From: Minisyncoccota bacterium
Lineage (GTDB): Bacteria > Patescibacteriota > Minisyncoccia > Moranbacterales > UBA2206
DNA length: 45,333 nt
Assembly (NCBI GenBank): GCA_031291955.1
Contig: JARLIA010000010.1
Span: 1-45,333 of the forward strand
Direction of reading: 5' to 3'
Part shown: positions 1-45,333 of the stretch, one piece after another
Position numbering within the stretch: position 1 is the first letter of the stretch
Layout: each line of letters opens with the position of its first letter
Notes under the pieces: generated by a model
Told to the model about the DNA's origin: nothing
Seen by the model: the letters and a program-made list of their open reading frames with translations, nothing else
Database searches by the model: none
Made by a program: the position numbers and the translations under genes

Positions 1-720
1 GATGCGATCATTGGCGTAGTCATGGCTCTTGTTTCTTGGTTGCTCCTTTACACCATTAATCCTGACCTGGTCAAATTCACGCCGCTGACTAAACTGCCAA
101 TACCGGCCGCTTCAACCAGTGCCACGGGGGGAGCGACATCCGCAGCCAACAGCGCGGCCGCCCAACAGCAGTTGGCTCAATGCCAAAGTTATTGCAACAA
201 CGCCGGAGCCGACTCGAGCTCGGCTGGTACGACCTGGACACAAAATTGCCTATCCGGCTGTCAACAAAATGCCCAAAACGCAGCTGCCAGCGGCAGCAAG
301 GCCACTGGCGGTCAATGTAATCAAATCAACGACGCCTGTAACAACAATTCCTCTGGCATCGACCCGTCACTACTAAAAACCGTTATGGCCGGAGGAGAAG
401 GCTGCAACAAAAACGTCTCCTCGGACGGATATGGCTCCTGCGGCTACTCCCAGGCCCTGCCAAACATCAGAACGGCCTGTGGAATAAGTGGCACTCCGTC
501 GGAAACTTGTGCCAAAATCCAAGCTGATCCACAATTGGATGCCAACTGTGCCGCCTGGCTCATCAAACAGCAAGGTAGCTCTTGCGGAACCACCGATGCC
601 GTCCAGGTCGGCTGTTGCTATAATGGTGGACCTTCCAATAGCGATTGCCACAAAAATCCAACATACGGTACCAAAATTAATAACTACGTTTCAAAATATG
701 GCAGCAGCACACAAAATTAA
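1..720 (+). CDS. Secreted/membrane protein, 5' truncated by the window edge; N-terminal TM segment of VirB2/TrbC-like CPR type, then a possible SLT (lytic transglycosylase/lysozyme-like) domain
   Basis: Frame is open to base 1 (DAIIGVVMALVSWLLLYTINPDLVKF). Downstream SLT-like pattern DPSLLKTVMAGGEG...SSDGYGSCGYSQALPNI and Cys-rich C-terminus. Confidence 0.6.
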   Translation, partial: DAIIGVVMALVSWLLLYTINPDLVKFTPLTKLPIPAASTSATGGATSAANSAAAQQQLAQCQSYCNNAGADSSSAGTTWTQNCLSGCQQNAQNAAASGSKATGGQCNQINDACNNNSSGIDPSLLKTVMAGGEGCNKNVSSDGYGSCGYSQALPNIRTACGISGTPSETCAKIQADPQLDANCAAWLIKQQGSSCGTTDAVQVGCCYNGGPSNSDCHKNPTYGTKINNYVSKYGSSTQN

Positions 721-1510
721 AAGAAGGCTCATAAAAATTATTTTGGTCATTTTCCTGCTGGGACTTCCTGGGTATACACACGCCTCGGCTTTTGTTGTTT
801 ATCTTTATTTCAATCCAACTAACCAAACGCTCTCTTTCGACAAACAAGCCAGTATTCCGGTGGCCCTGGATAAAAGCATCAGCCCAGATTATGTTTCTTT
901 TTCTGAAAATAATTCAAAAGGAAGTTATATCCTAAAACTTTACGACACAAACAATCAGGAAATTATAAGCACGGAATTTAGCCAGCAAAACGGAGCCTTC
1001 TCATTGCAAATACCATATTTTAGTTTGGCTAATTCTATAAAAATATTCAGCCAATCTTCCGGAAAGGAAATTTTGAGCGCCGATCTATCAAAATTCAATA
1101 CCTGCAACGGCAATGGGATTTGCGAATTCGAAAGAGGAGAAAATGTAACCACCTGTCTGGGAGATTGCGGGACTAGCCATGTCACCTATAGCAACCAGAC
1201 AAAACAACTGCTATCAGAGCATGACGGAGCCCTAAAAGACCCGGACACCGGCCAAATCCTGCTACAAGACAAAGCCTTTGTTAAAACTAATAATTCCGGC
1301 CAATCGCAAAATGCTTCCGCAATAACCGGAACACAAACAACTCCTTCTGCCAATCAAAGCAACAATCAAACAAGCCCGACTGCCAGCAACTCGAATTCGG
1401 CCGTTCCGGTGATTATTCTTGTCATCGCCGTTATCCTTGTTATTGTCGGCATTATCCTTTACAAAAAATATTTTAAAAAAAATAATGACAACGAACATGA
1501 ATCAAAATAA
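698..1510 (+). CDS. Secreted single-pass membrane protein of unknown function
   Basis: Likely start MAAAHKIKRRLIKIILVIFLLGLPGYTHA (signal peptide); C-terminal TM SAVPVIILVIAVILVIVGIILYKKYFKKN; overlaps neighbouring ORFs as in an operon. Confidence 0.6.
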   Translation: MAAAHKIKRRLIKIILVIFLLGLPGYTHASAFVVYLYFNPTNQTLSFDKQASIPVALDKSISPDYVSFSENNSKGSYILKLYDTNNQEIISTEFSQQNGAFSLQIPYFSLANSIKIFSQSSGKEILSADLSKFNTCNGNGICEFERGENVTTCLGDCGTSHVTYSNQTKQLLSEHDGALKDPDTGQILLQDKAFVKTNNSGQSQNASAITGTQTTPSANQSNNQTSPTASNSNSAVPVIILVIAVILVIVGIILYKKYFKKNNDNEHESK

Positions 1511-2198
1511 AATAAAACTCACAACAAAAACTAATTTCAAAAAAATATACTTAGCCGTTTTTCTGCTAGTGGCGATTTTTATTTTGGGAGCAAAAAAAAC
1601 CGCCCAAGCGCAAGTCACAAACAATATGCCCTCTACCACGCCCGCTTCCACCTCCACAACTGCCACCAGTGGCGGCATCGTGCCATGCGGCAGCGGAAAC
1701 AGCAAGGGCAGCGCTTGCACGCTGTGCAGCCTAATCGTCGGGATTTATAGACTCATTCAATGGGGAAGAAACATTCTCCTCACCCTTACCATAGTGGCCA
1801 TCTTTATCTCCGGCATAATATATATCATTTCTTCCGGCACAGCGCTTATGGAGCAAGCCAAGAAAGCCTTGAGTGCCTCACTTATTGGCTTCACCTTGGT
1901 GCTGACGGCTTGGCTGATTGTAGCCACGGTAATGTGGGTCCTTTCCGCCAGCAGTAACCTGGGAATATCGGGAAAATCCAATATAAACTGGCAGACCGGT
2001 TCAATCAACTTTAGCTGCACCGGAACCGGTTCTAGCTCAAGCGCGCCCGCATCAACCAGCCAAACTCCCTCCTCCGCCACATCAACCGCTCCGACTGCCG
2101 CTACTCCAACAACTACACCCACCCAGACCACCAGTCCAGCTCCTGCCGCTTCACCCTCTCAACCCACCAGCCCCCTTCCAGCGGGTTCAATATTCTAA
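1485..2198 (+). CDS. VirB2/TrbC pilin-like membrane protein with Ser/Thr/Pro-rich tail
   Basis: Signal sequence plus two TM helices (NILLTLTIVAIFISGIIYIISSGTALMEQAKKALSASLIGFTLVLTAWLIVATVMWVL) typical of TrbC/VirB2-like proteins. Confidence 0.6.
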   Translation: MTTNMNQNKIKLTTKTNFKKIYLAVFLLVAIFILGAKKTAQAQVTNNMPSTTPASTSTTATSGGIVPCGSGNSKGSACTLCSLIVGIYRLIQWGRNILLTLTIVAIFISGIIYIISSGTALMEQAKKALSASLIGFTLVLTAWLIVATVMWVLSASSNLGISGKSNINWQTGSINFSCTGTGSSSSAPASTSQTPSSATSTAPTAATPTTTPTQTTSPAPAASPSQPTSPLPAGSIF

Positions 2199-2208
2199 AT
2201 TTTATTCT

Positions 2209-3357
2209 ATGTCCATCTTAAAAAAAATCTTTTTCTTTTGTCTTTTTCTTTTTGCCCTCTCTCTTTTGCTTTGGGGTATTTACAACCTTTCCTTTAGCAA
2301 CACCAACACCGCCGGACAAAATTCCTCCGCCAATCCTGCCGCTCCCCAGAATGGAAAAAACGACTCCGCGAAAAATTCCGGCACAATAACCGCCCTTGTT
2401 TCCGAAGCGGTCTTGGCTCCAGCCTTGACGCCAAACGGCCAGAGCGTCAAATATTTTTCCAAGGATGGCAATGGACTGTATGAAATCAATTTAGACGGCA
2501 GCAATAAAAATACGCTTGACAGCCAAACTTTCCCGGGCCTGGCCAATGCCTTTTGGTCGCCCAACCAAACCACGGCAATTCTCCAATTTTCTCAAAACGG
2601 CCAAACGTCTTTTACTTATAAAGATTTTTCCACCCATCAAGAAACGCCGCTCAAAAATAATTTGGATCAAGTAGTCTGGCAGACTTCCGCTAACCGGATT
2701 TTTTATAAATACTATGATCCAAAAAGCCAAGAGCGAACGCTCAATGTTTCTGATCCAGATGGAAGTCATTGGACTAAACTGGCTGATTTGCCTTATCGCT
2801 ATGTTTCTATCGCCCAAATTCCAAAATCAAGCCTGGTGTCATTTTGGAACACCGGAGATGCTTTTTCCCAAACAATTTTCCAATCCGTTTCCATCTTGGG
2901 CGGAACGCCGGCAACAATCCTCGATAATGTTTACGGCGCGGATTATCTGTGGGACGCTGCCGGAGACCACGTCCTAGTCAGCCACACCGATTCACAAGGC
3001 GGCCACAAAATGCAGCTGGCAGTCATGAATTATAATGGAGGAGAATATCGCGACCTTGGAATTAGCACGCTTTCCTCCAAGTGCGTCTGGTCATCTGATG
3101 GAAAAACCGTCTATTACGCCTTGCCGGGCAATATTCCAGCCAGTGCCATTATGCCCAATGACTGGAACAGCAATCAATTCAACACGACAGACACTTTTTG
3201 GAAAGTCGATATTCAAACCGGCAAAACCACCCAGTTAGTCGACCCCAAAAAAATCCAGCAGAACTATGACGCTACAAATCTTTTTCTCAACCAAGATGAA
3301 AGCACGCTTTTCTTCATGAACCGCGTTGACGGCAAGCTGTATAAAATAGGTTTGTAA
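2209..3357 (+). CDS. Membrane-anchored TolB/WD40-like beta-propeller protein
   Basis: N-terminal TM, repeated GNGLYEINLDGSN.../WSPNQTTAIL.../WSSDGKTVYYALPG motifs. Confidence 0.55.
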   Translation: MSILKKIFFFCLFLFALSLLLWGIYNLSFSNTNTAGQNSSANPAAPQNGKNDSAKNSGTITALVSEAVLAPALTPNGQSVKYFSKDGNGLYEINLDGSNKNTLDSQTFPGLANAFWSPNQTTAILQFSQNGQTSFTYKDFSTHQETPLKNNLDQVVWQTSANRIFYKYYDPKSQERTLNVSDPDGSHWTKLADLPYRYVSIAQIPKSSLVSFWNTGDAFSQTIFQSVSILGGTPATILDNVYGADYLWDAAGDHVLVSHTDSQGGHKMQLAVMNYNGGEYRDLGISTLSSKCVWSSDGKTVYYALPGNIPASAIMPNDWNSNQFNTTDTFWKVDIQTGKTTQLVDPKKIQQNYDATNLFLNQDESTLFFMNRVDGKLYKIGL

Positions 3358-3361
3358 AAAA

Positions 3362-4576
3362 TTATCCCAGGACCAGAAAATTCAGCCAAAAAACGACCGC
3401 CAGGTCGTTTTTTAAAATGGTCGTATCAACAAGACCATGAAGAAGAAAATAAAGCACAATGCCAAAAGACAAAATGAATATTGAAGCATCTCCGGATGTG
3501 TTTTTTATTTTTTGAAAAATATTTTTGAAATAAAAATAAAGCACCAAAAAAAAACCAAGCAGTCCCAAGATTCCGCCCGACAGCCAAAACGCCAGATAAA
3601 CATTTTGCGGATGCGGAACCGCCCATTCGAGATACGGCGGAAAATATTTTTGGCTTTCCAGATAAAAAGGCTGGAAATTGCTCGGACCAATGCCAATTAA
3701 CCAATGATCCTCCAATATTTTCCCGGCTGCGCGCCAGATCATCTCCCGGGAGGCAATTGATGAACGTGAGCCGAGCGTGATCAACTCAATGAATTTGGGG
3801 TTATTAAACTGTGATAGAACCAGCATAATCACGATAGCCACAGTTAGGCTGATCTTTTTTAGAGAAATATTTTTTTGAATCAAAAATATCGCCAGCAGAG
3901 AGCTGGTCACCGACAGCCAGGCCGCATAGGAGTAGGTTTTATAAAAAGCAGCTAAAATAATTAGCAAAGTTATCCCTTCAAAAAACATCTTCCAGCTTGC
4001 CTTGGAGCTTTGAGTTTTGAGACAAAGACCGATTATAATTCCTGGCGCCAGATACATCGCCAGATAATTTGGTGAATTAAAAAAAGCCTCCAATCGGCCG
4101 TCATAAGTCATTCGGTCGGCCAAAAGATATCCCAGAGAAACAAGGGCGACGCCGAAAGAAGAAAGGTATATAGCTCGAAAAATATTGACCAATTTATCTT
4201 TGGAAATATACTTATAAATCACAAAAACCAGAAGCCAGGGGAAAACAAACCAGCTCTTAATTATCCCGAGACCCGCCATTGGATTAATATTTGCCAGCAT
4301 GGAAATCAAGAGCCCGATAAAAATCAGCCCGGCAGAAAGAATAATTTTTTTAGGATATGCCTCCGTAGAGACGAGGCATTGCCTCGTCTCTACGCGGCAA
4401 CATTTCACCAGCCACCAAATAAAAACCAGGGGAATTAAAAACTCCAAAAGATTGGTTGGAAAGCCAAAGATTTGGAATTTTAAAAGATAGACGGGGAGCG
4501 CCGCCACTGTAAAATAAATAAAATTTTCCAGGCTAAACAACTTCTTCATCTTTTTCGGGCAAATTATTGAGAGCAA
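3362..4576 (-). CDS. O-antigen ligase/Wzy-type polymerase-like membrane protein
   Basis: Multi-TM, GPSNFQPFYLESQKYFPPYLEWAVPHPQNVYLAFWLSGGILGLLGF motif. Confidence 0.7.
   Translation of the reverse strand: MLSIICPKKMKKLFSLENFIYFTVAALPVYLLKFQIFGFPTNLLEFLIPLVFIWWLVKCCRVETRQCLVSTEAYPKKIILSAGLIFIGLLISMLANINPMAGLGIIKSWFVFPWLLVFVIYKYISKDKLVNIFRAIYLSSFGVALVSLGYLLADRMTYDGRLEAFFNSPNYLAMYLAPGIIIGLCLKTQSSKASWKMFFEGITLLIILAAFYKTYSYAAWLSVTSSLLAIFLIQKNISLKKISLTVAIVIMLVLSQFNNPKFIELITLGSRSSIASREMIWRAAGKILEDHWLIGIGPSNFQPFYLESQKYFPPYLEWAVPHPQNVYLAFWLSGGILGLLGFFLVLYFYFKNIFQKIKNTSGDASIFILSFGIVLYFLLHGLVDTTILKNDLAVVFWLNFLVLG
4364..4394. repeat. Perfect palindrome CGTAGAGACGAGGCA-T-TGCCTCGTCTCTACG inside the CDS
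   Basis: 15-bp arms read directly; encodes RVETRQCLVSTEA in frame. Confidence 0.9.
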
Positions 4577-5789
4577 GGATAATCAAAACAAGTGCCAGAT
4601 CCGGCGGCCAATAGAGCGCCGTGTCTGCCAGTGAATGAACGGCGAAAACCATGACCGCAGCAGTAAGGCCCAAATAGGCCAAATCCTTTCGGGTCTTTTT
4701 CCAAAGACCCAAGAAGGCCGTCAGCAAAATTCCCGCCCAAATCAAAGCGTTTGGCACGCCTGTTTCAACCGCCACATCCAAATAAGTGTTATGCGCGTAA
4801 ATAGAATTGCGATAATTCACATTCGGATCGACCGCCAAAGAAAAATTGCCGATTCCGACGCCTAAAAATGGTTTGGTTAAGATAATCCGTTCGGCCGTTT
4901 CCCACATCGACAGGCGGCCGGCATTTGAACCTTCATCCGGATTAAAACTGGAGTCGAACCGGCTGGCCACCGGCCCTGGAAGAAGAAGAGCCAAAGTCAG
5001 AATCGCCGCGAAAGCGCCGCTGACAAGCGTCGCTTTTTTGTCCGCCCGCTGAAAGCAAATATAGCCAAAAAACAAAACTCCCGCAATGAGCCCGATGTAT
5101 CCTCCGCGAGAAAAAGTGAGTAAATCAGCCGCAAAAACAAGCCCGGCCGCCCCCAGCCATTTTTTATCCTTAAAAAGTCCCAGCCCCAAAGCAATTGGAA
5201 AAATCATTCCCAAAAAAAAGGCAAACATGTGCGGATCGGGAAAAAACGAAACCGCTCGAAGATAGGTCTTGCCGCCGATATTAACAAACCAGGAAGGATT
5301 GGACAACACTTCCATCCCGAAATTACGCCCCAAAAAAAACATCGCTACCCGAGCGGAAATTTTTTGAACAACCGCCAGGCCAAACAGAAACTGGGAAAAA
5401 AATTGAACAAGACCAATTGCGGCCGCCAGCGCACCACCTAAAACTAAAAAGGCTAGCGTTTTGAAAAGTTGGGCGCGATTTTTGACCAAACCTGAAACAA
5501 CAAAATATAAAGGAAAAATAGAAAACAAGTAGAGCAACTTTCTAGCCGCCCAAGCCATGTTGATCGTCGCAAAAATTGACAACAGATTCAGAAACAAGAA
5601 CATGACTACCAGCCAGGTTTCAAGATTATTTTTAAAAGCAACCTCTTTTTTGCGCCAAACGGCAAACAACCAAAAAAGAAACACCCCTAAAATTAAAACA
5701 CGGAGAGACGCCAAATCCACGCCACTGGTCGGATTAAGCGCGATCCCGAAAGGCAAATATAAACAGAGAAATAAAAATAAATTAAACAT
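4533..5789 (-). CDS. O-antigen ligase family protein (second tandem copy type)
   Basis: Multi-TM, GVGIGNFSLAVDPNVNYRNSIYAHNTYLDVAVETGVPNALIW motif. Confidence 0.75.
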   Translation of the reverse strand: MFNLFLFLCLYLPFGIALNPTSGVDLASLRVLILGVFLFWLFAVWRKKEVAFKNNLETWLVVMFLFLNLLSIFATINMAWAARKLLYLFSIFPLYFVVSGLVKNRAQLFKTLAFLVLGGALAAAIGLVQFFSQFLFGLAVVQKISARVAMFFLGRNFGMEVLSNPSWFVNIGGKTYLRAVSFFPDPHMFAFFLGMIFPIALGLGLFKDKKWLGAAGLVFAADLLTFSRGGYIGLIAGVLFFGYICFQRADKKATLVSGAFAAILTLALLLPGPVASRFDSSFNPDEGSNAGRLSMWETAERIILTKPFLGVGIGNFSLAVDPNVNYRNSIYAHNTYLDVAVETGVPNALIWAGILLTAFLGLWKKTRKDLAYLGLTAAVMVFAVHSLADTALYWPPDLALVLIILALNNLPEKDEEVV

Positions 5790-5799
5790 CCTGATAATT

Positions 5800-6672
5800 T
5801 CAATTGCGGCCCGTTTTTTTGAAGTCCAGATAAGCTTTTCCCACAGCCAAAGCCAGCTCTCCCTTTTCTTTTTTTACGTCAATAATATTTTTTATCCTTC
5901 TCCCGGCCACATAGAGATAAATATAGGGCCACTGCCACCACCGGCTATTCTTTTGAAAAAAAATCAATCCGGAAAGAACCAACCAATAAGTTTTGTTTTT
6001 TTTGTTTTGCTCGCTTTTTTCTAAGTGAAAAATGCGACTTTCGGAAACTACCGCCAATTTGTAGCCGGCTCTTTTGGTCCGGAGACTGAAATCCGTGTCT
6101 TCGTAGTAAAGAAAATAGTCCTCATCCAGTAACCCGACTTTTTTAAACACCTCTGTCTTGATCAACATAGCGCAACCCGAGATAAAATCACTGGAAAAAC
6201 TGTCTTTTTCGAGTTTTTCCCGGCACTGAACAGCTCTCATTCGCCACCAATCTATTTTTCCGCCGGAAAACCACACCGTCTCGTTGTTCGCTCCAAAAAT
6301 AAGCGGGCTGGCCAACCCTATTTTCGGATCTTTTTCGACCGCCTCCACCAAACGTGACAAGAAATTTTTTTCTACCAAAGTATCGTTATTAAGCAGCAAT
6401 ACGTATCGCGCCCCTCGCTCCAGGGCATATTTTATCCCAACATTATTGCCAGCGGAAAAACCCACATTCTGATCATTCCGGATGAACGCGGCCCGCGGAA
6501 AAAGACCCTTGGCTCTTTCAAAAGATCCATCGTCAGAATTGTTGTCCACCACCACCGCTTCAAAGCTTGGGTAGTTCAGACTCAAAAGACTGGCCAAGCA
6601 CCGCTCCAAGTCTTGTCCGCCATTGTAATTCAAAACAACAATAAAAACCTTGGGATATTGTTCGTCGTTCAT
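5800..6672 (-). CDS. Glycosyltransferase family 2
   Basis: VFIVVLNYNGGQDLERCLASLLSLNYPSFEAVVVDNNSDDGS; LLLNNDT; GW/YYEDTDFSLR motifs. Confidence 0.9.
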   Translation of the reverse strand: MNDEQYPKVFIVVLNYNGGQDLERCLASLLSLNYPSFEAVVVDNNSDDGSFERAKGLFPRAAFIRNDQNVGFSAGNNVGIKYALERGARYVLLLNNDTLVEKNFLSRLVEAVEKDPKIGLASPLIFGANNETVWFSGGKIDWWRMRAVQCREKLEKDSFSSDFISGCAMLIKTEVFKKVGLLDEDYFLYYEDTDFSLRTKRAGYKLAVVSESRIFHLEKSEQNKKNKTYWLVLSGLIFFQKNSRWWQWPYIYLYVAGRRIKNIIDVKKEKGELALAVGKAYLDFKKTGRN

Positions 6673-6689
6673 TGTTTGTTAGTTACTGG

Positions 6690-8141
6690 TTATCTTGGAA
6701 CGTATTCCTCAATTTCATACTCGCCGCCCCGCCGGCTAATAATACTAGTGATTTCACTGGTCTTAACCGCTCGAAACACCCAAAGAGCCAAAAGATACAC
6801 CGAGACACTGGCCAGCCCAGCCGAAAAGATTCCCCCACTGTGAAAGAAATAGAGAAATAGCCCCATGACTAGACCAGCGCTGAGAATTCCCCGGATCTGC
6901 TCAAGTTTAGGAAAATAATCAAGCTTCCTGGCCACCAAATAAAAAGTCGCCACCAACACGAAAAGTTCCGTCAGAAAAGACATATAAGCGGCTGCCATGT
7001 ATGAATAGCGGGGAATAAGAATCAAATTGGCACCGATGTTTAACACCGCGGCGACAGCTAAAACAGTCATCAATTTTTTCTGAAGGTTTCCGGAAATAAG
7101 AATGGCATTGGAAAGATTGCTGAAAAAAATGCAGGCCAGGGCAAAAATCAAAATGCGCAACACAACAGCAGACTGGGAAAACCCCGCTCCACCGATCAAT
7201 TGAACAATACCTTGAGAAAGGAAGAGTGTTCCAACCACCAAGGGAATGGCGACTACGAGCAGAACCTTAAAGGTTTTATTGGAAACATTTTCAAATTGAG
7301 CCCGATCGCTAAAGATGTTGGCAGCCATAATAGGAAAAACCAGCCCGACCAGCATGGACGGAAAAAAGGTGATATTTTCCATAACTTTGTAAGCCCCGTT
7401 ATAAACACCCACGTCCGCGCTGCTTTTCATGACAGAAAGAAGGATCGTGTCCGCCTTGAAATAAAGAAAAGTGATGATTGCGGAAAGACCCATCGGATAT
7501 GATTCCTTGAGAAAGTTTTTCCAGTAAATGAAGTCGAATTGGGGACGAATCCGGATATACTTCCTCGACCAAGCAATGACCAAGACAAAGGTGAATATCA
7601 TGTAAAAAAGGACAGAGGCAATGATCCAAGTGAAATCCAGTTTTAATTTAACCGCCGCAATTGTCAACGCAACTTGCAAGATTCTCCCCAAAAGCTCAGC
7701 AATGGCCACCCGATCCATAGCCAGATTCTTCTGAAAAACCCCATTCAACACTTGATAGCCGGTGGAAAAAAGATAGGCGCCCGCCACAATAATAATGGCG
7801 TTTTTCACTTCCTGCGGATAGGGGAAGAACAAAACTAGAATAGGCGCAATAACAATAATAGCCAAGGAAGAAACGATATTCAAAGTGAAAATGTTGCCCA
7901 TTATCTTCTCTTCATCCGCTCCGGGCCGGGAAATTTCCCGGGTGGAAATGGAATAGAGACCCAAATCCAGAAGAGCGGCAAAAAAAGAAAAAAACGCCAA
8001 CACTGTAGCGTATTCTCCAAAACCGCTCACTCCCAAATAGCGAGTAATAAACATGAGCGAAACTAGGGCCAGCACTGTCGAAGCAATCTTGGAAACGCTG
8101 CTGACTAGCACATTGTAAGCGATTTTACGCGCAACCCTCAT
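6690..8141 (-). CDS. Polysaccharide flippase (Wzx/MATE-like)
   Basis: 12+ TM protein with ITRYLGVSGFGEYATVLAFFSFFAALLDLGL signature. Confidence 0.85.
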   Translation of the reverse strand: MRVARKIAYNVLVSSVSKIASTVLALVSLMFITRYLGVSGFGEYATVLAFFSFFAALLDLGLYSISTREISRPGADEEKIMGNIFTLNIVSSLAIIVIAPILVLFFPYPQEVKNAIIIVAGAYLFSTGYQVLNGVFQKNLAMDRVAIAELLGRILQVALTIAAVKLKLDFTWIIASVLFYMIFTFVLVIAWSRKYIRIRPQFDFIYWKNFLKESYPMGLSAIITFLYFKADTILLSVMKSSADVGVYNGAYKVMENITFFPSMLVGLVFPIMAANIFSDRAQFENVSNKTFKVLLVVAIPLVVGTLFLSQGIVQLIGGAGFSQSAVVLRILIFALACIFFSNLSNAILISGNLQKKLMTVLAVAAVLNIGANLILIPRYSYMAAAYMSFLTELFVLVATFYLVARKLDYFPKLEQIRGILSAGLVMGLFLYFFHSGGIFSAGLASVSVYLLALWVFRAVKTSEITSIISRRGGEYEIEEYVPR

Positions 8142-8259
8142 AAATAAAATTTCTAATTTTCAATTTATAATTTCTAAACAATTCCTAAATTTTCAATGGC
8201 TAAATTTAAAAATTGAATCATCAAAAATTGCTTGAAAATTGAAAACTGCGAATTGAAAA
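8142..8259. repeat. AT-rich imperfect inverted-repeat intergenic element (AATTTTCAATTT / AAATTGAAAATT units)
   Basis: Alternating attttcaattt and gaaaattgaaa words on both arms. Confidence 0.5.
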
Positions 8260-8745
8260 TTATACCAGGTCTGTCGGCTTAATCACCACCCGCCGATCCT
8301 CGCCTTCCCCAATGCTTTCCGTCCTGACTTGGTCATTTTTGGAAAGTTCCAAATGGATCAAGCGACGCTCATAAGGCGACATGGGTCGAAGTACCACCGC
8401 CCGCCGCTCACTCATGGCCTGCTCGGCCATGCTTTTAGCCAAAGCGGCGATCGATTCGTTTTTTTCTTGCCGGTACGAATTAACATCAAGAATAAAATCA
8501 GCCCTGGTGTCAGTCTTTTTTCGAGCAATAACCCGGGCAATATGCTGAAGAGCTTGCAAATTCACACCATACTGGCCGATCAAGTAATTGGATTCGGTCG
8601 TTTTAATATTAACAGCTAGTGTTTTCTGTCCATTCTGATCAAATTCTTCCATTTCAACTTCACAAGCAATTCCTATTTTATTTACTAATTCCTCAATGAC
8701 AGTTTTTACTATTCCCCGAACATCTTGGGTATTTTCATTTTCCAT
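8260..8745 (-). CDS. jag: Jag/KhpB-like KH-R3H RNA-binding protein
   Basis: YLIGQYGVNLQALQHIARVI KH-like motif and R3H-like MSPYERRLIHLELSKNDQVRTESIGEGEDRRVVIKP; located by yidC. Confidence 0.85.
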   Translation of the reverse strand: MENENTQDVRGIVKTVIEELVNKIGIACEVEMEEFDQNGQKTLAVNIKTTESNYLIGQYGVNLQALQHIARVIARKKTDTRADFILDVNSYRQEKNESIAALAKSMAEQAMSERRAVVLRPMSPYERRLIHLELSKNDQVRTESIGEGEDRRVVIKPTDLV

Positions 8746-8763
8746 ATAGTTAAAGTTATTGTA

Positions 8764-9537
8764 TTAAGCTTTATTTCCCACCACAACAGATCTTTCTTTC
8801 ATCAACAACCTTTGTTGAATAATAGTAAAAGCCGTCGAAATCAACCAATAAAGAGCTAGCCCAGCTGGGAATTGCACCCCAATAAAAAGCGTCATTAACG
8901 GACCAAGATATAACATTTGTTTGGACATAATTTGGGAAACATCTGAACCGGAGGTGTTTTTGTTAGTTGGTGCCATAGCCGGCATCAACATCTTTATTTG
9001 AAAATACTGAGCCGCCGCCGCCAAAACAACCAAGACCAGCTGCGGAATAACTCCAATAGTCAAATGACTCAGATTAAGTTTTCTGGAAAGATCAACTATT
9101 CCCAAAAAATACTGGTTTATCTGCCCAGGGTTGGCCACAAAAGAATACAATTCTTTTCCGTCAATCACCAACCCGGCCTTGGAAATATCAAAAAGCACCC
9201 GGTAGATGGCGATCAGAAAAACCAGCTGGAAAACGGTTGGTAAACATCCGGAAAAAGGATTGGCTTTGTTTTCTTTATAAAAATCCATCAGCGCCCGGCT
9301 TTGCTTCTCCTTATCTTTTTTGTATTTCTCTTGTATTTCCTTGATTTTTGGCTGAAGCTCCTGCATTTTCTTTTGGGCCTGGATCTGTTTTTTGGAAAGC
9401 GGCACCAATAGGAATTTAAGCAGCATTGTCACTAAGATTATAGCTAAGCCGAAATCATGATAGGGGATGATGCTATAAGCCAAAATCAAAAGATTATAAA
9501 GAGGCCGATATATAAACTCGCCGAATAAAAACCCCAT
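8764..9537 (-). CDS. yidC: Membrane protein insertase YidC/Oxa1
   Basis: LVPLSKKQIQAQKKMQELQPKIKEIQEKYKKDKEKQSRALMDFYKENKANPFSGCLPTVFQL. Confidence 0.95.
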   Translation of the reverse strand: MGFLFGEFIYRPLYNLLILAYSIIPYHDFGLAIILVTMLLKFLLVPLSKKQIQAQKKMQELQPKIKEIQEKYKKDKEKQSRALMDFYKENKANPFSGCLPTVFQLVFLIAIYRVLFDISKAGLVIDGKELYSFVANPGQINQYFLGIVDLSRKLNLSHLTIGVIPQLVLVVLAAAAQYFQIKMLMPAMAPTNKNTSGSDVSQIMSKQMLYLGPLMTLFIGVQFPAGLALYWLISTAFTIIQQRLLMKERSVVVGNKA

Positions 9538-9567
9538 AATAATGAAAATTACTTTCTAAATACTTAA

Positions 9568-9924
9568 TTATCTTTTCAACACGCCAGTTTTTTGAAGCAG
9601 TCCCAAAATCAGACTTTCCAGCTCTGCATAGCCCAGTTCGTCTTGCGTTTTTCTAACCACAACCACTACGTCAAAGCCGGGCTTTATCTTCTCTAAATTT
9701 AAACGAACAATTTCTCTTAATTGCCTCTTAATCCTGTTTCTTTGAACCGCTTTTTTGGAAAATTTGATTCCAACTGCAAACCCCAGACGAGTTTCCTCAC
9801 GTGTGTTGCGGGAAACCTTGGCCGCCAACAGCCCGAAAGAAAAAAATCTACCCAGGCGGTGAACGGTTTCAAAATCTTTCTTTTTGATAAGTCGATTTTT
9901 AGGGGGAAGCATTTCAATGATCAA
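9568..9924 (-). CDS. rnpA: Ribonuclease P protein component
   Basis: LGFAVGIKFSKKAVQRNRIKRQLREIVR; between yidC and rpmH. Confidence 0.93.
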   Translation of the reverse strand: MIIEMLPPKNRLIKKKDFETVHRLGRFFSFGLLAAKVSRNTREETRLGFAVGIKFSKKAVQRNRIKRQLREIVRLNLEKIKPGFDVVVVVRKTQDELGYAELESLILGLLQKTGVLKR

Positions 9925-9927
9925 TTT

Positions 9928-10065
9928 TTAGACCGTAGTTAGCTTTTTTCGCCCCTTTTGCCGTCGTCTTTTAATGACCGCCTGACCGGTTTTGGTGCTG
10001 TTTCTTTCAAGAAAACCATGCCTTCTTTTCCGGCGCTTGTTTTTTGGTTGATAGGTGACACTCAT
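9928..10065 (-). CDS. rpmH: 50S ribosomal protein L34 (absent from the ORF track because it is short)
   Basis: Translation of the minus strand: [45 protein letters not shown]. Confidence 0.95.
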
Positions 10066-10106
10066 AGTGTTGGAAAAATTATCAATTTAACTTTTGACTA
10101 ATTAGA

Positions 10107-10135
10107 AGTGTACCAACTAAACAGCCAAAAGTCAA
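10107..10135 (-). promoter_or_regulatory. Sigma70-like promoter for rpmH operon
   Basis: Minus strand TTGACT-17 nt-TACACT. Confidence 0.6.
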
Positions 10136-10292
10136 TGAGATTTGCCTTAATTTAATTTTTGTATAATATAGAAAATAGCTATACACATTTTATAAACACC
10201 TTTATCCACCTCTCCCTTAGACGCCGCGATGCTTCCATGATATACTCTTTTCACACACTTTCTTTTTTTCACTAACAAACTAAGCCCATACC

Positions 10293-11678
10293 ATGACAAA
10301 TGAGGAGATTTGGCAAGCAGCTTTGGGGGAAATAGAGCTTTCAATCTCGAAGGCTAATTTTATTACTTGGTTTAAAAACACCTCCATTTTTTCCATAGAA
10401 AATAGCCGCGTCATCTTAAGCGTTCCTAATGGTTTTGCCAAAGAATGGTTGGAAAATAAATACAACCTCCACATCCTACGAGCTTTACGCAACATTCAAC
10501 CGGACGTGAAATCTATCTCATGCAACATCGCCACTAGTCGCGAACTTCCCACTGAACAATCCTTTAAACCTTCCCTTGATGCCGTCATTCCCCCACAAAA
10601 CACCTCCCCAACCTACCTAAACATCCCAAAACCAATCCCGCCCAGTCTGCAAAATAACCTTAACCCGCGTTATACTTTTGAAAATTTCGTTATTGGCGGA
10701 AGCAATGAGTTGGCTCGAGCAGCTTGTTTTGCTGTTTCGCAAAATATGGGCCGCATTTATAATCCTCTCTTCATTTATGGCGGGGTGGGCCTAGGTAAAA
10801 CCCACCTAATCCAATCCATTGGCAATGAAGCTATAAAAACCAACCCCCATCTTCAAATTAAATATATTGCCTCTGAAAGATTCACTAATGACTTAATTGA
10901 GTCCATTAAAAACCAGAAAATCAGCGAGTTTAAAGCTTATTACCAAAAAATAGACCTTCTCATTATTGATGATATTCAATTTATTTCCGGAAAAGAAAAA
11001 ACCCAGGAAGAATTTTTTCATATCTTCAATTATCTCTATCAATTAGACAAACAAATTGTTCTAACCAGCGACCGTCCACCAAAAGCCATTGAGATCTTAG
11101 AAGCAAGACTCAAATCCCGCTTTGAGGGTGGGATGATTGCGGATGTTTCCCAGCCGGATTTTGAAACTCGGATCGCTATTCTTAAAAGAAAAGCGGTTAC
11201 CCAAAAATTAGATATATCCCCCGAGGCTTTAGAGTTTATCGCGCAAAATATTAAAAATAACATCCGAGAGCTTGAAGGAGCCTTAAATCGCGTATTAGTT
11301 AGCGCCCAACTTACTAAAAATGTAGTGGACCTAACTTACACAAAAAAAATCTTATCTGATATCATTTCCAGCAGCCGCCGAAAAGGCATTACCCATAATC
11401 ACATTCTCAAGGCGGTTTCTGATTTTTATGAAATAAACCCTCAGGATCTAATCGCTAAAAACAGAAAACGTGAGGTGGTAAGGCCCCGCCAAATCGCCAT
11501 GTACCTAATGCGCAGTGAATTACAATATTCTTATCCTGGTATTGGAGAAAAACTTGGAAAACGTGATCACACAACCGCTATCCATGCTTATGAAAAAATC
11601 GCCAACGCCCTAAAGTCAGATGAGAAACTCATAGAAGAAATCAATAACCTACGCGATCAACTCTACCTCCTAGGATAA
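10293..11678 (+). CDS. dnaA: Chromosomal replication initiator protein DnaA
   Basis: FIYGGVGLGKTHLIQSIGNE, LLIIDDIQFISGKEKTQEEFFHIFN, C-terminal RPRQIAMYLMRSELQYSYPGIGEKLGKRDHTTAIHA. Confidence 0.98.
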   Translation: MTNEEIWQAALGEIELSISKANFITWFKNTSIFSIENSRVILSVPNGFAKEWLENKYNLHILRALRNIQPDVKSISCNIATSRELPTEQSFKPSLDAVIPPQNTSPTYLNIPKPIPPSLQNNLNPRYTFENFVIGGSNELARAACFAVSQNMGRIYNPLFIYGGVGLGKTHLIQSIGNEAIKTNPHLQIKYIASERFTNDLIESIKNQKISEFKAYYQKIDLLIIDDIQFISGKEKTQEEFFHIFNYLYQLDKQIVLTSDRPPKAIEILEARLKSRFEGGMIADVSQPDFETRIAILKRKAVTQKLDISPEALEFIAQNIKNNIRELEGALNRVLVSAQLTKNVVDLTYTKKILSDIISSSRRKGITHNHILKAVSDFYEINPQDLIAKNRKREVVRPRQIAMYLMRSELQYSYPGIGEKLGKRDHTTAIHAYEKIANALKSDEKLIEEINNLRDQLYLLG

Positions 11679-11956
11679 CAAAACACAGGATAAAGTGTGG
11701 ATAAAACCACAATAACCCCTTCATCATCCCTGTGAATAACCCCCACCAAACTCCCTCTCTTGCTATGCATAACTTAAAACATAATTATTTCCTACCCACA
11801 TACACCCTCAAATCATTATCCTTAAAAACATACTTATCCAGACCTTATTAACAACTTTATTACTTAATTTAAAGCAAATATCTCCCTTATCCCCAACTTT
11901 CACCATTCTTAATAATAAATAGTAATTTATTTTAATTAATTAAACTATTAATACTT
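11679..11956. other. Putative oriC between dnaA and dnaN
   Basis: DnaA-box-like TGTGGATAA (11696-11704) and TGTGAATAA (11731-11739), further ttatcc words, and an AT-rich stretch at about 11905-11955. Confidence 0.75.
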
Positions 11957-13117
11957 ATGAAACTTATTTGCACTCAAGAAAATTTCAAACACGCTATTCA
12001 TAATTGTGAACGAATGGTTTCTAAAAGAAACACTCTTCCAATTTTAAATAACATTCTTCTTGAAACAGAAAAAGGGGGATTAAAAATTTCCGCTACCAAT
12101 TTAGAAGTGGGGGTTTCTACTAAAATTGGAGCCAAGATAGAAAAAGAGGGAAAAATCACAATACCAGCTAAATTAATTGGTAGCTTTTCAGCGAATTTGG
12201 GTAATAATGAAGAAAATGTTATTTTAGAAATGATTGAGGATAAATTAAAAATAAAAAGTGGCGCCAATAAAGCGATTATAAAAGGAATGTCAGCTAATGA
12301 TTTCCCTTTAATTCCCTCTAAAAGCACAAAATTTCTCCTAGAGTTACCTAGTTTGGAAATAAAAAATGTCTTAATGAAGGTATTACCCGCCGCCGCGCTT
12401 AATGAGGCGCGTCAGGAATTAACTGGAGTTAATTTGTTTTTAGGTGAGGGTGAGTTGGCTTTTGCTTCCACGGATAGTTTTCGGTTGGCGGAATGTAAAT
12501 TGAAAATAAGTGATGATCAAATTGATTTGGAACAATATAAAATATTATCAGAAAAAAAGGATAGCTTTATTATTCCCTCTAGCACTTTAATTGAGCTTAA
12601 TCGGATAATAGCTGGTGATAATCCAGGGAAAATTAAGATTGCTATTGAAGACGGGCAGATTTTTTTTGAAATAGATGGCACAAAATTAGTTTCACGTCTC
12701 ATTAATGGAAAATATCCGGATTATAGGCATATTATGCCAGAAAGCTACAAAACCCGCATCGTAGGGGAAAAAACCCTGCTTCAGGGAGCGGTAAAAATGG
12801 CAAGTATTTTTTCTCCCGGTGCTTCTGGAGAAATTACGCTTAAAATTGATTCTCCGGCGAAAAAAACCTTTGTGCTGTCTTCCAGTGCTGAGGCGGGAGA
12901 AAACTCAACTGAACTTAATTTTGACATCACTGGGCCATCTCAGGAGGTGGTTTTTAATGCGAAATATCTTTTGGATGGTATTAATATTGCCGCTTCTTCC
13001 CAAGTGGCGGTACTTCTAAATAGTGAATCTACACCAGCAGCCGTAAAAGAGATTGATGGAAAAAACGGGGAAGTATTGGAAAATTTCACTTATATTGTAA
13101 TGCCGATCAAAAACTAA
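11957..13117 (+). CDS. dnaN: DNA polymerase III beta clamp
   Basis: MKLICTQENFKHAIHNCERMVSKRNTLPILNNILLE; follows dnaA; C-terminal YIVMPIKN. Confidence 0.96.
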   Translation: MKLICTQENFKHAIHNCERMVSKRNTLPILNNILLETEKGGLKISATNLEVGVSTKIGAKIEKEGKITIPAKLIGSFSANLGNNEENVILEMIEDKLKIKSGANKAIIKGMSANDFPLIPSKSTKFLLELPSLEIKNVLMKVLPAAALNEARQELTGVNLFLGEGELAFASTDSFRLAECKLKISDDQIDLEQYKILSEKKDSFIIPSSTLIELNRIIAGDNPGKIKIAIEDGQIFFEIDGTKLVSRLINGKYPDYRHIMPESYKTRIVGEKTLLQGAVKMASIFSPGASGEITLKIDSPAKKTFVLSSSAEAGENSTELNFDITGPSQEVVFNAKYLLDGINIAASSQVAVLLNSESTPAAVKEIDGKNGEVLENFTYIVMPIKN

Positions 13118-13122
13118 ATCAT

Positions 13123-14049
13123 ATGGAGAGTATTTACGATTTAATTATTATTGGTGCTGGTCCAGCGGGGTTGGCGGCTTCAATTTACGCTTCACGTTAT
13201 GGGATTAATCACATGGTTATTGGCCGGATTTTGGGTGGGCAAATTTCTGAAACGCACAACATTGATAATTATCCGGGCTTAGAGGAGGTGTCTGGTTTTG
13301 AGTTTTCTCAAAAGTGGAGTAATCATGTTAAAAAATATGGCGCCGAAATTCTACCCCATTTGGTAGAGAATATTGAGCAAGAAAATGACTTATTTAAGCT
13401 AAAGATTGATAATAAAAGAGAAGTGAAAGCCCAAACTGTTCTTTTAGCGCTGGGGGCCAAGCGGCGGGAATTGGGCATTGAGCGGGAAATGGAATTTATG
13501 GGGAAGGGGGTTTCATATTGCGCCACTTGTGATGGATTTTTCTATAAAGAAAAAACGGTGGCAGTGATTGGTGGGGCCGACAGTGCGGTTTCTTCGGCCG
13601 TATATTTAAGCGATATTTGCGAAAAAGTATATCTCATCTACCGCAAAAGCGAATTGCGGTGCGAACTGTTCTGGACGAAAAAAGCCAAAAATAATTCAAA
13701 AATAGAAATTCTTTACGACACCCGGCCCATCTGCGTTTTGGGTGAGAAAAAAGTCGCCGGCCTTGCGATTGAAAATATTCCTACCATGAAAACCAGCGAT
13801 TTGGAACTCGACGGGATTTTTGTGGAGATCGGCTCAATCCCCAATACTGATTTGGCCAAAAAATTGGGAGTGGAAACGGATGAAGGCGGCTATATAAAAA
13901 TCAACCCGGACTCCTCTACTAATATTCCCGGCATCTTCGCGGCCGGCGACGCGACCACCGGCTCTGACAAATTCTGCCAGGTCATCACCGCCGCTTCCGA
14001 AGGGGCGATCGCGACCCGGAGTATTTTCAATTGGCTGAAAAAGAACTAA
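13123..14049 (+). CDS. trxB: Thioredoxin reductase-like FAD/NAD(P) oxidoreductase
   Basis: GAGPAGLAASIYASRYG, CATCDGFFYKEKTVAVIGGADSAVSSA, GIFAAGDAT. Confidence 0.92.
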   Translation: MESIYDLIIIGAGPAGLAASIYASRYGINHMVIGRILGGQISETHNIDNYPGLEEVSGFEFSQKWSNHVKKYGAEILPHLVENIEQENDLFKLKIDNKREVKAQTVLLALGAKRRELGIEREMEFMGKGVSYCATCDGFFYKEKTVAVIGGADSAVSSAVYLSDICEKVYLIYRKSELRCELFWTKKAKNNSKIEILYDTRPICVLGEKKVAGLAIENIPTMKTSDLELDGIFVEIGSIPNTDLAKKLGVETDEGGYIKINPDSSTNIPGIFAAGDATTGSDKFCQVITAASEGAIATRSIFNWLKKN

Positions 14050-14052
14050 AAC

Positions 14053-14814
14053 TCAAGCCGACCAATAATCATCCGCATTTTCCTTGCTAGAAGTTGTGCC
14101 GCGCCAAGCCAACTCAAAAAGAAAGCGCATATTTTTGGCAATCTCATTACTTTCTACAATCAGCCCTAAGGATTCCTGAAAACTCATAAAAGTCAATTTG
14201 TTGCCGTAAATATTCATCTCAATGGAAAAAGGAAATTCTTCCTTACTGACTAGTCGCGTCTCTTTTAGATCTTTTTGATCTGATTTTTTATACTCTTTTA
14301 TTTCTTCCGTATCCGGTCCGATCGCCCGGACGGTGATTTTAGCTTTGACCCTTTTGTTTTTATATTCGTCGGCAAAGTCCGCTCCCAGTTTGGCGATTAT
14401 ATTTTCTGTCACGAAGGCGACTAATTCACCCTCGTATTTCAAGGTGTCGCGGTAAACTTCTTTGATGCCTTCCGGTCCTTCAAAGTAGCGGATGACCGGT
14501 TTGGTGCCGGCGGTGTTGAGGAGTGATTTCAGCGCCGGCATCAACTCCTTCAGTTTTTCTTTCTTTTCGTCTAATACTTTTTCCAGATTGGATGGATCAG
14601 CCGCTAAAAATAATCTCTTCTTACCTTTTCGGGTTTGGGAAACCAAGTTCTTTTTCTCCAGTTCGAGCAACACATCATAGACAGTTGTTCTTAAAATGCC
14701 GGTCTTTTTGGCGAGAGTTATCACCGGGCTGGCTCCCAACTCTAAAAGCGCCAGGTAAATGCCAGCTTGTTTCTCATTGAGGCCGAACTGGGTCAATTGT
14801 TGGGATATATCCAT
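14053..14814 (-). CDS. TrmB-family transcriptional regulator
   Basis: MDISQQLTQFGLNEKQAGIYLALLELGASPVITLAKKTGILRTTVYDVLLELEKKNLVSQ wHTH; start chosen at 14814 by homology pattern. Confidence 0.8.
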   Translation of the reverse strand: MDISQQLTQFGLNEKQAGIYLALLELGASPVITLAKKTGILRTTVYDVLLELEKKNLVSQTRKGKKRLFLAADPSNLEKVLDEKKEKLKELMPALKSLLNTAGTKPVIRYFEGPEGIKEVYRDTLKYEGELVAFVTENIIAKLGADFADEYKNKRVKAKITVRAIGPDTEEIKEYKKSDQKDLKETRLVSKEEFPFSIEMNIYGNKLTFMSFQESLGLIVESNEIAKNMRFLFELAWRGTTSSKENADDYWSA

Positions 14815-14844
14815 AAAATGTCGAAATAATAAGTCAACATTTAC

Positions 14845-14873
14845 AGTATAGCAAATAAGCCATATTTTGTCAA
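14845..14873 (-). promoter_or_regulatory. Promoter for the TrmB-like gene
   Basis: Minus strand TTGACA-17 nt-TATACT. Confidence 0.75.
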
Positions 14874-14931
14874 TATAAAGCAAAAAAGGGCTTATAGGCG
14901 TGAGATATTTTTCGACGAAAGTCCAAACAAA

Positions 14932-14960
14932 TTGACATTTAGTGGGTTAGGTGCTATAAT
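14932..14960 (+). promoter_or_regulatory. Consensus sigma70 promoter driving the hairpin-dense unit
   Basis: TTGACA (14932-14937), 17-nt spacer, TATAAT (14955-14960). Confidence 0.85.
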
Positions 14961-14965
14961 AACCC

Positions 14966-15345
14966 GTTACGATGAGACAACGAGAAGAGAGAGCAAGCGT
15001 AACCAACGCACCTTACATATAAATAGTGTCCCTACCGCCCAAAGGCGGAAAAGACCTATAAATGGCACTAGAAACAGAAAGCATACGAAAATCCTTTGTA
15101 GAGAAGAGAACCCGCCTTCGCCAAGGCTACGGCGGGCAAAGAAAGATAGCCAAAGGATCTGACACAATTCTGTTTCTCCTCCGGACGAGCCATCGCCGGA
15201 GTAGAAAGTGGTCCTTGTTCCGAAGTAATTCGGAACAGGAGCAGGCTTTCTAAAAGTCTAGGGAAGAGAGGCAAATATGTCAGTGAGCCATCAGCATTGA
15301 TTGGTGTAAAAACTCTCTCTTCTCTTCAATCAATATCGCTCACTG
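14966..15345 (+). ncRNA. Candidate structured RNA / structured 5' leader with kissing-loop complementarity
   Basis: Hand-paired helices: 14966-14971/14998-15003; 15029-15034/15259-15264; 15035-15039/15044-15048; 15070-15079/15168-15177; 15091-15098/15151-15158; 15111-15116/15131-15136; 15179-15184/15196-15201; 15203-15208/15246-15251; 15217-15224/15229-15236 with GTAA loop; 15281-15288/15338-15345; 15296-15303/15327-15334; loop-loop 14982-14993/15313-15324. Confidence 0.6.
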
Positions 15346-15500
15346 GCATTTTTGTGGACAGTTCCTTAAGAAAAAATAGCGATTGGCATTTTGAAAATAT
15401 GAAACAATGTTTTTGAAATGCCGATCGTTATCACAAGATCGGAACCCGGCGACACAGCCAACGCCGGGGGAAGCCAAAGAAGAAAGGAGGTGAAACTTCT

Positions 15501-15665
15501 ATGGCACAGACCATTAATCTTGGTCTTGATAACCCCGAACTGTATCGGGGTTGCGAGATCGAGAAGGTGGCCGGGAGAGCCAACCTCACCACTTCGGTGG
15601 TTTCGGCGATTGAAATCGTCGGCGAGAATATCGCCGCGATGGCAATATCGACCCGGAAGAGGTGA
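15501..15665 (+). CDS. Short SD-led ORF, possible N-terminal half of a Csx3-like protein
   Basis: aaaggaggtgaaacttctATG; MAQTINLGLDNPELYRGCEIEKVAGRANLTTSVVSAIEIVGENIAAMAISTRKR*. Confidence 0.5.
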   Translation: MAQTINLGLDNPELYRGCEIEKVAGRANLTTSVVSAIEIVGENIAAMAISTRKR

Positions 15666-15790
15666 CACTCACCGGTCCGATGGCCGTGTGGAGCTACCTC
15701 GTGGTGTTCCATGCCGTCGTGCATAAGACACGCAAAGTGTTTTATGACGATGGGCGTGAAAACCGCGTGCTGGTGGCCGCCCACGGCTAA
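15614..15790 (+). pseudogene. Csx3/Crn3-like C-terminal segment in the -1 frame relative to 15501-15665 (frameshifted, recoded, or translated by reinitiation)
   Basis: Open frame NRRREYRRDGNIDPEEVTLTGPMAVWSYLVVFHAVVHKTRKVFYDDGRENRVLVAAHG*; W-x6-H, YDDGR and VLVAAH resemble Csx3 W..H / YDPRL / VVV.SH positions. Confidence 0.5.
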
Positions 15791-15946
15791 AGGGATTGCC
15801 AAGCAATCCTGCATGCCGACTCTTTTGCTGTGAAGAGTCGGTGAGTTCAACCACTAAATTGGGGTCAACACCACACGACCCCTTCTTTTCTCAAACCTTA
15901 ATTTATTTAAGGTTTGAGATGAAGAAGTTTGTTCTTTGAAAAATTA

Positions 15947-16005
15947 TTCCAGCTGTTCCGCGCGAGAATGTAACAAAGTTATATTTTTACGCGGAACAGC
16001 TGGAA
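15947..16005 (+). repeat. 16-bp perfect hairpin TTCCAGCTGTTCCGCG/CGCGGAACAGCTGGAA
   Basis: Direct reading; 27-nt loop. Confidence 0.9.
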
Positions 16006-16094
16006 AACTTTCCTGATTCGCAGAAGTCGCCCCTGAATCGGAAAGGTTGGAAAAAATTTTGCGCCCAGGGCGAGGGCGTGAGAGGAGGTGCCCC

Positions 16095-16382
16095 ATGAGG
16101 CATCGAAGAAGAAGGTTACGTCGAGCGAGGGCTCAGCGAGAGTTCTTTTCCGCCACGGCATGGGCCGCGGCGGATGTTGAACTGAGCAGCTGTCCGGACG
16201 AATGTCCGGACAGCTGCGCCACCTGCCAAACAGGGCAGGTGGCAAATTGGTATAAATGTGCGGCTGACGGCGCTACGGAAGTAGCAAGCATTAGCCGCAG
16301 GTACTTTTCCGAATGGAGAAAAGCTCTCCATTCGGAAGGCTGGGGACGCGAGGTCGAGCGGCATATCCGCTCGCGTCGCTAA
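16095..16382 (+). CDS. Small Arg/Cys-rich protein of unknown function, encoded largely by hairpins
   Basis: SD gaggaggtg 5 nt before ATG; MRHRRRRLRRARAQREFFSATAWAAADVELSSCPDECPDSCATCQTGQVANWYKCAADG...HIRSRR*. Confidence 0.45.
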   Translation: MRHRRRRLRRARAQREFFSATAWAAADVELSSCPDECPDSCATCQTGQVANWYKCAADGATEVASISRRYFSEWRKALHSEGWGREVERHIRSRR

Positions 16383-16388
16383 CCAGCA

Positions 16389-16427
16389 CAAGGAGATGTC
16401 GCCGCTCCTTGAAAAACAATCGGCGAC
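16389..16427 (+). ncRNA. H-type pseudoknot
   Basis: S1 CAAGGAG(16389-16395)/CTCCTTG(16405-16411); S2 GTCGCCG(16398-16404)/CGGCGAC(16421-16427); A-rich loop 3 aaaaacaat. Confidence 0.7.
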
Positions 16428-16438
16428 AAAACCACTTG

Positions 16439-16470
16439 GGCGGGATTATCACATCTCGCCTTTTTTATTT
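16439..16470 (+). terminator. Intrinsic terminator
   Basis: GGCGGGAT-tatcac-ATCTCGCC followed by TTTTTTATTTT. Confidence 0.85.
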
Positions 16471-16517
16471 TCCGGCGAATTGGTATAATTAAAGAAAATA
16501 AGCAATAAGATAACTAT

Positions 16518-17786
16518 ATGCGCGAATGGCCAATAACAAAAAGAATCAATAAAGAACCGGAAGAAAATAAAGATGAAGAAAGGGAAGTGGATAACGTGAT
16601 CAAATACCAGTTGCTTATGAATACTTTCTATGAAAGATACAGACTGAATAATGGGAATGATGAGCAGTGCGCCAAGGATAAAGAGATGATTGAAATTATG
16701 GAATTTTTTCAGAAAAGTTTGGATGATTTTATGGATAGGGGGTTAAGAGAAAAAAACTTTTTTTACAACAATCGGCAAGAATTCGATAACGTGCTTCAAA
16801 AAGCGTTACTTTTGTTTTCAAGACACAATAATTTACTCAAGGATCAAAAATTAAAAGACCAGTCAATCAATACTTTTTCAAAAACGCTGGATTTATTTGA
16901 GGAAAACTCTTTTGAATCCAAGCAGATAATAGTTCTCGCGGCCAATTTAGCGGGCGCGGAGAAGCTTCGAGACAAAATTGATAGTCTTATTGTAAAAAAT
17001 AGAGATTTAGGAAATGAAGAAAGGGTAAATCATTTGGAATATATTCGTTCATTCATCACGCCCAATGACGACAAAGTTGCGATTTTAAATTTGCAAAAAT
17101 TTTATCAGGAAAATATCAAGTTTGAAGAATACAAAGTCAACGAAAAAATGAACGCGAGGGATGTGGAGCTTTTGGAATCCTTGATTGGCAAAAACCAAAA
17201 AGTTTTGGAAATGGGTTGTGGGACGGGACGATTGATAACGGAATTGGCCAAAGACGGATATGACGCGGCTGGTTATGATTTCACGGAACGGCATGTGAAA
17301 ATTACAAAAGAAGAAATAGAAAAATCAGGGAATGTTGCCAAAGTATTCCAGGGCGACTGGCACAGGAACGCGCTGGCGGACGAAAATTTGGACGCGGTTT
17401 ATTCTTTGGGCCGGAATATTCTTCACGACTATTCCATCGTTGATCAGGCGCAACTTTTTCGGGAAGCCAACCGGATTTTGAAGCCGGGCGGGCGGTTTAT
17501 TTTTGATATTCCCGATCGCGAGGCGGGTGGATATCAAAAAATGGTCGGGGAATACGCCGAAGAAATGAAACGGCGGGGCATCCGGAATTTCCGCTACGGC
17601 ACGATTTATGACAGTCCGGACGGGGAAAATTTCGCCACCCGCTACGCTTATTCGCCGGACGACATTGAAGAGCTGGCCAGATTGGCCGGATTCAAAATTG
17701 TCAAAGTTGAAAAACGCGAACTGGAAACTAGTGAAGGCGACGAGAATTTATATTATGTTTTGGAAAAAAATAAAGTTGATTTATGA
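16518..17786 (+). CDS. SAM-dependent methyltransferase with long helical N-terminal region
   Basis: KVLEMGCGTGRLITELAKDGYDAAGYDFTERHVKITKEEI...DAVYSLGRNILHD...RILKPGGRFIFDIPD. Confidence 0.85.
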   Translation: MREWPITKRINKEPEENKDEEREVDNVIKYQLLMNTFYERYRLNNGNDEQCAKDKEMIEIMEFFQKSLDDFMDRGLREKNFFYNNRQEFDNVLQKALLLFSRHNNLLKDQKLKDQSINTFSKTLDLFEENSFESKQIIVLAANLAGAEKLRDKIDSLIVKNRDLGNEERVNHLEYIRSFITPNDDKVAILNLQKFYQENIKFEEYKVNEKMNARDVELLESLIGKNQKVLEMGCGTGRLITELAKDGYDAAGYDFTERHVKITKEEIEKSGNVAKVFQGDWHRNALADENLDAVYSLGRNILHDYSIVDQAQLFREANRILKPGGRFIFDIPDREAGGYQKMVGEYAEEMKRRGIRNFRYGTIYDSPDGENFATRYAYSPDDIEELARLAGFKIVKVEKRELETSEGDENLYYVLEKNKVDL

Positions 17787-18070
17787 AAACCCTAAAATCC
17801 CTTCTCTCTCAAAGAAAAGAAATCAAATTGGCGCCAGCGGCTCTCACCGACAAGGATATTTTTTATATTTTTCGCCGGGTGGTAAAAGAAGAGTTTGGCG
17901 CGCTTGGGGCGTCAAAGTTCCAGGCGGATTATTTCAAAAATAAAACCATTTTCATAAAAAGCGAAAGTTCTGTTTGGGCGGCTGAGTTGTTTTCCAATCG
18001 GAGCCGGATTGTGCGGAAGCTAAACGCCGAGCTGGGCGAAGGAGTGATCAGGGAAATTAAATTAAAATAG
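17783..18070 (+). CDS. DUF721/DciA-like protein
   Basis: KNKTIFIKSESSVWAAELFSNRSRIVRKLNAELGEGVIREIKLK pattern. Confidence 0.65.
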   Translation: MKTLKSLLSQRKEIKLAPAALTDKDIFYIFRRVVKEEFGALGASKFQADYFKNKTIFIKSESSVWAAELFSNRSRIVRKLNAELGEGVIREIKLK

Positions 18071-18094
18071 CGTAGCGCATAGCGCGTAACGCAA

Positions 18095-18129
18095 AATCAA
18101 AAAACGGGCTGACGCCCGTTTTTTTGATT
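18095..18129. terminator. Bidirectional terminator between convergent genes
   Basis: AATCAAAAAACGGGC-tgac-GCCCGTTTTTTTGATT. Confidence 0.85.
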
Positions 18130-20767
18130 AGTTACCGTTGCCATTACTGCTACTGGAGTTTCCGCCGACGTTGGTGATGACGTGGATGTCGGTGTTGGCC
18201 GAGTCGCCATCATCATCGACCACGGTGGCGCCAATGTCCAGGGTGGTTGATTTTTGGTCATCGGGAATTTGGTAGGTGTAGGTGAAGGAGTTGTCATTGC
18301 TTCTGGAATAAATAGCAGTGCCATTAATTGAAATGGTGGCGGAGAGGATGCCGTTAGACGAGTCGATATTGAGTTTGATTGGAATGGTTGAATCGGTGAT
18401 GGTGTCGCCGTCCGAGGGCGAGTCGATGCTGACACTCGGCTTATTGCTGTTGGACCCGCCGTTTCCAAAATCACTGTCCTGGCAAGGGATGGTTGGCACG
18501 GCGTCCCCGGAAGTGTGGTTGTCCTTCAAATATTTTTGGATGGCTTTTTCCCAGCCGTTAAATTGAGGATCATTTGAAGGATTGCTCGGCGGCGGGCCGA
18601 GCGGGTTATCCTTATCGATATAATAGAGAATGCTGTGAGCGTCCACGAAGCTTTTTTTGTCGGAGCCGTCCGGGCAGGAATCATTGGCCAGGCAATAGTC
18701 GCCCTTGTTGTCGCCGTGAGAAATTTTGCAGACTTTGACATCCTTCATTTTCATGGAAAGTTGGCCGTCGAGCACGGGAACTCCGGTTTTTTGGGGAGAA
18801 TATTCAGGAAATTGCTGAACGGTGGAATTTTGGAGGGCGGCGGCCATAAATTCGTGCCAAATGGGAGCGGCCACAAAGACTCCGTCCGCGCCAGCTACCA
18901 AAGAAGAGTTGTCGTTGTTTCCGGCCCAGACGCCGGTGACGAGAGACGGCGTGTAGCCGATGGTCCAACCGTCCCGAAAATCATTGGTAGTGCCGGTCTT
19001 GACCGCCACTGGCCGGTCAGAAAAATTGAGCGGACCATTGGCGCCAAAAGTCGGGGCGCGAAGAGCATTGTTATCTAAAATAGAATCCAACATCGCCACA
19101 TATTTTTGGTCCACTACCTTGGTGCCAGAATTGGACTGGTATTGTTCCAGGGTTTTTCCGCCACTGTCTTGCACTTGCAAAATGGCCACGGTTGGATGAT
19201 GGATACCGCCGGTGGCGAAAGTGGAATAAGCGTTCACATGATCCAAAAGCGTTACTTCGCCGCCGCCCAAAACTAGAGACAATCCATAATTTTTCGGATT
19301 GTTTAGGGTGGTGATGCCCATTTTGTGAGCCATATCAATGGAGGCGTTGACGCCGGCCAGATACAAAGTTTTTACGGCCGGGACGTTCAGTGATTGGGCC
19401 AGGGCGTTTTTCATTTGCAAGAGCCCACGATTTTTGTCATCGTAGTTTTTCGGATCATACGTTTGATTGGTGTCAGTGGAGAAATTGGTGTCAACATCCC
19501 AAAGTTGGGTTTCGGGAGTGAAGCCTTTTGTAAAAGCAGTCAGATAGACATAGGGCTTGAAGGAGGAGCCTGGCTGGCGGGCGGCGGTGGCAACGTTGAA
19601 ATTGCCTTCGAACTTGCAATTGGCACCAGGGGTGCAACCAGCTGGCTCGGAACTGCCGAAATAATTTTTGGAACCGACCATGGCCAGAATTTGTCCGGTG
19701 TTGGGATCCATTGAGACCAGCGCTTCGTTGTTAGCTTTATATTTCGTGGCGTTGGTTTGGGCGTAATCGTCAATAGCTTTCTCGGCCGCCTGTTGTTTAT
19801 CCCAGTCGAGCGTGGTAATGACGCGGAGTCCGCCATTTTCCACTTCGTCGTCGCCATATTTGGCTTCCAGATATTGCTTAATATACATCACGAAATGCGG
19901 AGCAGACATATTCTGGCTGGGTGGTTTTATCTTGGAAAGCACATCGATTTTTTTGGCGGCTATGGCTTGGGCTTGGGTAATATAACCCAACTTGGCCATC
20001 TGACTGAGCGCGTACTGCTGGCGGGCGAGAAGTTTCTGAGTATTGTTGCCGTAGGGGGAATAGTAAGTCGGCGCCTGCGGGAGCGAGGCCAAGAGAGCTG
20101 CTTCGTCGAGCGTCAGTTGGTTGGCGTGAACGCCGAAAAAAGTCTCCGCCGCCGCTTCGATTCCATAAGCGTTTGAGCCGTAAGGAATTTCATTGAGATA
20201 CATGTCCAAAATTTCGTCCTTGCTATATTTTTGGTCTATTTCGATAGCCAGGATGGCTTCTTTGATTTTTCGTGACAACGTTTTTTGCGAAGTGAGAAGG
20301 GAAATTTTCACCAATTGTTGAGTGATAGTGGAAGCGCCCTGGGCCGCACCCAAATGCAAAACGTCGGCTAGCCCAGCCCGAAAAATGGAAGTTATTTCGA
20401 TGCCGGAATTTGTATAAAAGTTTTGATCTTCAAGGGAGATGGTGGCGTATTTGGCTGAGTCGGGGATATTGGAAAAGGGGATCTCGGTCCGTTTTTCGTC
20501 GCCATGGATCTCGTAGAGCAGATGGGCGCCGGTTCGGTCGTAAATCTTGGTCGATTGGGCTAAGTCCATCTGGCTCAATTTTCCCGGACTGGGAAGGTCG
20601 CGAGAAAACCACGCAAAAACACCGCCGGCCGTCAAAACACCGGCTAGCACAAGCCACAAAAAAATTTTCAAAAACAGCTTCCACTTGAGTTTCAGCCGCC
20701 GCTTTTTGGGCGTTCCGTCGGGGAGATTGTTTTTGGGAGAAAATATTTGCATAAAAAACGCGGGCAA
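18128..20767 (-). CDS. Penicillin-binding protein 1A-type bifunctional transglycosylase/transpeptidase with C-terminal Ig-like extension
   Basis: TISLEDQNFYTNSGIEITSIFRAG, GASTITQQLVKISLLTSQKTLSRKIKEAILAIEIDQKYSKDEILDMYLNEIPYG, PGSSFKPYVYLTAF, VKTGTTNDFRDGWTIGYTP. Confidence 0.95.
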   Translation of the reverse strand: MPAFFMQIFSPKNNLPDGTPKKRRLKLKWKLFLKIFLWLVLAGVLTAGGVFAWFSRDLPSPGKLSQMDLAQSTKIYDRTGAHLLYEIHGDEKRTEIPFSNIPDSAKYATISLEDQNFYTNSGIEITSIFRAGLADVLHLGAAQGASTITQQLVKISLLTSQKTLSRKIKEAILAIEIDQKYSKDEILDMYLNEIPYGSNAYGIEAAAETFFGVHANQLTLDEAALLASLPQAPTYYSPYGNNTQKLLARQQYALSQMAKLGYITQAQAIAAKKIDVLSKIKPPSQNMSAPHFVMYIKQYLEAKYGDDEVENGGLRVITTLDWDKQQAAEKAIDDYAQTNATKYKANNEALVSMDPNTGQILAMVGSKNYFGSSEPAGCTPGANCKFEGNFNVATAARQPGSSFKPYVYLTAFTKGFTPETQLWDVDTNFSTDTNQTYDPKNYDDKNRGLLQMKNALAQSLNVPAVKTLYLAGVNASIDMAHKMGITTLNNPKNYGLSLVLGGGEVTLLDHVNAYSTFATGGIHHPTVAILQVQDSGGKTLEQYQSNSGTKVVDQKYVAMLDSILDNNALRAPTFGANGPLNFSDRPVAVKTGTTNDFRDGWTIGYTPSLVTGVWAGNNDNSSLVAGADGVFVAAPIWHEFMAAALQNSTVQQFPEYSPQKTGVPVLDGQLSMKMKDVKVCKISHGDNKGDYCLANDSCPDGSDKKSFVDAHSILYYIDKDNPLGPPPSNPSNDPQFNGWEKAIQKYLKDNHTSGDAVPTIPCQDSDFGNGGSNSNKPSVSIDSPSDGDTITDSTIPIKLNIDSSNGILSATISINGTAIYSRSNDNSFTYTYQIPDDQKSTTLDIGATVVDDDGDSANTDIHVITNVGGNSSSSNGNGN

Positions 20768-20863
20768 TTAAAGGTGGCTACCAGTTTAGCCGAAAACAAA
20801 AGGTTTGGCAATAGCCATAACAGTGTTTATAATATTATACCCCAAAAAGCCTTTTTCAAAAAA

Positions 20864-21775
20864 TTATTTTTTTACTAACGCCTCAATTATTTTTTTGGCC
20901 ACATTGATCCCAGTGGCCTCTTCGAATCCTTGAAATTGGGCGGAAGTATTAATCTCAATGGCCAAATATTGGTCACCATTTTTGATGAAATCCAATCCGG
21001 CGTAAAAAAGTTTCCCTTTCTGGATTATGGCTTGGCAAGCTTTTTCCAATTTTTGATCTATGGCGAATGGTTCAGCCTTTCCTCCTAGGTAAAGATTGGC
21101 TCTGAAGTCTCCGTTTTGGGAATTCCTTTTTATTCCACCAAGCAGTTCTCCATCTAGACATAGCACGCGATAATCGCTGCCTCTGGCACTTTCGATGTAT
21201 TCTTGAAGGATAAAAGATGATCTTAAGAACGGCACCAGTTCTTTGTCCGCTTTATTTTGATAAATGTTCCGGATAAATTTTTTTAAACTTTCTATTGAGC
21301 CGACAAGCTCCACTTCAGCCCCTCCCGATCCAAACGTTTTTTTGATGACACAAGGGAAGCCACCTACGTATCTAATTCCATCAAGCAACGTCTTCTCACA
21401 AGATACGAGTATGGTTTTTGGAGTTTTAACGCGCGCCCGAGCAAGAAAATGATTGGCAAACATTTTGTCGGAAAAATCGATGGAGGATTGTGTCGGCCAG
21501 GTAAAATAGGTGCTTTTTGAATATAGTTTTTCAAAATAATGGCTCAGGTTGGAATTGGATAGTATCCAGCAGAGCGTGTTTTTATCCAGGACTATCGGGA
21601 GATGTCCGGCTATTTTATAAAGCCCATCTTGCGTCATTGGGACGTCCCGGTGCAAATTGAAACTTTCAAATTCCAAGTTCATTTTTTCCGTCTCCTCTTT
21701 CAGCCGACAAACTCGCTTGTCGGAAGCTGATGAATGGAAGACAATGATCCTTTTCTGATTATTCATTTCCGGCAT
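20864..21775 (-). CDS. RimK-like ATP-grasp ligase 1
   Basis: GGFPCVIKKTFGSGGAEVELV, FILQEYIESARGSDYRVLCLDGELLGGIKRNS, YLAIEINTSAQFQGFEEATGINVAKKI. Confidence 0.85.
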   Translation of the reverse strand: MPEMNNQKRIIVFHSSASDKRVCRLKEETEKMNLEFESFNLHRDVPMTQDGLYKIAGHLPIVLDKNTLCWILSNSNLSHYFEKLYSKSTYFTWPTQSSIDFSDKMFANHFLARARVKTPKTILVSCEKTLLDGIRYVGGFPCVIKKTFGSGGAEVELVGSIESLKKFIRNIYQNKADKELVPFLRSSFILQEYIESARGSDYRVLCLDGELLGGIKRNSQNGDFRANLYLGGKAEPFAIDQKLEKACQAIIQKGKLFYAGLDFIKNGDQYLAIEINTSAQFQGFEEATGINVAKKIIEALVKK

Positions 21776-21779
21776 TTAA

Positions 21780-22658
21780 TTATTTATGTTTCTTGCCGTA
21801 TAGGCTGACAGCGCGTTCGATGATGTATTTGGCCGGGTTTAGACCGGTGATTCTTTTGAAGGCCTGCCATTGAGGAGAGATATTGACCTCGATGACATAC
21901 CACCGCTTTTTATTTTTCGCCCAAGCCAGGTCGACCCCAGCGACTTCGTAGCGCATGATTTTGGCGGCGTTCCGGGCTAATTTTTTGGTTTCAGGCGTCA
22001 GTTTGAATTTTTCCACCCTTGATCCCAGAGAAGCGTTTGAGCGGCAGTCGCCGTCCAGGAGGTGTCTTTTTATTCCCCCCAGCGGTTTGCCGTTGACCAC
22101 GAATACACGCACGTCCCACTCTATTTCAAGCCGCTCTTGGATGAGAAAATCTTCCGTGGCGCTGTGTAGGAAATCAGCCAGTTCTTTCTTGTCATTAATT
22201 ATCCGAACGTCTCGGCCTTTTGATCCGTCCGCCGGTTTGACGATAGCCGGAAAAAAATTATCAGAGATGAGTTCTAGGTTTTTAAAATTGGGGATTTGAT
22301 AGGTTTTTGGATAGGGGAGATTGTTTCTTGTCAGTCGAACGCCTTCGGCGAATTTGCTGTTAATGTAATTGTCGGAGACGCAACTCTCAATAACGATTTT
22401 ACCGCGCAATCGGAGCTCCTCGATAAAAATTCTGGAGTTAGCCATGTTTTTGGAGAATGACCGGAAAAGATAAATATCAAAATCGAAGAGATCCGCGATG
22501 GTCGGAGTGCTGGCACTGAAAGTCCCATCTTCTATTTTAAGGATGAAATCACGCGTGGTTGAAAAAGCATAGCCGTGGTCATTAGCGATTATTTCATCGA
22601 TCAAGTCTTGGGACAGCTCGCTTATTTTGGAGCTTACAATCAGGAACTTGAGGTGCAT
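21780..22658 (-). CDS. RimK-like ATP-grasp ligase 2
   Basis: FFPAIVKPADGSKGRDVRII, FLIQERLEIEWDVRVFVVNGKPLGGIKRHLLDGDCRSN, WYVIEVNISPQWQAFKRITGLN. Confidence 0.85.
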   Translation of the reverse strand: MHLKFLIVSSKISELSQDLIDEIIANDHGYAFSTTRDFILKIEDGTFSASTPTIADLFDFDIYLFRSFSKNMANSRIFIEELRLRGKIVIESCVSDNYINSKFAEGVRLTRNNLPYPKTYQIPNFKNLELISDNFFPAIVKPADGSKGRDVRIINDKKELADFLHSATEDFLIQERLEIEWDVRVFVVNGKPLGGIKRHLLDGDCRSNASLGSRVEKFKLTPETKKLARNAAKIMRYEVAGVDLAWAKNKKRWYVIEVNISPQWQAFKRITGLNPAKYIIERAVSLYGKKHK

Positions 22659-22662
22659 AAGC

Positions 22663-23658
22663 TTAAGAGAATAAATAATTTATCAAGTTCGGAACGAGAT
22701 GAGCCGCTATCCCGTGGGTAGGATTGCTGTGGAACAATATGTCCGGGTACGTGCCGTTTATCTCGATCACGACCCCGCCGTTTTCATTCGGGTCGATTGC
22801 AATATCTCGGGAAATTATATCTATTCCGACGATTGGCAGTCCTAAGCTCTTGGATATTTCTCGGCTCATTTCCAGAAAATAAGGATGGACTTCTTTCGTG
22901 GCATCAATATATTCCCCCCCGTCGAATCCGCTAAAACAGAGTGGAATACTTTCGCTCTTCGGCAAGATCGACTCCATCTCATATCCAGCCGAGGCCAGAA
23001 ATCTTTCTGTTTTTCCGGATATTTTTATTTTTTTCAATTTACCGCCGGGCCTTCTTTCTTTATTGGTGGCATTTTCCATGGTGATGAGTTCTTTGATGGT
23101 ATTTTTCCCGTTTCCAGAAACGAAGGCGGGGAGATTTTTCATAACAGCATATGATCCGTCGGCTACGTACGTTATTCGGTAATAATCACCCAGAATATGT
23201 TTTTCGATAATAACCTTATCGTCGAATTTCAAGGCCGACTGGATGGAATCTAAAAGCAAATCTTTGTCATTGATATTGATTGTTATGCCTTTCCCTTCTG
23301 CCGCGCTCAGTGGTTTGGCGACCAATGGAAAGGAAAGTTCTTTGATGACGTAGTCGACATTTTCAGGACCGCTTATTGTTTTGCTCGGAGGTACTGGATA
23401 TCCCAACTCTTTCAGGAATTTTTTCGCGAGCTGTTTATTTCTGGCTATTCTCATTCCCACTGGATTGGTTTTTGAAGTAAGGGAGGTGTCCAGCCATACA
23501 TTTTTGTCGTCCTTTTTTAAAATAAGGATTCTTTTGTCGGGGAAGACCTGGTATACTTCTATGTCTTGACTGAGGGCATATTTGAGGATCGCTCGGGTAG
23601 TTCCCTTCAGATTCTTTATATTTTCAGCAGACATTTTTATAAAATGTTTTGTAAACAT
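22663..23658 (-). CDS. ATP-grasp ligase 3 (cyanophycin-synthetase/GshAB-like pattern)
   Basis: LSFPLVAKPLSAAEGKGITININDKDLL, IIEKHILGDYYRITYVADGSYAVMKNLPAFVSGNGKNTIKELI, VVIEINGTYPDILFHSNPT. Confidence 0.85.
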   Translation of the reverse strand: MFTKHFIKMSAENIKNLKGTTRAILKYALSQDIEVYQVFPDKRILILKKDDKNVWLDTSLTSKTNPVGMRIARNKQLAKKFLKELGYPVPPSKTISGPENVDYVIKELSFPLVAKPLSAAEGKGITININDKDLLLDSIQSALKFDDKVIIEKHILGDYYRITYVADGSYAVMKNLPAFVSGNGKNTIKELITMENATNKERRPGGKLKKIKISGKTERFLASAGYEMESILPKSESIPLCFSGFDGGEYIDATKEVHPYFLEMSREISKSLGLPIVGIDIISRDIAIDPNENGGVVIEINGTYPDILFHSNPTHGIAAHLVPNLINYLFS

Positions 23659-23661
23659 AAT

Positions 23662-25068
23662 TTATTTGGCTACATCAATTAAAAATTTACCCAAATTTCT
23701 CCGACCGATGAGGGCGCTCTTTTTTAGCTCCTGCCTTTCTACAATATTAACTTGAGTGGCCATCTCTATGTTGTCCAAAATTATTTTTATGGAAATTTTA
23801 GGCCGCACAGATATGCCATTTGAAGAATATACCACAGTGATATCCGCCAAGTCGGGATGTTGCCCGAGATATTTTTTCCGCAAGCTATCTTCCACTTGCT
23901 TTGCTTCTTCGCGGTTGAACTCCGCGGGGATATCCAGCGAATTGAAAAAAGAGATGACATCTGCAAAACCGAGCTCTTTGGCAATATCCGTGTCGATTGA
24001 GGTAGAATATGCCCCCGTGTCAATCTTGGCATCTATCTCCACTTCCTTTCCGTCTTTCCCAATCAGCTTTACTTTCTCAGCCGTCCCAATCAATTTTTTT
24101 CCGGAAATATATTCCAACTCTTCCTCGATTTCGCCGCCGAAAAGGTCCATGCCGACTCGGACGCCGCGCTCAATTGATTTTATTTTTAGGCTAACAACCT
24201 TTTCCAGACGTTCTTTGAGACCAGAGAGATTGGCGATCTGGATGGAAAGTCCCGGCCGGGCGTTCAGTTCGAAAAAAACCGGTCCGCGTTCGCGGTCGAT
24301 GGCGATGTCGGCGCCCAAGAATCCCAGGCCTGAAATTTCCTGGGCCCGGACGGCTAATCGCAAAATATCTTTCCAATAGGGGATTTTGATTCCAGAAAGG
24401 AGAAGGCGAGTATCGGGGACATATTCAATAATTTTGCTTTTATTCACAACGGCCGTGGTTGTGGTGCCGGTGGCGAGATCGATGCCGACGCCAAGGGCGC
24501 CCTGCTGCAGATTGGCCTTGCCGCCGGATTCTTTGGTGGGGAGACGGAGCATCGCCATCACGGGAACTTTATTGAAAACGATAACCCGGATATCCGGGAT
24601 ACCCTTGAAAGCGTAGGGCTTGAAAAGTTTCAGAAGCTGGAGCCGTTCTTCGAAAAAAGCGATATCGGGCGTTCCGGAAAGAGAATATGCGCCGTCGATG
24701 ATGTTTCGGATGTGGCTCTTGAGATCTTCCACGGTGATGATCGAGCGATCGGCTTTCACCCAAGCGTCGGCGCGGCCCTTTTTGTGGCTATAAACTACCA
24801 AGATTCCTTCACCGCCGAAACCGCGGTTTGGTTTCAAGGCGAAGCTATCCGGCAATTTTGACCAATCGAACTTTTCCAATTGGTCGAGATCTTTGATTTT
24901 AGCGATGAGCTTCGGGACTGGTAAGTTGTTTTTGGCCAAAACTTTTTTGCTCAAGAGCTTGTCATCAGCCAAGCGCTTAGCGCGCGACAAATTGAAAGGA
25001 CGGATGAAATCCAAATTGCGGGCGTTCATGCCGAGAATTTTTTTGCTATTGCGAAGATAGTTGAACAT
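23662..25068 (-). CDS. Alpha-L-glutamate-ligase-like ATP-grasp fused to a C-terminal retropepsin-like (Zn_protease/RimB-type) domain
   Basis: SFALKPNRGFGGEGILVVYSHKKG, FLGADIAIDRERGPVFFELNARPGLSIQIANLSGL, then IGKDGKEVEIDAKIDTGAYSTSIDTDIAKELG and LIGRRNLGKFLIDV. Confidence 0.85.
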   Translation of the reverse strand: MFNYLRNSKKILGMNARNLDFIRPFNLSRAKRLADDKLLSKKVLAKNNLPVPKLIAKIKDLDQLEKFDWSKLPDSFALKPNRGFGGEGILVVYSHKKGRADAWVKADRSIITVEDLKSHIRNIIDGAYSLSGTPDIAFFEERLQLLKLFKPYAFKGIPDIRVIVFNKVPVMAMLRLPTKESGGKANLQQGALGVGIDLATGTTTTAVVNKSKIIEYVPDTRLLLSGIKIPYWKDILRLAVRAQEISGLGFLGADIAIDRERGPVFFELNARPGLSIQIANLSGLKERLEKVVSLKIKSIERGVRVGMDLFGGEIEEELEYISGKKLIGTAEKVKLIGKDGKEVEIDAKIDTGAYSTSIDTDIAKELGFADVISFFNSLDIPAEFNREEAKQVEDSLRKKYLGQHPDLADITVVYSSNGISVRPKISIKIILDNIEMATQVNIVERQELKKSALIGRRNLGKFLIDVAK

Positions 25069-25069
25069 T

Positions 25070-25744
25070 CTACATTTTCTTAATCACTTCCCGAAACCGG
25101 AAATATTCACTGATGCGGAGTCCCGTCCATTTGCCCAAGATGACGTTTATCGGCAAAGTAAGAAGTACCACCCAGGGATGAAGGGCGATGAATTGGACAA
25201 AACTGACGGAGCCGGCGATAAAATAGCCGATAATCGAAATAATCAGAGTTTCAATGGCCAGTATGATGGCTACACGGTCACCCTTTTCAATTTGGACGGT
25301 CACGAATTTTTCTACCAGCGTAATCATGATGAGGATAGGGAAAATGGAAACAGCTGCCAGTCCTGTTCGGCGGAGATCGCCGCCGATAGTCAGTACGCCT
25401 AAAATGAAAATGGCAACAATGGTAAGCATGATGGCCACTCGCGGAAGATAGAGGAGGCGGAAAGGTTTTAGAACGAAGCGCATCAGCATGCCGCTCAAGA
25501 TGACGGCCGCGAAAATTGCAACGCCGTATTTCAGACCATTGGTCGCCAAAAAAGCGAAAGTGATGATGAGTGGAGTATAAATTCCAAAAGCTTTGATGCC
25601 GGCCACTTGGCGCAAAAAGGCGATGAGAGTGGCAATAATCGGCAAAATCAAAAGCAAAATCACCGTGTCAAAAGGCACGCCGGCGCGGATAAAAAAGTAG
25701 ATGATGGAACTGACGTAAAGATGTTGGCCGGGTAGATATTGCAT
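25070..25744 (-). CDS. 7TM membrane protein of the type paired with alpha-L-glutamate-ligase-like proteins
   Basis: Multi-TM: LLLILPIIATLIAFLRQVAGIKAFGIYTPLIITFAFLATNGLKYGVAIFAAVILSGMLMRFVLKPFRLLYLPRVAIML. Confidence 0.75.
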   Translation of the reverse strand: MQYLPGQHLYVSSIIYFFIRAGVPFDTVILLLILPIIATLIAFLRQVAGIKAFGIYTPLIITFAFLATNGLKYGVAIFAAVILSGMLMRFVLKPFRLLYLPRVAIMLTIVAIFILGVLTIGGDLRRTGLAAVSIFPILIMITLVEKFVTVQIEKGDRVAIILAIETLIISIIGYFIAGSVSFVQFIALHPWVVLLTLPINVILGKWTGLRISEYFRFREVIKKM

Positions 25745-25748
25745 AAAA

Positions 25749-26249
25749 TTATTTTAGATTATTCATTTTCCGGCTGTTGAGATGGCAGAGCGCGATCGCA
25801 ATCGCATCAGCCGTGTCGTCGGGGCGCGGAAGTTCGGCCAGGTTCATGATGCTTTTGGTCATGAGCTGGATTTGTTTTTTTTCCGCCCGCCCGTAGCCAG
25901 TGAGCGCTTGTTTCACCTGGAGGGGTGTGTAACTGGCAATCCTAACATTATTTTGCCGGAGTGTCAAGAGGACTGCTCCGCGGGACTGGGCGACGCTGAT
26001 GACCGTTTTTTGGTTCTTGAAAAAGAAAAGTTCCTCAATGGCAGCTTCGGCCGGCCGGTATTTTTTGATGATTTCAACAAGATCATTGCATATTTCACAA
26101 AGCCGGTTTTCGGGGCTATTCCCCTTGTCTGTGCTGATGTGGCCGTAAGCTACCGCCTTGGTCTGTCCACTGTTTTCTTCGACTATGGCCCAGCCGGTGG
26201 TGGCGGTTCCCGGGTCAATTCCAAGCACGCGCAAATTATAAGTTGTCAT
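25749..26249 (-). CDS. ruvC: Holliday junction resolvase RuvC
   Basis: RVLGIDPGTATTGWAIVE, AAIEELFFFKNQKTVISVAQSRGAVLL, QVKQALTGYGRAEKKQIQ, DDTADAIAIALCH; start taken at MTTYNLRV. Confidence 0.95.
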   Translation of the reverse strand: MTTYNLRVLGIDPGTATTGWAIVEENSGQTKAVAYGHISTDKGNSPENRLCEICNDLVEIIKKYRPAEAAIEELFFFKNQKTVISVAQSRGAVLLTLRQNNVRIASYTPLQVKQALTGYGRAEKKQIQLMTKSIMNLAELPRPDDTADAIAIALCHLNSRKMNNLK

Positions 26250-26949
26250 ATATTTCGTCAACGTCATCCTGCTCATCGAGCGCTTCCAAAAGTTTTTCGT
26301 AGTCCAATCGCGTTTCTTCGTCGATAGCGACGGTGCTCTTGGGCAGATAAGTGAGGCCGGCTTCCAAAATTTTAAGCCCGCTTTTTTCGAGAGTTTCCTG
26401 GACTTTTTGCAGCTCATGCGGTTCCGTGAAAACGATAAAATTATTTTCTTCGGATTTTATGTCTTTCGCTCCAGCTTCAATCGCAACCATTTCCAGTTCT
26501 TCCGTATTTTTATTTTCCGCATCGAGAATTATACTGCCGGCTTGCTCAAAATTCCACATTGCGCTCCCGGCTTCGCCGAATTTGCCGCCGTTTTTAGTCA
26601 GAATCGTTTTGATTTCGCCGAGCGTCCGATTTTTGTTGTCGGTGGTAGTTTTTATTAGCAGCATGATGCCGCCCGGCCCCATGGCTTCGTAGGTGATTTC
26701 CACAATTTCCGCGCCTTTCAGCTCACCCGTGCCGCGTTTCACTGCCCGGTCGATGTTGTCTTTGGGCATATTGAACTCCCGGGCCTTGTCGATAGCCATT
26801 CGGAGTTTGAAATTGGTGTCCGGGTTGCCGCCGCCGTCTCTCGCGGCGATGGTAATGGGTTTCGCCAGCCGCGTAAAAATTTTGGCGCGTTTGGCGTCAT
26901 TGACTCCTTTCCGTTGTTTAATTCCGGCCCAATGGGAATGTCCTGACAT
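26236..26949 (-). CDS. YebC/PmpR family regulator
   Basis: MSGHSHWAGIKQRKGVNDAKRAKIFTRLAKPITIAARDGGGNPDTNFKLRMAIDKAREFNMPKDNIDRAVKRG. Confidence 0.97.
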   Translation of the reverse strand: MSGHSHWAGIKQRKGVNDAKRAKIFTRLAKPITIAARDGGGNPDTNFKLRMAIDKAREFNMPKDNIDRAVKRGTGELKGAEIVEITYEAMGPGGIMLLIKTTTDNKNRTLGEIKTILTKNGGKFGEAGSAMWNFEQAGSIILDAENKNTEELEMVAIEAGAKDIKSEENNFIVFTEPHELQKVQETLEKSGLKILEAGLTYLPKSTVAIDEETRLDYEKLLEALDEQDDVDEIYDNL

Positions 26950-26952
26950 TTT

Positions 26953-27009
26953 TCACGTAACACGTAGCATGAAACAAATGTTTCGTGCTTCGTGTTGTAT
27001 GTTACGTGA
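26953..27009. repeat. Imperfect intergenic inverted repeat (cacgtaaca...catgaaac-aaat-gtttcgtg...tgttacgtg)
   Basis: Direct reading of both arms. Confidence 0.7.
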
Positions 27010-27067
27010 TTCAAGTTTAGCATTTTGAATGGATAAATTCAAGGGAAAATCAAATTTTATCTTCAAC

Positions 27068-27091
27068 AGGGGTCGCATATATGCGACCCCT
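27068..27091. repeat. REP-like palindrome AGGGGTCGCATATATGCGACCCCT followed by ACGG
   Basis: 24-bp perfect palindrome next to the transposase 3' end. Confidence 0.9.
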
Positions 27092-27109
27092 ACGGAAATG
27101 ACGATTGAA

Positions 27110-27634
27110 TTACGTAAAGATATTTTCCGAATTATTCCGGTCGCGGTTCCAGTTGGCAGGATTGTTTCTGATATATTCCCGGATGCGGTTCAGTTCGGCG
27201 TCGTTTCGGACAATATGGTCAAAATAATTTTGTTGCCAGCAAAAATAATAATTATTTTCATTGCACCATTTAGTGACGCCAATTTTAAATCCGCGGACGG
27301 CCGAGGACAATGAACGCGCCCACAATGTTTGCCAAGGTAAATCCCGTAGGGGGCAATAATTATTGCCCCCTACGGGTTCAGGGTTGATAATTTCGATAAT
27401 TCCATGGATATGATTGGGCATAATGACAAATTCGTCTAATGCAATATGTGGAAAATGGTTAGGTATTTCTAGCCAGCATCTTTGCGCGATTATTCCGATG
27501 TTGGAGGAATTTATTTTTTGGTCTGCAATGTCTCCGAAAAAATATTCCCGGTCTTTCGTACAAATCGTCACGAAATACATTCCGTTTTGGGAATAATCGT
27601 AATTTCTTAATCGGTTGGGCTTGCGATTTTTCAT
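27110..27634 (-). mobile_element. REP-associated tyrosine transposase (RAYT / Y1 TnpA_REP)
   Basis: RKPNRLRNYDYSQNGMYFVTICTKDREYFFGDI, ALDEFVIMPNHIHGIIEI (HxH), QQNYFDHIVRNDAELNRIREYIRNNPANW. Confidence 0.95.
27343..27376. repeat. 34-bp perfect palindrome CCCGTAGGGGGCAATAATTATTGCCCCCTACGGG inside the RAYT gene
   Basis: Direct reading; encodes EPVGGNNYCPLR in frame. Confidence 0.95.
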
Positions 27635-27648
27635 TGCGTTTACGCCGC

Positions 27649-27668
27649 GGGGCAAAAATTTTTGCCCC
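27649..27668. repeat. REP-like palindrome GGGGCAAAAATTTTTGCCCC followed by CTACGC
   Basis: 20-bp perfect palindrome at the transposase 5' end. Confidence 0.9.
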
Positions 27669-29732
27669 CTACGCAGCGTTGAGAAGATGATTTAAGGCGG
27701 AATTTATTTCCATCCAAAGTTCATCCAGCCAGCTGACCAGCCAATGTTTTTCTGGTTGGGAAATATCGCGAATAGTTGCCATGCCGGCGACGCGAGGAGA
27801 GGCGGCGTTCAAATTGAATTTTACGGCGAGATTGTAATTTACAAGATCGTTTCTGGTTGCTAGTTTCTTTTTCTCATCCGGCGCGGCGGAATATTTTCCG
27901 AGGGCGGCTTGGATTTCGGTTATCGAGGTGTTTAATTTTTGTTCTGACGTAGCGGGTGCGCGGGCAACGACCTCGGAGGTCTGCTTCTGCAGACCTCCGA
28001 GGTCTGTGGTTTTTTGCGGGGTGATCCAAACCCAACTGTCTTTATTTTTTTGATAAAGCTCGTCTTCGGCAATCGTTTTTTTGCCGTGGTCGTAGGTTAT
28101 TTCCTGGATCGCTTTGCCGTCCGGGCTTCGAAGCTTGATCTTATCTTTGGTGTTGGCAAGCGTGAAAGCGCAGATGTCGCGCGTGAGCTTTTCGGTTTGG
28201 CCGGGCTTAATTTTGAAATCCGTGCGAATGGGATGGTTGTAAAAAATTTCCCAGCCGGTGGCGATCGACCAGCCTTTGAGATTAATTTTCTTTTTGGAAT
28301 TATTTTCAATCTCGATCCATTCGTTGTCGGTGTCAGAACCCTTCGGGTTAGGAGAAAAACTGACGATCCGAATTTTTGGCGCTTTGTACTTTTCAACGTC
28401 AACTTCAAAATCCAGCGTTTCGTCAACTTTGCCGTCGTGAACACGCAGACTCGCGGCGTACGTTCCGGTTTTGGCGTATTTATGTTTTGTGTCTTGTAAA
28501 TAACTTTTATGACTGTCGCCGAAATCCCAAGTAAATTTCGTATTTTTATTTTGGTCTTCGACGTCAACGGAAAAATAGGCATACATATCTTTGTAAACCG
28601 GATCATCTTTTTGGATTTTTATTTTCGGCACTTTGTCGAACTGGTTTTCCGCGCCGGGCGTTGGTTGTGAGGTCCAGCGCCAAGCGGAGCCGTCAAAAGC
28701 GTAAGACTGCTGTGCTTTAGTGGAAGAGTAAGTCCGGCTGTCGACGAGGGTATTGTCTTTGTCGGATAAATAAACCGTGTCGCCCTTAGAATCATTGTTT
28801 AAAGAAAAAGTTCCGTAAAAAACAGTAAATATTCCTTTGGTCTCCTGGTCACCTATTTTTTTACAGCTGCCTTTGTTTCCCTTGGCATATTCAACCTGAT
28901 CTTTTAGGCACCATGTGGAAAAATCAATGCTATCGTCGCTGGTATTTGTTATTTCTACAAATTCCTTTTCGCCGATGCCCGTGTTGGGCGCTGGATAGAT
29001 CTCGTTGATTTTTACTTGGCCGGCGTATTTTGATTCTTTGTCTTGGTTGCCATTGTTATTATTATCATTATCTCCATTATTATTATCACCAGAGCCGCTA
29101 TCGCAGTTTTCGTCTTTCAAATTTTCTTTTCCCGGCGTGCCGCCCGGGTCGCAACTTACTTGCCAGTTGTTGCCGTTTAAAGCGGTCCTTTCCAAGCTCT
29201 TTTTGCTGTCTGGATTTTGGACCACGTGGTCGGAGAAATAATCATTGCTTCCCCAGCCAAGATAATCAATGACATCCTCTTTTTTATTTTTCGAGGTACT
29301 GATATAAACAGCGCCATCGGCCACCAGCGAGGCCGAATAGGTCACGTCCGGGTCAGTTTTGTTATCACTGTCGGACGCATAATCTTTTGAAGCGATGAGA
29401 TAATAACTTTTCGCGCCGATAGTCCCGTTTATAAAATTCAGGTCTTTGGCGCTGTCTGAATTTTTCGAGTTTACGATGTGGAGCGCGAGTGGCATTTTTT
29501 CCAGATCGATTTCTGATTCGGACGGATTATACAGTTCGATAAATTCTTCCGAGGCGGAGTTGCCGCCGACCAGAACCTCGGAAATTATCAGGCTATCAGG
29601 CGCATCATCGGCTGAAGATTTATGACAGGTGATAAAACCCGCCACCAAAAAAAATAGCAGCAACGCGACTGATTGCAGAATGAAAAAAGTCTTTTTGTTT
29701 TCGCCACTTCGGGACGGAAGCGAAATTTTCAC
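27669..29732 (-). CDS. Secreted protein with multiple lamin-tail (LTD) domains and a PKD domain
   Basis: LIISEVLVGGNSASEEFIELYNPSESEIDL; VKINEIYPAPNTGIGEKEFVEITNTSDDSIDFSTWCL; FTWDFGDSHKSYLQDTKHKYAKTGTY; NEWIEIENNSKKKINLKGWSI. Confidence 0.88.
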   Translation of the reverse strand: MKISLPSRSGENKKTFFILQSVALLLFFLVAGFITCHKSSADDAPDSLIISEVLVGGNSASEEFIELYNPSESEIDLEKMPLALHIVNSKNSDSAKDLNFINGTIGAKSYYLIASKDYASDSDNKTDPDVTYSASLVADGAVYISTSKNKKEDVIDYLGWGSNDYFSDHVVQNPDSKKSLERTALNGNNWQVSCDPGGTPGKENLKDENCDSGSGDNNNGDNDNNNNGNQDKESKYAGQVKINEIYPAPNTGIGEKEFVEITNTSDDSIDFSTWCLKDQVEYAKGNKGSCKKIGDQETKGIFTVFYGTFSLNNDSKGDTVYLSDKDNTLVDSRTYSSTKAQQSYAFDGSAWRWTSQPTPGAENQFDKVPKIKIQKDDPVYKDMYAYFSVDVEDQNKNTKFTWDFGDSHKSYLQDTKHKYAKTGTYAASLRVHDGKVDETLDFEVDVEKYKAPKIRIVSFSPNPKGSDTDNEWIEIENNSKKKINLKGWSIATGWEIFYNHPIRTDFKIKPGQTEKLTRDICAFTLANTKDKIKLRSPDGKAIQEITYDHGKKTIAEDELYQKNKDSWVWITPQKTTDLGGLQKQTSEVVARAPATSEQKLNTSITEIQAALGKYSAAPDEKKKLATRNDLVNYNLAVKFNLNAASPRVAGMATIRDISQPEKHWLVSWLDELWMEINSALNHLLNAA
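27969..28004. repeat. Perfect hairpin GACCTCGGAGGTCTGC-ttct-GCAGACCTCCGAGGTC inside the LTD gene
   Basis: 16-bp arms, encodes TDLGGLQKQTSEV in frame. Confidence 0.95.
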
Positions 29733-29775
29733 GCGGGCTTTTATAAAGAAAAGGCGGATAATTCCGCCTTAAAAA

Positions 29776-30372
29776 TTACAAAGTATTATCGTCATGATGG
29801 ATTTTTTTGCTGAGCATCTCGGTGAATTCCACATCTTCTTGATGCTCGAATTTTTTCTGGAGCTGCATGATCAGATCTTTTACGGCGTACGGATCGGGGA
29901 TGTCCTGAAAGATGAATTTTTCCTGTTCGCCGGCCGTTTGGACTTCAATGGTGCCGTAATTGAGAAAAGTTGGGATGACGCCTTTGACGTCGGTGGCGAC
30001 ATCCTGGATTTTTTCTAGCTGGAGCTCGCTGGTCTCCCGGGCGAAGAGACCTTTTTGTTCGATGTTGACGATCCGTTTGTCAGTCACGATCCAGACGTCG
30101 AAATAATAGTCGATCCAGATGATGAAAAAGGTGATCCAGGTGAAAATGAAAAATAAGTTGCGCAAAAAAGCGAAGAGAGTGCCATAAGACGGATCGCCGC
30201 CGTTAGAATAGAAAAAAGCCGTCAGACCGTAGCTGCCGAAAAAAAGAAGCAGCATAATGAGGATGATGAAGAATTGAGAGAGGATGCTGAACCAGTGGCG
30301 ATGAAGGACCAGAAGGATGTTTTCATCGGTATTCTGGCCGTTAAAATGATACTTTGTAAAGTTATGTTCCAT
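29776..30372 (-). CDS. Membrane protein with bacterial PH (DUF304/bPH2) domain
   Basis: Two TMs then DYYFDVWIVTDKRIVNIEQKGLFARETSELQLEKIQDVATDVKGVIPTFLNYGTIEVQTAG. Confidence 0.8.
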   Translation of the reverse strand: MEHNFTKYHFNGQNTDENILLVLHRHWFSILSQFFIILIMLLLFFGSYGLTAFFYSNGGDPSYGTLFAFLRNLFFIFTWITFFIIWIDYYFDVWIVTDKRIVNIEQKGLFARETSELQLEKIQDVATDVKGVIPTFLNYGTIEVQTAGEQEKFIFQDIPDPYAVKDLIMQLQKKFEHQEDVEFTEMLSKKIHHDDNTL

Positions 30373-30375
30373 TTT

Positions 30376-30600
30376 TTAAAAATTAAACACTTGCGAAAGC
30401 AGGCCGTTCCAATTCACACTGAAGAACAACATGACATTAGAGAAAAGGAGAATTGTGGAAATGACGATAAAAAGCGGTAACAATATTTTGTTCAGGCTGG
30501 CGTTTATGGAATATTTAGCCAAGTGATAGATGATGAAGAAATACAAAAAGACAAAAATGAGAATAATGATGGCGTAGAGGGCGAGGATGATGTAAAACAT
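30376..30600 (-). CDS. Small two-TM membrane protein
   Basis: 74 aa hydrophobic ORF immediately upstream of the PH-domain gene. Confidence 0.5.
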   Translation of the reverse strand: MFYIILALYAIIILIFVFLYFFIIYHLAKYSINASLNKILLPLFIVISTILLFSNVMLFFSVNWNGLLSQVFNF

Positions 30601-30606
30601 TTTGTT

Positions 30607-30716
30607 AAATTCGAAATTCGAAGTACGAAATTCGAAACAATATCAAACTATTAAATAATAAATTCTAAACTGTTTCAGATTTTAATCATTTGAATTTCGG
30701 ATTTTGTGCTTCGAAT
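30607..30716. repeat. Intergenic inverted repeat built of cgaatttcgaa-type units
   Basis: ttcgaaattcgaagtacgaaattcgaa ... tttgaatttcggattttgtgcttcgaattt. Confidence 0.5.
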
Positions 30717-31721
30717 TTAGAATAATTTATTTTCACTGGTGTACTTTATTCCAAGATGTTCATAAGCGGCTTCCGTCGCGATCCGGCCGCGGGGGGTGCG
30801 GGCCAGGAAACCGAGTTGGATGAGATACGGTTCGTAAACGTCTTCGATGGTTTTTATTTCTTCCGATGTGGCGGCGGCGATTGTCCCAAGCCCGACCGGT
30901 CCGCCCCCGAATTTTTCAATGATAACGCGGAGAATTTGATTGTCGGCCGGTTCCAGGCCTTGGTGGTCGACGTCAATCATACTGAGAGCTTCTTGGGCGA
31001 CGGCAGAGTTGATGGAAAGATGATTTTTGATTTGAGCGAAATCGCGGACGCGTTTCAGAAGTCGGTTGGCGACCCGCGGAGTTTGGCGGGCGCAGGCGGC
31101 GATTTTTTCCAAGCCCGTTTTTTCAATGTCGACATTTAAGATTCTGGCTGAGCGTTCCAAGATTTTTTCTATTTCCATATTAGCATAAAATTCCAAACGG
31201 TGCACGGCCCCGAAGCGGTTTCGGAGGGGATTCGAAATCGAACCGAGTTTGGTGGTCGCGCCGATGAGAGTAAACTTTGGTAAGTCTAATTGGATGGTGC
31301 GGGCGGACGGACCTTTGCCGATAATGATGTCGAGTTTATAATCTTCCATAGCTGGATAGAGAACTTCTTCGATGGATTTATTCAGGCGGTGAATTTCATC
31401 GATGAAAAGAATATCGCCGTCAGAAAGGTTGGTTAAAATAGAACCGAAATCACCGACCCGTTCAATCGCTGGTCCGGAAGTGGTTTTGATACCGGCCCCC
31501 ATTTCTTTGGCGATGATGTTGGCAAGCGTCGTTTTTCCCAAGCCCGCCGGACCATATAGCAAAACATGCTCGATCGGTTCGCCCCGTTTTTTGGCGGCTC
31601 TAATCAAAATGTCGAGATTCTTTTTGACTTTCTCCTGGCCGACATATTCGGCGAAAGCTTGGGGCCTTAGAGTCAGATCAAATTCCTTGTCGTCGGGTTG
31701 TTCGTTGGATGTTGTAATCAT
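30717..31721 (-). CDS. ruvB: Holliday junction helicase RuvB
   Basis: [70 protein letters not shown]. Confidence 0.97.
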
Positions 31722-31740
31722 ATTCCTAGTCTATCACTAT

Positions 31741-31769
31741 TTGACAACATTTCCAACTTATGCTAGACT
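31741..31769 (+). promoter_or_regulatory. Promoter in the ruvB-gspE-like intergenic region
   Basis: TTGACA-17 nt-TAGACT. Confidence 0.6.
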
Positions 31770-31775
31770 GCTCAG

Positions 31776-32030
31776 TCATCGATTTTTTCCAAAAAACGGT
31801 GGCTAGCAGTAAATTGCGGGCAATTGGTGGTTTCTATCTTTTGCCATCAATATGGGAACTTTTTTCAAGATATGGGTGGGACGGTTTCGGCTGTGCCATT
31901 CCTCGATGTCGTTCCTTTTTCGGGGCTCCTAGTTCCGATTTTTGCCCGCAGATTATTGTCTGAACCACTGATTCCCACTTATTATCACATTAGCGCGCAT
32001 GAAAAAAAGCGCGGCCTAGGCCGCGCTTTT
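31776..32030 (+). ncRNA. Candidate non-coding RNA of about 255 nt
   Basis: Promoter at 31741-31769; closing helix TGCGGGCAA (31815-31823)/TTGCCCGCA (31942-31950); terminates at palindromic terminator. Confidence 0.45.
32005..32030. terminator. Bidirectional terminator, perfect palindrome AAAAGCGCGGCCTAGGCCGCGCTTTT
   Basis: 26-bp perfect palindrome. Confidence 0.85.
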
Positions 32031-32078
32031 AAAATTTCAGCGTAATTAGTGCTCTCACGTGTTAATCAGTGGTTCTGA

Positions 32079-35000
32079 CTAAAGGTCGGTAACCCGTTCC
32101 ACTTCAGCGAGCGTCGTTTCGCCGGAGATGACGCGGAGCACGCCGTCTTGGGTCATAGTGAGCATGCCGAGCTCGACCGCTTTGTCCTGGAGTTCGGAAG
32201 TGAGCGCGCCGCGCGTGACGAGTTCTTGGATGTCGCGGCTGATTTGGAAGACTTCGGACACCGTCATGCGGCCGTGGTATCCGATGTGGTTGCATTTGTC
32301 ACAACCTTTGGGTTTATAAATGTCGCCGATGGCGGGAATCTCGACGCCGGATTTTGGCGAAATAGTCTCTAAAACTTTTTCCATTTTTGCTTTTTCTTCA
32401 GCGCTTGGCGCGACTTTTTCTTTGCAATCACAGAGTCGGCGCACCAGCCGTTGGGCGATGAAAGCGTTGACAGCCGTGGCAATGTCGTTTGGGGCGACGC
32501 CCATATTTTCCATGCGGGCTACCGCGCCGGCGGCGTTATTGGTGTGGATAGTCGAAAGCACAAGATGGCCAGTCAGCGCGGCCTGCACCGCCGCTACGGC
32601 TGTTTCGTTGTCACGGATTTCACCGATCATCATGATGTCCGGGTTTTGGCGAAGGAGTTGCCTTAAGGCTGTCGCGAAAGTGTACCCACCTTCATCGTTC
32701 ACTGGTGTTTGCAAAATTCCGTCCATCTGGTATTCGATCGGATCTTCGACGGTGATGATTTTTACTTCCGGCTTGTTGAGATGTTCCAAGATGGAATAAA
32801 GCGTAGTCGTTTTTCCTGAGCCGGTCGGACCGGTGTTCAAAATCACGCCGTTGGGTTTTTCGATTTCCATCATTATTTTGTCCAAATTGGTTTGCCGGAT
32901 GCCGAGTTTGGTGAGATCATATTCCAAATTGGCTTTGGAAAGAAGCCGCAACACAACTGTTTCGCCGTAACCGCCGAGAATAATCGAGACACGGATGTCG
33001 ATTGATCGTTCGGAGACGTCTTTTATTTCGTCATCAAACTTAATGGCAAAGCGGCTGTCGACGACGCCCTGCCGGACTTCCGTTTTGACGCCCGAGAGCA
33101 TTTTGATTTCGCCCAAGAAGCCTGGGTATTCCGTTTTGGAAATCGCGGCCACGGTTTCCAAGATGCCGTCGATCCGGAAACGGATCTTGATGTCTTCAGC
33201 CCCTGGCTCGATGTGGATGTCGCCGGTCCGGAGAATAACAGCAGCGGCGAAAACAATTTTTACGATATCAGTTGTTTTGCTTTGGCGAATAACCTCTTGA
33301 AGTTTTTTGAAATCTTCAATGTTATCTTTGGCTTTTTGATAATTTTCTGCGTTCACCAGAACCGCCCGGCCGAGCGCGGCCGACATCAGTTTTTCATAAA
33401 TACTTTCCAAAAATTCGCCTTGGCCGGTCACGCGTTTCACTTCGTCAATTGACGTGATGCCTTTTATGGCCTTCAGAATTCCATCCTGGAGCATAGTGAT
33501 CATGCCGGCCTCCAAGGCGGCCACGGCATATTCCGTTTCACCGGCCATCTCGCCGATCAATTTTTCGATTTCTTCGTTGATCGTCAAGACTTCAAAAATA
33601 CCGATCCGGCCTTTGTATCCCAGGCCGTTGCATTTTGGGCAACCCTTGGGGCGATAAAGATTCTCGATGTTTTTCGGGACATCCACTTTGGCCTTGGGCG
33701 AGATGATAGAGATCATTTTTTTGAGCGACTCAACCGACTCTTTGGCGGGCACATAGGACTCCTTGCAATCGCAAAGTTTCCGCACTAGCCGTTGGCCGAT
33801 GGCGGCATTGAGAGATGGAGTAATGAGGGTCGGTTTCACGCCCAGCTCGATGAGGCGCGGGATGGCACCCAGCGCGTTGTTGGTGTGAAGGGATGACAGA
33901 ACCAAGTGACCAGTGAGCGCCGAGTTGACGGCGATGTCGGCCGTTTCGTCATCCCGGATTTCACCCACCAGGATAATGTCCGGGTCCTGCCGCACAATAG
34001 CGCGAAGTCCTGTGGCAAAAGTGTAGCCGCGTGATTTTTCGATCTGAGTTTGGGAAATGCCCGGCAGCTCATATTCGATCGGATCTTCGATGGTGATGAT
34101 TTTTTTGTCGGGCGTGTTCAGGTGGTTAATGATAGCGTAAAGAGTGGTGGTCTTTCCGGAACCGGTCGGACCGGTGTTTAAAATCATGCCGTTAGGCGCT
34201 TCCATTTCCCGGAGCAGAATTTCGTGGGCCAGGCCTTGGATACCTAATTTTTCAACATCAACCTTGATCGAATCGGGATCAAGAAGCCGAATTACGACTG
34301 ACTCGCCGAAATTGCCCGGGATGATCGAGACGCGGGTGTCAACTTTTTTTTCGGCCAGCTTGATTTCAAATGTTCCGTCCTGGGCGATGTCGCGCAAGTT
34401 TATCTTCATGCCGCTCATTAGTTTTATTCTGGAGATGATGCTTTTGAAAACTTTGAGTGGGAGAAATGCGATGTCCTGCAGCACGCCATCGATGCGATAG
34501 CGCAAGCGAACCTCCTTCTCGCCTGGTTCGATGTGGACGTCAGACGCCCCGAGCTTGTAGGCGCCGGCTAGCATGATGTTCATGATTTGCGTGGTTGGCA
34601 GTTCGCCAATCCTCGCCTTTAAGGTGAGCAAATCTTTCATGTCGGCCTCGAATTTTTCCAAGTCTTCTCCGGAAAGCTGGAGGCTCATCTGGTCCAGGAT
34701 GTCGACAAAGACGATTTGTTTATATCTATCCCAGAGATGTTCCAGATTGGAGCGCGAGATGACAAAAATTTTGATCTGCCAACCCCGTTCTTTCTTTAGG
34801 GATTCGATAAAATCCAAAGTTTCTTTGTTTTGGGGTTCGTTGGTAACCAGCGTTACGATCTTTCCGGTGCGATGAATGGCCGCCAAATTGTATTTCCGGG
34901 CTTCTTCTTCGGTGAGTGTCTTGATGTCTTCTGTTGCGATCGGCACCAAATTGGTGTCGATATAGGACAAGCCAAGTTTAGCCGCCAAGTTCGAAGTGAG

Positions 35001-35105
35001 TTCTTCTTCTTCCTGATGCCGGAAACCGGCGATGACTTTTTTGGTGTCAATTTCCTTTTGGGCATCTTCTTTGGAAATGGATTTTGTTTTTAGAATTTTT
35101 ATCAT
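32079..35105 (-). CDS. Tandem-duplicated GspE/PilB-type secretion ATPase (two complete ATPase modules in one 1008-aa ORF)
   Basis: GPTGSGKTTTLYAIINHLN and GPTGSGKTTTLYSILEHLN; RQDPDIILVGEIRDDETADIAVNSALTGHLVLSSLHTN and RQNPDIMMIGEIRDNETAVAAVQAALTGHLVLSTIHTN; two CxxC motifs CPKCNGLGYKGRIGIFEVL and CDKCNHIGYHGRMTVSEVF. Confidence 0.93.
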   Translation of the reverse strand: MIKILKTKSISKEDAQKEIDTKKVIAGFRHQEEEELTSNLAAKLGLSYIDTNLVPIATEDIKTLTEEEARKYNLAAIHRTGKIVTLVTNEPQNKETLDFIESLKKERGWQIKIFVISRSNLEHLWDRYKQIVFVDILDQMSLQLSGEDLEKFEADMKDLLTLKARIGELPTTQIMNIMLAGAYKLGASDVHIEPGEKEVRLRYRIDGVLQDIAFLPLKVFKSIISRIKLMSGMKINLRDIAQDGTFEIKLAEKKVDTRVSIIPGNFGESVVIRLLDPDSIKVDVEKLGIQGLAHEILLREMEAPNGMILNTGPTGSGKTTTLYAIINHLNTPDKKIITIEDPIEYELPGISQTQIEKSRGYTFATGLRAIVRQDPDIILVGEIRDDETADIAVNSALTGHLVLSSLHTNNALGAIPRLIELGVKPTLITPSLNAAIGQRLVRKLCDCKESYVPAKESVESLKKMISIISPKAKVDVPKNIENLYRPKGCPKCNGLGYKGRIGIFEVLTINEEIEKLIGEMAGETEYAVAALEAGMITMLQDGILKAIKGITSIDEVKRVTGQGEFLESIYEKLMSAALGRAVLVNAENYQKAKDNIEDFKKLQEVIRQSKTTDIVKIVFAAAVILRTGDIHIEPGAEDIKIRFRIDGILETVAAISKTEYPGFLGEIKMLSGVKTEVRQGVVDSRFAIKFDDEIKDVSERSIDIRVSIILGGYGETVVLRLLSKANLEYDLTKLGIRQTNLDKIMMEIEKPNGVILNTGPTGSGKTTTLYSILEHLNKPEVKIITVEDPIEYQMDGILQTPVNDEGGYTFATALRQLLRQNPDIMMIGEIRDNETAVAAVQAALTGHLVLSTIHTNNAAGAVARMENMGVAPNDIATAVNAFIAQRLVRRLCDCKEKVAPSAEEKAKMEKVLETISPKSGVEIPAIGDIYKPKGCDKCNHIGYHGRMTVSEVFQISRDIQELVTRGALTSELQDKAVELGMLTMTQDGVLRVISGETTLAEVERVTDL

Positions 35106-35173
35106 GTGTCTATAAACTAAGAATTTTTAAAAATATGTTTTATGTGGCTTTATTTTATCAAAGAATGGGAAAT

Positions 35174-35196
35174 AAAAAAAGCAGGCACGCGCCTGC
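35174..35196 (-). terminator. Intrinsic terminator for the DHH gene
   Basis: Minus strand GCAGGCGCGTGCCTGC followed by T7. Confidence 0.75.
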
Positions 35197-35218
35197 TGAG
35201 ATCTGGGAGCAATTTTTT

Positions 35219-36352
35219 CTACGAAGTGATTATTTTCTTGATCTTTTCCGCCAAGGCCTTCCCGACCTCGGGAAGATCGCCGCGGTCGAATTTTAGCTCC
35301 AGCATTCCGACTTTGATGTCGCCGTCGAGCTGGGGGTAGATTTTTTTCATCTCGTCCATGCTGGCGGTCTTGATGATGGCCACGGCCGAGTCGGGCGTGT
35401 CGTTGTAGGCCACCATGAAAATTTTCCCTTCGCTGTAATTTTCTTCTAATTTTTCGATAATCAAACGCAAGTCTTCGGGTTTCGAGCGCGACTGGACGAA
35501 ATCTTCGACCGTGACGCCCGACCAGATGAGTTGACTTTCTTCGTCCCAATTGATTTTGGCCATGACGCGGCCCCAAAGTTTCAAAATGTGGAGCGGCTGA
35601 GTTTTGTAGAGCCAGCGGATGATTTCCTGCTGGTCGGCGCCTTTGTCCATAAGGTTGGCCGCCAGCGACAAGGCTTTCGGGGTGGTGTTCTTTTTCTGAA
35701 AACTGTCGGTGGCACTAATAAGGCCGGTCAGAAGGCAAGTGGCGATATTTTTGCCAATCTCTTCGGCGTCCAGGCTTTGGAGCGTTTCCATCAGAATTTC
35801 CGAAGCGGACGAAGCGGTGACATTCACCAGATTGATCTGACCAAAATTGTCGTTGTCGCTCCGGTGATCGATGTTCACCACTGGCACTTCGAAAAAGAGG
35901 TCGGTATTCTGGGTGTAAAGTCGGCCTAATTTTTCCAGATCCGGGCAATCGATGACTACCACCAAATCATACTTAAACTTCGCCAGAATGAAAGAAAAAT
36001 CCCGCGGATCAACAGAACCCTTTTCCGGTGTGACATAAATATTAAAATGATCGCCGGTCTTTTCTTCGCGAAGGCCGATAATTTTGTTTCGAGTCGTGTC
36101 AAAGGACAAAACAAAATCCCGGGCGCCCGAGATTTCTGTCATCAACCGCTCCGGCCGGGGCAAGAAATTATATTTTTGGTTCAGGTGGTTGGAAAAAGCG
36201 ATGGTTGGCAGGATATTTTTATGCTCCAAAAAATGATAAAGCGCCCAAGCGGAGCCGACCGCGTCTCCGGACGGATTTTCCGGAATGAGAATCAGCACCT
36301 CTTTGGAAGTTTCAAGGAATTTTTTGAATTGTTCTTGGGGAGTGAGGGACAT
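35219..36352 (-). CDS. DHH family phosphoesterase (NrnA-like)
   Basis: NPSGDAVGSAWALYHFLEHKN..., VVVIDCPDLEKLG, VVNIDHRSDNDNFGQINLVNVTASSASEIL. Confidence 0.85.
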   Translation of the reverse strand: MSLTPQEQFKKFLETSKEVLILIPENPSGDAVGSAWALYHFLEHKNILPTIAFSNHLNQKYNFLPRPERLMTEISGARDFVLSFDTTRNKIIGLREEKTGDHFNIYVTPEKGSVDPRDFSFILAKFKYDLVVVIDCPDLEKLGRLYTQNTDLFFEVPVVNIDHRSDNDNFGQINLVNVTASSASEILMETLQSLDAEEIGKNIATCLLTGLISATDSFQKKNTTPKALSLAANLMDKGADQQEIIRWLYKTQPLHILKLWGRVMAKINWDEESQLIWSGVTVEDFVQSRSKPEDLRLIIEKLEENYSEGKIFMVAYNDTPDSAVAIIKTASMDEMKKIYPQLDGDIKVGMLELKFDRGDLPEVGKALAEKIKKIITS

Positions 36353-36434
36353 AATAAGATTAAAAAATAAAAGATAGTTCTCTAAAGTAGCAAGTCATTG
36401 CTAAATTGTCAAATATTGGCTAATATTAAGGCAT

Positions 36435-36848
36435 ATGAAAAAAACTTTTACTACCCATAATTCCAACGAGACTCAAAGGCTTGGCCGGCTTTTGGCCGAA
36501 GAACTGCGTGGCGGCGGGATAATTTGCATGACTGGCGAGTTGGGAACAGGAAAGACCACCTTTACCCAGGGGCTGCTGAAGGGATTAAAAATCAAAGGAC
36601 CGTACACCAGCCCGACTTTTGTCATTATGAAAAAGTACGCCGATAACATTTACCATTTTGACGCGTATCGAGTGGGTGTCTCCGATGTTTTAAATCTAGG
36701 CTGGGAGGAGATTGTTGCCGATAAAAATAATCTTGTTATAATTGAATGGGCGGAAAGGATCGGGAAAATAATTCCGAATGATTCTCTCTGGATAGAATTT
36801 TCTTGGGTGGGGGAGGAAGAGCGGAAAATAACATTTAAATCCAAATGA
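36435..36848 (+). CDS. tsaE: tRNA threonylcarbamoyladenosine biosynthesis protein TsaE
   Basis: ICMTGELGTGKTTFTQGLLKGL, YTSPTFVIMKKY, IIEWAERIG. Confidence 0.93.
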   Translation: MKKTFTTHNSNETQRLGRLLAEELRGGGIICMTGELGTGKTTFTQGLLKGLKIKGPYTSPTFVIMKKYADNIYHFDAYRVGVSDVLNLGWEEIVADKNNLVIIEWAERIGKIIPNDSLWIEFSWVGEEERKITFKSK

Positions 36849-36876
36849 AAAAAATTTAATTAGCGAATAAAAAATT

Positions 36877-37632
36877 ATGAAAAAAACATTGCAAGTGTTA
36901 TTGGTAATAGGTTTTGTTCTGACGCTGTCAGCCTGTTCTTCAGCTGGGAACGGCGCTAAAAATTCTTCGGTGTCGGAGAATAACAATCAATCGAACGCGA
37001 ACACGCAAAGTTCGGCCGGAAGCGGCCAGGCGAGTAGTCAAAACAGCACTAATCAAAATAATTCTCAAGCCAATATGTCAACCAACCAAACAAATCCCAA
37101 TATCCCGACCGATCTCGCGCCAAAATTTCCTTTCGCTCTTATTAAGACCAGTCTCGGCGATATCAAAGTAAAATTGGATGCGTCGAACGCTCCAATAACA
37201 GTTAATAACTTTCTAAATCTGGCTAAGACCGGTTTTTACGACGGCACGAAATTCCATCGCGTCATCAAAGGTTTCATGATTCAAGGCGGCGACCCGAAGA
37301 GCAAAGACGAATCTCTGAAAAACGAGTGGGGCACCGGTGGGCCGGGCTATACTATTCCTGATGAACTAAGTGGGACGGAAAAATACCCACAAGGAACTTT
37401 AGCTATGGCTAATACTGCAATGCCAAATACAGGAGGTAGTCAATTTTTCATCGTGACAGCCGCGCCGGCCGCGCCGCTGCCGCCCAGCTACACTGTTTTC
37501 GGCTCGATCGTTTCGGGTTTGGACGTAGCTCTCAAAATCGAATCAGTGTCAACCACCGGCGACGCCGGGAGTCCCGCCAATCAACCGTTGACCGACGTGG
37601 TGATAAACACCATTGAGCCGTTAAACAACTAG
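36877..37632 (+). CDS. Lipoprotein cyclophilin-type peptidyl-prolyl isomerase
   Basis: Lipobox LSAC; GFYDGTKFHRVIKGFMIQGGDP; GSQFFIVT. Confidence 0.93.
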   Translation: MKKTLQVLLVIGFVLTLSACSSAGNGAKNSSVSENNNQSNANTQSSAGSGQASSQNSTNQNNSQANMSTNQTNPNIPTDLAPKFPFALIKTSLGDIKVKLDASNAPITVNNFLNLAKTGFYDGTKFHRVIKGFMIQGGDPKSKDESLKNEWGTGGPGYTIPDELSGTEKYPQGTLAMANTAMPNTGGSQFFIVTAAPAAPLPPSYTVFGSIVSGLDVALKIESVSTTGDAGSPANQPLTDVVINTIEPLNN

Positions 37633-37694
37633 TTTTGTTTTTGAAATAATCTTGCTATACTTGAGCCATAAGAAATCCTTATGGCTTTTGTTGT

Positions 37695-40394
37695 ATGGAA
37701 GACAAAATATTAAAGACGCTCATCCTCATCGATGGCAATGCCATCATTCATCGGGCTTATCACGCCATTCCGCCGCTGACCAACAAAAAGGGCGAGCTTT
37801 TGAACGCCGTTTATGGTTTCTCCTCGACGGTTTTGTCGGTGATTGATAAATTCAGGCCCGATTATATCATTGCGACTTTCGATTTGGCCGGGCCGACCTT
37901 TCGGCATGTTGAGTACAAAGAATACAAAGCCACCCGGGTCAAGGCCGACCAGGCGCTTTATGACCAGATTCCGCGCGTCAAAGAAGTGACGGCCGCCATG
38001 GGCATTCCCATCTTGGAAAAAGCGGGCTTCGAAGCGGACGACGCCATCGGAACAATCGTAAAATTCGTGGAAAAAAATAATCCGGAAATTAAAACCATTA
38101 TTGTTACTGGTGACCTAGATACTTTGCAATTGGTGAGTGATAAGACGGAAGTTTATACTATGCGACGCGGTCTCACTGATTCGGTTTTGTATGATTTAGA
38201 CGGCGTGTTCGCGCGTTATCAGTTGAAGCCGGAACAGCTCATTGATTTCAAGGGTCTCCGTGGAGACGCTTCGGACAATATTCCCGGAGTGAAGGGTATT
38301 GGCGAAAAGACAGCCATTGAACTCCTCAAAAAATATGGAACTTTGGAAGAAGTTTACAAACACTTGGCGGAGATCAAAGGGACGCTGAAAGACAAACTCG
38401 AACGGGACAAAGAGATTGCCAGGCAGAGCAAAAATCTGGCTACTATTCGGACCGACGCCCCGGTCGAAGTCTATCTGGAAAAAGCCAGGGCCGACGGCTT
38501 TGATCGGGAAAAATTGGTGCGATTGTTTCAGGAGTTGAATTTTTTCAGTCTGATAAAAAGAATTCCCGGCATTGACGATGAGGAGGCCAAGACGGCGCGC
38601 GTTTCCCAGCACGGAGGGGTTCAGGATTTCAAATATGAAGACATCGCGCCGGATAAAATCGATGAATTTATTGAATTGTTGTCCCGGCAAAAGGAGCTCG
38701 CCATCAAACTAAAAACTATCGGGCAAAAATATCATGACCATGATTTGCGTGGCCTGGCAATCAGTTGGAAAACCGGACGAGCCGGTTATGTCGAGTATTC
38801 AAAAGATATTTTTGAAAAGTTAAAAGTTATTTTGGAAGATAAGCAGATTAAAAAGATCGGTTACGATTTAAAGTTTGATCTGGAAGTTTTGAAAAAGTAC
38901 GGAATTGATTTGCGCGGTTTGGATTTTGACATTATGTTAGGAGCTTATGTTTTAGATCCCGGTTCTAAAATTGAATTTGAACGCTTGGTGTTGGTCGAGA
39001 TTGGGGATGAGATTGGCGGAGAAAATAAAAAAGGCCAGTTGGGACTCGAGATCGAATCGGCTGAAGAGACGGCCCAAAAATTCTGCCGGCGGGCTGATTA
39101 TATTTTCAAGCTGAAAAGCATCTATACCGAAAAAATAAAGACGATCAGCCAGACGCAAGGACAAGGGAAAAATAATTTGGAAACGCTTTTTTCCGCGCTT
39201 GAAATGCCGCTGGTGCCGGTTTTGGCCGCGATGGAAACACGCGGGGTGCGGCTGAATAAAATAATTTTTGCCGGTATTTCGGAAAATATCGAGCATCGGA
39301 TCAAAAACTTGGAGGAGAATATTTATAAATTGGCCGGCGTTCAGTTTAACATCAATTCGCCGCGCCAGCTAGCTGACATTCTTTTTGAAAAACTTAAATT
39401 ATCAACGATTGACATCAAAAAAGGCAAGACCGGATATTCAACCGCTTCAGCCGAACTGGAAAAACTGCGGAGTGAGCATAAAATCATTGAAAAGATTGAA
39501 GAGTACCGCGAAATTTTCAAACTCAAAACGACTTATCTTGATACTCTTCCGGAACTTTGTGATGAGCATTCCCGGATCCACACTACTTTCAATCAGGCCG
39601 TGACGGCCACTGGTCGATTGTCGTCGTCTGACCCGAATCTCCAAAACATTCCCATCCGCACCGACCTAGGCCAGTTGCTGCGAGCGGCTTTTGAGGCTGA
39701 GTCGGGGAATAATTTGGTCGCGGCTGACTATTCTCAGATCGATTTGCGGGTGATGGCCCACGTTTCGGATGATAAGAAATTAAAGGAACTATTTTACGCG
39801 GGCGAAGACATCCACCGGGCTACGGCCGCAATCATCAACAATGTGACGCTTTCGCAAGTGACGGACAAAATGCGGCGCGGAGCTAAAGAACTCAATTTCG
39901 GCGTGATATACGGCATTAGTCCCTTTGGTTTCGCTATGCGTGCGGGCATCGACCGCGACCAGGCTAAAAAATTTATCGACCAATATTTCGAGCGTTTTCC
40001 GGGCGTGGCGGCTTTCATGAAAAAAACGAAAGAATCCGCCAAAAAGAACGGCTATGTCGAGACGGAACTGGGGCGCCGGCGAAACATTCCCGAAATCAAT
40101 TCGCCTAATTTCCAGGTCCAATCAGCCGCCGAACGGATGGCTATCAATTTGCCGATCCAAGGTATGAGCGCCGATATCGTAAAACTTGCCATGTTGAAAG
40201 TTTACGCAGAATTTAAAAATAATCCGGATGTCGCTATGATCCTTCAAGTCCACGACGAAATTATTTTGGAAGTGAAAGAGGATTTAGCCGAAGAAGTGGC
40301 GAAAAAAGTGAAGGCAATCATGGAAAATGCCTACAAACTTTCTGTGCCGTTAGTGGTGGATGTGAAAGTGGGGGATAATTGGGGTGAAGTCTAA
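37695..40394 (+). CDS. polA: DNA polymerase I
   Basis: ILIDGNAIIHRAYHAIPPLTN; TGRLSSSDPNLQNIPIRTDLG; DYSQIDLRVMAHVS; MILQVHDEIILE. Confidence 0.97.
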   Translation: MEDKILKTLILIDGNAIIHRAYHAIPPLTNKKGELLNAVYGFSSTVLSVIDKFRPDYIIATFDLAGPTFRHVEYKEYKATRVKADQALYDQIPRVKEVTAAMGIPILEKAGFEADDAIGTIVKFVEKNNPEIKTIIVTGDLDTLQLVSDKTEVYTMRRGLTDSVLYDLDGVFARYQLKPEQLIDFKGLRGDASDNIPGVKGIGEKTAIELLKKYGTLEEVYKHLAEIKGTLKDKLERDKEIARQSKNLATIRTDAPVEVYLEKARADGFDREKLVRLFQELNFFSLIKRIPGIDDEEAKTARVSQHGGVQDFKYEDIAPDKIDEFIELLSRQKELAIKLKTIGQKYHDHDLRGLAISWKTGRAGYVEYSKDIFEKLKVILEDKQIKKIGYDLKFDLEVLKKYGIDLRGLDFDIMLGAYVLDPGSKIEFERLVLVEIGDEIGGENKKGQLGLEIESAEETAQKFCRRADYIFKLKSIYTEKIKTISQTQGQGKNNLETLFSALEMPLVPVLAAMETRGVRLNKIIFAGISENIEHRIKNLEENIYKLAGVQFNINSPRQLADILFEKLKLSTIDIKKGKTGYSTASAELEKLRSEHKIIEKIEEYREIFKLKTTYLDTLPELCDEHSRIHTTFNQAVTATGRLSSSDPNLQNIPIRTDLGQLLRAAFEAESGNNLVAADYSQIDLRVMAHVSDDKKLKELFYAGEDIHRATAAIINNVTLSQVTDKMRRGAKELNFGVIYGISPFGFAMRAGIDRDQAKKFIDQYFERFPGVAAFMKKTKESAKKNGYVETELGRRRNIPEINSPNFQVQSAAERMAINLPIQGMSADIVKLAMLKVYAEFKNNPDVAMILQVHDEIILEVKEDLAEEVAKKVKAIMENAYKLSVPLVVDVKVGDNWGEV

Positions 40395-40454
40395 ATCATG
40401 ACGGCGTGGTATAATCGTATATAGAAAAAGCGTAAAATAAAAAAAACAAAAAGA

Positions 40455-41498
40455 ATGTTAAAAAGACTTAAAAAATTTTTCTTTCCGCTTTTCATTTTTC
40501 TTGTCTTGCCGGCCAGCACAAGTTACAAATTGCAGGACTACAGTTTCGGTAGTGGCGGGACAAGTGGCTCTTCCGGCGGCGGTTTTTCTTTGGAGGCGGT
40601 GAGCGGCGAACAGGGCGGCGGGCAAGCGTCCGGCGGCGGATTCAGTCTCAATCCGGGGATGATTTTTCTCGGTCAGGCCAATGTGCCGGCAGCGCCGACT
40701 TTTTCCAATCCGTCCAGCTGGTATAATAAGCTAAATTTAGTCATTAATCCGTCCGGCAATCCGTCGGACACAAAATTTGCGGTCGCGATCAGCACGGATA
40801 ATTTCGCTACCACTCAATACGTGCAGAGCGACGACACGGTCGGTCCGGTGCTCGGCGCGGAAGATTATCAGATCTATGCTGCGTGGGGCAGCGGCAGCGG
40901 CATCACAGTCATCGGTCTGGCGGCTAATACGACCTACAAAGTGAAAGTCAAAGCCATGCAAGGCAAGTTTTCTGAGACCGGCTATGGGCCGACCGCTTCG
41001 GCGACCACTTCCAATCCGACTTTGTCTTTCAGTGTCGGCACGGACGACAATCCTTCTACGCCGCCTTTTTCCATCAATTTTGGCAGCATGACGCCAGGTA
41101 GCGTGAACACCAGTCCGCATCAGGTCAATGTCGGTCTGACGACTAACGGAGTGAATGGCGGTATGGTGTATGTCTATGGCGCCAACGGCGGACTCTATAG
41201 CGCCGGGGCAAACTATAAGATCAATGCTGTGACAAATGCCAATCTAGCGGGACTGGCTGAAGGATTCGGTGCGCAGGGCAAGTCTGGCGGAACATTAACG
41301 CTAGTCGCTCCGTATGACGTGACCAGCGGCGATGCGGTTGGCACTGTTGATCCGACAGTGCGCAGCATCTTTTCCACGGCCGGACCGATCACTGGCGGCA
41401 CCGGATCATTCCTGTTGAAATCCAAGCCGGCCACTACGGCGCCGGCGGCCAGCGATTACACGGAGTTGTTGACAGTCATTGCGGCGGGCAGTTTCTAA
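40455..41498 (+). CDS. Secreted fibronectin-like repeat surface protein
   Basis: Signal peptide; QDYSFGSGGTSGSSGGGFSLEAVSGEQGGGQASGGGFSLNPGM; FN3-like segment; C-terminus ASDYTELLTVIAAGSF. Confidence 0.6.
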   Translation: MLKRLKKFFFPLFIFLVLPASTSYKLQDYSFGSGGTSGSSGGGFSLEAVSGEQGGGQASGGGFSLNPGMIFLGQANVPAAPTFSNPSSWYNKLNLVINPSGNPSDTKFAVAISTDNFATTQYVQSDDTVGPVLGAEDYQIYAAWGSGSGITVIGLAANTTYKVKVKAMQGKFSETGYGPTASATTSNPTLSFSVGTDDNPSTPPFSINFGSMTPGSVNTSPHQVNVGLTTNGVNGGMVYVYGANGGLYSAGANYKINAVTNANLAGLAEGFGAQGKSGGTLTLVAPYDVTSGDAVGTVDPTVRSIFSTAGPITGGTGSFLLKSKPATTAPAASDYTELLTVIAAGSF

Positions 41499-41594
41499 AA
41501 AAGTTATCCACAGTTTTTTCCAGAAGGAAAGTTTCATGTTTTTGCAAAAGTGTGGTATATTTCAATAGATAAGAATTCTCTGTTCCACATTTAA

Positions 41595-42686
41595 GTGGGG
41601 GATGAAATAAAAAATAAAAATATGAAAATAAGATTCATAAAAAGTCTTTCACTGCTGAACATTGTCAGCCTGATTGCTCTCTTGGTTTTGCCGATGGTGT
41701 ATTTCACGCAGAAAGCGCAGGCAGGGAATCTCGTTCAGACAATGGTTAGGTTTGATAGGTTGGCAGCTGCGACTGCAACTGGAGGAACGGTTTGCGTAAA
41801 GCCAACTACTATTACTACTGTTGCAAAAGTGGTAGTGACATTCCCAAGTGACTTTGTGCTTAACACTACGGCTGCAAACTGGACTGCTGACACTACATCG
41901 AATGCATCTTGGCCGACGGGAGCAGTGGCTTGGCCAGCAACATTCACTTCGCCGGCCTCGGCAGTCGATAATGTTGGCAAGACAGTAACATTTAGTCCTG
42001 TTGGAAACTTACCATCGAACACTACGCTCTACTGTTTTAATTTTACTGGCACAAGCACATTGACTACTGGTGCGGCTGGACCTAACAAGGCAGGCTCTGT
42101 ACAGACGCAGACGTCGGGCGGGTCACCTCTTGATACTGGAAATTATGCCGCGCAGATTGTTGCTAATGATCAAGTCCAGATAAATGGAACAGTCTTGCCG
42201 ACATTCTCTTTTACTCTTTCAGCTACAACTGCTAACTTCCCTGCTACCGGTATAGCCAACACAACGACCCAGACTACTGCTAATCCAACTGTAACTATTG
42301 CAACGAATGCAAGAAACGGATGGATTACTTGGGTCAAAGATGGGAACAATGGACTTCTAAGCTCAAGTTCAACGGGTGCGAATATACCAACTGCCGGAGC
42401 TGTCGGCTCTAACCACGATTTGTCCACCATGAGTGCTACAGGAGGATTTGGCTTGGGCGTCCTGGCTACTGCTGGACCGACTGTAGTTCCAGAATATAGC
42501 GCTTCTTCTGCTGGTGGTACTACCGTAGGTACCTTATCTTCAAGTTTTCGACCTGTGGTTACATCATCAACGTTTGCAACAAATGATGTAATAACTCTCT
42601 ACCCGCGTGCTATTGCTTCAACCACTCAAGCTCCAGCTACTGACTATGCCGACCTGCTGACGGTCGTGGCGGCTGGCCAATTCTAA
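41595..42686 (+). CDS. Secreted surface protein related at its C-terminus to the preceding gene
   Basis: Signal peptide region LLNIVSLIALLVLPMVYFTQKAQAG; C-terminus ATDYADLLTVVAAGQF. Confidence 0.6.
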   Translation: MGDEIKNKNMKIRFIKSLSLLNIVSLIALLVLPMVYFTQKAQAGNLVQTMVRFDRLAAATATGGTVCVKPTTITTVAKVVVTFPSDFVLNTTAANWTADTTSNASWPTGAVAWPATFTSPASAVDNVGKTVTFSPVGNLPSNTTLYCFNFTGTSTLTTGAAGPNKAGSVQTQTSGGSPLDTGNYAAQIVANDQVQINGTVLPTFSFTLSATTANFPATGIANTTTQTTANPTVTIATNARNGWITWVKDGNNGLLSSSSTGANIPTAGAVGSNHDLSTMSATGGFGLGVLATAGPTVVPEYSASSAGGTTVGTLSSSFRPVVTSSTFATNDVITLYPRAIASTTQAPATDYADLLTVVAAGQF

Positions 42687-42719
42687 ATCGAATTGAAAAC
42701 GTTCATCAAAAACTTCTCC

Positions 42720-42740
42720 ACCCGGGGAAGTTTTTTTATG
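42720..42740 (+). terminator. Likely intrinsic terminator
   Basis: cttctccacccggggaagttttttt. Confidence 0.65.
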
Positions 42741-42794
42741 GGAAAAATGTTGTGTGATTATTCAAAACCGGGTTTTCTGGTATAATGACAATAC

Positions 42795-44264
42795 ATGAAA
42801 AAGAAACAAAAAGAAATTAAGACAGCCAGAAGAAGATTGAAAAAAATTGCGAAATTCCACATGCTTTTTTCCGTCAGCTTGTTCGTTTTCTATCTTACGC
42901 TATCGCTGGTCTATAGCCCGGAATTTTTTCTCTCCGATGTGCATAATAAATTCAAAGCCTTGGCAGATGATACTATTGCTATTACGGGCAAAGTGCTGGG
43001 GCCGCCGGTGGTGCCGATCGTTTCGGGGAACGCGGATTGTGACACTGGCGCTGGTACGCTGTCCGTGACGCTCAGTTGGCCGGCGGATGAAAATTCCAAC
43101 AGTTTTGACGTGTCGCGCGACGACTTGCCGGTGGTCAGCGGGCTAGCCATCAATCGATATACGGATAGCCTGGTGGCGGTCGGGACGACTTACAATTACA
43201 TGGTGACGGCGCATGGCCCGATGGGTGCTGGCGTGGCGGTTTCTGAGCCAGTGGCCGTCATGACTCCGGCCGAGTGTGCGATCGTTCTGCCGGCACCAAT
43301 AGTCAATATCATTTCCATCAACGGTAAAAATGTGGCCAGTTATGTCGGCACGTCGGAAATGACCGAACTCCGGCCGACTTTTTCCGGCACGACTAACATT
43401 CCTAACGCTGAAGTGCATCTCATACTGCATAGCGAAATATTCTCCTCAGCTGATATCCAAGCCAATAGCGCTGGTTTTTGGAGCTGGACACCGCCCATCG
43501 ATCTGTCACTGGGCACTCACACCCTGTTCGTGTCGGCCGTTGACCCGTTGGATGCGACCAGAACCACTGCTGCTTCCCAGGATTTCAACATTGTCGAAAC
43601 GCCAGTGTCAAACAATAATAATGGCGGGAGCAATGGTGCGAGAAATTCTGCTTCGCACAAAACTGCCAAGTCTGCTCCGGCGCAGCCGGAGACGAATAAG
43701 CCGCCAGTAGTTCCAGCAGGGGGCATGCCATTGGATTTTTCTTTAAAATTGTCCAAAGACACGGTTTATCAAGGGAAAGACTTGACTGTCGGTCTCAGAA
43801 TCACTCACTTGGACACTCACTATGAAAATATGCCAGCGGTTGTCAGGTATAGCGTTTTGGATGAAAAAGGAACGGTGGAAGAAAACTTTTCGGATCAGGT
43901 CGTATTGCATACTGGCGAAATGATAGATCGCAGTATTCCTGTTCCGACGTATTATAAAGATGGAAGATATGGCGTGCAGGCGGAAATACTTTTCGGACAA
44001 TATGACATCAGCCGGGTGCAGAGTTTTTCCGTCTTGCCTTTGCCGGTGCTTAATTTCGGCGGCGGGGTAGTGGCCACTTATCCGGAAATGTTAAGCTGGA
44101 TCGGTACGACGGCTTTATGGCTACTGATGGCTTTGATTATCTGGCTACTGCTTTTTTCCCGTGAATACTGGCTCTATTTGCACGCCCTGCGGCACATTAC
44201 GGAAAATAATTTGGCTAGAATAGGCTTATTCGGGGACAGGAAAAGAAAGGGGGTGTCGCATTAG
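42795..44264 (+). CDS. Membrane-anchored Ig-like/FN3 surface protein
   Basis: N-terminal TM, Ig-like repeats (TELRPTFSGTTNIPNAEVHLILHSE...), C-terminal TM TTALWLLMALIIWLLLF. Confidence 0.65.
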   Translation: MKKKQKEIKTARRRLKKIAKFHMLFSVSLFVFYLTLSLVYSPEFFLSDVHNKFKALADDTIAITGKVLGPPVVPIVSGNADCDTGAGTLSVTLSWPADENSNSFDVSRDDLPVVSGLAINRYTDSLVAVGTTYNYMVTAHGPMGAGVAVSEPVAVMTPAECAIVLPAPIVNIISINGKNVASYVGTSEMTELRPTFSGTTNIPNAEVHLILHSEIFSSADIQANSAGFWSWTPPIDLSLGTHTLFVSAVDPLDATRTTAASQDFNIVETPVSNNNNGGSNGARNSASHKTAKSAPAQPETNKPPVVPAGGMPLDFSLKLSKDTVYQGKDLTVGLRITHLDTHYENMPAVVRYSVLDEKGTVEENFSDQVVLHTGEMIDRSIPVPTYYKDGRYGVQAEILFGQYDISRVQSFSVLPLPVLNFGGGVVATYPEMLSWIGTTALWLLMALIIWLLLFSREYWLYLHALRHITENNLARIGLFGDRKRKGVSH

Positions 44265-44265
44265 G

Positions 44266-44565
44266 ATGGAAAAAATATTTTTTGGCGTGAATGCCATCAC
44301 AATCATCGCGCTCCTCTTGGCAATCATTTTTACGGCCGGGGTAGTGTGGCGGGTGGAGAAAAAACTGGATATCTCATATAAATTTTTTTTGACAGCTATC
44401 ATTCTTCTTCTGGCGGCGGAAATTCTGGACCTGTATTACAGTATCGATAACCAGATCAGGATCGCGCTCATGGTGAAAAGCTTGCGGATGCTGTTCGCGG
44501 TGTTCTTCCTGGTCGGAGTGTTGTTTATGCGCAATATCGTACGGGACCTGGATGGGGAAGAATAG
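44266..44565 (+). CDS. Small three-TM membrane protein
   Basis: 99 aa, strongly hydrophobic, directly downstream of the previous CDS. Confidence 0.55.
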   Translation: MEKIFFGVNAITIIALLLAIIFTAGVVWRVEKKLDISYKFFLTAIILLLAAEILDLYYSIDNQIRIALMVKSLRMLFAVFFLVGVLFMRNIVRDLDGEE

Positions 44566-44604
44566 GCGGAAACATGTTTCAGATGAGATTTGCAAGAATC
44601 TCCA

Positions 44605-44633
44605 AGCGTTGCTTGGGGATTTTTCATTAATTC
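44605..44633 (+). terminator. Intrinsic terminator
   Basis: AATCTCCAAG-cgttg-CTTGGGGATTTTT. Confidence 0.75.
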
Positions 44634-44685
44634 GGCCAAAAGCAGAAATCTGGTAAAAACCGGAAAAATGCTATATAATAAGAAT

Positions 44686-45333
44686 ATGAAGAATATGACC
44701 AAATGTCTGAAAAATATGAAGTTTTTCCTTATTGCCGCAGCCATCTTCGGTTTTTCTCTTGTCCCTGCCCGCGCCCAATCCACTCCTGCCTCCGGCCAAC
44801 TGCTGCTCACGACTTCACCGCTCCCGATCAATCTGAAAGTCACGCCCGGCACTTCCGTCTCCGCGCCTATCAAGATCAAGAACGACGGCAATCAGGACGA
44901 GAATCTGAAAGTGACCCTCATGAAGTTCAAAGCTGATCCGGTCACCGGTGCCACCATCCTCTCTGAGCGTGAACCGGCCGACACATATTTCGACTGGGTC
45001 ACTTTCTCTGATCCGACTTTCACCTTGCAGCCGAATGAATGGAAAACAGTGACAGCTACTTTCAATGTACCGACGACCGCCTCTTTCGATTACTACTACG
45101 CCATCGTGTTCTTCCGGGCCGACCAGAAAGTGCAGCCGGGTGATCGCCAGACGGTCCTCAATGGCGGCACCGCCACCATGGTGCTGCTCACGGCCGATGT
45201 CCCCGATGCCAAAAAAGAATTGACTTTGGATCAATTCACCGTCAACAAGAATATCTTCGAGTTCCTGCCGGCCATCTTCAACGTCAAGCTCAGGAATACC
45301 GGCAATGTCCATGTCATTCCGCATGGCAACATC
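44686..45333 (+). CDS. Secreted DUF916/WxL-interacting-like protein, 3' truncated by the window edge (missed by the ORF track)
   Basis: MKNMTKCLKNMKFFLIAAAIFGFSLVPARAQSTPASGQLLLTTSPLPINLKVTPGTSVSAPIKIKNDGNQDENLKVTLMKFKADPVTG...; frame open to the window end. Confidence 0.65.
   Translation, partial: MKNMTKCLKNMKFFLIAAAIFGFSLVPARAQSTPASGQLLLTTSPLPINLKVTPGTSVSAPIKIKNDGNQDENLKVTLMKFKADPVTGATILSEREPADTYFDWVTFSDPTFTLQPNEWKTVTATFNVPTTASFDYYYAIVFFRADQKVQPGDRQTVLNGGTATMVLLTADVPDAKKELTLDQFTVNKNIFEFLPAIFNVKLRNTGNVHVIPHGNI

Follow-up and report, generated by a model that had tools for sequence, protein, structure and literature searches.

A family of Moranbacteria operons with a conserved leader RNA, boxA-like elements and hairpin-saturated small genes

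On balance, positions 14932-16470 of the stretch analysed here (the window, 45,333 nucleotides) are regarded as one operon of a family in the order of Candidatus Moranbacteria, transcribed as an antiterminated, structure-armoured mRNA. The architecture alone is held with high confidence, and the two functions, processive antitermination and an RNase-resistant message, are put forward jointly and tentatively. A sequence-only reading of the locus had proposed an undescribed structured RNA or RNA/mini-protein system. This proposal was supported in part, by homologues, covarying helices and the lack of an Rfam family, and was revised as follows: the supposed single unit consists of two joined parts, a conserved leader RNA (14966-15358) and boxA-preceded small protein genes with hairpin-saturated coding sequences, and the locus is a member of a family found in one CPR order, usually beside a divergent TrmB-like regulator.

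Selection for local hairpins along the whole length of coding sequence has been described for some RNA viruses. To our knowledge, no bacterial operon or coding sequence is known to be selected in this way, and a literature search (subscription papers aside) returned no description of such operons. Here the feature occurs in a defined operon type equipped with a dedicated leader RNA, which makes the purpose of a fully structured mRNA testable; Moranbacteria also gain a new structured RNA family and a link to Csx3/SAVED-type genes.

Organisation of the unit

The features of the unit are listed in Table 1. The perfect promoter and the intrinsic terminator (given earlier as 16439-16470) that had been read from the letters were both borne out by consensus, and the promoter occupies the same position in the homologous loci. 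Sixteen non-overlapping perfect inverted repeats (arms ≥7, loop ≤30) were counted in 14932-16470, in agreement with the claim of more than fifteen stem-loops, and nearly all the examples given with that claim are among them. With arms ≥8, the density was 12 per 1539 bases at the unit and 0-4 almost everywhere else on the contig, which upholds the claimed excess over the surroundings; the sole other peak (6, at ~26.5-27.5 kb) has a different cause. This second peak (26150-27700) contains a small gene (27110-27655, minus strand) that resembles a REP-associated transposase; palindromes of the GGGGGCAATAATTATTGCCCCC type lie within and around it. A search for tRNA and tmRNA found none. The host genome is ~1.01 Mb.

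Table 1. Features of the unit and of the adjoining regulator gene (positions in the window).
Feature	Position	Strand	Basis
TrmB-like HTH regulator gene, divergent from the unit	14053-14817	-	Pfam TrmB, 2e-13
Sigma-70 type promoter TTGACA-17-TATAAT, extended -10 TG	14932-14960	+	12/12 consensus matches
Leader RNA, ~390 nt, new structured RNA family	14966-15358	+	covariance models R1 and R2; covariation; no Rfam match
5' stem at or near +1, GTTACG (14966-14971) / CGTAAC (14998-15003)	14966-15003	+	alignment A1
Pseudoknot-like pairing AUGGC (15062-15066) / GCCAU (15189-15193)	15062-15193	+	100% of cells paired
Best-conserved module TAGAAAG-TGGTC-(hairpin)-GCAGG-CTTTCTA	15202-15252	+	covariation
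Terminator-like hairpin GTCAGTGAGC/GCTCACTGGC, then ATTTTTGTGG	15279-15353	+	covariation
Degenerate boxA-like element before cassette 1, weak	15361-15379	+	by eye against GTTCTTTGAAAATTGAATA
Long hairpin, ~25 pairs, several G.U	15375-15432	+	MFE structure; window z -9.5
Csx3/Crn3-like small gene behind AGGAGG site	15501-15790	+	tblastn against the intact G053 homologue
boxA-like GTTCTTTGAAAAATT before cassette 2	15931-15945	+	0 mismatches to GTTCTTTGAAAA
16-bp perfect stem directly 3' of boxA	15947-16005	+	inverted-repeat listing
95-aa Arg-rich ORF behind AGGAGG site, no known family	16095-16382	+	ORF and family searches
H-type pseudoknot after stop codon, AAGGAG/CTCCTT and GTCGCCG/CGGCGAC, then AACCAC	16390-16435	+	pattern search
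Intrinsic terminator	16438-16467	+	stem-loop 16438-16461, then TTTTTATTTT

Folding energies were far below those of shuffled controls, a comparison that the sequence-only reading had proposed: z was -6.3 for the leader and -17.4 for 15363-16162. Over 300-base windows of the plus strand the unit had a mean z of -9.1; the 16S rRNA of the organism gave -1.9, and ordinary genes from the window lay at ~0. As in GORS-like RNA, the coding region was more stable than sequence-order-shuffled controls throughout.

The HTH domain of the regulator exceeded the TrmB cut-off (50.4 vs 25.6 bits), and the nearest homologues of this gene include those adjoining the leader in G025 and G055. TrmB-like genes lie upstream in most of the other loci; the family was found in 100 of the 132 genomes of the order, with up to 16 matches per genome, and its members often adjoin operons starting GTTA[AC]GATGA. 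Many paralogues (e.g. at loci L121, L126 and L138) are divergent from small-ORF operons with this start. Operons of the L121/L126/L138 type have repeated hairpins between the ORFs, and their coding sequences are unsaturated.

The leader RNA

Leader homologues were sought in 56 relatives by DNA search and then with covariance models built in this analysis, the E-values of which are rough. The leader was found at high score in seven genomes: the organism's own, G019, G022, G025, G026, G031 (two copies) and G055 (two copies), with additional partial matches (e.g. in G033). Carriers named Candidatus Moranbacteria in GTDB are represented by contigs MFSF01000007, PCRW01000040, JAPLXG010000008 and DAIEIZ010000077, and JAJYDG010000001 is a further leader-carrying contig. 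One assembly was used per species, and because many loci are relatives the counts are not fully independent.

Loci of family f7 (G053, G059, G094, G102 and G103) carry a leader that has diverged but keeps the start motif and the layout, in front of similar arrays. Model R2 was also run on samples of 388 (class) and 384 (phylum) and detected no new genome; since the diverged f7 leader was likewise missed by R2, this model underestimates the spread. The range of the leader is wider than R2 shows, but in the tests made it does not reach beyond the order.

The structure of the leader RNA is conserved. After long insertions of some sequences had been trimmed, alignment A2 (six sequences) had 97.1% of cells paired and changes on both sides in 20 of 35 pairs, and alignment A3 (nine sequences) had 95.4% of cells paired and such changes in 22 of 39 pairs. 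The covariation score was reached by none of 500 shuffles in either alignment (a result that holds for the main measures), and slid structures paired only 25-51% of cells. The homologue comparison that had been suggested for the locus thus yielded covarying helices; in Rfam, for which a search had likewise been suggested, nothing reached the gathering score, and the leader and its homologues had no plausible match to E 5. The leader was also considered as a peptide gene starting at ATG 15062, which was rejected: the frame is not conserved and the codon is ACG in the second G055 copy (G055b).

In alignment A1, GTTACG/CGTAAC of the 5' stem is matched by GTTAAG/CTTAAC, and a motif survey found the start motif GTTA[AC]GATGA again in further TrmB-linked operons. 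Next 3' is the pairing GAAACAG/CTGTTTC around a conserved GCATACnAAA stretch. The GCCAU strand of the pseudoknot-like pairing sits in the loop of helix CTCCGG/CCGGAG (15179-15201), and one pair of this pairing has changed on both sides. The best-conserved module has 21 pairs, 14 with both-side changes, and 97.4% of cells paired; its core (AAGTGGTY-hairpin-CAGGCTT) is nearly invariant and its closing TAGAAAG/CTTTCTA becomes TAATAAG/CTTATTA in G055. At the 3' end of the leader, GCCAGTGAG pairs with CTCACTGGC, followed by ATTTTTGTGG; all cells of the terminator-like hairpin are paired, four of its ten pairs show double changes, and its loop holds CTCTCTTCTC (15315-15324), which is complementary to copies of GAAGAGAG near 14982 and 15263.

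Additional elements were seen in and around the leader. The variable loop at 15107-15148 holds a dispersed short palindromic repeat (GCCTTCGCCAAGGCTACGGCGGGC) that recurs at numerous sites in related genomes. In several genomes, an element with CCAGCACTAACTTTGGACT at one end and its reverse complement at the other is inserted at or near the leader 3' end (L028 ~2795-3090; L047 245-548 and 728-860; L027 3282-3400); it flanks an apparent GIY-YIG gene in two places, and the gene is absent in others. An apparent HepT/MNT-type toxin-antitoxin pair, reversed, lies between the leader and the first array gene at L026 (~2650-3330) and L048 (~1900-2620).

The boxA-like and 3' elements

The boxA-like elements come after the leader or ahead of cassettes and resemble the boxA of the organism's own 16S leader (AACTTTGACAAGTGAATAG), although the motif is short and one copy in the window is degenerate; this copy, before cassette 1, was not found by a two-mismatch scan. 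The exact GTTCTTTGAAAA is present in the organism's own unit (15931) and in G022, and other loci have one or two mismatches to it.

A search for the pattern GGAG-n-S2-CTCC-n-S2' located an H-type pseudoknot just 3' of stop codons in the organism's own genome, G025, G031 (three copies) and G055b, and a further copy was recognised by eye in G055a. The S2 sequences differ (GCCGG, GTCGCCG, TCGCG), and AACCAC usually follows. A different conserved structured 3' element of ~110 nt (AAATCCTAG...TAGGATGGGC) was seen after the last ORF at L047 (2605-2715) and L049 (reverse strand, ~2240-2130).

The downstream genes and their hairpins

The SD-led ORFs behind the leader vary among loci and mostly have no known family. 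Where homologous pairs could be tested, these genes are real proteins: dN/dS for two pairs was 0.10/0.49 (0.21) and 0.23/1.03 (0.22), which indicates protein-level constraint on those ORFs. The earlier statement that the unit has no long ORF, with short SD-led ORFs, is literally correct, but a long ORF is lacking only because the Csx3-like gene is frameshifted, and one SD-led ORF extends to 95 codons. Several of the hairpins listed in that reading sit within the coding regions of the Csx3-like gene or the 95-aa ORF.

Selection has favoured sense-RNA hairpins in the coding sequences and has left the surroundings of the start codon comparatively open. In 19 array ORFs, 760 bases lay in perfect-hairpin arms, compared with 134 under synonymous-codon permutation (z 22), and for 16 of the 19 at most 4 of 200 permutations were as high. 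The 95-aa ORF holds four long perfect hairpins (45 hairpin bases observed, 7.2 expected). The control set of 13 ordinary genes of the window had 208 hairpin bases vs 175. Most ORFs of loci that were added after the permutation test behaved in the same way (G102, 58 vs 14 and 10 vs 1.2; G103, 33 vs 5.7; G059, 21 vs 6.2), and some small ORFs had no hairpins.

DNA palindromes are blind to the difference between G.T and A.C interruptions, whereas sense-strand RNA structure tolerates only G.U. Helices with a single mismatch had 45 G.U and 13 A.C, against the equal numbers predicted by block shuffles; other settings of the test gave 20:9 and 53:19, and coding sequence alone gave 27:4. Interruption by G.U rather than A.C points to selection on the sense RNA. 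Folding z was also lower for the sense than for the antisense strand (own unit, -9.1/-7.1; G094, -6.6/-5.0; G031b, -6.6/-4.5), and this strand asymmetry disfavours DNA-level palindromes as the explanation. Predicted unpairedness over 30 starts was 0.50 at the start codon and ~0.30 in the inner coding sequence, which argues for a message built for translation.

Hairpin saturation is a property of the host operon and not of the gene. The coding sequence of a phage (IMG/VR) homologue of the Csx3-like gene had no hairpin bases, and TrmB-linked operons of the same order that do not have the long leader and boxA showed only slight enrichment (244 hairpin bases vs 146) and no G.U excess; saturation thus tracks the long leader and boxA.

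A frameshift interrupts the Csx3-like gene near 15650 (one frame over 15501-15665, the -1 frame from there to 15790), so the organism's own copy may be decaying or misassembled. The two pieces matched the G053 homologue by tblastn at 15513-15653 (E 1.4e-11) and 15653-15787 (E 3.6e-15). A programmed -1 frameshift at ~15650 was considered and rejected: the overlap has no canonical slippery heptamer, and an indel of ~10 bases, measured against the homologue, is the better fit. The intact G053 protein matched PADLOC Csx3 at 1.4e-6; the organism's own sequence scored below the curated cut-offs (Pfam, 12.4 vs 21 bits; NCBIfam, 13.9 vs 55.4 bits) and is therefore named Csx3-like only. In G053, a SAVED protein adjoins the Csx3-like gene (Pfam 6.9e-6, PADLOC 4.9e-16). 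Two f7 loci (L025 and L117) show an array with a radical-SAM-like gene, a TM-SAVED protein and an intact Csx3-like protein, which is possibly a nucleotide-signalling module outside a cas locus. An IMG/VR contig (L171, 2660-2956) encodes a Csx3-like protein 54% identical to that of G053, possibly a viral counter-defence gene.

Proposed explanation and alternatives

The proposed course of events is as follows: the TrmB-like regulator, read in the opposite direction, probably controls the operon promoter; polymerase would first transcribe the ~390-nt folded leader, ending in the terminator-like hairpin, and would next cross rRNA-type boxA elements, behind each of which come a long stem and a small SD-led gene, with the pseudoknot lying 3' of the last gene and ahead of the terminator. 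By analogy with the put and EAR RNAs and with rrn boxA, the leader and boxA may form a processive antitermination module; with so many hairpins in the transcript, polymerase would have to be terminator-resistant. The hairpins could armour the message against single-strand RNA nucleases or decay, and such a message might stay translatable through dormancy or through the destruction of most mRNA. In some arrays, the presence of Csx3-like and SAVED genes would be consistent with a function connected to nucleotide-signalled RNases. To judge by the phage homologue, which has no hairpins, genes entering an array would acquire them. A class of 'armoured' chromosomal operons, in which leader and boxA make polymerase terminator-proof, recruited genes evolve hairpin-chain coding sequences and messages survive RNA destruction or dormancy, is offered as a conjecture.

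A serious rival for the leader end, compatible with the rest of this explanation and with a real, if minority, chance of being right, is an attenuator or riboswitch, in which CTCTCTTCTC would either pair with the distal GAAGAGAG at ~14982 or stay in the loop of the 15279-15347 hairpin and so switch the downstream genes. The hairpin and ATTTTTGTGG are nearly invariant, the purine repeat copies and the one pyrimidine strand are present in loci of families f1 and f11, and the alternative long-range pairing is used by the MFE fold; against this, the T run is only five long and is followed by GTG, and the coding hairpins are left over by a model that accounts for the leader only. The hairpins themselves might be a mutational by-product, with template switching perfecting quasi-palindromes and no selection on RNA. 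Such a contribution is plausible for some very long perfect hairpins, as some arms, unrelated to one another in sequence, pair perfectly over 10-16 bp (also at L117 near 3650-3740). As a general account it is already disfavoured and quite improbable, given the excess of G.U over A.C, the greater stability of the sense strand, the sparing of the start-codon region, the leader helices that stay paired through double changes, and the confinement of saturation to units with long leader and boxA and its absence from the phage homologue and sister operons.

A long structural noncoding RNA like ROOL or GOLLD, with incidental ORFs, is an unlikely reading of the unit: the folding is extreme (z stronger than for 16S rRNA), boxA is typical of untranslated structured transcripts and one of the unit's own ORFs is frameshifted, but the dN/dS of ~0.2 in homologous array ORFs, the SD sites, the SAVED and Csx3 homologies and the open start regions all speak against it. 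There is also little chance that the arrays are what is left of a mobile or viral element, with RNA folded for packaging or persistence like the genome-scale ordered structure of RNA viruses. Patchy presence, variable gene content, hairpins throughout the coding RNA and insertions inside arrays would agree with such an origin; however, phage and plasmid collections searched with the unit gave no match, no replicase or capsid family was seen among the array proteins, and the chromosomal neighbourhood TrmB-array-methyltransferase is common to the organism's own locus and G055. A pattern search had given 19 IMG/VR matches, all of which were rejected by the covariance model.

Comparison with known systems

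As in the GORS-like RNA of viruses, folding is spread over the coding sequence and is not confined to a single element; unlike it, the unit is a chromosomal bacterial operon with promoter and terminator and no replicase. The gene at 15501-15790, like its intact homologues, is linked to Csx3/Crn3 ring nucleases by a PADLOC Csx3 score, and the G053 homologue adjoins a SAVED protein; it differs in falling below the Pfam and NCBIfam cut-offs, in lying in an array with no visible cas genes and in being frameshifted in its own genome.

Processive antitermination leader RNAs include the put RNA of HK022, the EAR RNA of Bacillus and the LoaP-bound hairpins. Like these, the leader is a structured RNA opening an operon with many potential terminators; it differs in its length of ~390 nt with a pseudoknot, in phylum and in having only a candidate activity, and as it has no Rfam match only the function may be shared. 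LoaP is treated in PMC12691694. With ROOL, GOLLD and OLE (PMC12286853) the unit shares the character of a large bacterial RNA with many helices and no known partner, but it is shorter, matches no Rfam family and has translated genes behind the RNA. The regulator resembles TrmB family regulators (PMC4158304) in its HTH domain, which matches Pfam TrmB, and is unlike them in its large paralogous expansion in the order, beside small-ORF operons. BoxA occurs in rrn operons (PMC4807359), where it binds NusB-S10 and the complex stays on polymerase (PMC12691694). Both there and here, a GTTCTTTGAAAATTGAATA-type element lies in the early part of a transcript with strong folding; here, in contrast, the element is repeated, ahead of protein-coding cassettes and behind a separate leader RNA.

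Follow-up and report, generated by a model that had tools for sequence, protein, structure and literature searches.

Results

The Locus and Its Gene Neighborhood

The window analyzed here, 45,333 nt of a 1.01-Mb genome that is spread over 15 contigs, carries on its forward strand a previously undescribed folded RNA of about 390 nt, which occurs in a few ultrasmall uncultured bacteria. As bounded here, this RNA is 391 nt long (14966–15356) and is preceded by a sigma-70 promoter (14932–14960, forward strand) that matches the consensus at 12/12 positions (TTGACA-N17-TATAAT, with a TG before the −10 box) and by a divergent gene for a TrmB-family regulator (14053–14883, reverse strand; PF01978, 2.4e-13). 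Downstream on the forward strand lie a first small ORF split by a frameshift (15501–15790), a boxA-like element in the downstream leader region (GTTCTTTGAAAA, 15931–15942, to be compared with GAACTTTGACAAGTGAATA in the genome's own 16S leader), a second small ORF of 95 aa with no known family (16095–16382), and a long ORF of 422 aa with the C-terminal domain of a class I SAM methyltransferase (16518–17786; PF13649, 1.6e-16). An intact, 98-aa relative of the first small ORF (L007, 1422–1718, minus strand) has no match in Pfam or NCBIfam, so that a resemblance to Csx3 is not claimed here. The 16S rRNA gene of this genome has, near its 3′ end, an insert whose ORF resembles a LAGLIDADG endonuclease gene (L148, ~780–1200, minus strand).

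Within the order (Ca. Moranbacteria), 8 of 131 genomes carry the RNA, in ten copies of about 390–530 nt, the first of which were retrieved by blastn against relatives; G054 and G030 have two each. Where the records of carrier genomes give a taxon, it is Ca. Moranbacteria or Moraniibacteriota. A covariance model built on the P6–P7 region (model R1, distinct from the motif R1 described below) recovered nine copies in seven of the 131 genomes and, beyond the order, returned only already-known copies in even samples of 384 genomes of the class and 380 of the phylum, these large samples being scored with stricter filters. A pattern describing the terminal hairpin found the same nine copies and a tenth, in G032, that is cut by a contig end; its additional matches in G058, which appears to lie inside a protein-coding stretch, and in G079, where one repeated sequence is involved and the spacing differs, were not taken as copies. 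Most other matches of the P7 pattern among genome contigs came from unrelated phyla and were presumed to be chance hits. No similar phage record and no viral contig with the P7 pattern turned up that would point to a phage or viral origin, and in the open-access literature we found no description of a structured noncoding RNA specific to this bacterial group.

The copy on G030:C12 was read across both contig ends, which share a 115-nt identical overlap, and it carries an insert (254–511 of L095, that is, of G030:C12:1-6685) that is a GIY-YIG element or a short form of one. Since the first and last 115 bases of this locus are identical and lie inside the RNA, the unit, in which TrmB, ORF6N, the RNA, ORFs, and a methyltransferase follow one another, is either circular or tandemly duplicated. 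The G032 contig also breaks inside the RNA.

The neighborhood of the RNA is largely fixed. A TrmB-type gene lies upstream, directly or past one gene, in 9/9 copies with sequence there, and in 9/9 copies a promoter with 10–12 of 12 matches and a 17-nt spacer ends exactly 5 nt upstream of the first base of the RNA. The unit then runs from the RNA through, usually, a boxA to small ORFs and to a long ORF that is either of the methyltransferase type or GNAT-like. A candidate rRNA-type boxA (14–19 of 19 matches) follows P8, the terminal hairpin of the RNA, in 8/10 copies; within 260 nt after P8 none was found in the window, whose boxA-like site lies at 15931, or in G054b, and the boxA that follows P1 is weak. 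In a comparison of the long ORFs that leaves aside G022, whose contig ends, the methyltransferase type was found in 3 of the 131 genomes, all with this RNA, and in these 131 genomes its relatives occur only beside this RNA; the GNAT-like type was found in seven genomes, five of them with this RNA. The small ORFs after the RNA (L055, L090–L095) differ between copies, have no known families, and are preceded by hairpin-rich leaders.

TrmB-headed units also exist without the RNA; they share a similar GTTAMGAT start, followed in some by a boxA-like GTTCCTTAAAA. In G055, which belongs to the same genus as G025, such a unit consists of TrmB, an ORF6N-like gene, a promoter, small ORFs, and a long protein, and the promoter, which resembles that of the RNA-bearing units, runs straight into the small ORFs. 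As the 350 nt that follow P8 contain no promoter above 9/12 in any of the copies, and as the RNA-less unit of G055 has a like promoter, the RNA can be regarded as a leader module. In G054a and G030, opposite-strand genes lie directly 3′ of the RNA, which favors an RNA that ends on its own. An opposite-strand pair directly after the RNA (L091, 5185–5809; L094, 1945–2569) is nucleotidyltransferase-like and HEPN-like, labels given by sequence appearance alone, and GIY-YIG endonuclease elements or short forms, with ends TCCAGCACTAACTTTGGACT...AGTCCAAAGTTAGTGCTGGA, were observed directly after the RNA at other loci (L008, ~1700–1816; L019, ~1200–1510).

A Multi-helix Fold Kept across Homologues

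The comparison of copies supports well that this RNA is structured, its function being a matter of inference. None of 100 shuffles folds as well as the 391-nt sequence (z = −5.65), and in the region covered by model R1, 21 of the 26 pairs vary on both sides, with a covariation score of 0.691 against 0.292 after shuffling. The nested stems drawn in the sequence-only reading, made from this DNA before our analysis, are thus supported: the 5′-terminal hairpin and all other stems that it named are present where it had placed them, and almost every helix is kept in the homologues, namely P1, P3, P4, P5, P6, P7, P7b, P8, and P8b, most of them backed by two-sided changes as expected for a structured noncoding RNA.

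All helices lie on the forward strand. In counts of paired cells made on arms chosen manually in the light of the proposed structure, which biases the percentages in its favor, P1 (14966–15003; GTTACG at 14966–14971 with CGTAAC at 14998–15003) has 41/42 cells paired over seven copies, including a C-G to A-U change; P4 (15071–15176; GAAACAGAA at 15071–15079 with TTCTGTTTC at 15168–15176) has 73/81 over nine copies, with two-sided changes; P5 (15091–15158; ATCCTTTG at 15091–15098 with CAAAGGAT at 15151–15158) has 71/72, in spite of a sequence that differs in nearly every copy; and the outer 12-bp stem of P8 (15277–15349; ATGTCAGTGAGC at 15277–15288 with GCTCACTGGCAT at 15338–15349) has 106/106 over nine copies. 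The percentages for P7 and P7b were obtained separately: in this domain (15202–15252; TAGAAAG/CTTTCTA and CTTGTTCCGAA/TTCGGAACAGG), 100% of the cells of P7 and 96.6% of those of P7b are paired, 11/11 pairs of P7b vary on both sides, and the internal loop of P7, AAGTGGT...CAGGCTT, is invariant in eight aligned copies. The five inner pairs of P3, a CCGCC/GGCGG hairpin (15035–15048), are kept in 7/7 copies compared, and the comparison of copies also yields P6, a CTCCGG/CCGGAG hairpin with an inner GCCA loop (15179–15201). Within P8, an inner stem joins ATTGATTG (15296–15303) to CAATCAAT (15327–15334).

Some details of the initial drawing did not hold. The TCCCTA/TAGGGA stem that was thought to close a multibranch domain has no counterpart that we could find in relatives and overlaps the third purine motif described below, and the GTAA loop, read as being of the GNRA type, is replaced by UUCG, UGAA, or a longer loop in most relatives. 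The CCCGCC/GGCGGG palindrome inside P5 (15111–15136) is probably a mobile insert, because its close relatives are scattered over many genomes of the order; it is unaligned in the other copies of the RNA, although in G054a the RNA has a similar one close to its 5′ end.

At its 3′ end, P8 is followed by a run of U (TTTTT, 15349–15353) that is kept in other copies and then by GTGGA, common to most of them. The association of a stable, G+C-rich hairpin with UUUUU, as found in the window, is that of an intrinsic terminator or attenuator, and on this basis the U-run is the probable site of intrinsic termination or the 3′ end of the RNA. P8 folded alone reaches −22.9 to −61.9 kcal/mol in eight copies; it is missing from the list of a simple terminator scan, which does not accept a loop of this length.

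An Rfam 15 search of the window and its relatives returned nothing at the gathering score, with chance-level matches at lenient E-values. The covariance models of OLE, ROOL, and GOLLD were not matched, and no tRNA or tmRNA was found.

One Pyrimidine Loop and Several Purine Motifs

The loop of P1 contains a purine motif, R1 (GAGAAGAGAGAG, 14982–14993, forward strand), and the tip of P8 a pyrimidine loop, Y (CTCTCTCTTCTC, 15313–15324, forward strand), which are exact 12-nt reverse complements, as had been noticed from the sequence of the window. Two further purine motifs, missing from that reading, lie on the same strand: R2 (AGAGAAGAGA, 15100–15109), with 10 bp of complementarity to Y, and R3 (AGGGAAGAGAGG, 15260–15271), 5 nt before P8, with 12 bp including two G-U pairs. 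Each RNA has a single Y (core CTCTCTTCT) in the tip of P8 versus two to four R motifs (core AGAAGAGAG), with R1 at the 5′ hairpin, inside or next to it, R2 midway along the RNA in some copies, and R3 before P8, only a few nucleotides upstream of it in 6/9 copies (spacers of 5–8 nt). Across the genome, the purine motif is not enriched (nine sites vs. nine for a reversed control).

Complementarity between R1 and Y is kept over 11–14 bp, G-U allowed, in 9/9 copies readable on both sides. Homologues with non-complementary loops, which the sequence-only reading had named as evidence that would count against it, were looked for and not found among these copies, all of which retain 11 bp or more. Over the 12 pairs of the helix, 96.9% of cells are paired, versus 52–77% in slid registers. 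Complementarity is moreover kept with covariation, in that the 9-bp core never varies and the three edge pairs vary on both sides: G-C, A-U, or G-U precedes the core, A-U or U-A follows it, and one position further out 5/8 distinct rows have G-C, U-A, or A-U. As the nine core pairs are invariant, the covariation score, 0.211 against 0.092 for shuffled data and reached in 0/500 shuffles, rests on three edge pairs and a few lineages. In dinucleotide shuffles, a complement of at least 12 nt at a distance of at least 150 nt arose in 1/300 cases, and in local 20-nt block shuffles in 0/300.

With regard to the choice of partner, the own R1 of each RNA fits its own Y better than swapped Ys do, a score reached by 98/5040 permutations with seven representatives and by 8/5000 with all nine copies, figures inflated by kinship, G024, G030, and G030b being close kin. 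R3 also beats swapped Ys (16/5040 permutations) and is complementary to Y in every copy, over 9–13 bp; it shows the same covariation tendency, weaker and more broken than that of R1. Because the purine motif recurs two to four times and Y occurs once, the partner of Y is not unique: what had been read as a single pair is kept, yet one to three other purine motifs could pair with the same loop. R1 is, on comparative grounds, the best-supported of these partners and R3 a possible one.

The description as kissing hairpin loops would suit part of the copies. R1 lies in a hairpin loop in 7/9 copies, whereas in both copies of G054 it falls just outside the predicted 5′ hairpin. With P8 folded on its own, most of Y stays unpaired at the tip, and R1:Y taken as an isolated duplex has −15.9 to −21.9 kcal/mol in eight copies; the long R1:Y pairing of G024 and G030 partly overlaps bases of the inner P8 stem. 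In a nested fold of the whole RNA of the window, the state with R1:Y and an opened P8 lies 1.3 kcal/mol below the one that keeps P8 and leaves both loops free. A nested, pseudoknot-free fold thus reaches R1:Y only by opening the terminal hairpin, and kissing therefore needs a pseudoknot; one that combines R1:Y with P8 is plausible.

Discussion

We favor, with a probability of roughly 0.55, the reading that this RNA is an order-restricted leader noncoding RNA, self-contained and closed end to end by pairing between the R1 and Y loops. It would open a transcription unit that is probably under the control of the divergent TrmB-type regulator. R1 in the 5′-terminal hairpin and Y at the tip of P8 would then form a helix of about 12 bp tying both ends around the multi-helix core, P8 and its U-run would end most transcripts and so release the RNA, and some polymerases would read through into the small-ORF operon, usually with an rRNA-type boxA. 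We infer that Y, at rest, pairs with R1 and not with R2 or R3, that this pairing is intramolecular, that P8 terminates transcription, and that the folded RNA, beyond the operon alone, matters to the cell. What counts against such a clamp is that R2 and R3 are also complementary to Y, R3 in every copy, that R3 too beats swapped Ys, that the covariation of R1:Y comes from three edge pairs and a few lineages, that the G054 copies do not clearly place R1 in a hairpin loop, and that R1:Y partly overlaps the inner P8 stem in G024 and G030.

The presence of several R motifs for one Y may also be understood as competition, in which case the RNA would be an attenuator switch, a cis-acting sensor for the downstream genes: R3 would compete with R1 or R2 for Y; R3 on Y would strain P8 and allow read-through, and a folded core presenting R1 would let P8 close and stop transcription. 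This possibility, which we hold to be doubtful but the foremost among the alternatives, agrees with the two to four R motifs per copy against one Y, with the position of R3 a few nucleotides before P8 in 6/9 copies, with a P8 followed by a U-run and downstream ORFs lacking a promoter of their own better than 9/12, with the mere 1.3 kcal/mol between the nested states of the window (R1:Y or P8), and with the RNA-less unit, where the operon lies directly behind the same kind of promoter. However, the first downstream gene does not always belong to the operon, being on the opposite strand in G054a and G030 or replaced by GIY-YIG elements in others, the pairing of R3 is weaker and more broken than that of R1, and the core is larger than an attenuator needs, with no candidate ligand pocket identified. 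The surplus of R motifs over Y in every copy would also suit a multimer, in which Y would bind the R2 or R3 (or R1) of a different molecule and give rise to dimers or larger assemblies. In six copies, the spacers of 5–8 nt suggest that R3 is too near the base of P8 to reach its own tip Y unless bent or melted, and kissing loops are known to join ROOL and GOLLD molecules (PMC12286853). We nonetheless consider multimers unlikely, for R1 and Y of the same molecule fit best and can both be open, and there is no symmetric self-complementary loop. A mixed form seems a little less likely still, namely a multivalent self-assembling RNA whose Y either closes on its own R1 or links to the R2 or R3 of a neighbor, so that closed monomers and chains would interconvert; its operon encodes, in addition, a methyltransferase or acetyltransferase-like protein that is almost confined to the vicinity of the RNA.

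Two further explanations do without a functional pairing. The purine motifs may be protein binding sites, the complement in the P8 loop being a regulatory decoy or incidental, and the 9-nt core AGAAGAGAG, invariant in R1 and matched without variation in Y, and near-invariant in R3, does exceed what pairing needs; we deem this quite improbable, given that the flanks of R1 change together with those of Y and that every copy has one Y in the same register. As for chance complementarity between two low-complexity tracts, purine and pyrimidine runs do pair by chance more often than mixed sequence, but the shuffles (1/300 and 0/300), the persistence in 9/9 copies, and the lack of enrichment of the motif elsewhere in the genome make it scarcely credible.

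Comparison with Known RNA Systems

The RNA described here is compact and combines good covariation, a defined start, a putative end-to-end loop clamp, and a fixed gene neighborhood. Like OLE, ROOL, and GOLLD, which form dimers or larger assemblies through kissing loops and other contacts, it is a multi-helix noncoding RNA with covarying stems and predicted long-range loop contacts (PMC12286853). It differs from them by the absence of an Rfam 15 match, by a length of 390–530 nt, and by another architecture; how far it deserves the adjective "ornate," as had been proposed, is thus a matter of degree for an RNA of 390–526 nt that is, by Rfam, unrelated to these three families. With the leaders of rRNA operons, which have boxB–boxA and a leader–trailer helix, it shares a hairpin at the transcript start, a candidate rRNA-type boxA in the unit, and predicted pairing between the 5′ and 3′ ends (PMC10250234), but here the end pairing would be a loop–loop helix rather than a leader–trailer stem, no rRNA is present, and in most copies boxA lies 3′ of the RNA, with no more than a weak match behind P1. 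The position between a promoter and a small-ORF operon and the terminator-like hairpin at the end recall transcription attenuators and riboswitch leaders, from which it departs in that no known aptamer is found (Rfam), the alternative pairing spares the outer terminator stem, and opposite-strand genes sometimes follow. Finally, ColE1 RNA I and RNA II form a kissing-loop complex in which complementary hairpin loops pair over 6–7 bp. The RNA studied here would have complementary hairpin loops as well; it differs by its ~12 bp, its long 5′ and short 3′ linkers, and its several candidate partners per loop, and this arrangement of one Y for several R motifs turns into a testable question how an RNA chooses among repeated partners for a single loop.
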